Source of the DNA: Bacteroidales bacterium
GTDB taxonomy: Bacteria > Bacteroidota > Bacteroidia > Bacteroidales > UBA1402
DNA: 43,825 bases
Direction of reading: 5' to 3'
Assembly (NCBI GenBank): GCA_017958305.1
Contig: JAGDCW010000048.1
Coordinates: 1-43,825, forward strand
Shown here in pieces: positions 1 through 43,825 of the stretch; position 1 is the stretch's first letter; each line of letters begins with the position of its first letter. The notes under the pieces are model-generated. The model saw only the letters and a program-made list of their open reading frames with translations. It was not told the DNA's origin and did not search any database. The translations under genes were made by a program, and so were the position numbers.

Positions 1-3
1 ACT

Positions 4-131
4 GCAATAAGTCAGTACGTTATGAAACCGTGGCCGCCCGTGGCCTCGTGAGCGGGAGGGACCCGCTGGCGTTAGCCAGTGGGAGGGATAGGACCGAAGG
101 TCCGTAGTTTCAGAACGTACTGACTTATTGC
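4..131. repeat. Palindromic element with 18-bp perfect inverted ends (MITE-like or structured RNA)
   Basis: Bases 4-21 are an exact reverse complement of 114-131. After one mismatch (22 against 113) the pairing resumes for six more bases (23-28 with 107-112). Inside the long stem lie a 9-bp hairpin with a GTTA loop (62-70 with 75-83, one G-T pair), a 5-bp hairpin with a GAA loop (91-95 with 99-103), a direct repeat CCGTGGCC (28-35 and 38-45), and two GGGAGGG tracts (54-60 and 81-87). The element contains no convincing reading frame. It lies 25 bases beyond the ribE stop codon, so it could be transcribed as part of that 3' end. It resembles a miniature inverted-repeat element or a folded non-coding RNA. 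Only one copy is seen here, and any target duplication would lie outside the window. Confidence 0.7.
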
Positions 132-156
132 TTTGAATATACCTTTCGCAGCGCTA

Positions 157-765
157 TTATTCCTTGGAGAGCTGGATCATGCGGCTGATGTACTTGCCGA
201 CGATGTCAAACTCCAAGTTGACCACTGTGCCCACTTCGATTTGCGAAAAATTGGTGTGATCGTGGGTATAAGGGATGATGGCCACCGAAAAGCGGTCTTT
301 TTCCGAGTCGCAGACCGTCAGGCTGACCCCGTTCACGCAGACCGACCCCTTCTCCACCGTCATGTAGCCCTGACGGGCCATCTCCGGATCAAAGATATAT
401 TCAAAGGTGTAGCGCCAACTTCCTTCTGTCTCCTCGACATCGGTGCAGACGGCCGTCCGATCCACGTGGCCCTGTACGATGTGGCCGTCCAGGCGTCCGT
501 TCACTCGCATGCTGCGCTCCAGGTTGACCAGATCGCCCACCTGCAAGAGTCCCAGGTTGCTGCGGTCGAGCGTTTCCTGCACGGCAGTGACGGTGTACTC
601 GTCACCCTTGATATCCACCACCGTCAGGCAGACCCCGTTGTGGGCCACACTCTGGTCGATGGTCAATTCATTGGTAAAGGAGCAACTGAGCGTCAGATGC
701 AGATTGCCCTCCTCCCTTTTCAGGCCGGTCACCCTGGCCGCTTCTTCCACAATTCCTGAAAACAT
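157..765 (-). CDS. ribE: Riboflavin synthase, alpha chain
   Basis: This 202-residue protein matches the usual length of riboflavin synthase, which dismutates two 6,7-dimethyl-8-ribityllumazine molecules into riboflavin and a pyrimidine in the last step of riboflavin synthesis. It begins MFSGIVEE, the typical N-terminus, and consists of two similar lumazine-binding barrels. The paired motifs are HNGVCLTVVD near residue 43 and VNGVSLTVCD near 145, with QGHVD near 98 starting the second half. The ATG at 765 fits the family start exactly. The gene is transcribed leftwards away from tRNA-His and appears monocistronic in the window. A -7-like box lies 22-29 bases upstream. The palindromic element at 4-131 follows its stop codon. 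Confidence 0.96.
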   Translation of the reverse strand: MFSGIVEEAARVTGLKREEGNLHLTLSCSFTNELTIDQSVAHNGVCLTVVDIKGDEYTVTAVQETLDRSNLGLLQVGDLVNLERSMRVNGRLDGHIVQGHVDRTAVCTDVEETEGSWRYTFEYIFDPEMARQGYMTVEKGSVCVNGVSLTVCDSEKDRFSVAIIPYTHDHTNFSQIEVGTVVNLEFDIVGKYISRMIQLSKE

Positions 766-786
766 AATGCAAGTCTTTTATTGAGA

Positions 787-794
787 CAAAGATA
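787..794 (-). promoter_or_regulatory. Candidate -7 box for ribE
   Basis: Read on the minus strand this is TATCTTTG, a full match to the Bacteroidota TAnnTTTG element, 22 bases before the ribE start codon. No clear -33 TTTG is visible at the expected distance, so the call rests on one box. Confidence 0.5.
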
Positions 795-838
795 AATCTT
801 TTTGTCGAGATAATAATGAAAAAAAGTCGGTCGGAGTA

Positions 839-868
839 TTGCCGGGAAACAAAAAACAGCTACCTTTG
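839..868 (+). promoter_or_regulatory. Bacteroidota-type promoter of tRNA-His
   Basis: TTG at 839-841 is followed after 19 bases by TACCTTTG at 861-868. This matches the -33/-7 pattern of the primary sigma factor of Bacteroidota. The tRNA begins about 38 bases after the -7 box, and the promoter diverges from that of ribE. Confidence 0.75.
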
Positions 869-905
869 CAGCCGAATTCGAAAGCAGTGTCCTGCGTTCG
901 TACAT

Positions 906-980
906 GGTGGATGTAGCTCAGTTGGTTAGAGCACTGGATTGTGGTTCCAGGTGTCGAGGGTTCGAGTCCCTTCTTCCACC
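906..980 (+). tRNA. tRNA-His (anticodon GTG)
   Basis: The sequence folds into a complete cloverleaf: acceptor stem 907-913 with 973-979, D arm 916-932, anticodon stem 934-938 with 946-950, and T arm 956-960 with 968-972. The seven-base anticodon loop TTGTGGT places GTG at 941-943, which reads histidine codons. G at 906 can pair with C at 980, the extra G(-1) pair diagnostic of tRNA-His. Position 912 faces 974 as a T-T mismatch in the acceptor stem. CCA is not encoded. A promoter lies upstream and a terminator immediately downstream, so this is a single-gene transcript. Confidence 0.96.
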
Positions 981-986
981 CCTTCC

Positions 987-1013
987 AAGGCCGACATTCC
1001 AGTCGGCCTTTTT
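987..1013 (+). terminator. Rho-independent terminator after tRNA-His
   Basis: AAGGCCGAC (987-995) and GTCGGCCTT (1002-1010) form a 9-bp stem around a six-base loop, and the run of five T continues to 1013. It ends tRNA-His transcription. Its last base coincides with the stop codon of the convergent DUF1460 gene. Confidence 0.88.
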
Positions 1014-1999
1014 CATTTGATCTTGACGACCCGGATGCCGGTGAACCGGCGGATGCCGGCCAGGTAGTCGCAAAGCGGCTCGGGGGAAACCATCACCCGC
1101 CGGCCCGAGGAAGATGCGTGCAGCAAATGCAGCCGGCCGTCCTGGTAATGGGCAAAGCCCAGATGGCCGATATCCATGCCCTCGACAGCCGTGTCGATCA
1201 TGATGATGTCGCCTTCCGAAAGACGGGTCACCAGGCTCTCGCGAGCCTCGGCCAGCCGCTCCGGGAACAAAGCAATCCCCTCCTCCCTGACCAAAGCCTT
1301 GGGAATAAAGCAAGTGGTGTCCATCTCATTGAGCCGCTGCTGAATCTGCTCCATTTTCCCTACGAAGTCGGGATGTGCGACCAACATGGGATACAAATCC
1401 GCGTTCCAGGTCATGAAATGGATGTCATGGCCGGAAGGCAGGTGCGAATAACGCGGCGTGAGATCTTCCACCAGGCCCATGCGCTGGTTGTCCAGGAGCC
1501 ATTCGGTGGTATAGTGCAGCCGGGTCGTATAATCGCCCATGTCACCGCCACGGTAACGCAACAGGGCAATCATGTACGGATAAGCCTCGACGCCCTGCTG
1601 CAGCCGTATCAGCTGGCAGAGGGCCGTGACATTCTCCACCAAGGTCACACAGTCCAGTTCGCGCAGATTGATGACCAGACGCTCATTACCCTGCCCATCG
1701 TTGTTTTCGAGCGTTCCGCCCACGTAAGGGACATCCAGGAACAAAGGCAGCAGGCTGTCGAGGACGCAGGCTTCGCCCCAGGCGTTTTCACGGGCCCGCC
1801 AAAGGATCGAGGCCACGATGGCACTGTCCTCCGCTCCCATGCAGGAAAGCAACTCAGGCCGGGCCAGCCGAAGGGAATCCAGCTTGTCCGACAAAGAGGC
1901 AGGCGCCGCCGGACGGCTCTGGCATGAAAGCGGCAAAAACAGGCAGACTGTCAGCAGACAGCCCAACAAAAGGGCGACAAGCGGACGAGGTCGGAACAT
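1013..1999 (-). CDS. DUF1460 (N-acetylmuramoyl-L-alanine amidase-like) exported protein
   Basis: A 328-residue protein of the DUF1460 family, a papain-fold (NlpC/P60-related) group thought to act on peptidoglycan fragments. An N-terminal hydrophobic segment (about 7-25) ends in LPLSC, so C26 is a possible lipidation site, although the lipobox is not ideal. Family signatures visible are YVGGTLE near 92, LDCVTLVEN near 115 with C117 as the likely nucleophile, and a late segment GHLGFAHYQDG that would supply the catalytic His. It is the last gene of an ffh-folD-DUF1460 run, 10 bases after folD. Its exact substrate cannot be read from the sequence. Confidence 0.88.
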   Translation of the reverse strand: MFRPRPLVALLLGCLLTVCLFLPLSCQSRPAAPASLSDKLDSLRLARPELLSCMGAEDSAIVASILWRARENAWGEACVLDSLLPLFLDVPYVGGTLENNDGQGNERLVINLRELDCVTLVENVTALCQLIRLQQGVEAYPYMIALLRYRGGDMGDYTTRLHYTTEWLLDNQRMGLVEDLTPRYSHLPSGHDIHFMTWNADLYPMLVAHPDFVGKMEQIQQRLNEMDTTCFIPKALVREEGIALFPERLAEARESLVTRLSEGDIIMIDTAVEGMDIGHLGFAHYQDGRLHLLHASSSGRRVMVSPEPLCDYLAGIRRFTGIRVVKIK

Positions 2000-2009
2000 C
2001 GGGCCGGCA

Positions 2010-2888
2010 TCAATAAATGGCCTTGGCTCCGGCCAACAGCGTATTCTTCATCAAGGAGACGATGGTCATCGGGCCCACGCCGCCGGGAACGGGCGTGATG
2101 TAGGCGCACTTGGGGGCGACAGCGTCGAAATCGACATCGCCGGTCAGTTTGAAGCCGCTCTTGGTCTGCGTGGAAGGCACACGGGTGGTCCCCACGTCGA
2201 TGACGGTGGCTCCCGGCTTGACCATGTCCTCTTTGAGGAAATGCGGACGGCCCAGGGCACAGACGATGATGTCGGCCGAGAGGCACTGTTCCTTGATGTC
2301 GGTGGAATAGCTGTGGACCACGGTTACAGTGGCGTTACCGGGATAGTCCTTGCGCATGAGCAGGTTGGCCAGAGGCTTGCCCACGATGTTGCTGCGGCCG
2401 ATGATGACCACATGCTTGCCTGCCGTCTCGATTTTGTAGCGGCGCAGCAGCTCCAGGATGCCAGCCGGCGTGGCCGACAGGAAGGAAGGTAGTCCGATGC
2501 AGGCACGGCCCACATTGACCGGATGGAAACCATCCACATCCTTGCGGTAATCGATGGCTTCGACGATCTTCTGCTCGTCGATATGCTTGGGCAGCGGCAG
2601 CTGCACGATAAAACCGTCCACTTCGTCGTCACGGTTCAAACGGTCGATGGCGGCCAGCAGTTCGGCCTCCGACACCGTTTCCTCAAAACGGATCAACGAG
2701 GATTTGAAGCCACAGACGGCACAGGCCTTGATCTTGTTGGCAACATATGTTTCACTTCCTCCGTCATGGCCCACCAGAATGGCGGCCAGATGCGGAGCAC
2801 GTTTGCCCTGGGCCGTCATTTGGGCCACCTCGGCAGCGATTTCCTGCTTCACCTGTTCGGCAACAGCCTTTCCATCAATCAATTGCAT
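2010..2888 (-). CDS. folD: Bifunctional methylenetetrahydrofolate dehydrogenase / cyclohydrolase
   Basis: FolD interconverts 5,10-methylene-THF and 10-formyl-THF in the cytoplasm, supplying one-carbon units. The protein begins [12 protein letters not shown]. It carries the substrate-site motif YVANKIKA with the catalytic Lys, the PLPKHIDE segment, the nucleotide-binding [12 protein letters not shown] and the closing motif [10 protein letters not shown]. Length is 292 residues, normal for the family. The ATG at 2888 is chosen because the frame upstream of it has no recognisable family sequence. ffh ends 27 bases upstream, so the two are probably co-transcribed. No unusual residues were noticed. 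Confidence 0.96.
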
Positions 2889-2915
2889 AAATCGTATTAT
2901 TAGGTTGGTAAACAA

Positions 2916-4244
2916 TTATCTTCTCTTCTTGCCACCGTGCATCTTGGCACCGGGCTTGGCCTGGGAGACCATCTTCATCATCTTGCGGGTCTCGTCGAAA
3001 CGCTTCATCAGGTTGTTCACTTCCTGGATGGAAGTGCCGCTGCCCTTGGCGATGCGCTGCCGGCGGCTGGCGGCAATCACCTCGGGATGCTCGCGCTCGT
3101 AGGGCGTCATGGAATTGATGATGGCCTCGATGTTCTTGAAGGCATCGTCGTCGATATCGACGTTCTTCATCGCCTTGCCCACACCGGGAATCATCGAAGC
3201 CAGGTCCTTGAGATTGCCCATCTTCTTGATTTGGTTGATCTGGGCACGGAAATCGTTGAAGTCGAACTGGTTCTTCACGATTTTCTTGTGCAGGCGGCGG
3301 GCTTCTTCCTCGTCATACTGTTCCTGGGCCTTTTCCACCAGGGAGACGACATCGCCCATGCCCAGAATGCGGTCGGCCATGCGCTTGGGATGGAACACAT
3401 CGATGGCTTCGGGTTTCTCGCCCGTACCGACAAACTTGATGGGCTTCTCCACCACGCTGCGGATCGACAGGGCGGCACCGCCGCGGGTATCGCCGTCGAG
3501 CTTGGTCAGGACCACACCCGTGAAATCGAGCCGGTCGTTGAATTCCTTGGCTGTGTTGACGGCATCCTGACCGGTCATCGAATCGACCACAAACAAAATC
3601 TCGTTGGGCCGGACAGCCTGCTTGATGGCGGCAATCTCGGCCATCATCAGTTCATCGACTGCCAGTCGGCCGGCCGTATCGATGATCACCACGTCGTTGC
3701 CGTTCTGACGGGCGAACTTGATGGCGTTTTCGGCGATCTTGACAGGGTTCTTCTCCCCTTCCTCGCTATAGACCGGCACACCGATCTGCTCGCCCAGCAC
3801 CTTGAGCTGGTCGATGGCGGCGGGACGATACACGTCACAAGCGGCCAAAAGAGGATGACGGCCGCGCTTGTGCAGCAAGAGGTTGGCCAGTTTGCTGGAG
3901 AAAGTGGTCTTACCGGAACCCTGCAAACCTGCCATCAGAATGACTGCCGGACTGCCCTTGACATCGATATCGACGCTCTCACCGCCCATCAGGCGGGCCA
4001 ATTCGTCGTGGACGATCTTGACCATCATCTCCTGAGGCTTGACAGCCGTCAACACCTGCTGGCCGATGGCCTTTTCCTTCACTTCGTCGGTAAACTGCTT
4101 GGCGGTCTTGTAGTTGACATCGGCATCGAGCAGGGCCCGACGCACATCTTTCAAGGTATCAGCGACATTGATGTCGGTTATCCGACCTTGTCCTTTCAGT
4201 ATCTTAAAGGAACGCTCCAGGCGCTCGGTCAAGTTCTCAAACAT
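2916..4244 (-). CDS. ffh: Signal recognition particle protein (GTPase Ffh)
   Basis: Ffh, with 4.5S RNA, binds signal sequences of nascent membrane proteins and delivers them to FtsY and the Sec translocon. The 442-residue protein has the N-domain helix bundle (1-90), then a G domain with the P-loop GLQGSGKTT near 110, DTAGR near 190 and TKLDGD near 247. A methionine-rich M domain (about 300-430) follows, ending in a basic tail (HGGKKRR). Length and order are standard. It heads the ffh-folD-DUF1460 run. Only 40 bases separate it from the epimerase gene upstream, and no clear promoter was found there, so it may also be read through from that cluster. Confidence 0.97.
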   Translation of the reverse strand: MFENLTERLERSFKILKGQGRITDINVADTLKDVRRALLDADVNYKTAKQFTDEVKEKAIGQQVLTAVKPQEMMVKIVHDELARLMGGESVDIDVKGSPAVILMAGLQGSGKTTFSSKLANLLLHKRGRHPLLAACDVYRPAAIDQLKVLGEQIGVPVYSEEGEKNPVKIAENAIKFARQNGNDVVIIDTAGRLAVDELMMAEIAAIKQAVRPNEILFVVDSMTGQDAVNTAKEFNDRLDFTGVVLTKLDGDTRGGAALSIRSVVEKPIKFVGTGEKPEAIDVFHPKRMADRILGMGDVVSLVEKAQEQYDEEEARRLHKKIVKNQFDFNDFRAQINQIKKMGNLKDLASMIPGVGKAMKNVDIDDDAFKNIEAIINSMTPYEREHPEVIAASRRQRIAKGSGTSIQEVNNLMKRFDETRKMMKMVSQAKPGAKMHGGKKRR

Positions 4245-4284
4245 AGTCTCTACTCTTTTTAATTTCTATCTCTGTATCAAATAC

Positions 4285-5271
4285 TTATTCACTATAAAAG
4301 ACAAGATCGTCCTGGGCCGGATGCAAGAACTCGTATTCCAGGGTCCGGCTCAGGCCGTCGGCCAAGGTATAGGGCGCCTCGAAATGCTCGTGGGCCTTGA
4401 CCGAGGCAAACTGGGTGGTGGAACAGAATTTCTTCACACGGATACTGCTCACCGACAACTTCTTGTGCAGGATAAAAGCCAGGACGTCGAAGCAATAGCC
4501 GCCGGCCATGCCCAGCCAGTACGGGAAATGCACCATCGGGATCTTCCGGTCCAGCACCCGGCTAACCAGGGGGATCAGCTCATTCATGCTGAAATCGGGC
4601 TTATCGACATAATTGAAGACGTTGTAGCCTTCTGTACGGTTCTCGATCAGATACTTGACAAAAGCCACCACATTGCCCACATAGGCCATGGATTTGACAT
4701 TGTCGCCCTTGCCCACCATCAGGAAACGGCCGCCGGCGATCTGGTGCAAAAGGTTATAGACATTGCCCCGGTTGCGTTCGCCGAAAATGACCGTCGGACG
4801 CAGGATGTTGATGTTCCAGTCGGGATGGGAGGGATACCAGGCCTGCAAAACCTGTTCGGCCTGCCACTTGCTCTTGCCGTAATGGTTGAAGGGATCGGCC
4901 GGAAAGTCCTCGTCGGGATTGGGCTTGTTCATGCCGTAGATGGCCACCGAACTGAAGAAGACCAGTCGCTTGACACCGTTTTTTTCCATGGCTGCCAGCG
5001 TGTTGCGCATACCGCCCACATTCACGTCGTAATAGAGCGAAGTCGGCGTCACGTCGTCGCGATGCTCGGCCGCCAGCAGCACCACCAGGTCGGTGCCGGC
5101 CAGCAGACGGTCCAGGGCCTCCTGGTCCAGGACATTGGCGACAGTGGTGATTTCCGGGAAAAAGCGGCTCTGCTGCTTGTCTATGTTGAGCAGTTCGTAG
5201 GACGATTCCTTGAGCAGATTCATGAGCCGTGAGCCGACAAAGCCCGAAGCACCGATAAGCGTTATTTTCAT
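4285..5271 (-). CDS. NAD-dependent epimerase/dehydratase family protein
   Basis: This 328-residue protein is an extended short-chain dehydrogenase of the sugar-nucleotide epimerase type. It starts MKITLIGASGFVGSRL, whose GxSGFxG motif binds NAD(P). It shows the VFFSSVAIYG segment with the catalytic Ser, YGKSKWQAE containing the Tyr-xxx-Lys pair, and NILRPTVIFGERNRG, typical of GDP- or UDP-sugar-modifying members. The exact sugar cannot be named. The start at 5271 is the conserved one; the open frame upstream overlaps the preceding gene. It overlaps that glycosyltransferase by four bases (ATGA), so the two are translationally coupled. The context suggests a surface glycan or glycolipid pathway. 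Confidence 0.88.
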   Translation of the reverse strand: MKITLIGASGFVGSRLMNLLKESSYELLNIDKQQSRFFPEITTVANVLDQEALDRLLAGTDLVVLLAAEHRDDVTPTSLYYDVNVGGMRNTLAAMEKNGVKRLVFFSSVAIYGMNKPNPDEDFPADPFNHYGKSKWQAEQVLQAWYPSHPDWNINILRPTVIFGERNRGNVYNLLHQIAGGRFLMVGKGDNVKSMAYVGNVVAFVKYLIENRTEGYNVFNYVDKPDFSMNELIPLVSRVLDRKIPMVHFPYWLGMAGGYCFDVLAFILHKKLSVSSIRVKKFCSTTQFASVKAHEHFEAPYTLADGLSRTLEYEFLHPAQDDLVFYSE

Positions 5272-6011
5272 TTCATTCGTTTTGCAAATGCCCGACAGGC
5301 GTAGTTGATAAAATACCAGGCTGCCCGCAGCAGACCGGTGTGTTCTTCCTTGACGTAGATGTTCCACTGCCAGCCCAGTACAGTCAGCTTGTTGGACGAC
5401 ACCGACTTGCGGTTGACACGGTATATTGCCTCGACGGTGTTGGAGTTTCTGGCGATGTAGCCGCGTTTGAGCACCGAGAGCCAAAGGGCGTAATCCTCAT
5501 GGCCGATTTTCTTGAAGCGGACCTGCCCCACCTTGCTCACATCGTACATCACCGTCAGACACCCCATCACATTGCCTTTGAGCAACTGGCGATAGGTCAC
5601 CGAAGGCGGTGCGATGATGTAACGCCCGCTGCGGTTGCCCTGTTCGTCCATTTTCTCATAGTTGGCATAGACGATGGCCACATTGTCCTCGTTCAGCAGC
5701 GGCAGCTGGTGCTCAAGTTTGGTGGGCATCCACAAGTCGTCGCTGTCCAGGAAGGCGATGTATTCCCCCCGGGCATGTTCGATGCCGATGTTGCGGGGCA
5801 AGGTCGGCGAACCCGAAGGGCTGTCGGTGCAGATGTATTTGATTCTCGGGTCGGCGGCTGCATATTGCTGGATAATGTCCGACGATCCGTCCTTGGAGCA
5901 GTCGTCGATGATGAGCATTTCCCAGTCCGTATAGGTCTGGGCCAGCACCGATTCGATGGTTTCGCGGATCGAATCACCGGAATTGTAGCAGGGGGTGACT
6001 ATCGAAATCAT
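5268..6011 (-). CDS. Glycosyltransferase family 2
   Basis: A 247-residue inverting glycosyltransferase with the GT-A fold. It begins MISIVTPCYNSG, has the nucleotide-binding IIDDCSKDGS near 35, RNIGIEHARGEYIAFLDSDD with the metal-binding acidic cluster near 90, and LWMPTKLE just after it. A moderately hydrophobic C-terminal stretch (about 225-240) may sit at the membrane surface. It transfers an activated sugar to an unidentified acceptor. It overlaps the radical SAM gene upstream by four bases and the epimerase downstream by four bases, placing it inside a tightly coupled four-gene cluster. Confidence 0.92.
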   Translation of the reverse strand: MISIVTPCYNSGDSIRETIESVLAQTYTDWEMLIIDDCSKDGSSDIIQQYAAADPRIKYICTDSPSGSPTLPRNIGIEHARGEYIAFLDSDDLWMPTKLEHQLPLLNEDNVAIVYANYEKMDEQGNRSGRYIIAPPSVTYRQLLKGNVMGCLTVMYDVSKVGQVRFKKIGHEDYALWLSVLKRGYIARNSNTVEAIYRVNRKSVSSNKLTVLGWQWNIYVKEEHTGLLRAAWYFINYACRAFAKRMK

Positions 6012-7471
6012 TTTTGGTAGGATCCTTTGAACAAATACTTGGCCAGCGACTTGAAACCGATCAGATTGCGCTTGAACTCAGAGGGACTTGCGAGCGACTG
6101 CCAAGCCTTGCGGGCCAGATAGCGCGGATTGGTGTAGTATTTCTTGCGGGCATAGTCGCAGAAGCGGACCAGGTCCTCGTTGCTGACACCGGGCAGGTTG
6201 ATGACCGTGTTGTGCAGGCCCTCGGGGGTGAGCCACTGGCTCCAGTCCTCGGTGATGAGATAGCCCTTTTGCTTGGCTTCCTCGTAAGCCTCCGTGCCGG
6301 GATAGACCATCAGGGGGAAGAACTGCGCCGTATCGGGCTGCAATTTCATGGCCAGGTCGAGCGTCTTCTGCATGGTCTCGGGCGTCTCGTTCAGGTTGCC
6401 CACCATGAAACAGCCGTGCACCAGGATCTTGGCCCGGCGGCAGAGATTCATGAAATCGACCGCCTTTTCCAGGTTCAGGTGCTTCTTCATGTGCTTGAGC
6501 ACCTCGTCGTCACCGCTTTCGAATCCTACGATGACCAGTCGGAGACCGGATTTCTTCAAGGTCTTGAAGTAGTCCAGGTCGGCAATGAGGTCGGCCCGCT
6601 GGTTGATGTTGTAGGGAATCTTGTTGCCGCGACGGATCAGTTCGTTGGCTATGTCGAGCGAGTGCTGCTTGTCGGTGATGTAGGTGTCGTCCTCGAAAGT
6701 GATGGACTTGACACCGGGAAATTCACGGCGGATGAAATCGAATTCGTCGGCCACGTTGCCGGGGGAACGGTAGCGCATCTTGTGGCCGCTGAACGTCTGC
6801 GGGAAGGCACAGAAGGTGCAACGGAAAGGACAGCCGCGACTGGCGTCTATCGTCACATTGGGATAAGGCGCAAAACCGTAGTAATAGTCGCCGATGTCCA
6901 GGTAGCGCTTGTAGACTTCCGACACAAAAGGAATGGCGTCCAGGTCGGTGATCAGGGCTGCCGGGCGGTTGGTGACGATCTCTCCCCCGTCATTTTTCCA
7001 GACCAGGCCGTCAACGCCGCCCATGTCGGCACCGCAGGAAATGGCTTCCAACCAATCGCGGACGATGTAGTCGTATTCACGGACAGCGACGTATTTCAGA
7101 TGGGCGGAAGCTTCGAGCGTTTCCTTGGGCAGCACCGAGACATGCCGGCCCACCATCAGGATATGCATTTTGGGGTACTTTTCGGCAATCCGGTCCACCA
7201 CACTGAGATCGTTGATGATGCTGGGCGTCGAACAGTCGCACACGACAGCCTCGATGTCTTTGGCAGCGATACGGTCCAACACATAAGGCACATCGACACA
7301 CTTGGCCGGGGCGTCCAGGAAATCGACCCGATGGCCGGCCTTGATGGCGATGCCGGCGGCGTATGAGAGCCATTTGGGGAAATATAGCGTGCTGCTTTTC
7401 GTCACTGCCGGGCTGCGGGATTCCCGGGAAAAGTGGTCGAGAAAGGGCGGGTTCAAAAACAGGACATTCAT
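6008..7471 (-). CDS. B12-binding radical SAM protein
   Basis: A 487-residue enzyme with an N-terminal cobalamin-binding-like region (about 1-150), opening MNVLFLNPPF. The radical SAM core follows, with the 4Fe-4S ligand motif CPFRCTFC near 215 (Cys-x3-Cys-x2-Cys, all three present) and a SAM-binding region including FEDDTYITD. Relatives are class B methylases or ring-forming enzymes acting on lipids, hopanoids, antibiotics or glycans. The reaction here cannot be deduced. It sits between two GT2 genes, overlapping one by four bases and starting six bases after the other, so a role in modifying the same glycan or lipid acceptor is plausible but inferred. Confidence 0.9.
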   Translation of the reverse strand: MNVLFLNPPFLDHFSRESRSPAVTKSSTLYFPKWLSYAAGIAIKAGHRVDFLDAPAKCVDVPYVLDRIAAKDIEAVVCDCSTPSIINDLSVVDRIAEKYPKMHILMVGRHVSVLPKETLEASAHLKYVAVREYDYIVRDWLEAISCGADMGGVDGLVWKNDGGEIVTNRPAALITDLDAIPFVSEVYKRYLDIGDYYYGFAPYPNVTIDASRGCPFRCTFCAFPQTFSGHKMRYRSPGNVADEFDFIRREFPGVKSITFEDDTYITDKQHSLDIANELIRRGNKIPYNINQRADLIADLDYFKTLKKSGLRLVIVGFESGDDEVLKHMKKHLNLEKAVDFMNLCRRAKILVHGCFMVGNLNETPETMQKTLDLAMKLQPDTAQFFPLMVYPGTEAYEEAKQKGYLITEDWSQWLTPEGLHNTVINLPGVSNEDLVRFCDYARKKYYTNPRYLARKAWQSLASPSEFKRNLIGFKSLAKYLFKGSYQK

Positions 7472-7477
7472 AAATGC

Positions 7478-8206
7478 TTATCTCTTATTTCTTTGCCGCC
7501 TCATTGAACGCAGGATCAGGTGGCAGAATATATGTACTCTATAGTAGATGCGAAACCATATCGGATTGTTACTCTTGGAACCTGTGAAAGACACCGTTGC
7601 CTCATGCCGTCGGTAGGAGACCAGGATTTCGTCTTCCATATAGCCGCAACGGCAGTGCCACTGGGCATAGAGGGCGATCCACAGATCGTGGGCGGCCAGT
7701 CCTTTGGGAAATGGCAAAGTGGCTTCCAGCAGACGACGGCTCATGGCCATGCAACAGCCCAGCCAGGCATTGTTGTAGAGATTGTGCCAGAATGAGCGTT
7801 TCATGGGCCAGGTTGCATCGAAATGCGGCGACTTGATCACCTGCATGCGACTGTCCACCAAGCGACAGTTGCACATGATGCAGTCGTAGGCGCCCGCCTG
7901 CATGAAAGCCGTCATCTTCTGTATCTTGTCGGGCATCCATACATCGTCCTGGTCGGAAAGGAAAACGATCTCGCCCCGCGACTGTTGCAGGGCATACTCG
8001 AAATTGCGGGCCACCCCCAGGCGTTCATGGGTGAAGAAACGGATGCGGGGATCTGCAAAAGAGGCGACAAGTCCGGCTGTCCCGTCGGTCGAAGCATCGT
8101 CCGAAACGATCAGCTCATCCGCTGCATCAAGCTGACAGAGGATGGAAGCGATCTGATCTTGAAGGAACCTGGCCCCATTGTAGGTGGCCATGCAAACCGA
8201 TATCAT
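7478..8206 (-). CDS. Glycosyltransferase family 2 (rhamnosyltransferase-like)
   Basis: A 242-residue GT-A enzyme starting MISVCMATYNGARFL, with LIVSDDASTDGT near 33 and GEIVFLSDQDDVWMPDK near 78. The SDQDD acidic cluster is typical of the RfbF/rhamnosyltransferase-like subgroup. HDLWIALYA near 175 resembles the catalytic-base region. The long frame upstream of M8206 gives no family sequence and runs back into the neighbouring gene, so the ATG at 8206 is preferred. A -7 box at 8265-8272 lies about 60 bases upstream. This is the first gene of the glycan-like cluster. The sugar and acceptor are unknown. Confidence 0.9.
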   Translation of the reverse strand: MISVCMATYNGARFLQDQIASILCQLDAADELIVSDDASTDGTAGLVASFADPRIRFFTHERLGVARNFEYALQQSRGEIVFLSDQDDVWMPDKIQKMTAFMQAGAYDCIMCNCRLVDSRMQVIKSPHFDATWPMKRSFWHNLYNNAWLGCCMAMSRRLLEATLPFPKGLAAHDLWIALYAQWHCRCGYMEDEILVSYRRHEATVSFTGSKSNNPIWFRIYYRVHIFCHLILRSMRRQRNKR

Positions 8207-8264
8207 AGACGTGATGTTTCGTGGCCGGCGGAAAGACCCGTACAGAGCTTCGCCGATATTCGGA

Positions 8265-8272
8265 CAAAAGTA
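8265..8272 (-). promoter_or_regulatory. Candidate -7 box for the glycosyltransferase/radical SAM cluster
   Basis: On the minus strand this reads TACTTTTG, matching TAnnTTTG, 58 bases before the first GT2 start codon in the 107-base gap after the EEP-family gene. No good -33 box is visible. Confidence 0.5.
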
Positions 8273-8313
8273 ATGATAATAATTTGGATATCCAGCCTTT
8301 TCATCGGGTTTTT

Positions 8314-9357
8314 TCAATACCCTGCCGGAATATCCGCATACACCGGCAAATGGTCGCTGTAACCTCCTTGGTAGGACCTGCCGACATAGGTTCTGAGAGG
8401 ACGCAGCCCCAGGTATTTCTCGTCCGGTTCCAGCAGGAAACGGGCATCCACCACTCCGGCCGCCAGTCCGGGGCGTGCATAGAGGGCTGTCGATACAATG
8501 ATATGGTCGAGCATGGCCCATTCACCCTGGTATTTGTGGCTTTTGATGCTGCCCGTGCGGGCTTGCTTCCACATCAGGTTGTAAAGCGAAGCCGGTCGAG
8601 GGCGGGACGTATTGTCCTTGGCACCAAGCACTTCCGACACAGAACGGTCGAATGGTTCGTCGTTCAAATCGCCCATGATGACAATGCGGGCTTCCGGATC
8701 GGCTTGGAAGAGTTCCTCCACCCTTTGCCGGAGCACTGCGGCCGCCCGAAGACGAAGCGGTTCGGAGGCACTGGCGCCTCCATAGCGCGAAGGCCAATGA
8801 CAGACAAAGACATGATAGACCAGATGGTCGGGCAAACGGAAACTGGCATGGAGGATGTCTCGGGTGGGCCGGGAAGGCTGTCCGTCCTGTTTTGGCAGCA
8901 TGACAGGGATGGCCTCGGAATCAATCAGTTCCAATCGGAAACGATCGTAAATCAGACAGACGTCTATGCCGCGCACATCGGGCGATTCATAGTGGATAAA
9001 GCGGTATTCCGCCTGATGGAACTCCTTGAGCAGGGTCTCCACCACTCCGTGGTTTTCGATTTCCGCCAAACCGATCAGGGCCGGCAGCCGTCCATCGCCC
9101 GAAGCGGCCAAGGCCTGGGCCACACGGTGCGCCTTGGTCCGATAGCGCGGCCAGGTCCAATGGTAACTGCCCTGCGGCAGGAAATCCTCGTCGTTCTTGA
9201 GGCTGTCGTGACGGGCATCGAAAAAATTCTCCGTGTTGTAGAACACCATCCGGAGAGGATCTCCGGCTTGAGGGGACAAGGCAGGTGACTGCGCCGGTCC
9301 AGAGGGCATGCATAAAAGCATAGCGCCTGCCGTCAGCAGGCTGTAAATGTGTTTCAT
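8314..9357 (-). CDS. Exported endonuclease/exonuclease/phosphatase (EEP) family protein
   Basis: A 347-residue protein with an N-terminal signal peptide (hydrophobic about 5-18) followed by a DNase I-like fold. Visible motifs are MVFYNTENFFD near 38, IGLAEIENHGV near 95 with the metal-binding Glu, MGDLNDEPFD near 240, and SDHLPVYADI at the C-terminus with the catalytic Asp-His. These place it with secreted nucleases and phosphodiesterases. Family members cut DNA, RNA, phosphoinositides or other phosphodiesters, so the substrate is open. It is the last gene of the ten-gene minus-strand run, 36 bases after the RseP-like gene. Confidence 0.88.
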   Translation of the reverse strand: MKHIYSLLTAGAMLLCMPSGPAQSPALSPQAGDPLRMVFYNTENFFDARHDSLKNDEDFLPQGSYHWTWPRYRTKAHRVAQALAASGDGRLPALIGLAEIENHGVVETLLKEFHQAEYRFIHYESPDVRGIDVCLIYDRFRLELIDSEAIPVMLPKQDGQPSRPTRDILHASFRLPDHLVYHVFVCHWPSRYGGASASEPLRLRAAAVLRQRVEELFQADPEARIVIMGDLNDEPFDRSVSEVLGAKDNTSRPRPASLYNLMWKQARTGSIKSHKYQGEWAMLDHIIVSTALYARPGLAAGVVDARFLLEPDEKYLGLRPLRTYVGRSYQGGYSDHLPVYADIPAGY

Positions 9358-9393
9358 GGTATAAAATAATAAAATGTATCTCAGTGTCTTGCG

Positions 9394-10776
9394 CTACTTG
9401 AACAGCCAGCGCACCAAATCATTGCCGTTGGCATACACCAGCAGGAACAAGAGCAGTATCATGCCCACCGTCTGGGCACGCTCGATGAACTTGTCACTGG
9501 GTTTGCGACGGGTGATCACCTCTACCAACAGGAAGAGGATGTGTCCGCCGTCCAAACCCGGAATGGGCAGGATGTTCATGAATGCCAGGATGACCGACAA
9601 GAAGGCGGTCGTCTCCCAGAACACCCGCCAGTTCCAAACGGCCGGGAACAGGCTGCCGATCGCGCCGAAACCGCCCAGGCTGCGGGCTCCTTCCTTGGTG
9701 AAGACATACTTCATGTCGCTGGCATAGCCGCCCAGCTTGCGCACGGCCAGTTTGATGCCGGCCGGAACCGACTGCCACAAGGAATAGCTCACCTGACGGG
9801 TTTCGTACAGTTCGGTGGGCATCATGGCCGAGAAGCCGATCAAAGCTGTGGAATCCAACTGTATGCTCATTTGTGCCAACTGCCCGTCACGGTAATAATC
9901 CACCACTATGGTGCTGTCGGCATATTGGCCCAGGAGAGGGACAAAATCGCTGAAGGCAGGGGTTGCCACACCTTGTATGGCCACCAGACTGTCACCGGGC
10001 ATCAGACCGGCCGCTGCACCGGGTGTGCCGGGCAGCACCTGCTTGACCACCGTCGGATAACGGAAAGCGGCAAAACCCTGGCCGGCCGCCATGAGCTGCT
10101 GCATGAAATCACGCGGAATCCACACCGTATCCACGGCTCCGTCGCGCAACACCAGGACCTGCTCGGCCTCGATGATGGCGCGGAAAGACATGTCGTTGAA
10201 CTGCTCAATCTCCAGGCCGTCGGCCGACAGGATGATGTCGCCGTCGCAAAAACCGGCCCGATGGGCGGGTTCGGAGAATTCCATGCCCAGAGGCACGTTG
10301 CGCACCGGCAGGTAGGAAGTGCCCCAGATACCCAGCACCATGGAATAGAGCAAAAGGGCCAGGATGAAGTTGAAGAGCACACCGCCGGCCATGATCATCA
10401 GCCGCTGCAGGGGCGACTTGGTGCGGAATTCCCAAGGCTGCGGTTCGGCCGCCAGATCGGAGGCCGACTGCGTCTCGTCGATCATACCGGCGATGGAGCA
10501 ATAGCCGCCCAGCGGCAGCCAGCCCAGTCCGAATGTGGTCGTGTCGGGATAGTCTGCCCAATGGGCCGGCGGATTCTTCGACAGGAAGTCGAACTCCAGC
10601 TTGCCGTTGACCCGTTTGCACCGAAGCAGCGAAAACCAGGGATTGAAAAAGAGATAGAAGCGCTCCACCCTGGTTCCCGACAGGCGGGCAAAAAGGAAAT
10701 GACCGAACTCGTGGATGATGATCAGTATGGAAAGGCTGAAAATCAGCTGTAAGGCTCTCAACAAAAAGGGACTCAT
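9394..10776 (-). CDS. rseP: RseP-like site-2 zinc metalloprotease
   Basis: A 460-residue multipass membrane protease that cleaves substrates within the membrane; the best-known relative, E. coli RseP, degrades the anti-sigma factor RseA. The first transmembrane segment carries the zinc motif HEFGH near residue 23. A PDZ-containing periplasmic region follows (about 170-310). The C-terminal half has MNILPIPGLDGGH, whose LDG supplies the third zinc ligand, and a final membrane helix. The ATG at 10776 is preferred to a TTG six bases earlier. It follows dxr by 10 bases; dxr and rseP neighbour each other in many bacteria. Its substrate in this organism is not identifiable here. Confidence 0.93.
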   Translation of the reverse strand: MSPFLLRALQLIFSLSILIIIHEFGHFLFARLSGTRVERFYLFFNPWFSLLRCKRVNGKLEFDFLSKNPPAHWADYPDTTTFGLGWLPLGGYCSIAGMIDETQSASDLAAEPQPWEFRTKSPLQRLMIMAGGVLFNFILALLLYSMVLGIWGTSYLPVRNVPLGMEFSEPAHRAGFCDGDIILSADGLEIEQFNDMSFRAIIEAEQVLVLRDGAVDTVWIPRDFMQQLMAAGQGFAAFRYPTVVKQVLPGTPGAAAGLMPGDSLVAIQGVATPAFSDFVPLLGQYADSTIVVDYYRDGQLAQMSIQLDSTALIGFSAMMPTELYETRQVSYSLWQSVPAGIKLAVRKLGGYASDMKYVFTKEGARSLGGFGAIGSLFPAVWNWRVFWETTAFLSVILAFMNILPIPGLDGGHILFLLVEVITRRKPSDKFIERAQTVGMILLLFLLVYANGNDLVRWLFK

Positions 10777-10786
10777 AAACAACTTG

Positions 10787-11953
10787 TTATAAGGTTTTCA
10801 AATAACTGCCGGCGATTTCACGGGCCTGGCTGTCCGAAGAGACATAGTCGTCATAATCGGGCGTGGCGATGAAATCGGCCTTGAGCATGGTATATTCTAT
10901 CAAATCGGACATGGCGACAAAACCCACCTTGTCCTGCAGGAAGGCCGCCACCGCCACTTCGTTGGCCGCATTCAGCACACAGGGCATGTTGCCGCCCCGA
11001 TGCATGGCCTCGTAGGCCAAAGCCAGGTTGCGAAACTTGTGCAGGTCGGGATGCTCGAAACTCAGGGAGGCGATCTTGGGGAAATCCACCCTCGGATAGG
11101 AGGTCTTCAACCTGACAGGATAGCTGAAGGCATACAGGATGGGCAGCTTCATATCGGGCAATCCCAACTGGGCCTTGACGGAACCGTCCTGGAACTGCAC
11201 CATGGAATGGACGATCGATTGGGGATGGACCACCACTTCGATCTGATCGGGCCTGACGCCGAAGAGCCACTTGGCCTCGATCACCTCGAAACCCTTGTTC
11301 ATCATCGAGGCCGAATCGATGGTGATCTTGGCCCCCATCTGCCAATTGGGATGGCGCAAGGCCTGCTCCTTGGTGACATATTTGAGCGCTTCCTCGCTGT
11401 AGGTGCGGAAAGGTCCGCCCGAAGCCGTCAGGATGATTTTCTCGACAGGATTGTACGGTTCCAGGCACTGGAAAACGGCCGAATGTTCCGAATCTACCGG
11501 CAATATCGCCACCCGGTGCTTGATGGCCAGACTGTTGATGATTTCACCGGCCACCACCATCGTCTCCTTGTTGGCCAAGGCGATGCTCTTACCGGCCTGC
11601 AAGGCACGGATGGTCGGTTTCAGGCCCGAATAGCCCACCATGGCCGTCAGGACCATATCGACAGGACCGGCTTCGACCACCTGCTCGAGGGCTTCCGGAC
11701 CGGCATACACCTTGATGGGCAGGTCTGAGAGGGCTTCCTTCAAGCGCGGATAATGCGCCTTGTTGGCAATGACCACCGTGTCGGGCATGTACTTGCGGGC
11801 CTGCTCGATGAGCAGATCGACACGGTTGTTGGCCGTCAGCGCATAGGCCTCGAATTGATCGGGATGCTCTGCAATGACTTCCAAGGCCTGGGTGCCGATG
11901 GAACCGGTCGAACCCAGGATGACTATCTGTTTTTTGGGATTGTCGCTATTCAT
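10787..11953 (-). CDS. dxr: 1-deoxy-D-xylulose 5-phosphate reductoisomerase
   Basis: Dxr makes 2-C-methyl-D-erythritol 4-phosphate, the first committed step of the non-mevalonate isoprenoid pathway and the target of fosmidomycin. The 388-residue protein begins just before ILGSTGSIGTQAL, the NADPH-binding motif. It also has LANKETMVVAGE, LPVDSEHSAVFQCL with metal-binding acidic residues, and TASGGPFR. The ATG at 11953 is used because it directly precedes the NADPH motif and overlaps the stop of the M23-like gene (TAATG), implying translational coupling. Length is normal. Confidence 0.97.
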   Translation of the reverse strand: MNSDNPKKQIVILGSTGSIGTQALEVIAEHPDQFEAYALTANNRVDLLIEQARKYMPDTVVIANKAHYPRLKEALSDLPIKVYAGPEALEQVVEAGPVDMVLTAMVGYSGLKPTIRALQAGKSIALANKETMVVAGEIINSLAIKHRVAILPVDSEHSAVFQCLEPYNPVEKIILTASGGPFRTYSEEALKYVTKEQALRHPNWQMGAKITIDSASMMNKGFEVIEAKWLFGVRPDQIEVVVHPQSIVHSMVQFQDGSVKAQLGLPDMKLPILYAFSYPVRLKTSYPRVDFPKIASLSFEHPDLHKFRNLALAYEAMHRGGNMPCVLNAANEVAVAAFLQDKVGFVAMSDLIEYTMLKADFIATPDYDDYVSSDSQAREIAGSYLKTL

Positions 11954-12786
11954 TAAAAAGGAATGTATTCTTCGGGGTTCAGGGCATGACCTTTGTACCA
12001 CAGTTCGAAATGCAGCTGGGCATTCTCGGCCGAAGCCGAGGATTTGCCGATGAAAGCCACGGCCTCGCCGGCCTTGACCGTCTCTCCGGAGCGTTTCAAA
12101 ACCTCCTTCAGCTGGCTGTACACCGATACAAAGTCATTGTTGTGCTGGATCAGGACGATATAGTCGAAATCGGGCGTATAGGCGGTCATGATCACCTTGC
12201 CGTCCAGAGCGGCCAGCACGGCGCGGCGCGTCGGTGCGGCGATATCGAGTCCGTTCCGTTTCTCCAGCGGGTTGTAACGGCCCACTATTTCCCCCCTGAG
12301 CGGCACATAGAACAACATGCCGTCCGTGGATATTTGCGGCGCGAAAGACGAAGCCGCGCCCCGTTCGCTTTCCTCGTACTGGCGACGGAACTCCAGTTCC
12401 CTCTCGGAAGGATCGGCCGGAACCGTCTGCAAAGCGGCCAGATCGGCCAGGTTCATGGTCGTGTCCATTTCGTATTCCCCCGAAATCAAGCCGCGGACTA
12501 TGGTCATGTATTTCTCCTGGCGGGTCATTTCCGAAGAAAGGGAATCCACGCGGAAAGATTCTGTCATGATACGCTGTTTGAGGCGGGGATCCAAATAGCC
12601 GGGCAACAAATGCCGGATGGGCGTACCGAACAGGATCAGATAGAACACCAGCATGATGGCCACCACGGCGGCAATGGACGTCACTATGACCCTGGCCCGG
12701 GTAAAACGGGTGGTAAATACAGTATCCAGCGTGTTTTCGTTCAGTACTGTGAAACGAAATCTCTGTGTCTTGTGTCTCTTCTTCAT
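11953..12786 (-). CDS. Degenerate M23 (LytM-like) membrane-anchored protein
   Basis: A 277-residue protein with a short basic cytoplasmic start, one membrane helix (about 33-53), a linker likely to be helical (70-145) and a C-terminal LytM/peptidase M23 domain (about 155-277). The domain is recognisable from NGLDIAAP (178-185), VKAGEAVAFIGKS and QLHFELW (257-263). Two usual active-site residues are changed. The first zinc His before GxD is replaced by R177, and the first His of HLHFE is Q257; D181 and H259 remain. A catalytic endopeptidase is therefore unlikely. Degenerate LytM proteins such as EnvC and NlpD activate amidases, a plausible but unproven role here. It is coupled to dxr by a one-base overlap. 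Confidence 0.88.
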   Translation of the reverse strand: MKKRHKTQRFRFTVLNENTLDTVFTTRFTRARVIVTSIAAVVAIMLVFYLILFGTPIRHLLPGYLDPRLKQRIMTESFRVDSLSSEMTRQEKYMTIVRGLISGEYEMDTTMNLADLAALQTVPADPSERELEFRRQYEESERGAASSFAPQISTDGMLFYVPLRGEIVGRYNPLEKRNGLDIAAPTRRAVLAALDGKVIMTAYTPDFDYIVLIQHNNDFVSVYSQLKEVLKRSGETVKAGEAVAFIGKSSASAENAQLHFELWYKGHALNPEEYIPF

Positions 12787-12798
12787 AGCGCAATAATT

Positions 12799-13329
12799 CT
12801 AATACATCTCCAACAGCCCTTCGGGCACCCTGAGCGACAGGCGGCCGTTTTCCTTGTCGAATGCCTCGATCAGGTCTTCGGCGGCCGGGACAACCAGTTT
12901 ACGGTCCGGTCCCTGCACTTCGAGCAGGACATTCATCGTGGAATCGTCCACCGCCGTGATTTCACCCAGCGTCTCCCCGCTCCCGGCATCGGTCAGTTGC
13001 CAGCCGACGAGTTGCGACCAAGTGAGCGGCTGATGCCCATACCAGTCTTTGTCGAGCTGCGATTTGGGATAAAACACTTCCTGATGGCTCAAGGCACGGG
13101 CCTCGCGCTCGCTATCGACACCTTCGAACTTGACCAAGGCCGTCGTATCCGAACGGAAGCGGTAGGACTCCCAGAAAAAAGGCACGAGGATGCCATCGGT
13201 CATGATCAGCCAATAGGGACACTGGGTGCGGTCGAAGACATCGTCTTCGAAATGGAAGCCCAGTTCCCCGGCAATGCCGTGCGGCTTGCCCAGGCGGCCG
13301 ATCCTGATGACATCTTCCTTTTTGATCAT
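12799..13329 (-). CDS. rimM: Ribosome maturation factor RimM
   Basis: RimM binds S19 and helps mature the head of the 30S subunit. The 176-residue protein has the N-terminal barrel with IGRLGKPHGIAGELGF near 11 and a C-terminal PRC-barrel including VGWQLTD and GEITAVDD, ending in VPEGLLEMY. Length is typical. Its start overlaps the end of murA by four bases. The M23-like gene starts 12 bases downstream. In Bacteroidales, rimM commonly lies beside murA and dxr. Confidence 0.95.
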   Translation of the reverse strand: MIKKEDVIRIGRLGKPHGIAGELGFHFEDDVFDRTQCPYWLIMTDGILVPFFWESYRFRSDTTALVKFEGVDSEREARALSHQEVFYPKSQLDKDWYGHQPLTWSQLVGWQLTDAGSGETLGEITAVDDSTMNVLLEVQGPDRKLVVPAAEDLIEAFDKENGRLSLRVPEGLLEMY

Positions 13330-14630
13330 ACTCTGGAAATATGGGCGCCGAGCTGGTTGAGCCGATCGTCGATGTGCTCGTAACCACGGTCTATCTGCTC
13401 AATATTGTTGATGCGGCTGGTTCCCTGCGCCGACAAGGCGGCGATGAGCAGGGCAATACCGGCGCGGATATCGGGCGACGACATCGTGGCGGGCCGCAGC
13501 ACCTGCTGTTTGTCCAAGCCGATGACCGTGGCACGGTGCGGGTCGCACAAAATGATCTGGGCCCCCATGTCGATGAGTTTATCGACAAAGAAAAGGCGGC
13601 TCTCAAACATTTTCTGATGGATCAGCACACAGCCCTTGGCCTGGGTGGCCACTACCAGCATCACACTGAGCAGGTCGGGGGTCAGGCCGGGCCAGGGGGC
13701 ATCGGCCACTGTCATGATCGAGCCGTCGATGAAGGACTCGATGGTATAATGTTCTTGGGCAGGCACATAAAGGTCGTCGCCACGGCGTTCCAGTTGGATG
13801 CCCAGGCGTTGGAAACTGTAGGGAATGATACCCAGTTCGTCGTAGGCCACATCCTTGATGGTGATCTCGGAGCCGGTCATGGCGGCAATGCCGACAAAAC
13901 TGCCCACCTCGATCATATCGGGCAACAGGCACATCCGACAACCGCCCAGGCTTTCGACACCGACGATGGTGAGCAGGTTGGAGCCGACACCGGAGATACG
14001 GGCGCCCATTTTGTTGAGCATCCGGCACAATTGCTGGATATAAGGCTCACAGGCGGCGTTGTAGATGGTCGTCCGGCCCTTGGCCAGCACAGCTGCCATC
14101 AGTATGTTGGCCGTACCGGTCACCGAAGCCTCGTCGAGCAGCATGTAGCAGCCGGTCAGTTCCTTGGCCGTGACCACGTAGCTGCTGCTGGCGGCATCGT
14201 ACTGGAAATCCGCCCCCAGACGCTGTATGCCCAGAAAGTGGGTATCCAGGCGGCGACGGCCGATCTTGTCGCCTCCGGGCTTGGCCACACGGGCCTTGCC
14301 CAAGCGGGCCAAGAGCGGGCCGATAAGCATCACCGAACCGCGCAAGGCCGCCGTTTTCTCGAAGAAACTCTCGGTTTCGATGGCCGATTCGTCCAGTTGG
14401 TCGGCCTGGAAACACCAAGAGCCCTTGCCCAGGTTCTCCACGTGCACGCCCAAATCGGCCAGGAGAGAAATCAGGTTGTTGATATCAAGGATGTCCGGGA
14501 CATGGTCGATATACACTTTCTCACGGGTCAGCAAGGTGGCGCAAAGCAGTTGCAAAGCTTCGTTCTTGGCTCCCTGCGGGCGGATGCTTCCTTGGAGGCG
14601 GTGTCCTCCTTCTACGACGAACGACGACAT
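13326..14630 (-). CDS. murA: UDP-N-acetylglucosamine 1-carboxyvinyltransferase, Asp-type active site
   Basis: MurA transfers enolpyruvate from PEP to UDP-GlcNAc, the first committed step of peptidoglycan synthesis, in the cytoplasm. The 434-residue protein has QGAKNEAL with K22-N23 near the start. The active-site loop reads PGGDKIGRRRLDTH (from 118), so D121 occupies the position of the catalytic Cys (C115 in E. coli). Cys-to-Asp enzymes are active but resist fosfomycin. The repeated inside-out barrel domains fill the rest. It begins nine bases after DUF4290 and overlaps rimM by four bases. Confidence 0.96.
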   Translation of the reverse strand: MSSFVVEGGHRLQGSIRPQGAKNEALQLLCATLLTREKVYIDHVPDILDINNLISLLADLGVHVENLGKGSWCFQADQLDESAIETESFFEKTAALRGSVMLIGPLLARLGKARVAKPGGDKIGRRRLDTHFLGIQRLGADFQYDAASSSYVVTAKELTGCYMLLDEASVTGTANILMAAVLAKGRTTIYNAACEPYIQQLCRMLNKMGARISGVGSNLLTIVGVESLGGCRMCLLPDMIEVGSFVGIAAMTGSEITIKDVAYDELGIIPYSFQRLGIQLERRGDDLYVPAQEHYTIESFIDGSIMTVADAPWPGLTPDLLSVMLVVATQAKGCVLIHQKMFESRLFFVDKLIDMGAQIILCDPHRATVIGLDKQQVLRPATMSSPDIRAGIALLIAALSAQGTSRINNIEQIDRGYEHIDDRLNQLGAHISRV

Positions 14631-14639
14631 GGCGTTACT

Positions 14640-15263
14640 TTATTTGCGACGGTTATTCTTCTTTCCGACAGGATTCTTGCTCAGCTGGGCGACATCCCTG
14701 ACATCCATCAGTTGCATGTCTTCCTCCTTGATGTCTATCTTGCCCCCGGACAGTTCCCTCAGATCGTCGAAGACCTTCTTGTCTTCCATGATTTCGTGGT
14801 TCATGGAATAATAGCTCTTCTTCATGTGGTTGGCGATCATGCGGACAAGTTCGGTCTTTTCCTCACCCTCCTCCATCTTGACGGCCTCGTCGATCAAGGC
14901 CTCGGCCAGGAAACCGTAATGACGCACCTTGATGCGGTGGCTCTCATAAGGCACTTTCTCGGGCTTGGTCAGCAAATTGTCACGACGCACCGGTTCGCAG
15001 GGATAATCGATATCCAGTTTGAAATCCGACATGATGGCCAGATGGTCCCAGAGCTTGTGCTTGAAGTCGCTGACATCGCGCAGGTGCGGAAAGAGGTTGC
15101 CCATGATTTGAATGATGGCCTGGGCACAGCGGGTGCGTTCTTCCTTGTCTTCCAAGGTCATGGCATAGTCCACCATGCGCTGGATGTTGCGGCCGTATTC
15201 GGGCAGGGGCATCGGCGGTATTTGGGTGTTGTACTCCAATTCGTTGACTTCCATAGATTTCAT
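14640..15263 (-). CDS. DUF4290 family protein
   Basis: A 207-residue soluble protein of the Bacteroidota-restricted DUF4290 family; no function is established that can be read from sequence. It is rich in charged residues and predicted mostly helical, with no signal peptide or membrane segment. It contains a conserved-looking start ELEYNTQ, then PEYGRNIQRMV, CAQAIIQIMGNLFPHLRD and KLWDHLAIMSDF, and ends in a basic tail (GKKNNRRK). The gene overlaps tsaB by four bases and precedes murA by nine. A second ATG lies three codons in. Confidence 0.9.
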   Translation of the reverse strand: MKSMEVNELEYNTQIPPMPLPEYGRNIQRMVDYAMTLEDKEERTRCAQAIIQIMGNLFPHLRDVSDFKHKLWDHLAIMSDFKLDIDYPCEPVRRDNLLTKPEKVPYESHRIKVRHYGFLAEALIDEAVKMEEGEEKTELVRMIANHMKKSYYSMNHEIMEDKKVFDDLRELSGGKIDIKEEDMQLMDVRDVAQLSKNPVGKKNNRRK

Positions 15264-15976
15264 TGCTTGTTTAGTATTTGCTTGATTTTAGTCGGCACAG
15301 TGGCCTGGAATTCTTTCAGATAATAGGGTTCGAAATAAGCGACATCCTCTGTCCGGCCGGCAGCCAAGGCAGCCATGGCAGGCCGGATCATGGCCTGGGC
15401 CGTCAATTTGACCCCGGCTTCGTAGAACAAAGGACGGCGGGCGATCACCGGATGGCACTTGGCCGCCCCGTTGCCAAAGATGTACAGGGGGGCCTCCCCT
15501 TCCAGCGTGCTGAAACAATGCTCGTCGACCACCAGGGCCTGGGTCTCGCTCACCTGCGTCATGTCCGGACGGAACAGCGCCGTATAGACTTCCATGCGCC
15601 GGGCATCGATCATCGGGCAAAGCCAGGCATCCTTTTCCAGGCTCCCTTCCGGACGGAGCTCCAGAAAAGCCTGGGTGAGCACCTGCAGCGTCGGCACGGC
15701 GATCAGGGGTGCCGACAAGCCGTAGCACAAGCCTTTGGCCATGGATACGCCGATGCGCAGTCCCGTGTAGGAACCCGGCCCACTGCTCACAGCCACGGCA
15801 TCCAGCGACAAATGGGAGTCTTCGGCCACACGCAATGCCTGATCGACAAAAACGCCCAGTTGGACGGCATGGGAAGGCCCCGAGTCGTTACAGGCGGCGA
15901 ACAAGGTCTCGCCGTCCCGGCTCAAAGCCACCGAACACAGGGAGGTGGCGGTTTCTATATGCAGGATCAGGGCCAT
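15260..15976 (-). CDS. tsaB: tRNA threonylcarbamoyladenosine biosynthesis protein TsaB
   Basis: TsaB is the inactive partner of TsaD in forming the t6A modification at position 37 of ANN-decoding tRNAs. The 238-residue protein starts MALILHIETATSLCSVAL and carries SSGPGSYTGLRIG near 66, hallmarks of the ASKHA-fold TsaB branch. The ATG at 15976 overlaps the stop codon of the preceding gene by one base, and the open frame further upstream has no family sequence. It overlaps DUF4290 downstream by four bases. Confidence 0.95.
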   Translation of the reverse strand: MALILHIETATSLCSVALSRDGETLFAACNDSGPSHAVQLGVFVDQALRVAEDSHLSLDAVAVSSGPGSYTGLRIGVSMAKGLCYGLSAPLIAVPTLQVLTQAFLELRPEGSLEKDAWLCPMIDARRMEVYTALFRPDMTQVSETQALVVDEHCFSTLEGEAPLYIFGNGAAKCHPVIARRPLFYEAGVKLTAQAMIRPAMAALAAGRTEDVAYFEPYYLKEFQATVPTKIKQILNKQ

Positions 15977-16443
15977 CAGTCTTGTTTGCGGATGTGGGAC
16001 TCTATCAATTGGGCGCAACAGCGCACATATTCGGCACAGGGGCGTTTGCGGTAGTATTCCGGCGTCCGCTCCGAAGGTTGGGGATCGTCGGACACTTTCC
16101 GGCAGGTGCCGGCCAGCAGTTCGCCGCAAAGGATGGAACCGTTCTCCGAACGGAAGGCGGCAGCCAACTCCTGTACCTTGGCATAGTTTCGTTGCTTGGC
16201 CTCCTTGTCGGAGGGATCGGTCTGGCCGTTGTCCAGGCCGTTGACCATGAACATGCCCGACACGGCGCCGCACACCTGACGCATCCGGCCCATGCCGCCT
16301 CCGAAGGAAGCCGACATTTTCAGGGCCGTTTCGGTGTCGATGCCGTACAAGTCGGCATAGGCGGCCACCACCGACTGTGCGCAGTTATATCCTTCATGGA
16401 AAAGGGCCACGGCCTTCTCTACTCTGTCTTCCGTCATCGTCAT
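15976..16443 (-). CDS. C_GCAxxG_C_C family (putative redox) protein
   Basis: A 155-residue cysteine-containing protein of the C_GCAxxG_C_C family (Pfam Redox_C-type). The cysteines lie in EGYNCAQSV near 18, RQVCGAVSG near 56, ILCGELLAGTC near 104 and RPCAEYVRCC near 134. A glycine-rich segment FGGGMGRM precedes the second. Such proteins are thought to bind a metal or iron-sulfur centre or to undergo redox chemistry, but no reaction is established. It overlaps PBP1A upstream by four bases and tsaB downstream by one. Confidence 0.88.
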   Translation of the reverse strand: MTMTEDRVEKAVALFHEGYNCAQSVVAAYADLYGIDTETALKMSASFGGGMGRMRQVCGAVSGMFMVNGLDNGQTDPSDKEAKQRNYAKVQELAAAFRSENGSILCGELLAGTCRKVSDDPQPSERTPEYYRKRPCAEYVRCCAQLIESHIRKQD

Positions 16444-18809
16444 AGATTTTCAAACATGCCCTCCATGCGGTCGCTTTCCTCCAACAGCCCTTCCGTCTCC
16501 CCGCAGGGTTTCAGGTAGGGAGCCGGAATGTCGAACGAGTCGGTCTGGAGATATCCCAGCGAGGGATCGGCATAGACTTTGTTCATATAGATCGCCCAGA
16601 TGGGCAGGGCGACGTTGGCACCCTGGCCGTCGGTCATGAAATCGAAATGGATGTCGCGGTCCTCACCGCCGCCCCAGGCGCCGCTCACCAGCTTGGGCGT
16701 GATGCCCATGAACCAGCCGTCGGAATTGTTCTGGGTCGTACCGGTCTTGCCGCCCATATCGGCCTTGATGCCATATTTGAAGCGGACACGCACACCGGTG
16801 CCTTCGTTGATGACGGCACGCAACATGGTCTGCATCTTGTAGCAGGTCTCTTCGCTGAAGACCTCCGACATCTGGGGCGAGAAATACTCCAGCACATTGC
16901 CGTCGTTGTCCTCGATCCGGGTCACGAACAAGGGCGCCACCCTGATACCGCCGTTGACAAAGGCCGTATAGGCGCTCACCATCTCGGCGATGGAAACGTC
17001 GCAGGAACCCAGGCAGAGCGAATAGACGGGATCCAGTTCGCCGCGGATGCCGAAGGAGCGCAGCATGCGGACAAAGGCATAGGGCGACAGCTTGCCCATC
17101 AGGTAGGCGGATATCCAGTTGTTGGAATTGGCCAGTCCCCAGCGCAATGTCACCATTTCACCCACGTTCTTGCTGCCGCTGTTGCGCGGGCTCCAGGGCT
17201 CGCCCGTCTCGGTCATGAGCGTGATGGGCTCGTTGCGCACCGGGTCGCAGGGGCTGAAGCCCTCTTCCATGGCCATGGTGTAGAGATAGGGCTTGATGGT
17301 GGAACCGACCTGTCGGCGGCCGACCATCACCATGTCATACTGGAAGGGCACGAAGCTGACGCCGCCCACATAGGCTTTCACATGGCCGTTGAAGGGATCC
17401 ATCGACATGAAACCGGCCCGCAGGAAATGCTTGTGGTAGCGGATGGAATCCAAGGGCGACATCACCGTGTCGATCATGCCCTGGTAGGAGAACACCTCCA
17501 TCTCAACGGGGGTTTTGAACACCTTGCGTATCTCGTCCTGGTTCAGACCGGCCTTGCGCAGCACGCGGTAACGCTCGGTCTGGCGGGCACTGGTCCAAAT
17601 TACGGAATCCACTTCCCTGGCCGTCAGGTTGTTGGTATAGGGAGCATAGCTGCGGCCCTTTTTCTCCTTGAAGAACTTGGGCTGCAGATCCATGGCAATG
17701 TGTTCATAGACGGCTTCCTCGGCATACTGCTGCATGCGCGAGTCGATGGTGGTGTAGATCTTCAGGCCGTCGTCGTAGAGGCTGTAGTAGGAACCGTCGG
17801 GTTTCTTGTTCTTGCGGCACCAGCCGAAGAGCGGATTGGTGGCCCATGCGATGGAATCGTCGCGATAGAGCTGCGTCTGCCAGGAGGCATAGTTCTTGCG
17901 CTCGGGACGGGCATGGGTCATCATCACACGCAGGTACTGGCGGAAATAGGGAGCCAGGCCTTCGGTATGGCTGATGCGCTGGTAGTCGGTTTCCAGCGGC
18001 AGTTCCTTGATGGAGTCCCTGGCGGCGGGCGACAGGAAACGGTAGCCCACCATCTGGTTGAGCACCAGGTTGCGTCGCTCGAGGGCGCGTTCCTTGTGAC
18101 GCAGGGGATTGTACAGGGAAGGGTTCTTGAACATGGCCACCAGCGTCGCTGCCTGTTCGATGGTCAGATTCTCGGGCGTCGTGTTGAAATAGACCTTGGC
18201 CGCCGTCTTGATACCCACGGCGTTGTAGAGGAAGTCGAACTTGTTGAGATACATCGTCAGGATTTCCTCCTTGGTATAGAAACGCTCCAACTGCACGGAG
18301 ATGACCCATTCCTTGAGCTTCTGCAGCATACGTTCCAGGGTGTTGCGGGCCGGCGGCATGTAAAGTTGCTTGGCCAGCTGCTGGGTAAGCGTACTGCCAC
18401 CGCCGCCGCTCTTCTGACGCAACACGCCGCGTTTGACCAGGGCACGGAAAAAGGCCTTGAAGTCAACACCCGAATGCTTGGCGAAACGGACATCCTCGGT
18501 GGCCAGCAGCGCCCGCACCATGTTGGGCGAGATCTGCGAATAGGTCACAGAGATGCGGTTGTCGGTGTTCTGATAGTAGGTGGTCAGCAGTTTGCCGTCC
18601 GAGGTATAGACCTCGCTGGCGAATTTGTTCTTGGGGTTCTCCAATTCCTCGATGGGCGGCATGTAACCGGCCTTGCCGTTGACAATGAGGATAAAAAGCA
18701 GGGCGACAGAGGCGACGCCCAAGGCGAACAATATCCAGAAAGTCCTCAGTATCAGGGACAGGAAAGGTGTCTTATGTGATTTGCTTCCAGCGCTTTTCTT
18801 CTTAGCCAT
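16440..18809 (-). CDS. mrcA: Class A penicillin-binding protein 1A (glycosyltransferase/transpeptidase)
   Basis: A bifunctional 789-residue peptidoglycan synthase. It has a short basic cytoplasmic tail, one membrane anchor (about 20-42), then a GT51 domain with EDVRFAKHSGVD and GGGSTLTQQLAKQL near 110-150. The transpeptidase domain has the Ser motif STIK in GSTIKPYLYT, SNN in LANSNNWISAY, and KTG in GGKTGTTQNNSDGW. All three catalytic motifs are intact. The ATG at 18809 is chosen over a longer frame because the promoter at 18832-18863 lies between the two possible starts. It heads the ten-gene minus-strand run and overlaps the next gene by four bases. Confidence 0.96.
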   Translation of the reverse strand: MAKKKSAGSKSHKTPFLSLILRTFWILFALGVASVALLFILIVNGKAGYMPPIEELENPKNKFASEVYTSDGKLLTTYYQNTDNRISVTYSQISPNMVRALLATEDVRFAKHSGVDFKAFFRALVKRGVLRQKSGGGGSTLTQQLAKQLYMPPARNTLERMLQKLKEWVISVQLERFYTKEEILTMYLNKFDFLYNAVGIKTAAKVYFNTTPENLTIEQAATLVAMFKNPSLYNPLRHKERALERRNLVLNQMVGYRFLSPAARDSIKELPLETDYQRISHTEGLAPYFRQYLRVMMTHARPERKNYASWQTQLYRDDSIAWATNPLFGWCRKNKKPDGSYYSLYDDGLKIYTTIDSRMQQYAEEAVYEHIAMDLQPKFFKEKKGRSYAPYTNNLTAREVDSVIWTSARQTERYRVLRKAGLNQDEIRKVFKTPVEMEVFSYQGMIDTVMSPLDSIRYHKHFLRAGFMSMDPFNGHVKAYVGGVSFVPFQYDMVMVGRRQVGSTIKPYLYTMAMEEGFSPCDPVRNEPITLMTETGEPWSPRNSGSKNVGEMVTLRWGLANSNNWISAYLMGKLSPYAFVRMLRSFGIRGELDPVYSLCLGSCDVSIAEMVSAYTAFVNGGIRVAPLFVTRIEDNDGNVLEYFSPQMSEVFSEETCYKMQTMLRAVINEGTGVRVRFKYGIKADMGGKTGTTQNNSDGWFMGITPKLVSGAWGGGEDRDIHFDFMTDGQGANVALPIWAIYMNKVYADPSLGYLQTDSFDIPAPYLKPCGETEGLLEESDRMEGMFENL

Positions 18810-18831
18810 TTTAATACATGTATATTGCTTA

Positions 18832-18863
18832 CAAAAGTAGTACAAGTCGGGGGTAATCACAAA
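18832..18863 (-). promoter_or_regulatory. Bacteroidota-type promoter of the PBP1A operon
   Basis: Read on the minus strand, TTTG (18863-18860) is followed after 20 bases by TACTTTTG (18839-18832), a full match to the -33/-7 pattern. The -7 box is 22 bases before the PBP1A start codon. The promoter is back to back with that of pyrB across a run of ten A. Confidence 0.8.
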
Positions 18864-18870
18864 AAAAAAA

Positions 18871-18901
18871 TTGTGTTTGCAGAGAAAATGACCTACCTTT
18901 G
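18871..18901 (+). promoter_or_regulatory. Bacteroidota-type promoter of the pyrB operon
   Basis: TTG at 18871-18873 is followed after 20 bases by TACCTTTG at 18894-18901, 23 bases before the pyrB ATG. This short leader leaves little room for an attenuator. Confidence 0.78.
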
Positions 18902-18924
18902 TCACCAATTACACACACAGCCGT

Positions 18925-19836
18925 ATGTCAGCGAAAAGTCTGGTCTCCATCAGCGACTATTCCAAAGAACAAATCCTCCGTATCCTGGAACTGGCAGCGG
19001 GCTTCGAAGCCTGCCCCAACCAGCGCATCCTGGAAGGCAAAGTCGCCGCCACCCTGTTTTTCGAACCCTCCACCCGTACCCGGCTCAGTTTCGAGACGGC
19101 CGTCAACCGGCTGGGCGGCAAAGTCATCGGCTTTTCCGATGCCGCCACCTCCAGCTCCACCAAGGGTGAGACCCTGAAGGACACCATCAAGATGGTATCC
19201 AACTACGCCGACATCATCATCATGCGCCATTACCTGGAAGGCGCTGCACGCTATGCTTCCCAAGTGACCGACGTCCCCATTGTCAACGCCGGCGACGGAG
19301 CCAACCAGCATCCTTCCCAGACCTTGCTCGACCTCTACTCCATCCACAAGACCCAGGGTCGTCTCGAAGGCCTGAACATCGTCCTGGTGGGCGACTTGAA
19401 ATATGGCCGCACCGTGCATTCGCTGCTGATGGCCATGAAACATTTCCCGTCCACCTTCTATTTCGTGGCGCCCGAAGAGTTGGCCATGCCCTCCGAATAC
19501 AAGCAGTTCTGCCGCGACAACGGCATCGACTGGCACGAAACGACCGTGTTCAGCCAGGAGATCATCAACCAGGCCGACATCATCTACATGACCCGCGTCC
19601 AGAAGGAGCGTTTTACCGACCTGGTCGAATACGAACGCGTCAAGAACGCCTTCATCCTGCGCAACAACATGCTCGACAATTCGCGCGACAACCTGCGGAT
19701 CCTCCATCCCCTGCCCCGTGTCAACGAGATTGCCCAGGATGTGGACGACAACCCCAAGGCCTACTATTTCCAGCAGGCCCGCAACGGTCTCTACGTGAGA
19801 CAGGCCATCATCAGCAGTTTATTAGACTTAGTGTAG
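18925..19836 (+). CDS. pyrB: Aspartate carbamoyltransferase, catalytic chain
   Basis: PyrB joins carbamoyl phosphate and aspartate into N-carbamoylaspartate, the committed step of pyrimidine synthesis. The 303-residue protein has [13 protein letters not shown] near 47, the carbamoyl-phosphate loop with S-T-R-T-R, then SSSTKGET with the catalytic Ser and Lys, [10 protein letters not shown] near 124, and HPLPRVNE near 256. Length is normal for the class that partners PyrI. The regulatory chain gene follows after five bases, so the heteromeric E. coli-type enzyme is expected. Confidence 0.97.
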
Positions 19837-19841
19837 CAGCC

Positions 19842-20300
19842 ATGGCAGACAAGAGTGAAATGCAGGTCAAGGCCCTGAAAAACGGCACAGTCATCGACCA
19901 TATCCCCTCGGACAAATTGTTCAAGGTGGTATCCATATTGAAACTCGACAAGATCGACAGCGAAGTGACCATCGGCAACAACCTCTCCAGCCGCCTGATG
20001 GGGCGCAAAGGCATCATCAAGATCGCCGACCGCTATTTCGAGGAGGATGAGATCAACCGCATCGCCCTGATCGCGCCCAAGGCCAAGATCAACACCATCC
20101 GCGACTACGAGGTCGTCGAGAAAAAGGTCATCGAACTGCCCGAAGAAATCAGCGGACTGGTCAGATGCGTCAATCCCAAATGCATCACCAACAACGAGCC
20201 CATGGAGCCCTGCTACCGGGTCGTCGGACGCAGCCCGCTCACGCTTAAATGCCGCTATTGCGAGCACACCATGTCACAAGAGGAAATCAAGTTGCTGTAA
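19842..20300 (+). CDS. pyrI: Aspartate carbamoyltransferase, regulatory chain
   Basis: PyrI binds CTP or ATP and makes PyrB allosteric. The 152-residue protein has the N-terminal allosteric domain (VKALKNGTVIDHIP near 7) and the C-terminal zinc domain with two Cys pairs, CVNPKC near 109 and CRYC near 138, all four ligands present. The start lies five bases after the pyrB stop. Presence of pyrI implies feedback control of the enzyme by end products, by analogy with E. coli. Confidence 0.97.
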   Translation: MADKSEMQVKALKNGTVIDHIPSDKLFKVVSILKLDKIDSEVTIGNNLSSRLMGRKGIIKIADRYFEEDEINRIALIAPKAKINTIRDYEVVEKKVIELPEEISGLVRCVNPKCITNNEPMEPCYRVVGRSPLTLKCRYCEHTMSQEEIKLL

Positions 20301-20303
20301 ACC

Positions 20304-20873
20304 ATGAAACAACAGTGGAAACCTGGTACCATGATCTATCCGCTGCCGGCTGTGCTGGTCAGCTGCGGAGCCACGCCTGAAGAGTACAACCTGCTTACCG
20401 TCGCCTGGACCGGCACCGTCTCGAGCGAACCGCCTATGTGCTATGTCTCCATACGCCGGGAGCGCCATTCCTACGATATCATCCGCCGCAACATGGCCTT
20501 TGTCATCAACCTGACCACCGAAGACCTGGCCCGGGCCACCGACTGGTGCGGTGTCAGAAGCGGCCGTCAGTACGACAAGTTCGCCGAAATGGGCCTGACA
20601 CCCGTTCCGGCCCGGCTGGTGCAGGCCCCCATTGTGGACGAGGCACCGGTCAACATCGAATGCCGGGTCAGGGAAATCATCAGCCTGGGCTCGCACGACA
20701 TGTTCCTCGCAGAGGTGGTCAATGTGCAGGCCGACGACCGCTACCTGGATCCCGGGAGCGGCAAACTGGACCTGGCCGCCGCCCGGCCGCTGGTTTACAA
20801 CCACGGCAAATACTACGGTCTGGGACAGGAGATCGGCAAGTTCGGATGGACGGTCGAGAAAAAGAACAAATAG
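20304..20873 (+). CDS. Flavin reductase family (FMN-binding split barrel) protein
   Basis: A 189-residue protein of the flavoredoxin/flavin reductase-like group, binding FMN in a split beta-barrel. Visible features are PLPAVLVSCG near 13, NLLTVAWTGTVSSEPPMCYVSIRRERHSYDII (32-61 region), FVINLTTEDL near 66 and a Tyr-containing C-terminal part KYYGLGQEIGKFG. Members reduce flavins or carry electrons, and some act with a partner oxygenase; no partner is obvious here. The start is three bases after pyrI, so it is co-transcribed with the pyrimidine genes, a link that is not explained. Confidence 0.88.
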   Translation: MKQQWKPGTMIYPLPAVLVSCGATPEEYNLLTVAWTGTVSSEPPMCYVSIRRERHSYDIIRRNMAFVINLTTEDLARATDWCGVRSGRQYDKFAEMGLTPVPARLVQAPIVDEAPVNIECRVREIISLGSHDMFLAEVVNVQADDRYLDPGSGKLDLAAARPLVYNHGKYYGLGQEIGKFGWTVEKKNK

Positions 20874-20910
20874 AAACAAACTATATCATTAACCCAAAAG
20901 AAGCATTGCT

Positions 20911-22191
20911 ATGCAGCGAGACAACGCATTATTCGAAATCATCGAAAAAGAACATCAGCGTCAGCTGAAAGGGGTGGAATTAATTGCCTCCGAAAATTTT
21001 GTGAGTGACCAGGTGATGCAGGCCATGGGGTCCTGCCTGACCAACAAATATGCAGAAGGTTATGCCGGGCACCGCTATTACGGAGGTTGTGAAGTGGTTG
21101 ACCAAGCCGAGACGCTGGCCATCGAGCGCATCAAGAAGCTGTTCGATGCCGAATATGCCAACGTGCAGCCCCACTCCGGCGCACAGGCCAACGCTGCCGC
21201 TTTCCTGTCTGTCATGAATCCCGGCGACAAGTTCCTGGGACTCAACCTGGCCCACGGCGGTCACCTTTCACACGGTTCGCCCGTAAACTTCTCCGGTCTG
21301 TTTTTCCAGGCCCTGGAGTACAATGTCCGCGAAGACACCGGCCGGGTCGATTACGACCAGATGGAGGAAGTTGCCTTGAGGGAACGTCCCAAAATGATCA
21401 TCGGCGGCGCCTCGGCCTACTCCCGTGATTGGGATTATGCCCGTATGAGAGCCATTGCCGACAAGATCGGCGCCATCCTGATGATCGACATGGCACATCC
21501 TGCCGGACTGATTGCCGCCGGCTTGCTCAACAACCCGCTGAAATACGCCCACATCGTCACTTCCACGACCCACAAGACCCTGCGCGGTCCCAGAGGCGGT
21601 ATCATCCTGTTGGGCAAGGACTTCGACAATCCCTGGGGCAAAACCACCCCCAAGGGCGTCGTCAAGAAAATGTCGCAACTGATCGACTCGGCCGTCTTCC
21701 CCGGCATCCAGGGTGGACCGCTCGAACATGTCATCGCCGCCAAAGCTGTCGCTTTCAGCGAAGCCCTTCAGCCCGAATACAAGACCTACCAGCAGCAGGT
21801 CAAGAAGAATGCCGCCGTCATGGCACAGGCTTTCATGGACAAAGGCTACAAGGTGATTTCCGACGGTACCGACAACCATTCGATGCTCATCGACCTGCGC
21901 GCCAAGTTCCCCGAACTCACCGGTAAAATGGCCGAAAACGCCCTGATCCAAGCCGACATCACCATCAACAAGAACATGGTGCCCTTCGACAGCCGCTCGC
22001 CCTTCCAGACCTCCGGTATCCGCGTCGGCACCCCGGCCATGACCACCCGCGGCGCCAAGGAAGACTTGATGGTCGAAATTGTCGAATGGATGGACGATGT
22101 CATGTCGCATCCCGAAGACCAGCAGGTCATCAAGGCCGTTCGCGAAAAAGTGAACGCCACGATGAAGAACTATCCCATCTTCGCCTACTAG
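20911..22191 (+). CDS. glyA: Serine hydroxymethyltransferase
   Basis: GlyA is the PLP enzyme that converts serine plus tetrahydrofolate to glycine and 5,10-methylene-THF. The 426-residue protein has [12 protein letters not shown] near 23, [15 protein letters not shown] near 48, the Asp-Met-Ala-His motif [10 protein letters not shown] near 190, and [14 protein letters not shown] with the PLP-binding Lys near 221. Length is normal. It lies 37 bases after the flavin reductase gene with no internal terminator, so it may end the pyrB operon. A hairpin follows at 22245-22282. Confidence 0.97.
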
Positions 22192-22244
22192 GAGCCGCTT
22201 GAAAACGGATCCCTATTCTGCTTCGGCAATATGGGAACAATCTT

Positions 22245-22282
22245 TTCGGCATAGCGGGGCTTCCTGTTATGCCGAATATTTT
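22245..22282 (+). terminator. Putative terminator after glyA
   Basis: TTCGGCATA (22245-22253) pairs perfectly with 22268-22276 and extends inward by two more pairs (one G-T), leaving a ten-base loop. It is followed by TATTTTA. The T run is short, so termination may be partial. It lies just before the MATE transporter gene. Confidence 0.5.
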
Positions 22283-22287
22283 AGACG

Positions 22288-23634
22288 ATGGCCCGCACCA
22301 TGAAAATATCAGCCACAGCCAGGGAAATCAACCACGAAGTGCTTCGATTGGCCCTTCCCAGCATATTGGCCGGCATTACCATTCCCCTGGTGGGAATGGC
22401 CGATACAGCCATTGCCGGACGTTTGGGCTCGGCCGCCCATATCGGTGCCATTGCGCTGGGTTCCACCATGTTCGACTGGCTCTACTGGAACATGAGCTTC
22501 TTGCGCATGGGCACAGCCGGCATCAGCGCACAGGCCTATGGACGGGGCGACCTGCGCAAAGCCGTCTCCACATTTATGCAAGGCATGGCCGTGGCACTGG
22601 GCATATCGCTGCTGATACTCCTATTCCAACGTCCCTATGCCCGGCTCTTCTTCCACATCACGCCCACCTCGCAGGAAACCATGCAACTGGCCCTGACTTA
22701 TTTCTACATCAGGGTATGGGCCGCACCCGCCGCCTTGTCGCTGTTTACCGTGAGGGGCTGGTTTTTCGGCATGCAGAACAGCATCGGACCGATGCTCATC
22801 GACATCATCGTCAATGCAGTCAACATCGCAGCCAGCTGGTTTTTTGCCCTCCATCTGGGCATGGGGGTGGCCGGCATCGCCCTGGGCACGGTGGTGGCCC
22901 AATATACCGGGCTGCTGACAGGCTGCCTGCTGCTGTGGCTCTATTTCAGGAAATACCGTTCCTACCTCGACTGGAAAGACATCCTGGTCAAAGACGACCT
23001 GAAGCGCTTTTTTACCATCAATGTCAACTTGTTCATCCGTTCCATCTGCATGCTGCTGGTATATAGCGGATTCACCATGTTGTCGAGCCGCTTTGGGGAC
23101 ATGCCGCTGGCCGTCTCCTCCATCATGATGAAACTCCTGTTGCTCTATTCCTATTTCATCGATGGATTCGCCTATGCCGGCGAAGCGCTCACCGGACGTT
23201 TTATCGGTGAAAAGAACGAAAGAGGGGTCAAACTGTGCATCAAGATATTGTTTGCATGGTGTGTGCTGATAGGCGTCGTCTCGACCATAGTTTATTACGT
23301 TGGAGATGAATGGCTGTTGGGCATCATGACTTCGGTCGAATCGGTCAAGGCTGCCTGTCGTCCCTATCTGGTGTGGCTCTATGTCATGCCCTTCATTTCA
23401 TGCATCGCTTTCACCTGGGACGGCATTTTCATCGGTGCCACCGCCTCGCGGGCCATCCGCAACACCATGTTCTACGCCGTGGGCGCCTTCTATTTGAGCT
23501 ACCTGATGCTGCAACCCGTTTTCGGATTCCAGTCGCTGTGGGTGGCCTATGCCGCCCATCTGGTGGCCCGCTCGGTGGCCATGACCATGTTCGCGCCCCA
23601 TCACGTCTATGCCCGGGTCCATGCCCGGGGATGA
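22288..23634 (+). CDS. MATE family efflux transporter
   Basis: A 448-residue integral membrane protein with about twelve hydrophobic segments in two similar halves, the layout of MATE (multidrug and toxin extrusion) antiporters of the DinF-like branch. It opens with EVLRLALPSILAGITIPLVGMADTA, the family N-terminal motif (split here as two runs), where the Asp of GMADT is the conserved cation-site region. TAGISAQAYGRGD near 75 and GEALTGRFIGEKN near 300 also fit. Such proteins export drugs, dyes or metabolites using a sodium or proton gradient; the substrate is unknown. ATGs at 22288 and 22300 are both possible starts. Confidence 0.92.
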   Translation: MARTMKISATAREINHEVLRLALPSILAGITIPLVGMADTAIAGRLGSAAHIGAIALGSTMFDWLYWNMSFLRMGTAGISAQAYGRGDLRKAVSTFMQGMAVALGISLLILLFQRPYARLFFHITPTSQETMQLALTYFYIRVWAAPAALSLFTVRGWFFGMQNSIGPMLIDIIVNAVNIAASWFFALHLGMGVAGIALGTVVAQYTGLLTGCLLLWLYFRKYRSYLDWKDILVKDDLKRFFTINVNLFIRSICMLLVYSGFTMLSSRFGDMPLAVSSIMMKLLLLYSYFIDGFAYAGEALTGRFIGEKNERGVKLCIKILFAWCVLIGVVSTIVYYVGDEWLLGIMTSVESVKAACRPYLVWLYVMPFISCIAFTWDGIFIGATASRAIRNTMFYAVGAFYLSYLMLQPVFGFQSLWVAYAAHLVARSVAMTMFAPHHVYARVHARG

Positions 23635-23676
23635 GACACGAAGCCGCCCCATGGCAGCGGATGACGTATTTTTTAT

Positions 23677-23684
23677 TATCTTCG
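23677..23684 (+). promoter_or_regulatory. Weak candidate -7 box for the carbon-nitrogen hydrolase
   Basis: TATCTTCG differs from TAnnTTTG at one base and lies 20 bases before the ATG at 23705. No -33 box was found, so the gene may instead be read through from the MATE transporter. Confidence 0.3.
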
Positions 23685-23704
23685 CGGCGAAAAAGGATTT
23701 CATT

Positions 23705-24592
23705 ATGAAAAAGCATCTGAAGGTAGGCTTGGTCCAAGCCAGTGTCGGCGCAGATATAGCAGCCAACAAGCAGCATCTCAAGGAGATGATCGTCGAATGC
23801 TGCCAACAGGGAGCCCAAATGGTCGTGCTGCAGGAGTTGCATAACAGCCGCTATTTCTGCCAATGCGAGGACACCGCCAACTTCGATCTGGCCGAAAGCA
23901 TACCCGGTCCATCGACCGATTTCTACGGCCAACTGGCCGCCGAACGGCAGATTGTACTGGTTTGTTCGCTGTTTGAGCGCCGGGCGGCCGGACTCTACCA
24001 CAACACGGCCGTGGTCTTCGACACCGACGGCCGCATAGCCGGCAAATACCGCAAGATGCACATTCCAGACGATCCTGCCTATTACGAGAAATTCTATTTT
24101 GCCCCGGGCGACCTGGGCTTCCATCCCGTCTCCACCAGCCTGGGCAAGCTGGGCGTGCTGGTCTGCTGGGACCAGTGGTATCCCGAAGCCGCCCGCGTCA
24201 TGGCCCTGCAGGGCGCCGACCTGCTCATCTATCCCACCGCCATTGGTTGGGAATCGAGCGACACCGATCAGGAAAAACAGCGCCAGCAGCAAGCCTGGTG
24301 CCTGTCACAGCGCGGTCACGCCGTTGCCAACGGCCTGCCGGTGATATCGGTCAACCGCGTCGGACACGAGCCCGATCCATCGGGCCAAACCCGCGGCATC
24401 GATTTCTGGGGACACAGTTTCGTGGCCGGACCGCAGGGAGAGATCCTGGCCCAAGCCTCCGACACCGACGAGGAAGTCCTGGTCGTGGACATCGACCTTG
24501 GACGCAGCGAAGAGGTGCGACGCTGGTGGCCCTTCCTCAGGGACCGTCGCATCGACAGCTATCAGGACATCCTGAAACGTTTCGCGGATTAA
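23705..24592 (+). CDS. aguB: N-carbamoylputrescine amidase-like carbon-nitrogen hydrolase
   Basis: A 295-residue nitrilase-superfamily enzyme with the complete Glu-Lys-Cys triad: E44 in VLQELHNS, K117 in KYRKMHIPDD and C154 in LVCWDQWYPEAAR. The segments CWDQWYPEAAR and FWGHSFVAGPQGE, together with the length, fit AguB, which hydrolyses N-carbamoylputrescine to putrescine, CO2 and ammonia. The ATG at 23705 opens the conserved start (KVGLVQASVG). The usual partner, agmatine deiminase, is not adjacent. The gene converges on the HU/SPOR gene with 11 bases between stop codons and no evident terminator. Confidence 0.88.
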   Translation: MKKHLKVGLVQASVGADIAANKQHLKEMIVECCQQGAQMVVLQELHNSRYFCQCEDTANFDLAESIPGPSTDFYGQLAAERQIVLVCSLFERRAAGLYHNTAVVFDTDGRIAGKYRKMHIPDDPAYYEKFYFAPGDLGFHPVSTSLGKLGVLVCWDQWYPEAARVMALQGADLLIYPTAIGWESSDTDQEKQRQQQAWCLSQRGHAVANGLPVISVNRVGHEPDPSGQTRGIDFWGHSFVAGPQGEILAQASDTDEEVLVVDIDLGRSEEVRRWWPFLRDRRIDSYQDILKRFAD

Positions 24593-24603
24593 TTCAAGCA
24601 GAT

Positions 24604-25641
24604 TTATTGGACCAGCACCCAGGCCTTGGCATACCGGGGATGCTCGTTTCGGAAAGCAGGCAGACTGTTTACCGCCTCCTGACGTGATGTGTAGGCAGCC
24701 GCATAGACACGGCAATGCTCAGCTCCGACGGCCACTCCGACCTCGGGAAAGCTTTCCTTCAGCTGACGGCGCTCGATGTACTGGCGGGCCGAGTTTTCAT
24801 CGGGAAAACTCGCAATCACAATCAAATAACGTTTGGTTTTTTCGGCCTTGACAGGCGCTTGAGGCCGGACAGCAGGTTTTTCCGCAACTGCAGCCACCAG
24901 AGGTTGGGCGGCAGGTTTTACTTCGACTGCAGCCACCAAAGGGTGGGCGGCAGGTTCTTCTTCAACTGCTTCCATCAGAGGCTGGGCGGCAGATTCAAGG
25001 TCGGGATGGGAAACCACGGCTGTCGCCAGCATGTCGGTATCGACTCCCAGCACTGAGGCCTGATTCACATTGTAGCCCGTACGGTTCAAAGGCTGCGACC
25101 CGAAAAACAGGATCAGCAGTACGGCAGCGGCAGCAGCGGCAGCCCAACGGCCCCATTGTGCGACCAGGGAGAGGTTGCGGGTGTTTTCCGACGGCAGCGT
25201 CCCGACAGAGGCAGGCTGTGACAGACGGTCGGGACAAGAGATCGCCTTCAGGCCGAAAAGCTCAGGCGAAAGGACACTTCCCCCCTGCGGCTGGAAGGTC
25301 AAGGCGCCGTCCTCATTCTCATGCATCGTACCGATTTGCCCCAGGCTCACGTAACTACCTTCCGCCATCTGCCGGCGCATCAGTTCGACCGACTCGCGGA
25401 TGCGCTGGTTGGCCGCTGCAAAAGAAAGGCCGAAACCGGCTTGGAAGGCCTGGGTAAGCAGTCCGTCGTTGAAATTGAGCCGGGCGTTGAAACTCAGCCG
25501 GCGGCTGCGGGGAAAGAAGGTCTCCTGCACCGGATCGTAACAGGCTTCCGATTCCTGCTGGATGAAACCGCCCAGACCGGGCACGACCACACAGTCATGC
25601 ACAGCAAGCAATTCCTCCAGTTTCTCAATCAACTGTTGCAT
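24604..25641 (-). CDS. HU-CCDC81-like and SPOR domain membrane protein
   Basis: A 345-residue protein combining an N-terminal HU/IHF-like region (about 1-125, CCDC81-like, with VVPGLGGFIQ near 19 and LNFNDGLLTQAF near 55), a membrane helix (about 166-181), a Pro/Ala/Glu linker, and a C-terminal SPOR domain (about 270-345, YLIVIASFPDENSARQYIE). SPOR domains bind glycan strands lacking stem peptides at division sites. The linker holds three 13-residue repeats of AAxPLxAAVxxKP type (218-256). The predicted layout puts the HU part in the cytoplasm and SPOR in the periplasm. The ATG at 25641 is preferred to a TTG three codons earlier. A terminator lies 10 bases upstream. Confidence 0.85.
   Translation of the reverse strand: MQQLIEKLEELLAVHDCVVVPGLGGFIQQESEACYDPVQETFFPRSRRLSFNARLNFNDGLLTQAFQAGFGLSFAAANQRIRESVELMRRQMAEGSYVSLGQIGTMHENEDGALTFQPQGGSVLSPELFGLKAISCPDRLSQPASVGTLPSENTRNLSLVAQWGRWAAAAAAAVLLILFFGSQPLNRTGYNVNQASVLGVDTDMLATAVVSHPDLESAAQPLMEAVEEEPAAHPLVAAVEVKPAAQPLVAAVAEKPAVRPQAPVKAEKTKRYLIVIASFPDENSARQYIERRQLKESFPEVGVAVGAEHCRVYAAAYTSRQEAVNSLPAFRNEHPRYAKAWVLVQ
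24874..24990. repeat. Three tandem 39-bp in-frame repeats
   Basis: These encode residues 218-256 of the HU/SPOR protein as three 13-residue units (AAQPLMEAVEEEP, AAHPLVAAVEVKP, AAQPLVAAVAEKP). The period is a multiple of three, so copy-number changes would lengthen or shorten the periplasmic linker without shifting the frame. Confidence 0.8.
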
Positions 25642-25651
25642 CCGATGCAAG

Positions 25652-25702
25652 AAAAAAAAGGGGAGAATTCCCGATCAGACAATGATACGGGCGATTCTCC
25701 CC
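25652..25702 (-). terminator. Strong rho-independent terminator after pgk
   Basis: On the minus strand, ATTCTCCCC (25694-25702) pairs with GGGGAGAAT (25660-25668). The hairpin continues inside with CCCG/CGGG and ATCA/TGAT, and eight T follow (25659-25652). It ends pgk transcription but lies only 10 bases before the next start codon on the same strand. Confidence 0.9.
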
Positions 25703-25712
25703 ATAGATTCAA

Positions 25713-26969
25713 TTAGCCCTGGATAGCCTTGATGCCGGGAAGCACCTTGCCTTCGATGGCTTCCAGCAGGGCGCCGCCACCGGTCGAGACATAGCTCACC
25801 TTGTCGGCCAGGCCGAACTTGTTGACGCAAGCCACCGAGTCGCCACCGCCTACCAGCGAGAAAGCGCCCTTGGCCGTAGCATCCACGATGGCTTCGGCAA
25901 CAGCCTTGGAACCAGCGGCGAAATTGTCGAATTCAAAGACACCGGCAGGACCGTTCCACAGGATGGTCTTGGAGTTCTTGATGACATTGGCGAAGATTTC
26001 CATGGTCTTGGGACCGATGTCCATGCCTTCCCAACCGTCGGGAATATCGTTGACGCCGGCATAGGCGGTCTTGGCATCGTTGCTGAAACTGTCGCCGATC
26101 TTGGAATCCACGGCCAGTACCAGGTTGACACCGTTCTCCTTGGCCTTCTTCATGATATCCAGCGCCAGATCCAGTTTGTCGTCCTCGCAGATGGAAGTAC
26201 CGATCTTGCCGCCCATGGCCTTGCTGAAGGTATAGGTCATACCACCGGTCAGGATCAGGTTATCGACCTTGCCCAGCAGGTTCTCGATGATGTCGATCTT
26301 GGTCGAAACCTTCGAGCCGCCCATGATGGCCGTGAAAGGACGAACCGTGTTCTCCATCACCTTTTCAACGGCAACGACTTCCTTGTTCATCAGATAACCG
26401 AACATCTTGTGGTCGGCATCGAAATAATCGGCGATCAAAGCCGTGGAAGCGTGGGCGCGGTGAGCCGTACCGAAAGCGTCGTTGACATAGCAGTCGGCGT
26501 AGGAGGCCAACTTCTTGGTGAAAGCTTTCTGGCTTTCCTTGACAGCCTTCTTGGCGGCAGCCTTCTCCTCGTCGCTGGCGTCGTCGGCCAGTCCCCTGGG
26601 CTTGCCTTCCTCCTCGGCGTAGAAGCGGAGATTTTCGAGCAGCAGGGCCTGACCCGGCTTGAGGGCAGCCACCTGTGCATCGGCCTGCTGGCAGTCCGGA
26701 GCAAAAGCCACGGGCACACCCAGACACTCGGAAACGTGGTCGAGGATGGATTTCAGGGAATATTTGGGATCGGGGTTTTTCTTGGGACGGCCCATGTGCG
26801 AACCGATGATCAGCATACCGCCGTCATTGATGATCTTCTTCAGGGTCGGCATAGCGGCACGGATACGGGTGTCATCCGTGATTTTCTGGTTTTCGTCGAG
26901 GGGCACGTTGAAGTCCACCCGGACAAAAGCTTTCTTACCAGCAAAGTTGAATTTGTCAAGAGTTTGCAT
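25713..26969 (-). CDS. pgk: Phosphoglycerate kinase
   Basis: Pgk transfers phosphate between 1,3-bisphosphoglycerate and ADP in glycolysis. The 418-residue protein has [10 protein letters not shown] near 16, the substrate-binding SHMGRPKK near 57, [12 protein letters not shown] near 108, a [14 protein letters not shown] segment near 162, [11 protein letters not shown] near 213, and the nucleotide-binding [13 protein letters not shown] near 372. Length is typical for bacteria with the small insertion after [10 protein letters not shown]. The promoter region upstream (26970-27081) is AT-rich, but no clear consensus was found. A strong terminator follows. Confidence 0.97.
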
Positions 26970-27081
26970 AATTAATTGTATATTAGATTGTTAAATAATT
27001 CATTGTATCAATTTCCTCTCTATTGGAACCACAGGCGATTATACGAAATAATCCAGCGCCCACCAACAGAAAGCCGTTAAA

Positions 27082-29166
27082 CTACTTCAAATATTTGTCC
27101 AGCCAGGCGAAATAGGTCCGCTGCCACAGAATGGCGTTCTGAGGCTTGAGGATCCAGTGGTTCTCGTCGGGGAAGACCAGCAGCTGGGCGTCCAGTCCGC
27201 GCAGTTTGGCGGCATCGAAGGCTGCCATGCCCTGCGAAGCCAGGATACGGAAGTCCTTCTCGCCATGGATGCAGAGAATCGGCGTGTCCCACTTGTCCAC
27301 GAAGCGATGGGGGGAATTGGCATAGGAACGCTGGGCCACGGCATTGTTCTTGTCCCAGAAAGAGCCGCCCAGGTCCCAGTTGACAAACCACATCTCCTCG
27401 GTTTCGACATACTGCTGTTCGAGGTTGAAGATGCCGCTGTGGGCGATGAAAGCCTTGAAGCGCTTGTCGTGGTTGCCGGCCAGCCAATAGACCGAGAAAC
27501 CGCCGTAGGAAGCACCGACACAACCCAGATGATCCTCATCGACGAAAGGTTCGGCGCTGAGGGCGTCGATGGCCGAGAGATAGTCTTTCATGTTCTGGCC
27601 GCCGTAGTCGCCGCTGATCTGCTCCAGCCACTCCTGGCCGAATCCGGGCAAACCGCGCCGGTTGGGAGCCACGATGATATAGCCCTGGGCCGCCATCAGC
27701 TGGAAATTCCAGCGATACGACCAGAACTGGCTGACGGGGCTCTGCGGACCGCCCTCGCAGAAAAGCAGGGCAGGATATTTCCTGGCAGGATCGAAATGAG
27801 GCGGATAGATGACCCAAACCAGCATCTGCTTGTGGTCGGTGGTCTCCACCCAACGCTCCTCCACCCGGCCCGTGGCGAGCTGGGCAAAAATATCGTCGTT
27901 TTCGTGCGTGATGACCGTCATCTCGCCATTGGCGGGATCGATGCGGACCACCTCGTTGGGACGCGACATGGAATGGCGCAGACCCACCAGGCAGTCGGCA
28001 GCCGGCAAGACGTTGTCGAAGTCATAGACCCCCTGGGTCACCTGACGGATTTCGCCGGATGCGAGCGTCAGCTCATAGACATGGGTGCGACCGTGCCAGA
28101 CACTGACGAAATAGATGCGGCTGTCGTCCGCCGACCAAGCCAGCGAAGCGGCTTCCTGGTCGAAACGGGCGGTAAAGTCGGTCATGGCCTTTGTTTCGCA
28201 GTCATAGACCATCAGGCGGTTCTTGTCGGATTCGTAGCCGTCGCGGGCCATGCTCGAGAAAGCGATATAACGGCCCGAGTGCGAGAAGAGCGGATTGGTG
28301 TCGTAACCGCCCATGCCCTGCGTGAGGTTCTCGGTGCGGAAATCCTCTTCCACATGGCACAGATAGATGTCGGAATTGGTCGAGACGGCGTAGTCCAGCC
28401 CCGTTTTCTTGCGGCAGGTATAGGCCACGACCTTGCTGTCGGGGCTCCATGCCAGCTGCTCGATGCCGCCGAAAGGCTTCATGGGCGATTCAAAAGGCTC
28501 GCCTTCGAGCAAATCGCGGACGTTCTCCAGTTTTCCATTCTTGAAATCGGCCACAAAGGGATGGGGAATGCTCTCCACCCATTCATCCCAGTGCTTGTAC
28601 ATCAAATCGTTGATGACACGTCCGCTGGCCTTGTCCAGGTCGGGATAGAGATCCTGGGCCGTCTGTCCGTATTTCACCTGGGAGACAAACAACAGCCGCT
28701 GACCGTCGGGAGAGACGGCATAGGCTTCAATGTCCTTGTCATAGCTGGTGAGCTGGCGGCGGTTCTTGCCGTCGGCCGTCATTTCCCAAAGCTGCATCGA
28801 GCCCGAGGCAGCCGACAGGAAAAAGATCTTCTTGCCGTCGGCCGACCAGGTGGCCGACTGTTCCGACTGGGGAGTCGAGGTCAACTGACGCACCTGACTG
28901 CCGTCGCTACTGACGACGAACAAGTCGCGATTGCCCTTGTTCTCGGGCACACTGTAATAAGAAACCCCATAGAGTACCTCCTTTCCATCGGGAGACACCT
29001 GGATGTCGGAGACACGACCCATCTGCCAGAGCACTTCGGGCGTCATCAGGTCGGAATCCAGTTTGGCGTTGCTCTTGCCGATATTCACACAAGAAGCATC
29101 CTGTTTGTTGCCACAGGAAGAAAGCAATGCAGCTGCAGCCATCAGAAGGAAAATTTTTTTGATCAT
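27082..29166 (-). CDS. DPP5-like S9 family dipeptidyl peptidase lipoprotein
   Basis: A 694-residue exported serine peptidase. An N-terminal signal ends in ALLSSC, so C18 is a likely lipid anchor. Residues of about 40-420 form WD40/beta-propeller-like repeats (SPDGKEVLYGVS, SADGKKIFFLS and similar). The C-terminal alpha/beta hydrolase domain has the nucleophile elbow GASYGG with S553, then D638 in GEKDFRI and H670 in DENHW, giving a complete triad. Length and motifs resemble DPP5 of Porphyromonas gingivalis, which removes dipeptides from peptide N-termini. It would supply peptides for growth from the periplasm or cell surface. The terminator of the upstream operon lies 24 bases before its start. 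Confidence 0.9.
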   Translation of the reverse strand: MIKKIFLLMAAAALLSSCGNKQDASCVNIGKSNAKLDSDLMTPEVLWQMGRVSDIQVSPDGKEVLYGVSYYSVPENKGNRDLFVVSSDGSQVRQLTSTPQSEQSATWSADGKKIFFLSAASGSMQLWEMTADGKNRRQLTSYDKDIEAYAVSPDGQRLLFVSQVKYGQTAQDLYPDLDKASGRVINDLMYKHWDEWVESIPHPFVADFKNGKLENVRDLLEGEPFESPMKPFGGIEQLAWSPDSKVVAYTCRKKTGLDYAVSTNSDIYLCHVEEDFRTENLTQGMGGYDTNPLFSHSGRYIAFSSMARDGYESDKNRLMVYDCETKAMTDFTARFDQEAASLAWSADDSRIYFVSVWHGRTHVYELTLASGEIRQVTQGVYDFDNVLPAADCLVGLRHSMSRPNEVVRIDPANGEMTVITHENDDIFAQLATGRVEERWVETTDHKQMLVWVIYPPHFDPARKYPALLFCEGGPQSPVSQFWSYRWNFQLMAAQGYIIVAPNRRGLPGFGQEWLEQISGDYGGQNMKDYLSAIDALSAEPFVDEDHLGCVGASYGGFSVYWLAGNHDKRFKAFIAHSGIFNLEQQYVETEEMWFVNWDLGGSFWDKNNAVAQRSYANSPHRFVDKWDTPILCIHGEKDFRILASQGMAAFDAAKLRGLDAQLLVFPDENHWILKPQNAILWQRTYFAWLDKYLK

Positions 29167-29190
29167 AGTTGCCTGTTGTATTTACAGATG

Positions 29191-29218
29191 AAAAATGCCG
29201 GTCATCTGCACCGGCATT
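29191..29218 (-). terminator. Rho-independent terminator after bamD-rpoZ-DUF4293
   Basis: On the minus strand a 9-bp stem, 29218-29210 with 29202-29194, around a seven-base loop is followed by a T run (29195-29191, partly overlapping the stem). It lies six bases after the DUF4293 stop codon and 24 bases before the S9 peptidase start. Confidence 0.8.
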
Positions 29219-29224
29219 CAATTC

Positions 29225-29686
29225 CTAACGGATTCTTTCATAGGCCCTCACTTTCTTCTCGTCATTGAGGATGGCGTTCATGGCCAAGAACTCGAGTATG
29301 AGCGCGACAAAAGGAAGGGATATGCCGAAATTGAGTCCAAAAGAAGCATCCAGACGCCGCACCGTGACCCATAGGAAGATCAGGTAGGCAAGATAGAAGC
29401 CCATCAGCGCCAGCAGGTTGAAGACGCAGAACCTGACCTGGGTGAGCCGCTTGCGATAAAAGAACACGGCCACCAGGCTCGAAGCGATGCACACTGCCAG
29501 GATGGCGCCCAAGCCCCAGAAGGAGATGGAGGCATTGCCTTCGCCGACACGCTGGGCCACCGAGAAGGCCTCATACGAATAGACCGTGCCCTCGGCGCTG
29601 AAGAAAGTTCCCCAGGGCAGATAGAGCGCGGCAGCCATGGCGGCGACGGCCAGCAGCAGGTACAAAGTCTGGATACGCTGGATCAT
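29225..29686 (-). CDS. DUF4293 family four-helix membrane protein
   Basis: A 153-residue membrane protein of the Bacteroidota DUF4293 family, of unknown function. Four hydrophobic segments are visible at about 6-25, 55-76, 84-108 and 118-138. It begins MIQRIQTLYLLLA, a typical start of the family, and ends in a charged tail NDEKKVRAYERIR. The start codon overlaps the stop of the omega-like gene by one base (TAATG), so translation is coupled. Confidence 0.88.
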   Translation of the reverse strand: MIQRIQTLYLLLAVAAMAAALYLPWGTFFSAEGTVYSYEAFSVAQRVGEGNASISFWGLGAILAVCIASSLVAVFFYRKRLTQVRFCVFNLLALMGFYLAYLIFLWVTVRRLDASFGLNFGISLPFVALILEFLAMNAILNDEKKVRAYERIR

Positions 29687-30015
29687 TATTTCTTGGCTTT
29701 GTCTTTCAACGGATTGCGATAATAGATCTTGCCATCGATATATTCCTGGGTGGCAATCAACGTCGGTTTCGGCAATTTTTCATAGTAGCGGGAAATCTCG
29801 ATCTGCTCACGGTTCTCGAAGACCTCTTCCAGGTTGTCCGTGTAGGGGGCGAATTCCTGCAGTTTCTTTTCCAGTTCCGTCTTGATGTCAACGCTGATCT
29901 GGTTGGCGCGCTTTGCAATCACGGAGACCACTTCGTAAACGTTTTCATCACCCACCATCGACTGGATGTCGCGGGTCTGGGTATTGGTAGGAGCTACTGT
30001 TTTTTTGTAATCCAT
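29686..30015 (-). CDS. rpoZ: Omega-like RNA polymerase subunit (Bacteroidota RpoZ)
   Basis: A 109-residue protein starting MDYKKTVAPTNTQTRD, matching the Bacteroidota omega-like (RPB6-related) family. The segment NVYEVVSVIAKRANQIS near 27 is the core omega helix that holds the beta-prime subunit. The C-terminal half (KLPKPTLIATQEYIDGKIYYRNP) is an extension typical of the phylum. The ATG at 30015 is preferred over one inside bamD because it opens the conserved sequence. It lies 19 bases after bamD and is coupled to DUF4293. Confidence 0.88.
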   Translation of the reverse strand: MDYKKTVAPTNTQTRDIQSMVGDENVYEVVSVIAKRANQISVDIKTELEKKLQEFAPYTDNLEEVFENREQIEISRYYEKLPKPTLIATQEYIDGKIYYRNPLKDKAKK

Positions 30016-30034
30016 AACTGTAATAATATTGATG

Positions 30035-30844
30035 TCAATTGTTTTCGCCAAGATAGGAACGAGCCTGGTCGAGCATGGCCTTGGCTTCCTTGGCGTATTT
30101 GCTCTCCGGGTAGTCGTTCGTGAAACTATAGTACTCGTCCACCACGGCCCGCATACGTTCGGGGATCATCTCGGCCACGCTCTCGCGTGCGTAGGTGAAA
30201 CGGGATTTGAGTATCAGGAAAGAAAAATCCTCGCGATAGACCGACGAGGGAAAGTCACGCAGGGCGTTGTTGGCCGTGACGATGCACGATTCGTAGTTGT
30301 TGCCCATGAAATTGCCCAGATTGTAATACAGCTGGCAGTTGAGCAGAGCCTTGTAGGCCAGCCTTTCCATCAGTGCATTGAGCATTTCCTCGGCTTCGGC
30401 GCGGTGTTCGCTCAAAGGATAGTACTCCAGGAAGACGGTCAACTCGTCCATGGCCTCTATGGTGCCCTCCTGCGAAAGACGGGAATCGGGCGAGTTGATA
30501 AAGGCCGACTTGCCCGACATGAAACGGCATTCCTCGGTGAAAGTGCCCTTGGGGAAGGTCTTGTAATAGAGCTGGTACTGGGCACCTGCGGAATAGTAGT
30601 CCTTGGTGCGGTAATAAGAGTTGGCCAGCATGTAAAGGCACTGCTCTGCCCGCTCCGTTCCCTTGTAAACAGCCTTCAGTTCTTCCATCAGTTCGATGAC
30701 GCGCTTGTACTTGCCCTGGTCGTAATATTCGTTTGCCTTGTCCCATTTTGCCTCATAATCATTGCTCTTCTGGAGTTTGTAGTATTCTCCACAAGATGAT
30801 AATACGCAGCATATCAACAAGATAAACAAATACTTGACTTTCAT
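30035..30844 (-). CDS. bamD: Outer membrane assembly lipoprotein BamD
   Basis: BamD is the essential lipoprotein partner of BamA in inserting beta-barrels into the outer membrane. The 269-residue protein starts with a lipoprotein signal MKVKYLFILLICCVLSSC, so C18 is the lipidated residue. TPR-like repeats follow, for example KANEYYDQGKYKRVIELME near 35, CLYMLANSYYRTKDYYSA near 67 and FLEYYPLSEHRAEAEEML. Start 30844 is chosen for the signal peptide. It heads a bamD-rpoZ-DUF4293 operon ending in a clear terminator. Confidence 0.93.
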   Translation of the reverse strand: MKVKYLFILLICCVLSSCGEYYKLQKSNDYEAKWDKANEYYDQGKYKRVIELMEELKAVYKGTERAEQCLYMLANSYYRTKDYYSAGAQYQLYYKTFPKGTFTEECRFMSGKSAFINSPDSRLSQEGTIEAMDELTVFLEYYPLSEHRAEAEEMLNALMERLAYKALLNCQLYYNLGNFMGNNYESCIVTANNALRDFPSSVYREDFSFLILKSRFTYARESVAEMIPERMRAVVDEYYSFTNDYPESKYAKEAKAMLDQARSYLGENN

Positions 30845-30969
30845 TTTGTTCGGTCGCAAAAAGTCCGCGAATTTACCAATTATCATACAATCTGTCAAGT
30901 GATTTAATTAAAATAATTCCGTCACACAGTATTTTGACGGACAAGGGGCGTTAGTTGTAACAAAAGAAT

Positions 30970-30977
30970 TACCTTTG
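30970..30977 (+). promoter_or_regulatory. -7 box of the uvrB promoter
   Basis: TACCTTTG matches the Bacteroidota -7 element and lies 36 bases before the uvrB ATG. A -33 box at the right spacing is not clear. No LexA-like palindrome was noticed nearby. Confidence 0.6.
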
Positions 30978-31013
30978 CACTGAGGGTCGCATCCCCTGGT
31001 TTTGCCCGTTCAA

Positions 31014-33017
31014 ATGTTCAAACTCACCTCCAAATACCAACCCACCGGCGACCAGCCGCAAGCCATCCAGGCGCTGGTGGACGGCGTCAATGAGGGACTG
31101 GAAGCCCAGACCCTGCTCGGCGTGACCGGTTCGGGCAAGACCTTCACCATCGCCAACGTGGTGGAACGCCTACAGCGCCCCACCCTGGTATTGAGCCACA
31201 ACAAGACCCTGGCCGCGCAGCTCTACAACGAGTTCAAGGCTTTTTTCCCCGACAATGCCGTAGAGTATTTTGTCTCCTACTACGACTATTACCAGCCGGA
31301 AGCCTACATCCCGACCACCAACACCTACATCGAGAAAGACCTGTCCATCAACGAGGAAATCGAGAAGCTCCGGCTCTCGGCCACCTCTGCCCTGCTCTCC
31401 GGCCGTCGCGACGTGTTGGTGGTGTCGTCGGTGTCCTGCCTGTTCGGTATGGGCAGTCCGGTGGATTTCAGCAACAACACGGTCCACATCCATGTCGGAC
31501 AGCAGATCAGCCGCAACGTGTTCCTCAGGCAACTGGTGGACAGTCTCTACGCCCGGAACGACGTGGATTTTGTCCGGGGATGCTTCCGGGTGAAAGGCGA
31601 TACCATCGACATATTCCTGGCCTATTCGGACATCGCCCTGAGGGTGGTCTTCTGGGGCGATGAAATCGATGCCATCGAAGAAATCGACCCGGTCAGCGCC
31701 CACCGGCTGTGCGAGTTGAAAAGCTACGACATCTACCCGGCCAACTTGTTTGTCACCAGCAAGGAACGTGTCCAAAAAGCCATCCACGACATCCAGGACG
31801 ACCTGGTGCAGCAGGTGGATTTCTTCCGTTCCATCGACAAAAATCTCGAAGCCAAGCGCCTGGAGGAACGAGTCAACTACGACCTGGAAATGATCCGCGA
31901 ACTGGGTCATTGCTCGGGCATCGAGAACTACTCCCGCTATTTCGACGGCCGGCCGGCGGGCACCCGTCCCTACTGCCTGCTCGACTTCTTCCCCAAAGAC
32001 TTCCTGCTGGTCATCGACGAGAGCCATGTCACCGTGCCCCAGATACACGCCATGTGGGGCGGCGACCACGCCCGCAAGATCAATCTGGTCGAATATGGTT
32101 TCCGCTTGCCCGCTGCTCTGGACAACCGGCCGCTTACTTTCGATGAATTCGAGGAAATGACCCACCAGACCATCTATGTCAGCGCCACCCCGGCCGACTA
32201 CGAACTGGAGAAATCGGGCGGAGTCATCGTCGAGCAGCTCATCCGCCCCACCGGCCTGCTGGATCCGGCCATCGAAGTGCGTCCCAGCAAAGACCAGGTG
32301 GACGATTTGATGGAGGAAATCCGCATCCGCAGCGAGCGCGACGAACGCATCCTGGTCACCACCCTGACCAAGCGCATGGCCGAGGAACTGTCGGCCTATT
32401 TCCGCAATCACGGGGTGCGCTGCGAATACATCCACTCAGACGTCGATACCCTGGAACGTGTGGAAATCATGGAAAACCTGCGCGCCGGACTGTTTGACGT
32501 GCTGGTCGGTGTCAACCTGCTGCGTGAAGGGCTGGACCTGCCCGAAGTGTCCTTGGTGGCCATCCTGGACGCCGACAAGGAGGGTTTCCTGCGCAATCGC
32601 CGCTCGCTCACCCAAACGGCCGGCCGGGCCGCCCGCAACGTGAACGGCAAGGTGATTTTCTACGCCGACACCGTGACGGAAAGCATGAAACTGACCATCG
32701 AGGAAACCGACCGGCGCCGCAACATCCAGATGGCCTACAACAAGGCGCACCACATTGTGCCCAGGCCCATCGACAAGAATTCGCGCAATACCCTGACCCG
32801 CACCGTCGCCGCCGAACCCAAGGCGTATATCGAGCCCGTCATGCACCAGCTGGCGGCCGATCCGGTCATCGCCTTCATGGACCGCAACCAGCTGGAGAAG
32901 CTGATCGCCGCCACCAAGCGCAAAATGTACGAAGCCTCCAAAAAGATGGACTTTCTGGAGGCTGCGCAATATCGAGACGAGCTGTTCAAGCTCGAAGACA
33001 AGCTAAAAACACTTTAG
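31014..33017 (+). CDS. uvrB: Excinuclease ABC subunit B
   Basis: UvrB is the damage-verifying helicase-like subunit of nucleotide excision repair. The 667-residue protein has the Walker A motif VTGSGKT near 37, the damage-probing beta-hairpin YYDYYQPEAYIP near 92, the DEAD-like VIDESHVTVPQ near 335, helicase motifs LREGLDLPEVSLV and QTAGRAARN, and a C-terminal UVR motif (FLEAAQYRDELFKLE) that contacts UvrC. The ATG at 31014 is preferred to an upstream TTG. Its stop overlaps that of the convergent membrane protein gene by four bases. Confidence 0.97.
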   Translation: MFKLTSKYQPTGDQPQAIQALVDGVNEGLEAQTLLGVTGSGKTFTIANVVERLQRPTLVLSHNKTLAAQLYNEFKAFFPDNAVEYFVSYYDYYQPEAYIPTTNTYIEKDLSINEEIEKLRLSATSALLSGRRDVLVVSSVSCLFGMGSPVDFSNNTVHIHVGQQISRNVFLRQLVDSLYARNDVDFVRGCFRVKGDTIDIFLAYSDIALRVVFWGDEIDAIEEIDPVSAHRLCELKSYDIYPANLFVTSKERVQKAIHDIQDDLVQQVDFFRSIDKNLEAKRLEERVNYDLEMIRELGHCSGIENYSRYFDGRPAGTRPYCLLDFFPKDFLLVIDESHVTVPQIHAMWGGDHARKINLVEYGFRLPAALDNRPLTFDEFEEMTHQTIYVSATPADYELEKSGGVIVEQLIRPTGLLDPAIEVRPSKDQVDDLMEEIRIRSERDERILVTTLTKRMAEELSAYFRNHGVRCEYIHSDVDTLERVEIMENLRAGLFDVLVGVNLLREGLDLPEVSLVAILDADKEGFLRNRRSLTQTAGRAARNVNGKVIFYADTVTESMKLTIEETDRRRNIQMAYNKAHHIVPRPIDKNSRNTLTRTVAAEPKAYIEPVMHQLAADPVIAFMDRNQLEKLIAATKRKMYEASKKMDFLEAAQYRDELFKLEDKLKTL

Positions 33018-34495
33018 AACCGGAATCCCAGCGTAGCAGCGATGTTCAGGCTGTTGACATTCAACTTGGCATAGTTGGTGTAGGGGTCGCCGTAGTTGTC
33101 GGTACGGGCATTGTAGAAAGGATGGAAATGCTCGCCGCGCATGCTGTAGGTGGCTGCCAGATCCAGGTACCAGCCGTCGAAACGAAGGCCGCAACCGCCC
33201 GCCAGCAAATCGCCGCCACGGTCGATGCTGTACTGGGGCGTATAGGTCGGGGTATGGATCTCGATGTTGTTGGTAATGACCTCGGTCCTGACGGGCGACA
33301 TGTAGTGGGCATAGCCGCAACGGCCGCTGAACACATCCGAGAAGCGCCATTCCAATCCCAGGCGGAAGTTGAGGACATTGCGGAAATAAGTGTGCACATC
33401 GGCCGAAACGTCGTTATAGACATAGCCGTAGGCATCCTTCTCCTGCATTGCCGAGTAGAAAGTCTGGTCCAGGTCGGCGCTCAGGAAGCCCCTGCGACCC
33501 AGCTGGAAAGCCGCACTGTAAACCATGCGGGTCGGCGTCTTCAGATGATAGGCATACGAAGAGAACTGGCCGTTGTTCGTTTTCTGCACGGTGTTGTGCG
33601 TGACATTGTCATAGACGATGCCCGAAGCCGTCATGGTGGTGGCGGTCACATCGACCAGGTCGTAGTAGGTCGGCGTATGTACCGCCAGACCCAGCCGCAA
33701 AGCCGCCGTCGGACGCAGGATCAGACCGAACTTGGCGTTGATGGCGTTGCCGCTGGTCCGCAAATCGTTGGACAAACGGAAATCGCCGCCCAATTCGAAC
33801 ACTTCCTGGTAATAGGTATCCAGGCGGTAGTTGATCGACTGCACGCCGATGGCCATGCCAAAATAGACGAAATAGCCGTAGTTGAAGCCGAAGCCGAAGT
33901 CCCAGACATCCGAACGGCCCGACTCGATCATGTACTGCTCGTTATCGACCGTCTCGTCGGCTGCCAGGATGGGATTGTAGGCGTCATCGAGCATGTAGGC
34001 CTTGTACATGAAATCCTCCAGACCGCTGTTCACCACCAGGTTGTCGAGCAGGGAGACCGGACGGTTGACACCCCGGACAGCCGTGTGGCGGCTGAAATTC
34101 TTCAGACGGTTGTAGCTGACGGCGAAATTGTAGTTGGCAAAGCCATCCTCGTTGTCCGTGCGGTAGGCCGACACAAAGCCGAAATTGGCAGGCATCGTGC
34201 GGGTTTTGCGGTCGGACAGGCCGACACCCGTCTCGCGGAAATCGGCCGAAACGCCCACCGAACTCAGGGCATGGGTGTAGGTCAGCTCACCCGAACGGTA
34301 GATGCCCAATCCGGCCGGATTGATGGCCAGAGAACTCATGTCGCCGCCCAAGGCGCCGAAGGCGTTGGCCATACTCATGGCACGGGCCGTGCCGTAAGGC
34401 TCGGACATCGAATATTTCAACAAATCGAAGGCTTCCTGGGCCCGAAGGTTCAGACCCAGGAAGACGACTGCCAGTATAATACAGATTCTTTTCAT
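33014..34495 (-). CDS. OmpP1/FadL-like outer membrane beta-barrel protein
   Basis: A 493-residue protein with a signal peptide (cleavage likely after NLRAQ near 20). The mature part is rich in alternating aromatic/polar strands and ends in the C-terminal Phe (ATLGFRF) recognised by the Bam machinery. The N-terminal segment GTARAMSMANAFGALGGDMSSLAINPAG is typical of the OmpP1/FadL/TodX-like group, which imports hydrophobic compounds such as fatty acids. The actual substrate is unknown. The preceding gene on the same strand (the serine-rich protein) ends 45 bases upstream, so the two may be co-transcribed. Confidence 0.85.
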   Translation of the reverse strand: MKRICIILAVVFLGLNLRAQEAFDLLKYSMSEPYGTARAMSMANAFGALGGDMSSLAINPAGLGIYRSGELTYTHALSSVGVSADFRETGVGLSDRKTRTMPANFGFVSAYRTDNEDGFANYNFAVSYNRLKNFSRHTAVRGVNRPVSLLDNLVVNSGLEDFMYKAYMLDDAYNPILAADETVDNEQYMIESGRSDVWDFGFGFNYGYFVYFGMAIGVQSINYRLDTYYQEVFELGGDFRLSNDLRTSGNAINAKFGLILRPTAALRLGLAVHTPTYYDLVDVTATTMTASGIVYDNVTHNTVQKTNNGQFSSYAYHLKTPTRMVYSAAFQLGRRGFLSADLDQTFYSAMQEKDAYGYVYNDVSADVHTYFRNVLNFRLGLEWRFSDVFSGRCGYAHYMSPVRTEVITNNIEIHTPTYTPQYSIDRGGDLLAGGCGLRFDGWYLDLAATYSMRGEHFHPFYNARTDNYGDPYTNYAKLNVNSLNIAATLGFRF

Positions 34496-34540
34496 TGTCT
34501 GGTATGTTGTTACTTGGTTACATTAGTGCCGAACCGGTGC

Positions 34541-36076
34541 TTAGCGGCGACCGCTGGAAGAGCCGGAGGAAGAACGGCCGCTCGAACTGCTCGAAGAACT
34601 GCCGGAATAGCTGCTGCCCGAAGAACGGCTCGAGGAGCTCGACGAACTGCCGGACGAATAGCTGCTGGACGATCCGCCGGAGTAGCTCGAAGAGCTTGAA
34701 CGGCTGCTGCCCGAAGAAGAGGAGCTGACCGAGGAGCGGCTGCTCGAGGAAGAGCTTGACGATCTGGTCGAGGCAGGTGCGGAGCTCGAAGAGGAGCGGA
34801 CACTGGTGCCCGTGGTGGCCCGGCTGGCAGACGAACTGCTGGAGCTGGTGCTGGAGCTGGTGCTGCTCGTACGGCCGGCGCTGCTGGAGCTCGAAGAAGA
34901 CCTCGGTGTGGTGGTCACCGTCGAACGGCTGCTCGAAGAGCTGCTGCGGCTGGAGCTGTTGCCCAGGATGCTGCGGCTGGAGCTGCTGCCCGTAGAGGCG
35001 CTGCGACCCGTGGTGGCTGTGGTGGCCGTCGAAGCCCTTCTGCCCGTCGTGGTGTTGGCCGACGATGCACGTCCTGCCGTGGAACGGGTCGAAGTGACAG
35101 CCGAGCGGCTGGAGGTCGTGGAAGCCGTGCGCAGGCTGGAAGCCGAACGGTTGGCGGTGCCTGCCCTGCTGCCCGTAGCCACTTGCGTGGCGGAAGCCGT
35201 GGTCGTGGCCCGGCCCGAAGTCGTGCTGGAAGCCAGGCGAGGCAGTTCAACCTCGTTGTACACAGCCGAACGCGTTCTGGGGCTGGCCGTGGAAGCCGTG
35301 CGGGTCAAAGCGCCCGTGGGACGGGCCGCATTGTGGTCGGGATGAGGCCGGCGTTCGTTCAGCGCATAGTGCGACGGATGTCCCCAGAGGTTGTAGGGGC
35401 CGTGATGGCGGTGATGGTGGTAGCTGTAGTAATGACGGGGATAATAGTAGTAGTCGTGATACCACGGATTATACCAGCCATAATACCAGGGATCGTAGGT
35501 GCCCCAATAGTACCAATCGTGGTAGGAGTACCAGTAGTGGCGATAGCTGTAGGGGCTGTAGTACCATGAATAGTAGGGACGATAATAGTAATCGTAGTAC
35601 CAGGGGCTGGCCCAGCCGCTGTAATAGTAGTCGGGCTCGTCATTGTCATAGTAGATGTTGAGCGTGCCGCCATCCTCCACCAAGACATTCAGGTAACCGT
35701 CTTCTGTGACATGGGTGGTGAAATCCTTGTCGTAGAAGCGGCGGATGCGTTCGCTGTATTGATACTCCTGATAGGCCTCGTATTCCTCGGCACTGATCAG
35801 GACCGAATCAGGCTCGGCGGTGGTAACGTCGGCATTGAGGGCGGCCAGCGCCGAAGGACGGCGGTTGTATTCATCCACGTCGCGCGTGGAAGCGGTGTAA
35901 ACCACCGGTTCCTCCACGGTCTGAGCCTCCGATGCCGTGGTCAGCATAGCCTTGGCCTGCTTCTTTGCATACTTGGGATGATAGTAGAGATCATCGTCGT
36001 AAGACTGTGCATTGATGACATTCGGCCAGAACAAGCCTGTCAACAAAATTGTCAGCGTCAAAATCCTGGTTTTCAT
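34541..36076 (-). CDS. Secreted protein with Tyr/Trp/His-rich core and Ser/Thr/Arg-rich tail
   Basis: I do not recognise a functional family for this 511-residue protein. A signal peptide (about 1-23, ending VINAQS) is followed by an acidic region (25-145) containing EDGYLNVLVEDGGTLNIYY. An extraordinarily aromatic block follows at about 148-237, in which roughly 60 percent of 90 residues are Tyr, Trp or His. From about 255 to the end the sequence is almost only Ser, Thr, Arg, Ala and Gly, with long Ser runs. It should be exported and largely disordered. The ATG at 36076 is preferred to a TTG three codons earlier. A serine tail of this kind could be glycosylated, but that is inference. The outer membrane barrel gene follows after 45 bases. 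Confidence 0.8.
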   Translation of the reverse strand: MKTRILTLTILLTGLFWPNVINAQSYDDDLYYHPKYAKKQAKAMLTTASEAQTVEEPVVYTASTRDVDEYNRRPSALAALNADVTTAEPDSVLISAEEYEAYQEYQYSERIRRFYDKDFTTHVTEDGYLNVLVEDGGTLNIYYDNDEPDYYYSGWASPWYYDYYYRPYYSWYYSPYSYRHYWYSYHDWYYWGTYDPWYYGWYNPWYHDYYYYPRHYYSYHHHRHHGPYNLWGHPSHYALNERRPHPDHNAARPTGALTRTASTASPRTRSAVYNEVELPRLASSTTSGRATTTASATQVATGSRAGTANRSASSLRTASTTSSRSAVTSTRSTAGRASSANTTTGRRASTATTATTGRSASTGSSSSRSILGNSSSRSSSSSSRSTVTTTPRSSSSSSSAGRTSSTSSSTSSSSSSASRATTGTSVRSSSSSAPASTRSSSSSSSSRSSVSSSSSGSSRSSSSSYSGGSSSSYSSGSSSSSSSRSSGSSYSGSSSSSSSGRSSSGSSSGRR

Positions 36077-36138
36077 AAGGCTCAATTTTTAAAAGGTTGT
36101 TGGTTTCTGTTTTGTACCTCTTAGATGACTTAAAAGGC

Positions 36139-36146
36139 CGAAAGTA
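36139..36146 (-). promoter_or_regulatory. Candidate -7 box for the serine-rich protein
   Basis: On the minus strand this reads TACTTTCG, one base off TAnnTTTG, 63 bases before the start codon. No -33 box is evident. Confidence 0.35.
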
Positions 36147-36250
36147 AACTGGCATTAAGTTGATTTAACTAAAACGGGTTCCAAGCCCCTTTTTCAGCGG
36201 CAAGATACGAAGAAAAAACGGGATTCGGAACAGGGTCCGGAAAAAAACCG

Positions 36251-36258
36251 TAACTTTG
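36251..36258 (+). promoter_or_regulatory. -7 box of the yggS promoter
   Basis: TAACTTTG matches the Bacteroidota -7 element and lies 40 bases before the ATG at 36299. A TTCG at 36224-36227 is a poor -33 candidate because the spacing is 23 bases. Confidence 0.55.
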
Positions 36259-36298
36259 CCCGTGGATAGCTTATTATAAAGCGCCACATCTCACCGAT

Positions 36299-36973
36299 AT
36301 GTCTGTCACGACCAACATACAGCGACTCAAAGCCACCCTGCCCCCGCAGGTCAGGCTCATTGCCGTATCCAAGTTCCAACCCGTCGGCAAGCTGCAGGAG
36401 GCCTATCAGGCCGGTCAGCGCATTTTCGGCGAGAACCGGGCCCTGGAGATGCGCGACAAGCACGAACAACTGCCCGAAGACATCCAATGGCATTTCATCG
36501 GCCATTTGCAACGCAACAAAATCAAATACATCGTCCCCTTTGTCGCCATGATCCATTCGGTGGACTCCCCCGAGCTGCTCGAAGACATCGACCGGGCCGC
36601 CGCCAAAGCCGGCCGCACCGTCTCCTGCCTATTGCAGCTGCACATCGCGCGTGAAACCACCAAATTCGGTTTCAGCCCCCGGGAAGCGCTCGACTACCTG
36701 GCCGGCGGAGACTGGCGACGCCTGGAGCACATCCGCCTTTGCGGCATGATGGGCATGGCCTCCTTCACCAACGACCGTGAGCAGGTGCTCGGAGAGTTCC
36801 GGCAACTGAAACAATGCTTCGATACGGCAAAGGAAAACTGGTTCGCGGCAGACGAAAACTTCTGCGAACTGTCAGGAGGTATGTCCGATGATTATCCGCT
36901 GGCCATCCAGTGCGGCAGCACGATGGTACGCATCGGCACGGCCATTTTCGGCAGCCGGCCGGTCAATCCGTAA
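36299..36973 (+). CDS. yggS: YggS family pyridoxal phosphate homeostasis protein
   Basis: A 224-residue PLP-binding protein of the YggS/PROSC family, which buffers free pyridoxal phosphate and has no known enzymatic activity. It has LIAVSKFQP near 20 with the PLP Lys at K25, IFGENRALEM near 42, WHFIGHLQRNK near 64, HSVDSPELLEDI near 86, the GMMGMAS segment near 149 and an ending GTAIFGSRP. Length is standard. It converges on rpiB with an 11-base overlap of the two coding ends and no terminator between. Confidence 0.95.
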   Translation: MSVTTNIQRLKATLPPQVRLIAVSKFQPVGKLQEAYQAGQRIFGENRALEMRDKHEQLPEDIQWHFIGHLQRNKIKYIVPFVAMIHSVDSPELLEDIDRAAAKAGRTVSCLLQLHIARETTKFGFSPREALDYLAGGDWRRLEHIRLCGMMGMASFTNDREQVLGEFRQLKQCFDTAKENWFAADENFCELSGGMSDDYPLAIQCGSTMVRIGTAIFGSRPVNP

Positions 36974-37415
36974 GCGGAATCTTCTCTATGCGCGTCTGGT
37001 GACGCCCGCCATCGAATTCAGTCCCGAGAAAAACCTCTATGATCTTGACGGCCGCCTCTTTGGAGATGAAACGGGCCGGCAGGCAGCAAACGTTGGCATC
37101 GTTGTGCTGACGGGCCAGGCGTGCGATGTCTTCGGTCCAGCAGAGCGCCCCGCGGATTTTCTGATGTTTGTTGACCGTCATGCATACGCCCTCGCCGCTG
37201 CCACAGATGGCAATACCGCAACGGCTCTCGCCTTCCTCGACGGACTCGGCCAGAGGATGGGCAAAATCAGCATAGTCACAACTGTCAGGAGAATAGGTGC
37301 CAAAATTGATGAAAGGAATGTTCTTTTCCGTGAGCCAGTCACAAACAGCTTCCTTCAATTCATAACCCGCGTGGTCGCTACATACCGCCACAGGAACAGC
37401 ATCGTCTGAATTCAT
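36963..37415 (-). CDS. rpiB: Ribose-5-phosphate isomerase B
   Basis: RpiB interconverts ribose 5-phosphate and ribulose 5-phosphate. The 150-residue protein has CSDHAGYELKEAV near 12, YADFAHPLAESV near 48, the active-site loop CGSGEGVCMTVNK near 70, RGALCWTEDIARLARQHNDANV near 88 and a C-terminal helix ending in FDGGRHQTRI. Length is normal. It has its own promoter just past tatC, yet belongs functionally with transketolase, the ribulokinase-type gene and araA further along the same strand. Confidence 0.95.
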   Translation of the reverse strand: MNSDDAVPVAVCSDHAGYELKEAVCDWLTEKNIPFINFGTYSPDSCDYADFAHPLAESVEEGESRCGIAICGSGEGVCMTVNKHQKIRGALCWTEDIARLARQHNDANVCCLPARFISKEAAVKIIEVFLGTEFDGGRHQTRIEKIPLTD

Positions 37416-37441
37416 GTCTAATAATGTGAGATTTGGAAGCG

Positions 37442-37471
37442 CAAATATACGAAGAATTTCCGTACTGCAAA
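37442..37471 (-). promoter_or_regulatory. Bacteroidota-type promoter of rpiB
   Basis: On the minus strand, TTTG (37471-37468) is followed after 18 bases by TATATTTG (37449-37442), 26 bases before the rpiB start. The -33 box begins four bases past the tatC stop codon. Confidence 0.7.
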
Positions 37472-37474
37472 CAT

Positions 37475-38302
37475 TTATTCTTCCGACATGGCTTTTTCTT
37501 CGGCGCGGGCAGGCTTGCGGGCGGCGGCCGCCACAATCAGGATACTGATCTCATACAGTGCCCAGATGGGCAGCGACACCAGTGCCAGGGTGAAAGCGTC
37601 GCCCGTGGGCGTGATGACGGCTGCGGCGACAAGGATGATGACTATGGCGTAACGGCGTTTCCCGCGCATGAACCCGGGGGTGAGGAACCCCAGCCGCGCA
37701 AACAGCCAGCACAGGACAGGCAGTTCGAACATCAGGCCCATCAGCAGCGACATCATCAGTAGCGCCTCCATATACGAGGCCAGTGTGATCATGTTGGGTA
37801 CTTCCGCACTCACCTGATAAGTGGCCAGGAAACGGAAGGAGAAGGGGAAAATGATGAAATAATTGAGCAGCACGCCCAGGAAAAACAGCAGGAAAGCCCA
37901 AATCAAAGCCGGAAAGGCATAGTGTTTCTCCTCCACATACAAGGCCGGAGAAACAAAGCGGAAGAGTTCGAAGAGGATGTAGGGCGAAACCACCACCGCA
38001 CCGGCGGCAAAAGCCGCATACATGTGGATGAAAAACTGCGAGGTGAGCTGCGTGCTGATCAGTTGGGTCTGGAAAGCGCCCGCGGCCAGCGAGGGCATCT
38101 GCCAGGCCTGCGCCAGGCGGTTCAACAGACGGTAGAGCACGAAGTCGCTGTGCTGAGGCGCCAGCAAAACCGTAAACAAGGCATCCTTGAAGTAAAACGC
38201 CGCAATGCCGGCGACCAACACAGCCGCCAGTATCCTCAACAACACTTTCCGGAGCTCGTCAAGATGGCTCCAGAAAGACATTTTCCCTGCAGTTTCCGAC
38301 AT
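37475..38302 (-). CDS. tatC: Twin-arginine translocase subunit TatC
   Basis: TatC is the receptor of the twin-arginine pathway that exports folded proteins. The 275-residue protein has six hydrophobic segments, starting with MSFWSHLDELRKVLLR (the conserved HLxELR motif) near 8. FELFRFVSPALYVEEKHY near 110 and FELPVLCWLFARLGFLTP near 195 are also characteristic. An insertion-like region (about 50-90) between the first two membrane segments is typical of Bacteroidota TatC. tatA lies 26 bases upstream, giving the minimal two-component TatAC type; no tatB is seen. Confidence 0.95.
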   Translation of the reverse strand: MSETAGKMSFWSHLDELRKVLLRILAAVLVAGIAAFYFKDALFTVLLAPQHSDFVLYRLLNRLAQAWQMPSLAAGAFQTQLISTQLTSQFFIHMYAAFAAGAVVVSPYILFELFRFVSPALYVEEKHYAFPALIWAFLLFFLGVLLNYFIIFPFSFRFLATYQVSAEVPNMITLASYMEALLMMSLLMGLMFELPVLCWLFARLGFLTPGFMRGKRRYAIVIILVAAAVITPTGDAFTLALVSLPIWALYEISILIVAAAARKPARAEEKAMSEE

Positions 38303-38328
38303 AAGGGGAAAAAACTATCGCCGACGCG

Positions 38329-38550
38329 TCATTCAGCTTTGCTTTCCGGTTCTTTGGCCGTTTCCTTGGGTTCGGTCTTGGCTGTATCCTGGTCGAGGAT
38401 GTTCATTTCCTGCTTGAAAGACTTGATACCCTTCCCCAGCCCTTTCATCAGTTCGGGCAGCTTGGCAGCGCCGAAAAACAGCAGGATCACCAGGGCGATG
38501 ACGATGAGTTCGCCTGTGCCGAGTCCCAAGAGCAAAAAAAGATGTGACAT
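38329..38550 (-). CDS. tatA: Twin-arginine translocase subunit TatA
   Basis: A 73-residue TatA/E protein with a single N-terminal membrane helix (about 12-27, GTGELIVIALVILLFFG), the hinge FGAAKLPELMKGLGKGI, an amphipathic helix, and a charged Lys/Glu-rich tail. TatA forms the pore-like part of the Tat translocon. It lies between panE and tatC on the same strand. Confidence 0.93.
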   Translation of the reverse strand: MSHLFLLLGLGTGELIVIALVILLFFGAAKLPELMKGLGKGIKSFKQEMNILDQDTAKTEPKETAKEPESKAE

Positions 38551-38579
38551 GATCTCTTGTCGTTATGTGGTTCAACAAT

Positions 38580-39509
38580 CTATTTTCCACTTAGCCGGCG
38601 CTCCTGCATAAAGAGCAGCAGATCGGCCAGCATCTGCACTTGCTTCATTTCAAAGCCGGCACGACGGGCTTCCTCTATGGGAAGAAGGTACATCGTGCGT
38701 ATTTCCATCGGCCGGCCGGCGTCGTAGTCCAGCTTCATGCTGGGCGCGTAAGGGGTCATTTCCTCCGTCAGGGCGATCATGCGGTCGATAAACGAATCCG
38801 GAATCTCCGCCCCGCAACAGGCGGCGGCCGCGACCACTTCCTGCATCAGACCGACAACCAGCCGACGGCTGTCCTTTTGGAAAGTCAGTTCGGCCGTGGT
38901 GGCGTCCAGGGCCACGGTCAGCCCGTTGTAAGGAATGTTCCAGACCAGCTTCTTCCAGCGCAGGAGATGGGCGTCCGGCTCGTCATGCACCCCGATGCCC
39001 GCTTGCCTCAGATCCTCTATGAGGGCCGGCAGCAAAGCCGCGGCTTCCGCTTGGAAAGGCGCCAGGCTCAGATCGCCATAGGCCGCGTGACGGATATGCC
39101 CCGCCCCCACCTTGAACGTGCAGATGAAGGCTGTGGCAGCCGCTATGGCGACACCGGGCAAGGCGGCAGACAGTTCCTGCTCCATGTTCAGCCCGTTCTG
39201 GATCAGCACCACCAGGCTTCCCTGGTGCAGCAAAGGAGGCAACATCTCCCCCAACCTGTCGTTGCCGGTGGTCTTCATGCAGACCAACACGACGTCGCAG
39301 GGAGGCATGTCACGGGTATCGGCATAGGCATGGACCGGGAAGAGGTGGAAATCCCCGTTGACGGAGTCCACCTGCAACCCTTCCCTTTTGACCGTCTCAT
39401 AGTCACTGCGCAGCAGGAAGTGCACCTCCTGCCCGCACAGTGCCAAACGACCGCCATAATAGCCGCCTATACCGCCCGTACCGATGACCGCGTACCTGCG
39501 TTTCGACAT
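38580..39509 (-). CDS. panE: 2-dehydropantoate 2-reductase (ketopantoate reductase family)
   Basis: PanE reduces ketopantoate to pantoate with NADPH for pantothenate and coenzyme A synthesis. The 309-residue protein starts with the Rossmann motif VIGTGGIGGYYGGRLA near 8, has CMKTTGND near 76, LIQNGLNMEQEL near 101, and a C-terminal ketopantoate domain with RWKKLVWNIPYNG near 183 that contributes the catalytic Lys. Length is normal. Some members act on other 2-keto acids, so the function is likely rather than certain. It sits 14 bases after transketolase and 29 before tatA. Confidence 0.88.
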   Translation of the reverse strand: MSKRRYAVIGTGGIGGYYGGRLALCGQEVHFLLRSDYETVKREGLQVDSVNGDFHLFPVHAYADTRDMPPCDVVLVCMKTTGNDRLGEMLPPLLHQGSLVVLIQNGLNMEQELSAALPGVAIAAATAFICTFKVGAGHIRHAAYGDLSLAPFQAEAAALLPALIEDLRQAGIGVHDEPDAHLLRWKKLVWNIPYNGLTVALDATTAELTFQKDSRRLVVGLMQEVVAAAACCGAEIPDSFIDRMIALTEEMTPYAPSMKLDYDAGRPMEIRTMYLLPIEEARRAGFEMKQVQMLADLLLFMQERRLSGK

Positions 39510-39523
39510 AAGCAGTGGACAGG

Positions 39524-41545
39524 TTATTTGGCCAGCATGGCCTTCACCTGCTCATATACGTTCTGGCCGTTGAAGCCGAGCTTCTCATCGAGCACCTTGT
39601 AGGGAGCCGAGAAGCCGAAGCTTTCCAGACCGAAGATCTTGCCGTCGTTGCCGACCAAACCCAGCAGGTTGACAGGCAGACCGGCCGTCATACCGAATTT
39701 CTTGACGCCGGCGGGCAGCACCTGCTGCTGATAGGCTTCGCTCTGGCTGCGGAACAGACCTTCGGAGGGCACATTGACAATGCTGATCTTCAGGCCGTCG
39801 GCACGCAGCAGTTCGGCACCGGCCACCAGCGTGGCCACTTCCGAGCCCGAAGCCACCAGGATGACGTCGGGATTGGCATCCGAACCGGCGATGATGTAAC
39901 CGCCCTTGGCAGCCTGCTCATAGTCCGTACCGGCGGGCAGCAGCGTGATGTTCTGACGAGAGAAGATCAAGGCTGTCGGCGTGTCGTTGTTCTCCATGGC
40001 CAGCTTCCAGCAGACCGTGGTTTCTTCGGCATCGGCCGGACGCAGGACCAGCATGGAATTGCGGCCGCTGTGGTTTTTGAGTTTTTCCATCAGACGGATC
40101 TGGGCTTCCTGCTCCACGGGTTCGTGGGTAGGACCGTCCTCGCCGACGCGGAAGGCATCGTGGGTCCAGATGAACTTGACAGGCAGTTCCATCAGGGCAG
40201 CCATACGGACAGCGGGTTTCATGTAGTCGGAGAAGACGAAGAAGGTGCCGCAGGCGGGAATCACACCACCGTGCAGGGCCATACCGATACAGCAGCAAGC
40301 CATGGTGAGCTCGGCCACGCCGGCCTGGAAGAAAGCACCCGAGAAATCGCCCTTCTGGAAGGCGGTGGTCTTCTTCAGGAAGCCGTCGGTCTTGTCCGAG
40401 TTGGACAGGTCGGCCGAAGCGCAGATCATATTGGGCACCTGCTCTGCCAGGACGCTCAAGACAGCGGCCGAAGCGTTACGGGTGGCATCGTTGGCCTTCT
40501 GCTGGACAGCCTTCCAATCGACCTTCGGGGTCTTGCCGGCCAGCCAGTTCTGCAACTGGGCGGCTTTGTCGGCGTTGGCGGCAGCCCAGGCTTTTTCCTC
40601 GGCATAGCGCTCGGCAGCGATCTTCTTCAGTTCTTCAGCCCGCTTGGCATACAAGGCCTTGACATCGTCGAAGATGACGAAAGCGTTGTCGGGATCGCCA
40701 CCCAGGTTCTTGACCGTGTTGCGATAAGCCTCGCCGCCCAGGGGAGCGCCGTGGGTCTTGCAGTTGCGTTCGTAAGAGGAATTGTCTTCCTTGCGGGCGC
40801 CTTTGCCCATGATGCACTTGCCGATGATCAGGGTCGGACGGGTTTTCTCCTGCTGGGCCGATTCGATGGCCTGGCGGATCTGCTGGCAATCGTTACCGTT
40901 GATTTCCAGTACGTTCCAACCCCAGGCGCGATACTTCATGGCCGTATTCTCAGTCATGACGGCAGCGCATTCGGTCGAGAGCTGGATGTCGTTCGAGTCG
41001 TAGAACATGATCAGGTTGTCCAAGCCCAGGTGACCGGCGATACGGCCGGCGCCCTGCGAGATTTCCTCTTCGACACCGCCATCGGAGATGTAGGCATAGA
41101 TGGTCTCCTTGGCGAAAGTCGGGTTGCCCGTGCGGGCAGCCAGGAACTTGGCGGCGATGGCGGCACCTACGGCATAGGCGTGGCCCTGGCCCAGCGGGCC
41201 GGAGGTATTCTCGATACCACGGACAATATTGCGCTCGGGATGGCCGGCCGTCGGCGAACCCCACTGACGCAGCTGCTGCAGTTCATCGAGCGTGAATTTG
41301 CCGATCAGCGACAGCTGGGCGTAGAGCATCGGAGCCATGTGGCCGGGATCCAGGAAGAAACGGTCACGACCTGCCCAGGCAGGATTCTCGGGATCGTACT
41401 TGAGATATTCTGAATAAAGGACATTGATGAAATCGGCACCACCCATGGCACCGCCCGGATGACCCGATTTGGCTTTTTCAACCATCGAAGCAGCCAGGAT
41501 GCGGATGTTGTCGGCTGCACGATTCATTAATTTGACATCGTTCAT
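39524..41545 (-). CDS. tkt: Transketolase
   Basis: Transketolase moves two-carbon units between sugar phosphates in the pentose phosphate pathway, using thiamine diphosphate. The 673-residue protein has VEKAKSGHPGGAMGGAD near 22, GPLGQGHAYAVGAAIA near 115, the ThDP/metal-binding ISDGGVEEEISQGAG near 153, GKGARKEDNSSYE near 249, and in the second half FSGAFFQAGVAELTMA and TDYEQAAKGG. The TH-D-x-E-like region FIWTHDAFRVGEDGPTHEPVEQ near 465 is intact. It follows the FGGY kinase by 39 bases, fitting a role in pentose catabolism. Confidence 0.96.
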   Translation of the reverse strand: MNDVKLMNRAADNIRILAASMVEKAKSGHPGGAMGGADFINVLYSEYLKYDPENPAWAGRDRFFLDPGHMAPMLYAQLSLIGKFTLDELQQLRQWGSPTAGHPERNIVRGIENTSGPLGQGHAYAVGAAIAAKFLAARTGNPTFAKETIYAYISDGGVEEEISQGAGRIAGHLGLDNLIMFYDSNDIQLSTECAAVMTENTAMKYRAWGWNVLEINGNDCQQIRQAIESAQQEKTRPTLIIGKCIMGKGARKEDNSSYERNCKTHGAPLGGEAYRNTVKNLGGDPDNAFVIFDDVKALYAKRAEELKKIAAERYAEEKAWAAANADKAAQLQNWLAGKTPKVDWKAVQQKANDATRNASAAVLSVLAEQVPNMICASADLSNSDKTDGFLKKTTAFQKGDFSGAFFQAGVAELTMACCCIGMALHGGVIPACGTFFVFSDYMKPAVRMAALMELPVKFIWTHDAFRVGEDGPTHEPVEQEAQIRLMEKLKNHSGRNSMLVLRPADAEETTVCWKLAMENNDTPTALIFSRQNITLLPAGTDYEQAAKGGYIIAGSDANPDVILVASGSEVATLVAGAELLRADGLKISIVNVPSEGLFRSQSEAYQQQVLPAGVKKFGMTAGLPVNLLGLVGNDGKIFGLESFGFSAPYKVLDEKLGFNGQNVYEQVKAMLAK

Positions 41546-41584
41546 GTTACGTGTGATTTGATTATTAAGAATGATTGTTGTCTG

Positions 41585-43174
41585 CTATTTCTTGAATTCC
41601 ACGGAAATCTTCTCGATGGGCAGGCTGTCGAGATAGTTCTTCATATAGACGTTGAAACCTGCCACGTCTTCGGGATCGGGATCCACAGCCACGCCCTCGT
41701 TGCCGGCGAAGACCACCTGGTCCAGGTAGTCGGGCAAACTCAGGTGCTGCTGGTTGTTGACCACGAAGCCGGCCAACAGGGCGATACCCCAGGCACCCCC
41801 CTCGCCTGCCGTCTCCATGACGGAAATCGGCGTGTTCAGGGCAGCGGCCAGCAAGCGCTGACCCACCTTGGGCGTGGTGAAATAACCGCCGTGACCCGTG
41901 AGCCGGTCCACTTTGACCTTCTCCTCGTTCAACAGGATGTCGTTGCCGATCTTCAGGACACAGATGGCGCCGTACAGATGGGCACGCATGAAATTGGCCA
42001 GGTTGAATTTGTCGTTGGCCGAGCGGACGAAGAGCGGACGGCCGTCGGCCGTGCCCGTGATGGGTTCACCCGAGACATAGTTGTACGACACAATACCGCC
42101 GCAGTCGGCGTCGCCCGTCAGAGCCGCATTGAACAAGTTGCAATAAAGCTCGTAGGTGCTCAGCTTGATACCCAGCAGTTCCTGGTATTCCTTGAACAAG
42201 CTTACCCAGGCATTGATGTCGGAGGTGCAGTTGTTGCAGTGCACCATGGCCACCAGGCTGCCGTCGGGGGTCGTTACCATGTCGATCATCTCATAGGGGC
42301 GCGACAATTCCTTTTCCAGTACTATCATCGAGAAGGACGATGTACCGGCCGAGACATTGCCTGTGCGCTGCTTGACGGCATTGGTGGCCACCATGCCCGT
42401 ACCGGCGTCGCCTTCGGGCGGACAGAACGGAATGCCGGGTTTCAGGTGACCCGAGGCATCCAGCAGGCGGGCGCCTTCGGCCGTCAGGCTGCCGGCATTT
42501 TCACCAGCCACCAGCACTTCGGGCAGGATGTCGGAAAGTTTCCAGGCAAAGCCCTTGGGAGCCACCAGCTTGTCAAACTTCTCGACCATCGTCTTGTCGT
42601 ATTCGCAGGTCTTGGGATCCACAGGAATCATACCCGAGGCATCGCCGACGCCCAACACTTTGCGGCCTGTCAGCTGCCAGTGGATGTAACCGGCCAACGT
42701 GGTCAGGAAATCGATTTCCGACACGTGTTTCTCTCCGTTGAGGATGGCCTGATACAGGTGGGAGATACTCCAGCGCAGCGGAATGTTGTACTTGAAGAGC
42801 TTGGACAAGGCGGCAGCGGCGACAGCGGTATTGGTATTGCGCCAAGTGCGGAACTCAGCCAGCATCTCGTTGCCCTTGAAAGGCATGTAGCCGTGCATCA
42901 TGGCGCTGACACCGATGGCTGCCAGCGACTCGATTTCCACACCATACTGTTCGAGCACGTGTTTGCGCAGGTCGGCATAGCAACCCTGCAAACCACCCCG
43001 GATGTCCTCCAGGCTGTAGGTCCAGAGACCGTTCACCAATTTGTTTTCCCAGTTGTGGCTGCCCTGGGCGATGGGCTTGTTGTCGGGGTCGATCAAGACC
43101 GCCTTGATACGGGTCGAACCGAATTCGATACCCAATACGGCTTGGCCGTTGGCAATAATTGTTTTAGCGTCCAT
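41585..43174 (-). CDS. Ribulokinase-type FGGY carbohydrate kinase
   Basis: A 529-residue sugar kinase of the FGGY family. The N-terminal ATPase-like domain has [17 protein letters not shown] near 13 and [13 protein letters not shown] near 90. The C-terminal domain has the sugar-binding/phosphoryl region [16 protein letters not shown] near 252, [14 protein letters not shown] near 274, [22 protein letters not shown] near 425 and [13 protein letters not shown] near 457. The nearest known context is the arabinose cluster of Bacteroides, where a kinase of this type phosphorylates L-ribulose (or D-xylulose). Its position eight bases after araA supports L-ribulose, so araB-like is the likely role. 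Confidence 0.9.
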
Positions 43175-43182
43175 GTTGCGTT

Positions 43183-43825
43183 TTATTTAAGGGCCTTGTT
43201 CAACATATAGTAAACTTCATTGTTGCGAAGCGTCTGCTTGAAGTCGGCCGTGGTGGTTTGTTTGTTGATGCGGACATACTCGATGCCGAGGATTTCGGCA
43301 AAGTCTTCCCAATATTCTTCGGTGATGTCGTAGGAGAAGGCGCTGTGGTGCGTACCACCGGCCAGGATCCAGGCACCGGCCCCGATCTCAAACGAAGGCT
43401 GCGGCACCCACAGGGCGCTGGCCACCGGCAGTTTGGGCATGGGCTTGGGCTCGATGCACTCCACTTCCTGCGAAATCAGGCGGAAACGGTTGCCCAGGTC
43501 CACCACGGTGGCCTTGTAGCCATGGCCCACCTTCGAGGTGAAGACCAGACGGGCGGTCTGCTGCTTGCGGATACCGATACCCAGGACATGCACTTCCAGT
43601 TTGGGTTTGTCCACTGCGATCAGCGGGCAAACTTCCAGCATATGGCTTTGCAGGCAGGACGAGCGGTCGCCGGCGAAGTTGAGCGTGTAATCCTCCAGGA
43701 AGGAGCAACCGGTAGGCATGCCCTGCTGTATGACCCAAAGTGTGCGATAGAGGCAGGCGGTCTTCCAGTCGCCCTCGGCACCGAAGCCGATACCCTCGGC
43801 CATCAGGCGCTGGGAGGCCAGGCCG
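43183..43825 (-). CDS. araA: L-arabinose isomerase, C-terminal part (cut by window edge)
   Basis: AraA converts L-arabinose to L-ribulose. About 213 codons of its C-terminal part are present, and the frame stays open to the window's right edge, so the start lies beyond 43825. Recognisable segments are [20 protein letters not shown] at the edge, [23 protein letters not shown] and [10 protein letters not shown], containing the conserved Glu and His residues that bind the catalytic manganese. It is followed after eight bases by the ribulokinase-type gene, forming an arabinose operon. Confidence 0.93.

Follow-up and report, generated by a model that had tools for sequence, protein, structure and literature searches.

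It is generally known that miniature inverted-repeat elements (MITEs) carry terminal inverted repeats and are flanked by a target-site duplication, and part of the comparison made with them here leans on this common background. The BrickBuilt MITEs of Porphyromonas gingivalis are non-coding, intergenic, multi-copy sequences with inverted ends (PMC4596501). REP units, of 20-40 bp with a GTAG or CGTC tag, together with BIMEs and their RAYT transposases, form a second system of extragenic palindromes, in which hairpins and opposite-orientation pairs lie downstream of genes (PMC3733652). Small inversions at hairpins or short inverted repeats, by which spacers are flipped and arms are homogenised, have been described in yeast (PMC8604942) and in chloroplast trnH-psbA (PMC2903610), and in the yeast study both effects are ascribed to template switching between the repeats. 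Rfam, finally, holds structured RNAs with conserved, covarying pseudoknots.

How does a short palindrome at one end of a Bacteroidales contig compare with these systems? The stretch analysed, called the window below, is 43,825 nucleotides long. Unlike those of the BrickBuilt elements and of MITEs in general, the ends here differ between loci, the interior contains a covarying pseudoknot and flips, and no parent insertion sequence was found. The segment that is inverted is the conserved core of a mobile element, not an arbitrary spacer as in yeast and chloroplasts. In Rfam, neither the window (E up to 1) nor the long-form copies (E up to 2) match any family, and a literature search by sequence strings and terms found no description of the elements, which apparently form a family of small, non-coding mobile elements of Bacteroidales that has yet to be described. 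We think it probable that they are non-autonomous mobile elements whose core functions as a single strand, and whose arms are homogenised and spacers flipped by template switching.

The palindrome beside ribE and its relatives

The window starts at position 1 of contig C14 of its own genome (G000), an assembly of 184 contigs that is 82.5% complete, and the palindrome lies at its very beginning (Table 1). A preliminary description had drawn it as 18-base exact arms, one mismatch and six more pairs, with hairpins nested inside and no protein-coding signal; alignment of the arms gives exactly this arrangement over 25 nt (mismatch 22/113), and the stretch from 4 to 131 is indeed non-coding. A search of the 43.8-kb window for inverted repeats whose separated arms measure 15 nt or more and lie within 400 nt returned this one and no other. 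The RNA fold of 1-140 on the + strand reaches -73.6 kcal/mol against -42.2 +/- 3.8 for shuffles (z -8.2), and the opposite strand gives z -9.9. One of the two hairpins proposed earlier, that with the GAA loop, appears in this fold; that with the GTTA loop is missing from the minimum-energy structure but is supported by comparison of copies. The convergent neighbour, ribE, encodes a lumazine-binding-domain riboflavin synthase, and just upstream of it a tRNA gene lies on the opposite strand (907-980, +; Rfam tRNA, 64.5 bits).

Table 1. Features of the element and its immediate surroundings, in window positions
Feature	Positions	Strand	Sequence or basis
P0 left arm	4-28	+	GCAATAAGTCAGTACGTTATGAAAC; 96% complementary to 107-131
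Conserved core	24-89	+	match to covariance model R1, 82 bits in the own-genome search (the window copy is within the model's eight sequences)
S1, pseudoknot stem	32-45	+	GGCC 32-35 with GGCC 42-45; covariation
S2, pseudoknot stem	37-56	+	CCCGT 37-41 (in the S1 loop) with GCGGG 52-56; covariation
Hairpin P2	62-83	+	CCCGCTGGC-GTTA-GCCAGTGGG, then AGGGAT; covariation
Hairpin P3	91-103	+	GGACC-GAA-GGTCC; sequence varies between subfamilies
P0 right arm	107-131	+	GTTTCAGAACGTACTGACTTATTGC; complementary to 4-28
Direct repeat GAATAAT, one copy	156-162	.	ATTATTC on the + strand; the other copy is on C109, next to the TPM gene
ribE, riboflavin synthase alpha subunit, convergent	157-765	-	Pfam PF00677, two stretches, E 2.4e-44

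Sequences matching the element occur in its own genome on contigs C109 (100% over 79 nt), C142, C96 and C120, in the genus mates G004 and G003, and in G040, which belongs to another family. The covariance model R1, built on the core from eight sequences including the window copy, finds copies in four of the six genus genomes: the own genome (C142, C96, C28, C109 and a fragment on C120, besides the window), G004 (13), G003 (2) and G001 (3), while the same search returned zero copies in G002 and G005. Six of 393 sampled genomes of the order, from four families, carry copies, among them G189 (13), G137 (6) and G040 (5), so that copy number reaches 13 per genome and the distribution is patchy. The element is thus neither solitary nor without homologues, and compensatory base changes among the copies were found as well. 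The earlier suggestion of either a mobile element or a conserved non-coding RNA turns out to hold on both sides together, through the copies, two clean empty sites and direct repeats on the one hand and the compensatory changes on the other.

Carriage by phage or plasmid was dropped because our searches for such copies gave no match. A neighbouring gene as mobiliser was dropped also, since comparison of flanking ORFs found no family common to independent loci except ferritin, twice. The copies L096 and L113, which come from different families of the order, each sit immediately 3' of a ferritin-like gene.

Pairing in the conserved core

Covariance folding with aligned copies reveals compensatory changes in S1, S2 and P2. 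In S2, for example, the partners occur as CCCGT/ACGGG, CCCAC/GTGGG, CCCTC/GAGGG and TCCTC/GAGGA. Across eight copies, 97% of the cells of the pseudoknot and P2 are paired and eight pairs are changed on both sides, and if the partners are slid by 1-3 columns pairing falls to 34-50%. Three of the four S1 pairs are doubly changed in the first eight copies, and the alignment cannot have produced this covariation, because S1 was absent from the search model. Over 27 distinct copies of the wider set, 102 of 108 cells are paired in S1 (shuffle mean 85) and 123 of 135 in S2 (shuffle mean 104), and none of 5000 shuffles reaches either value; the shuffles ignore relatedness, so that these counts are support and not exact probabilities, and four rows in a shifted register (three from G004 C44, one from G376) make the S2 figure a slight underestimate. 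The aligned cores thus show, on the + strand, an H-type pseudoknot followed by P2 and a variable P3. Outer-stem mismatches, read on the core + strand, are 17 G.U against 5 A.C in a small sample of related sequences, and this asymmetry suggests that the core + strand acts as a single strand, either RNA or ssDNA. An additional module B of about 75 nt lies between the two halves of S2 in C109, C28 and in G004 C36, C77, C103 and C45; species differ in having or lacking it at orthologous loci.

A strand-specific structure, together with extragenic palindromes, hairpins, opposite-orientation pairs in G189 and the GTAG that follows P3 in some copies, recalls REP/BIME-type elements, which a RAYT (Y1) transposase moves by acting on hairpin ssDNA. 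This origin is largely refuted and we regard it as highly improbable, because a Y1_Tnp match is missing from nine of the ten genomes searched, among them G040, G137 and G189, which are 99% complete and carry 5-13 copies (G376 is the only one with a match), and because the units are about 100-200 nt instead of 20-40 bp, possess direct repeats and a pseudoknot core, and have no constant tag tetranucleotide.

Empty and filled sites, arms and core orientation

The element inserts between genes, as judged by empty and filled sites. In G004, G003 and G002, ribE directly abuts a convergent TPM-domain gene and the element is absent. In its own genome the TPM gene sits at the end of contig C109 and runs into the same element, and both the end of C109 and the window align to adjacent parts of a single G004 stretch (L035 2484-4619 and 4610-8000, respectively) with a ten-base overlap. 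The guess made from the window that a repeat had broken the assembly there fits, as C109 breaks off within this element, where the core runs in the opposite orientation and the extra module is present. The empty site in G004 reads GGAATAATTGC, with a single GAATAAT, and the filled one reads GGAATAAT-AGCGCTGCGAAAGGTATATTCAAA-(element)-AGTCTATC-GAATAATTGC, with GAATAAT on both flanks. About 24 bp and 8 bp of this insert lie outside the arms, and the true ends of the element are therefore uncertain. At a second site, G004 C50 carries a related copy (87% identical) flanked by the direct repeat CAACA, where the own genome is empty on C168 (TTAGCAACAGTCTATC). A third locus, on C96, is occupied in G000 as well as in G004, whereas the more distant G003 has an empty site there; a probable 9-nt repeat, TGGTAATAA, flanks the element. 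Direct repeats are thus of 5 (CAACA), 7 (GAATAAT) and probably 9 nt (TGGTAATAA), a variation unusual for a DDE transposase, although some of these bases could be chance. Twelve bases, CAGTCTATCGAA, adjoin both the ribE-TPM insertion and the C50 site (L048 / L018 and the end of L013), and from this sequence the ribE insertion may have carried a flank from a C50-like donor.

The location at the 3' end of ribE, as first described, is correct, whereas an attachment to ribE is contradicted by the relatives that lack the element there. The same empty sites bear on the idea of a cis-acting RNA, terminator or 3'-UTR regulator, which would have spread but be kept for its neighbours, inversion serving as an on/off switch. 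Copies do follow closely on stop codons or sit in the gap of a convergent gene pair, their single-strand structure is conserved, and both orientations appear in one population; however, almost every locus has different neighbour genes, the window hairpin is not followed by a T-run, and the R1 search gave no copy in G002 and G005, so that we hold such a regulator to be very unlikely. In the preferred account, of a mobile element, ribE would need no role from it.

The arms behave differently from the core. Left arms from 21 loci have a mean pairwise score of 10.2 against 9.3 after shuffling, while each scores 24-54 with its own partner; by these scores, an arm mostly has no relation to those of other loci but is complementary to its own partner. 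A common recombinase site, as in site-specific invertons of the Mpi/Tsr type, was looked for in the inverted repeats of these 21 loci, and apart from a few pairs the arms resembled one another no more than shuffled sequences do. Arm sequences are common to a few loci only (the window and C50, and sets of copies in G189, G040 and G137), which means that arms can move along with the element, and between orthologous loci the arms are the same. The 18-mer arm has just two exact single matches in 84,980 species genomes, both unrelated. A derivation of arms from the 3' ends of host genes was rejected, because the apparent coding tails in G001 C47 and C26 are open stretches of 31 and 16 codons and not genes. 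In G189, copies (L105, L107, L101, L111, L119, L120 and L095) show two arm types with common bases outside them, ATAAGTGSAG on the left and GGAAC on the right; the opposite-orientation pairs in this genome are roughly 50-125 nt apart.

Are these elements then simply ordinary MITEs, that is, internally deleted DDE insertion sequences whose arms are the terminal inverted repeats of several transposases and whose core is a passenger? Inverted arms, intergenic positions and small size agree with this, and terminal inverted repeats are present, with the direct repeats at ribE some bases outside them, as are target-site duplications at C50 and at ribE, of unequal length. Several transposases could explain the differences in arms and repeat lengths between subfamilies, and arms are common within subfamilies of one genome (G189, G040, G137). 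Against it, the window arms have no second match up to E 10 in their own 82.5% complete assembly and the 18-mer has only its two unrelated matches elsewhere, arms mostly differ between loci while the core flips, and a passenger core would not need a covarying pseudoknot. We consider ordinary MITEs unlikely.

Flipping of the core is observed at two of three orthologous loci, where its orientation is inverted relative to the flanks. G000 and G004 C98 share flanks and arms at the C142 locus but carry the core in opposite orientations. For the C28 locus, G003 C11 aligns to G000 on the opposite strand along its flanks and on the same strand along its core, and G004 C77 has the arrangement of G003; the C96/C36 copies do not differ in orientation. 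At ribE the core is entered from its P3 end both by C109 and by the window, and since this is impossible on one chromosome with one locus, both orientations, one of them with module B, would occur in the sampled population; to judge from these contig ends, the population of the own genome apparently contains both. That the window and C109 represent one locus is supported by bases 1-3 of the window (ACT), which are the TPM-side flank in C109; alternatively, they may be two separate loci.

Inversion and movement of the element

Template switching as described in yeast would explain, with no need for a dedicated recombinase, why the arms match and the core flips, although the spacers here are roughly 80-150 nt and those inverted in the yeast study (PMC8604942) are far shorter. 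It leaves the covariation of the core and the movement of the element unexplained. In the account that we favour, window 4-131 would be a recent insertion of a non-coding, non-autonomous element, in which a long outer stem that differs between loci encloses a conserved core (about 60-80 nt), joined in some copies by module B. The folded core + strand, RNA or ssDNA, would be recognised by a mobilising enzyme, and inversion and arm matching would come from ordinary template switching of polymerases, not from a site-specific invertase. The elements may thus be parasites working through a folded RNA or a single DNA strand.

The variable lengths of direct repeats and the single-strand core leave a route based on RNA or on ssDNA open. 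A particular form of it would be a SINE-like retroelement, or RNA-driven mobile element, in which a reverse transcriptase provided in trans binds and copies a pseudoknotted transcript. Variable-length direct repeats, the rise of subfamilies with stems of their own and frequent inversion would all be expected of such an element, and we nevertheless rate this form as quite unlikely.

If the favoured account is right, bacteria possess miniature elements in which a folded single strand, and not the ends, is conserved, and Bacteroidales have a route of mobilisation that uses neither a transposase matched to the ends nor RAYT. The elements would also record, in nature and at more than one locus, how palindromes drive inversion in bacterial genomes, and they would cause assemblies to break.

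One further arrangement of copies was seen in G004, where C44 (L125 88-395) carries three tandem cores with a common arm sequence near the end of the contig.
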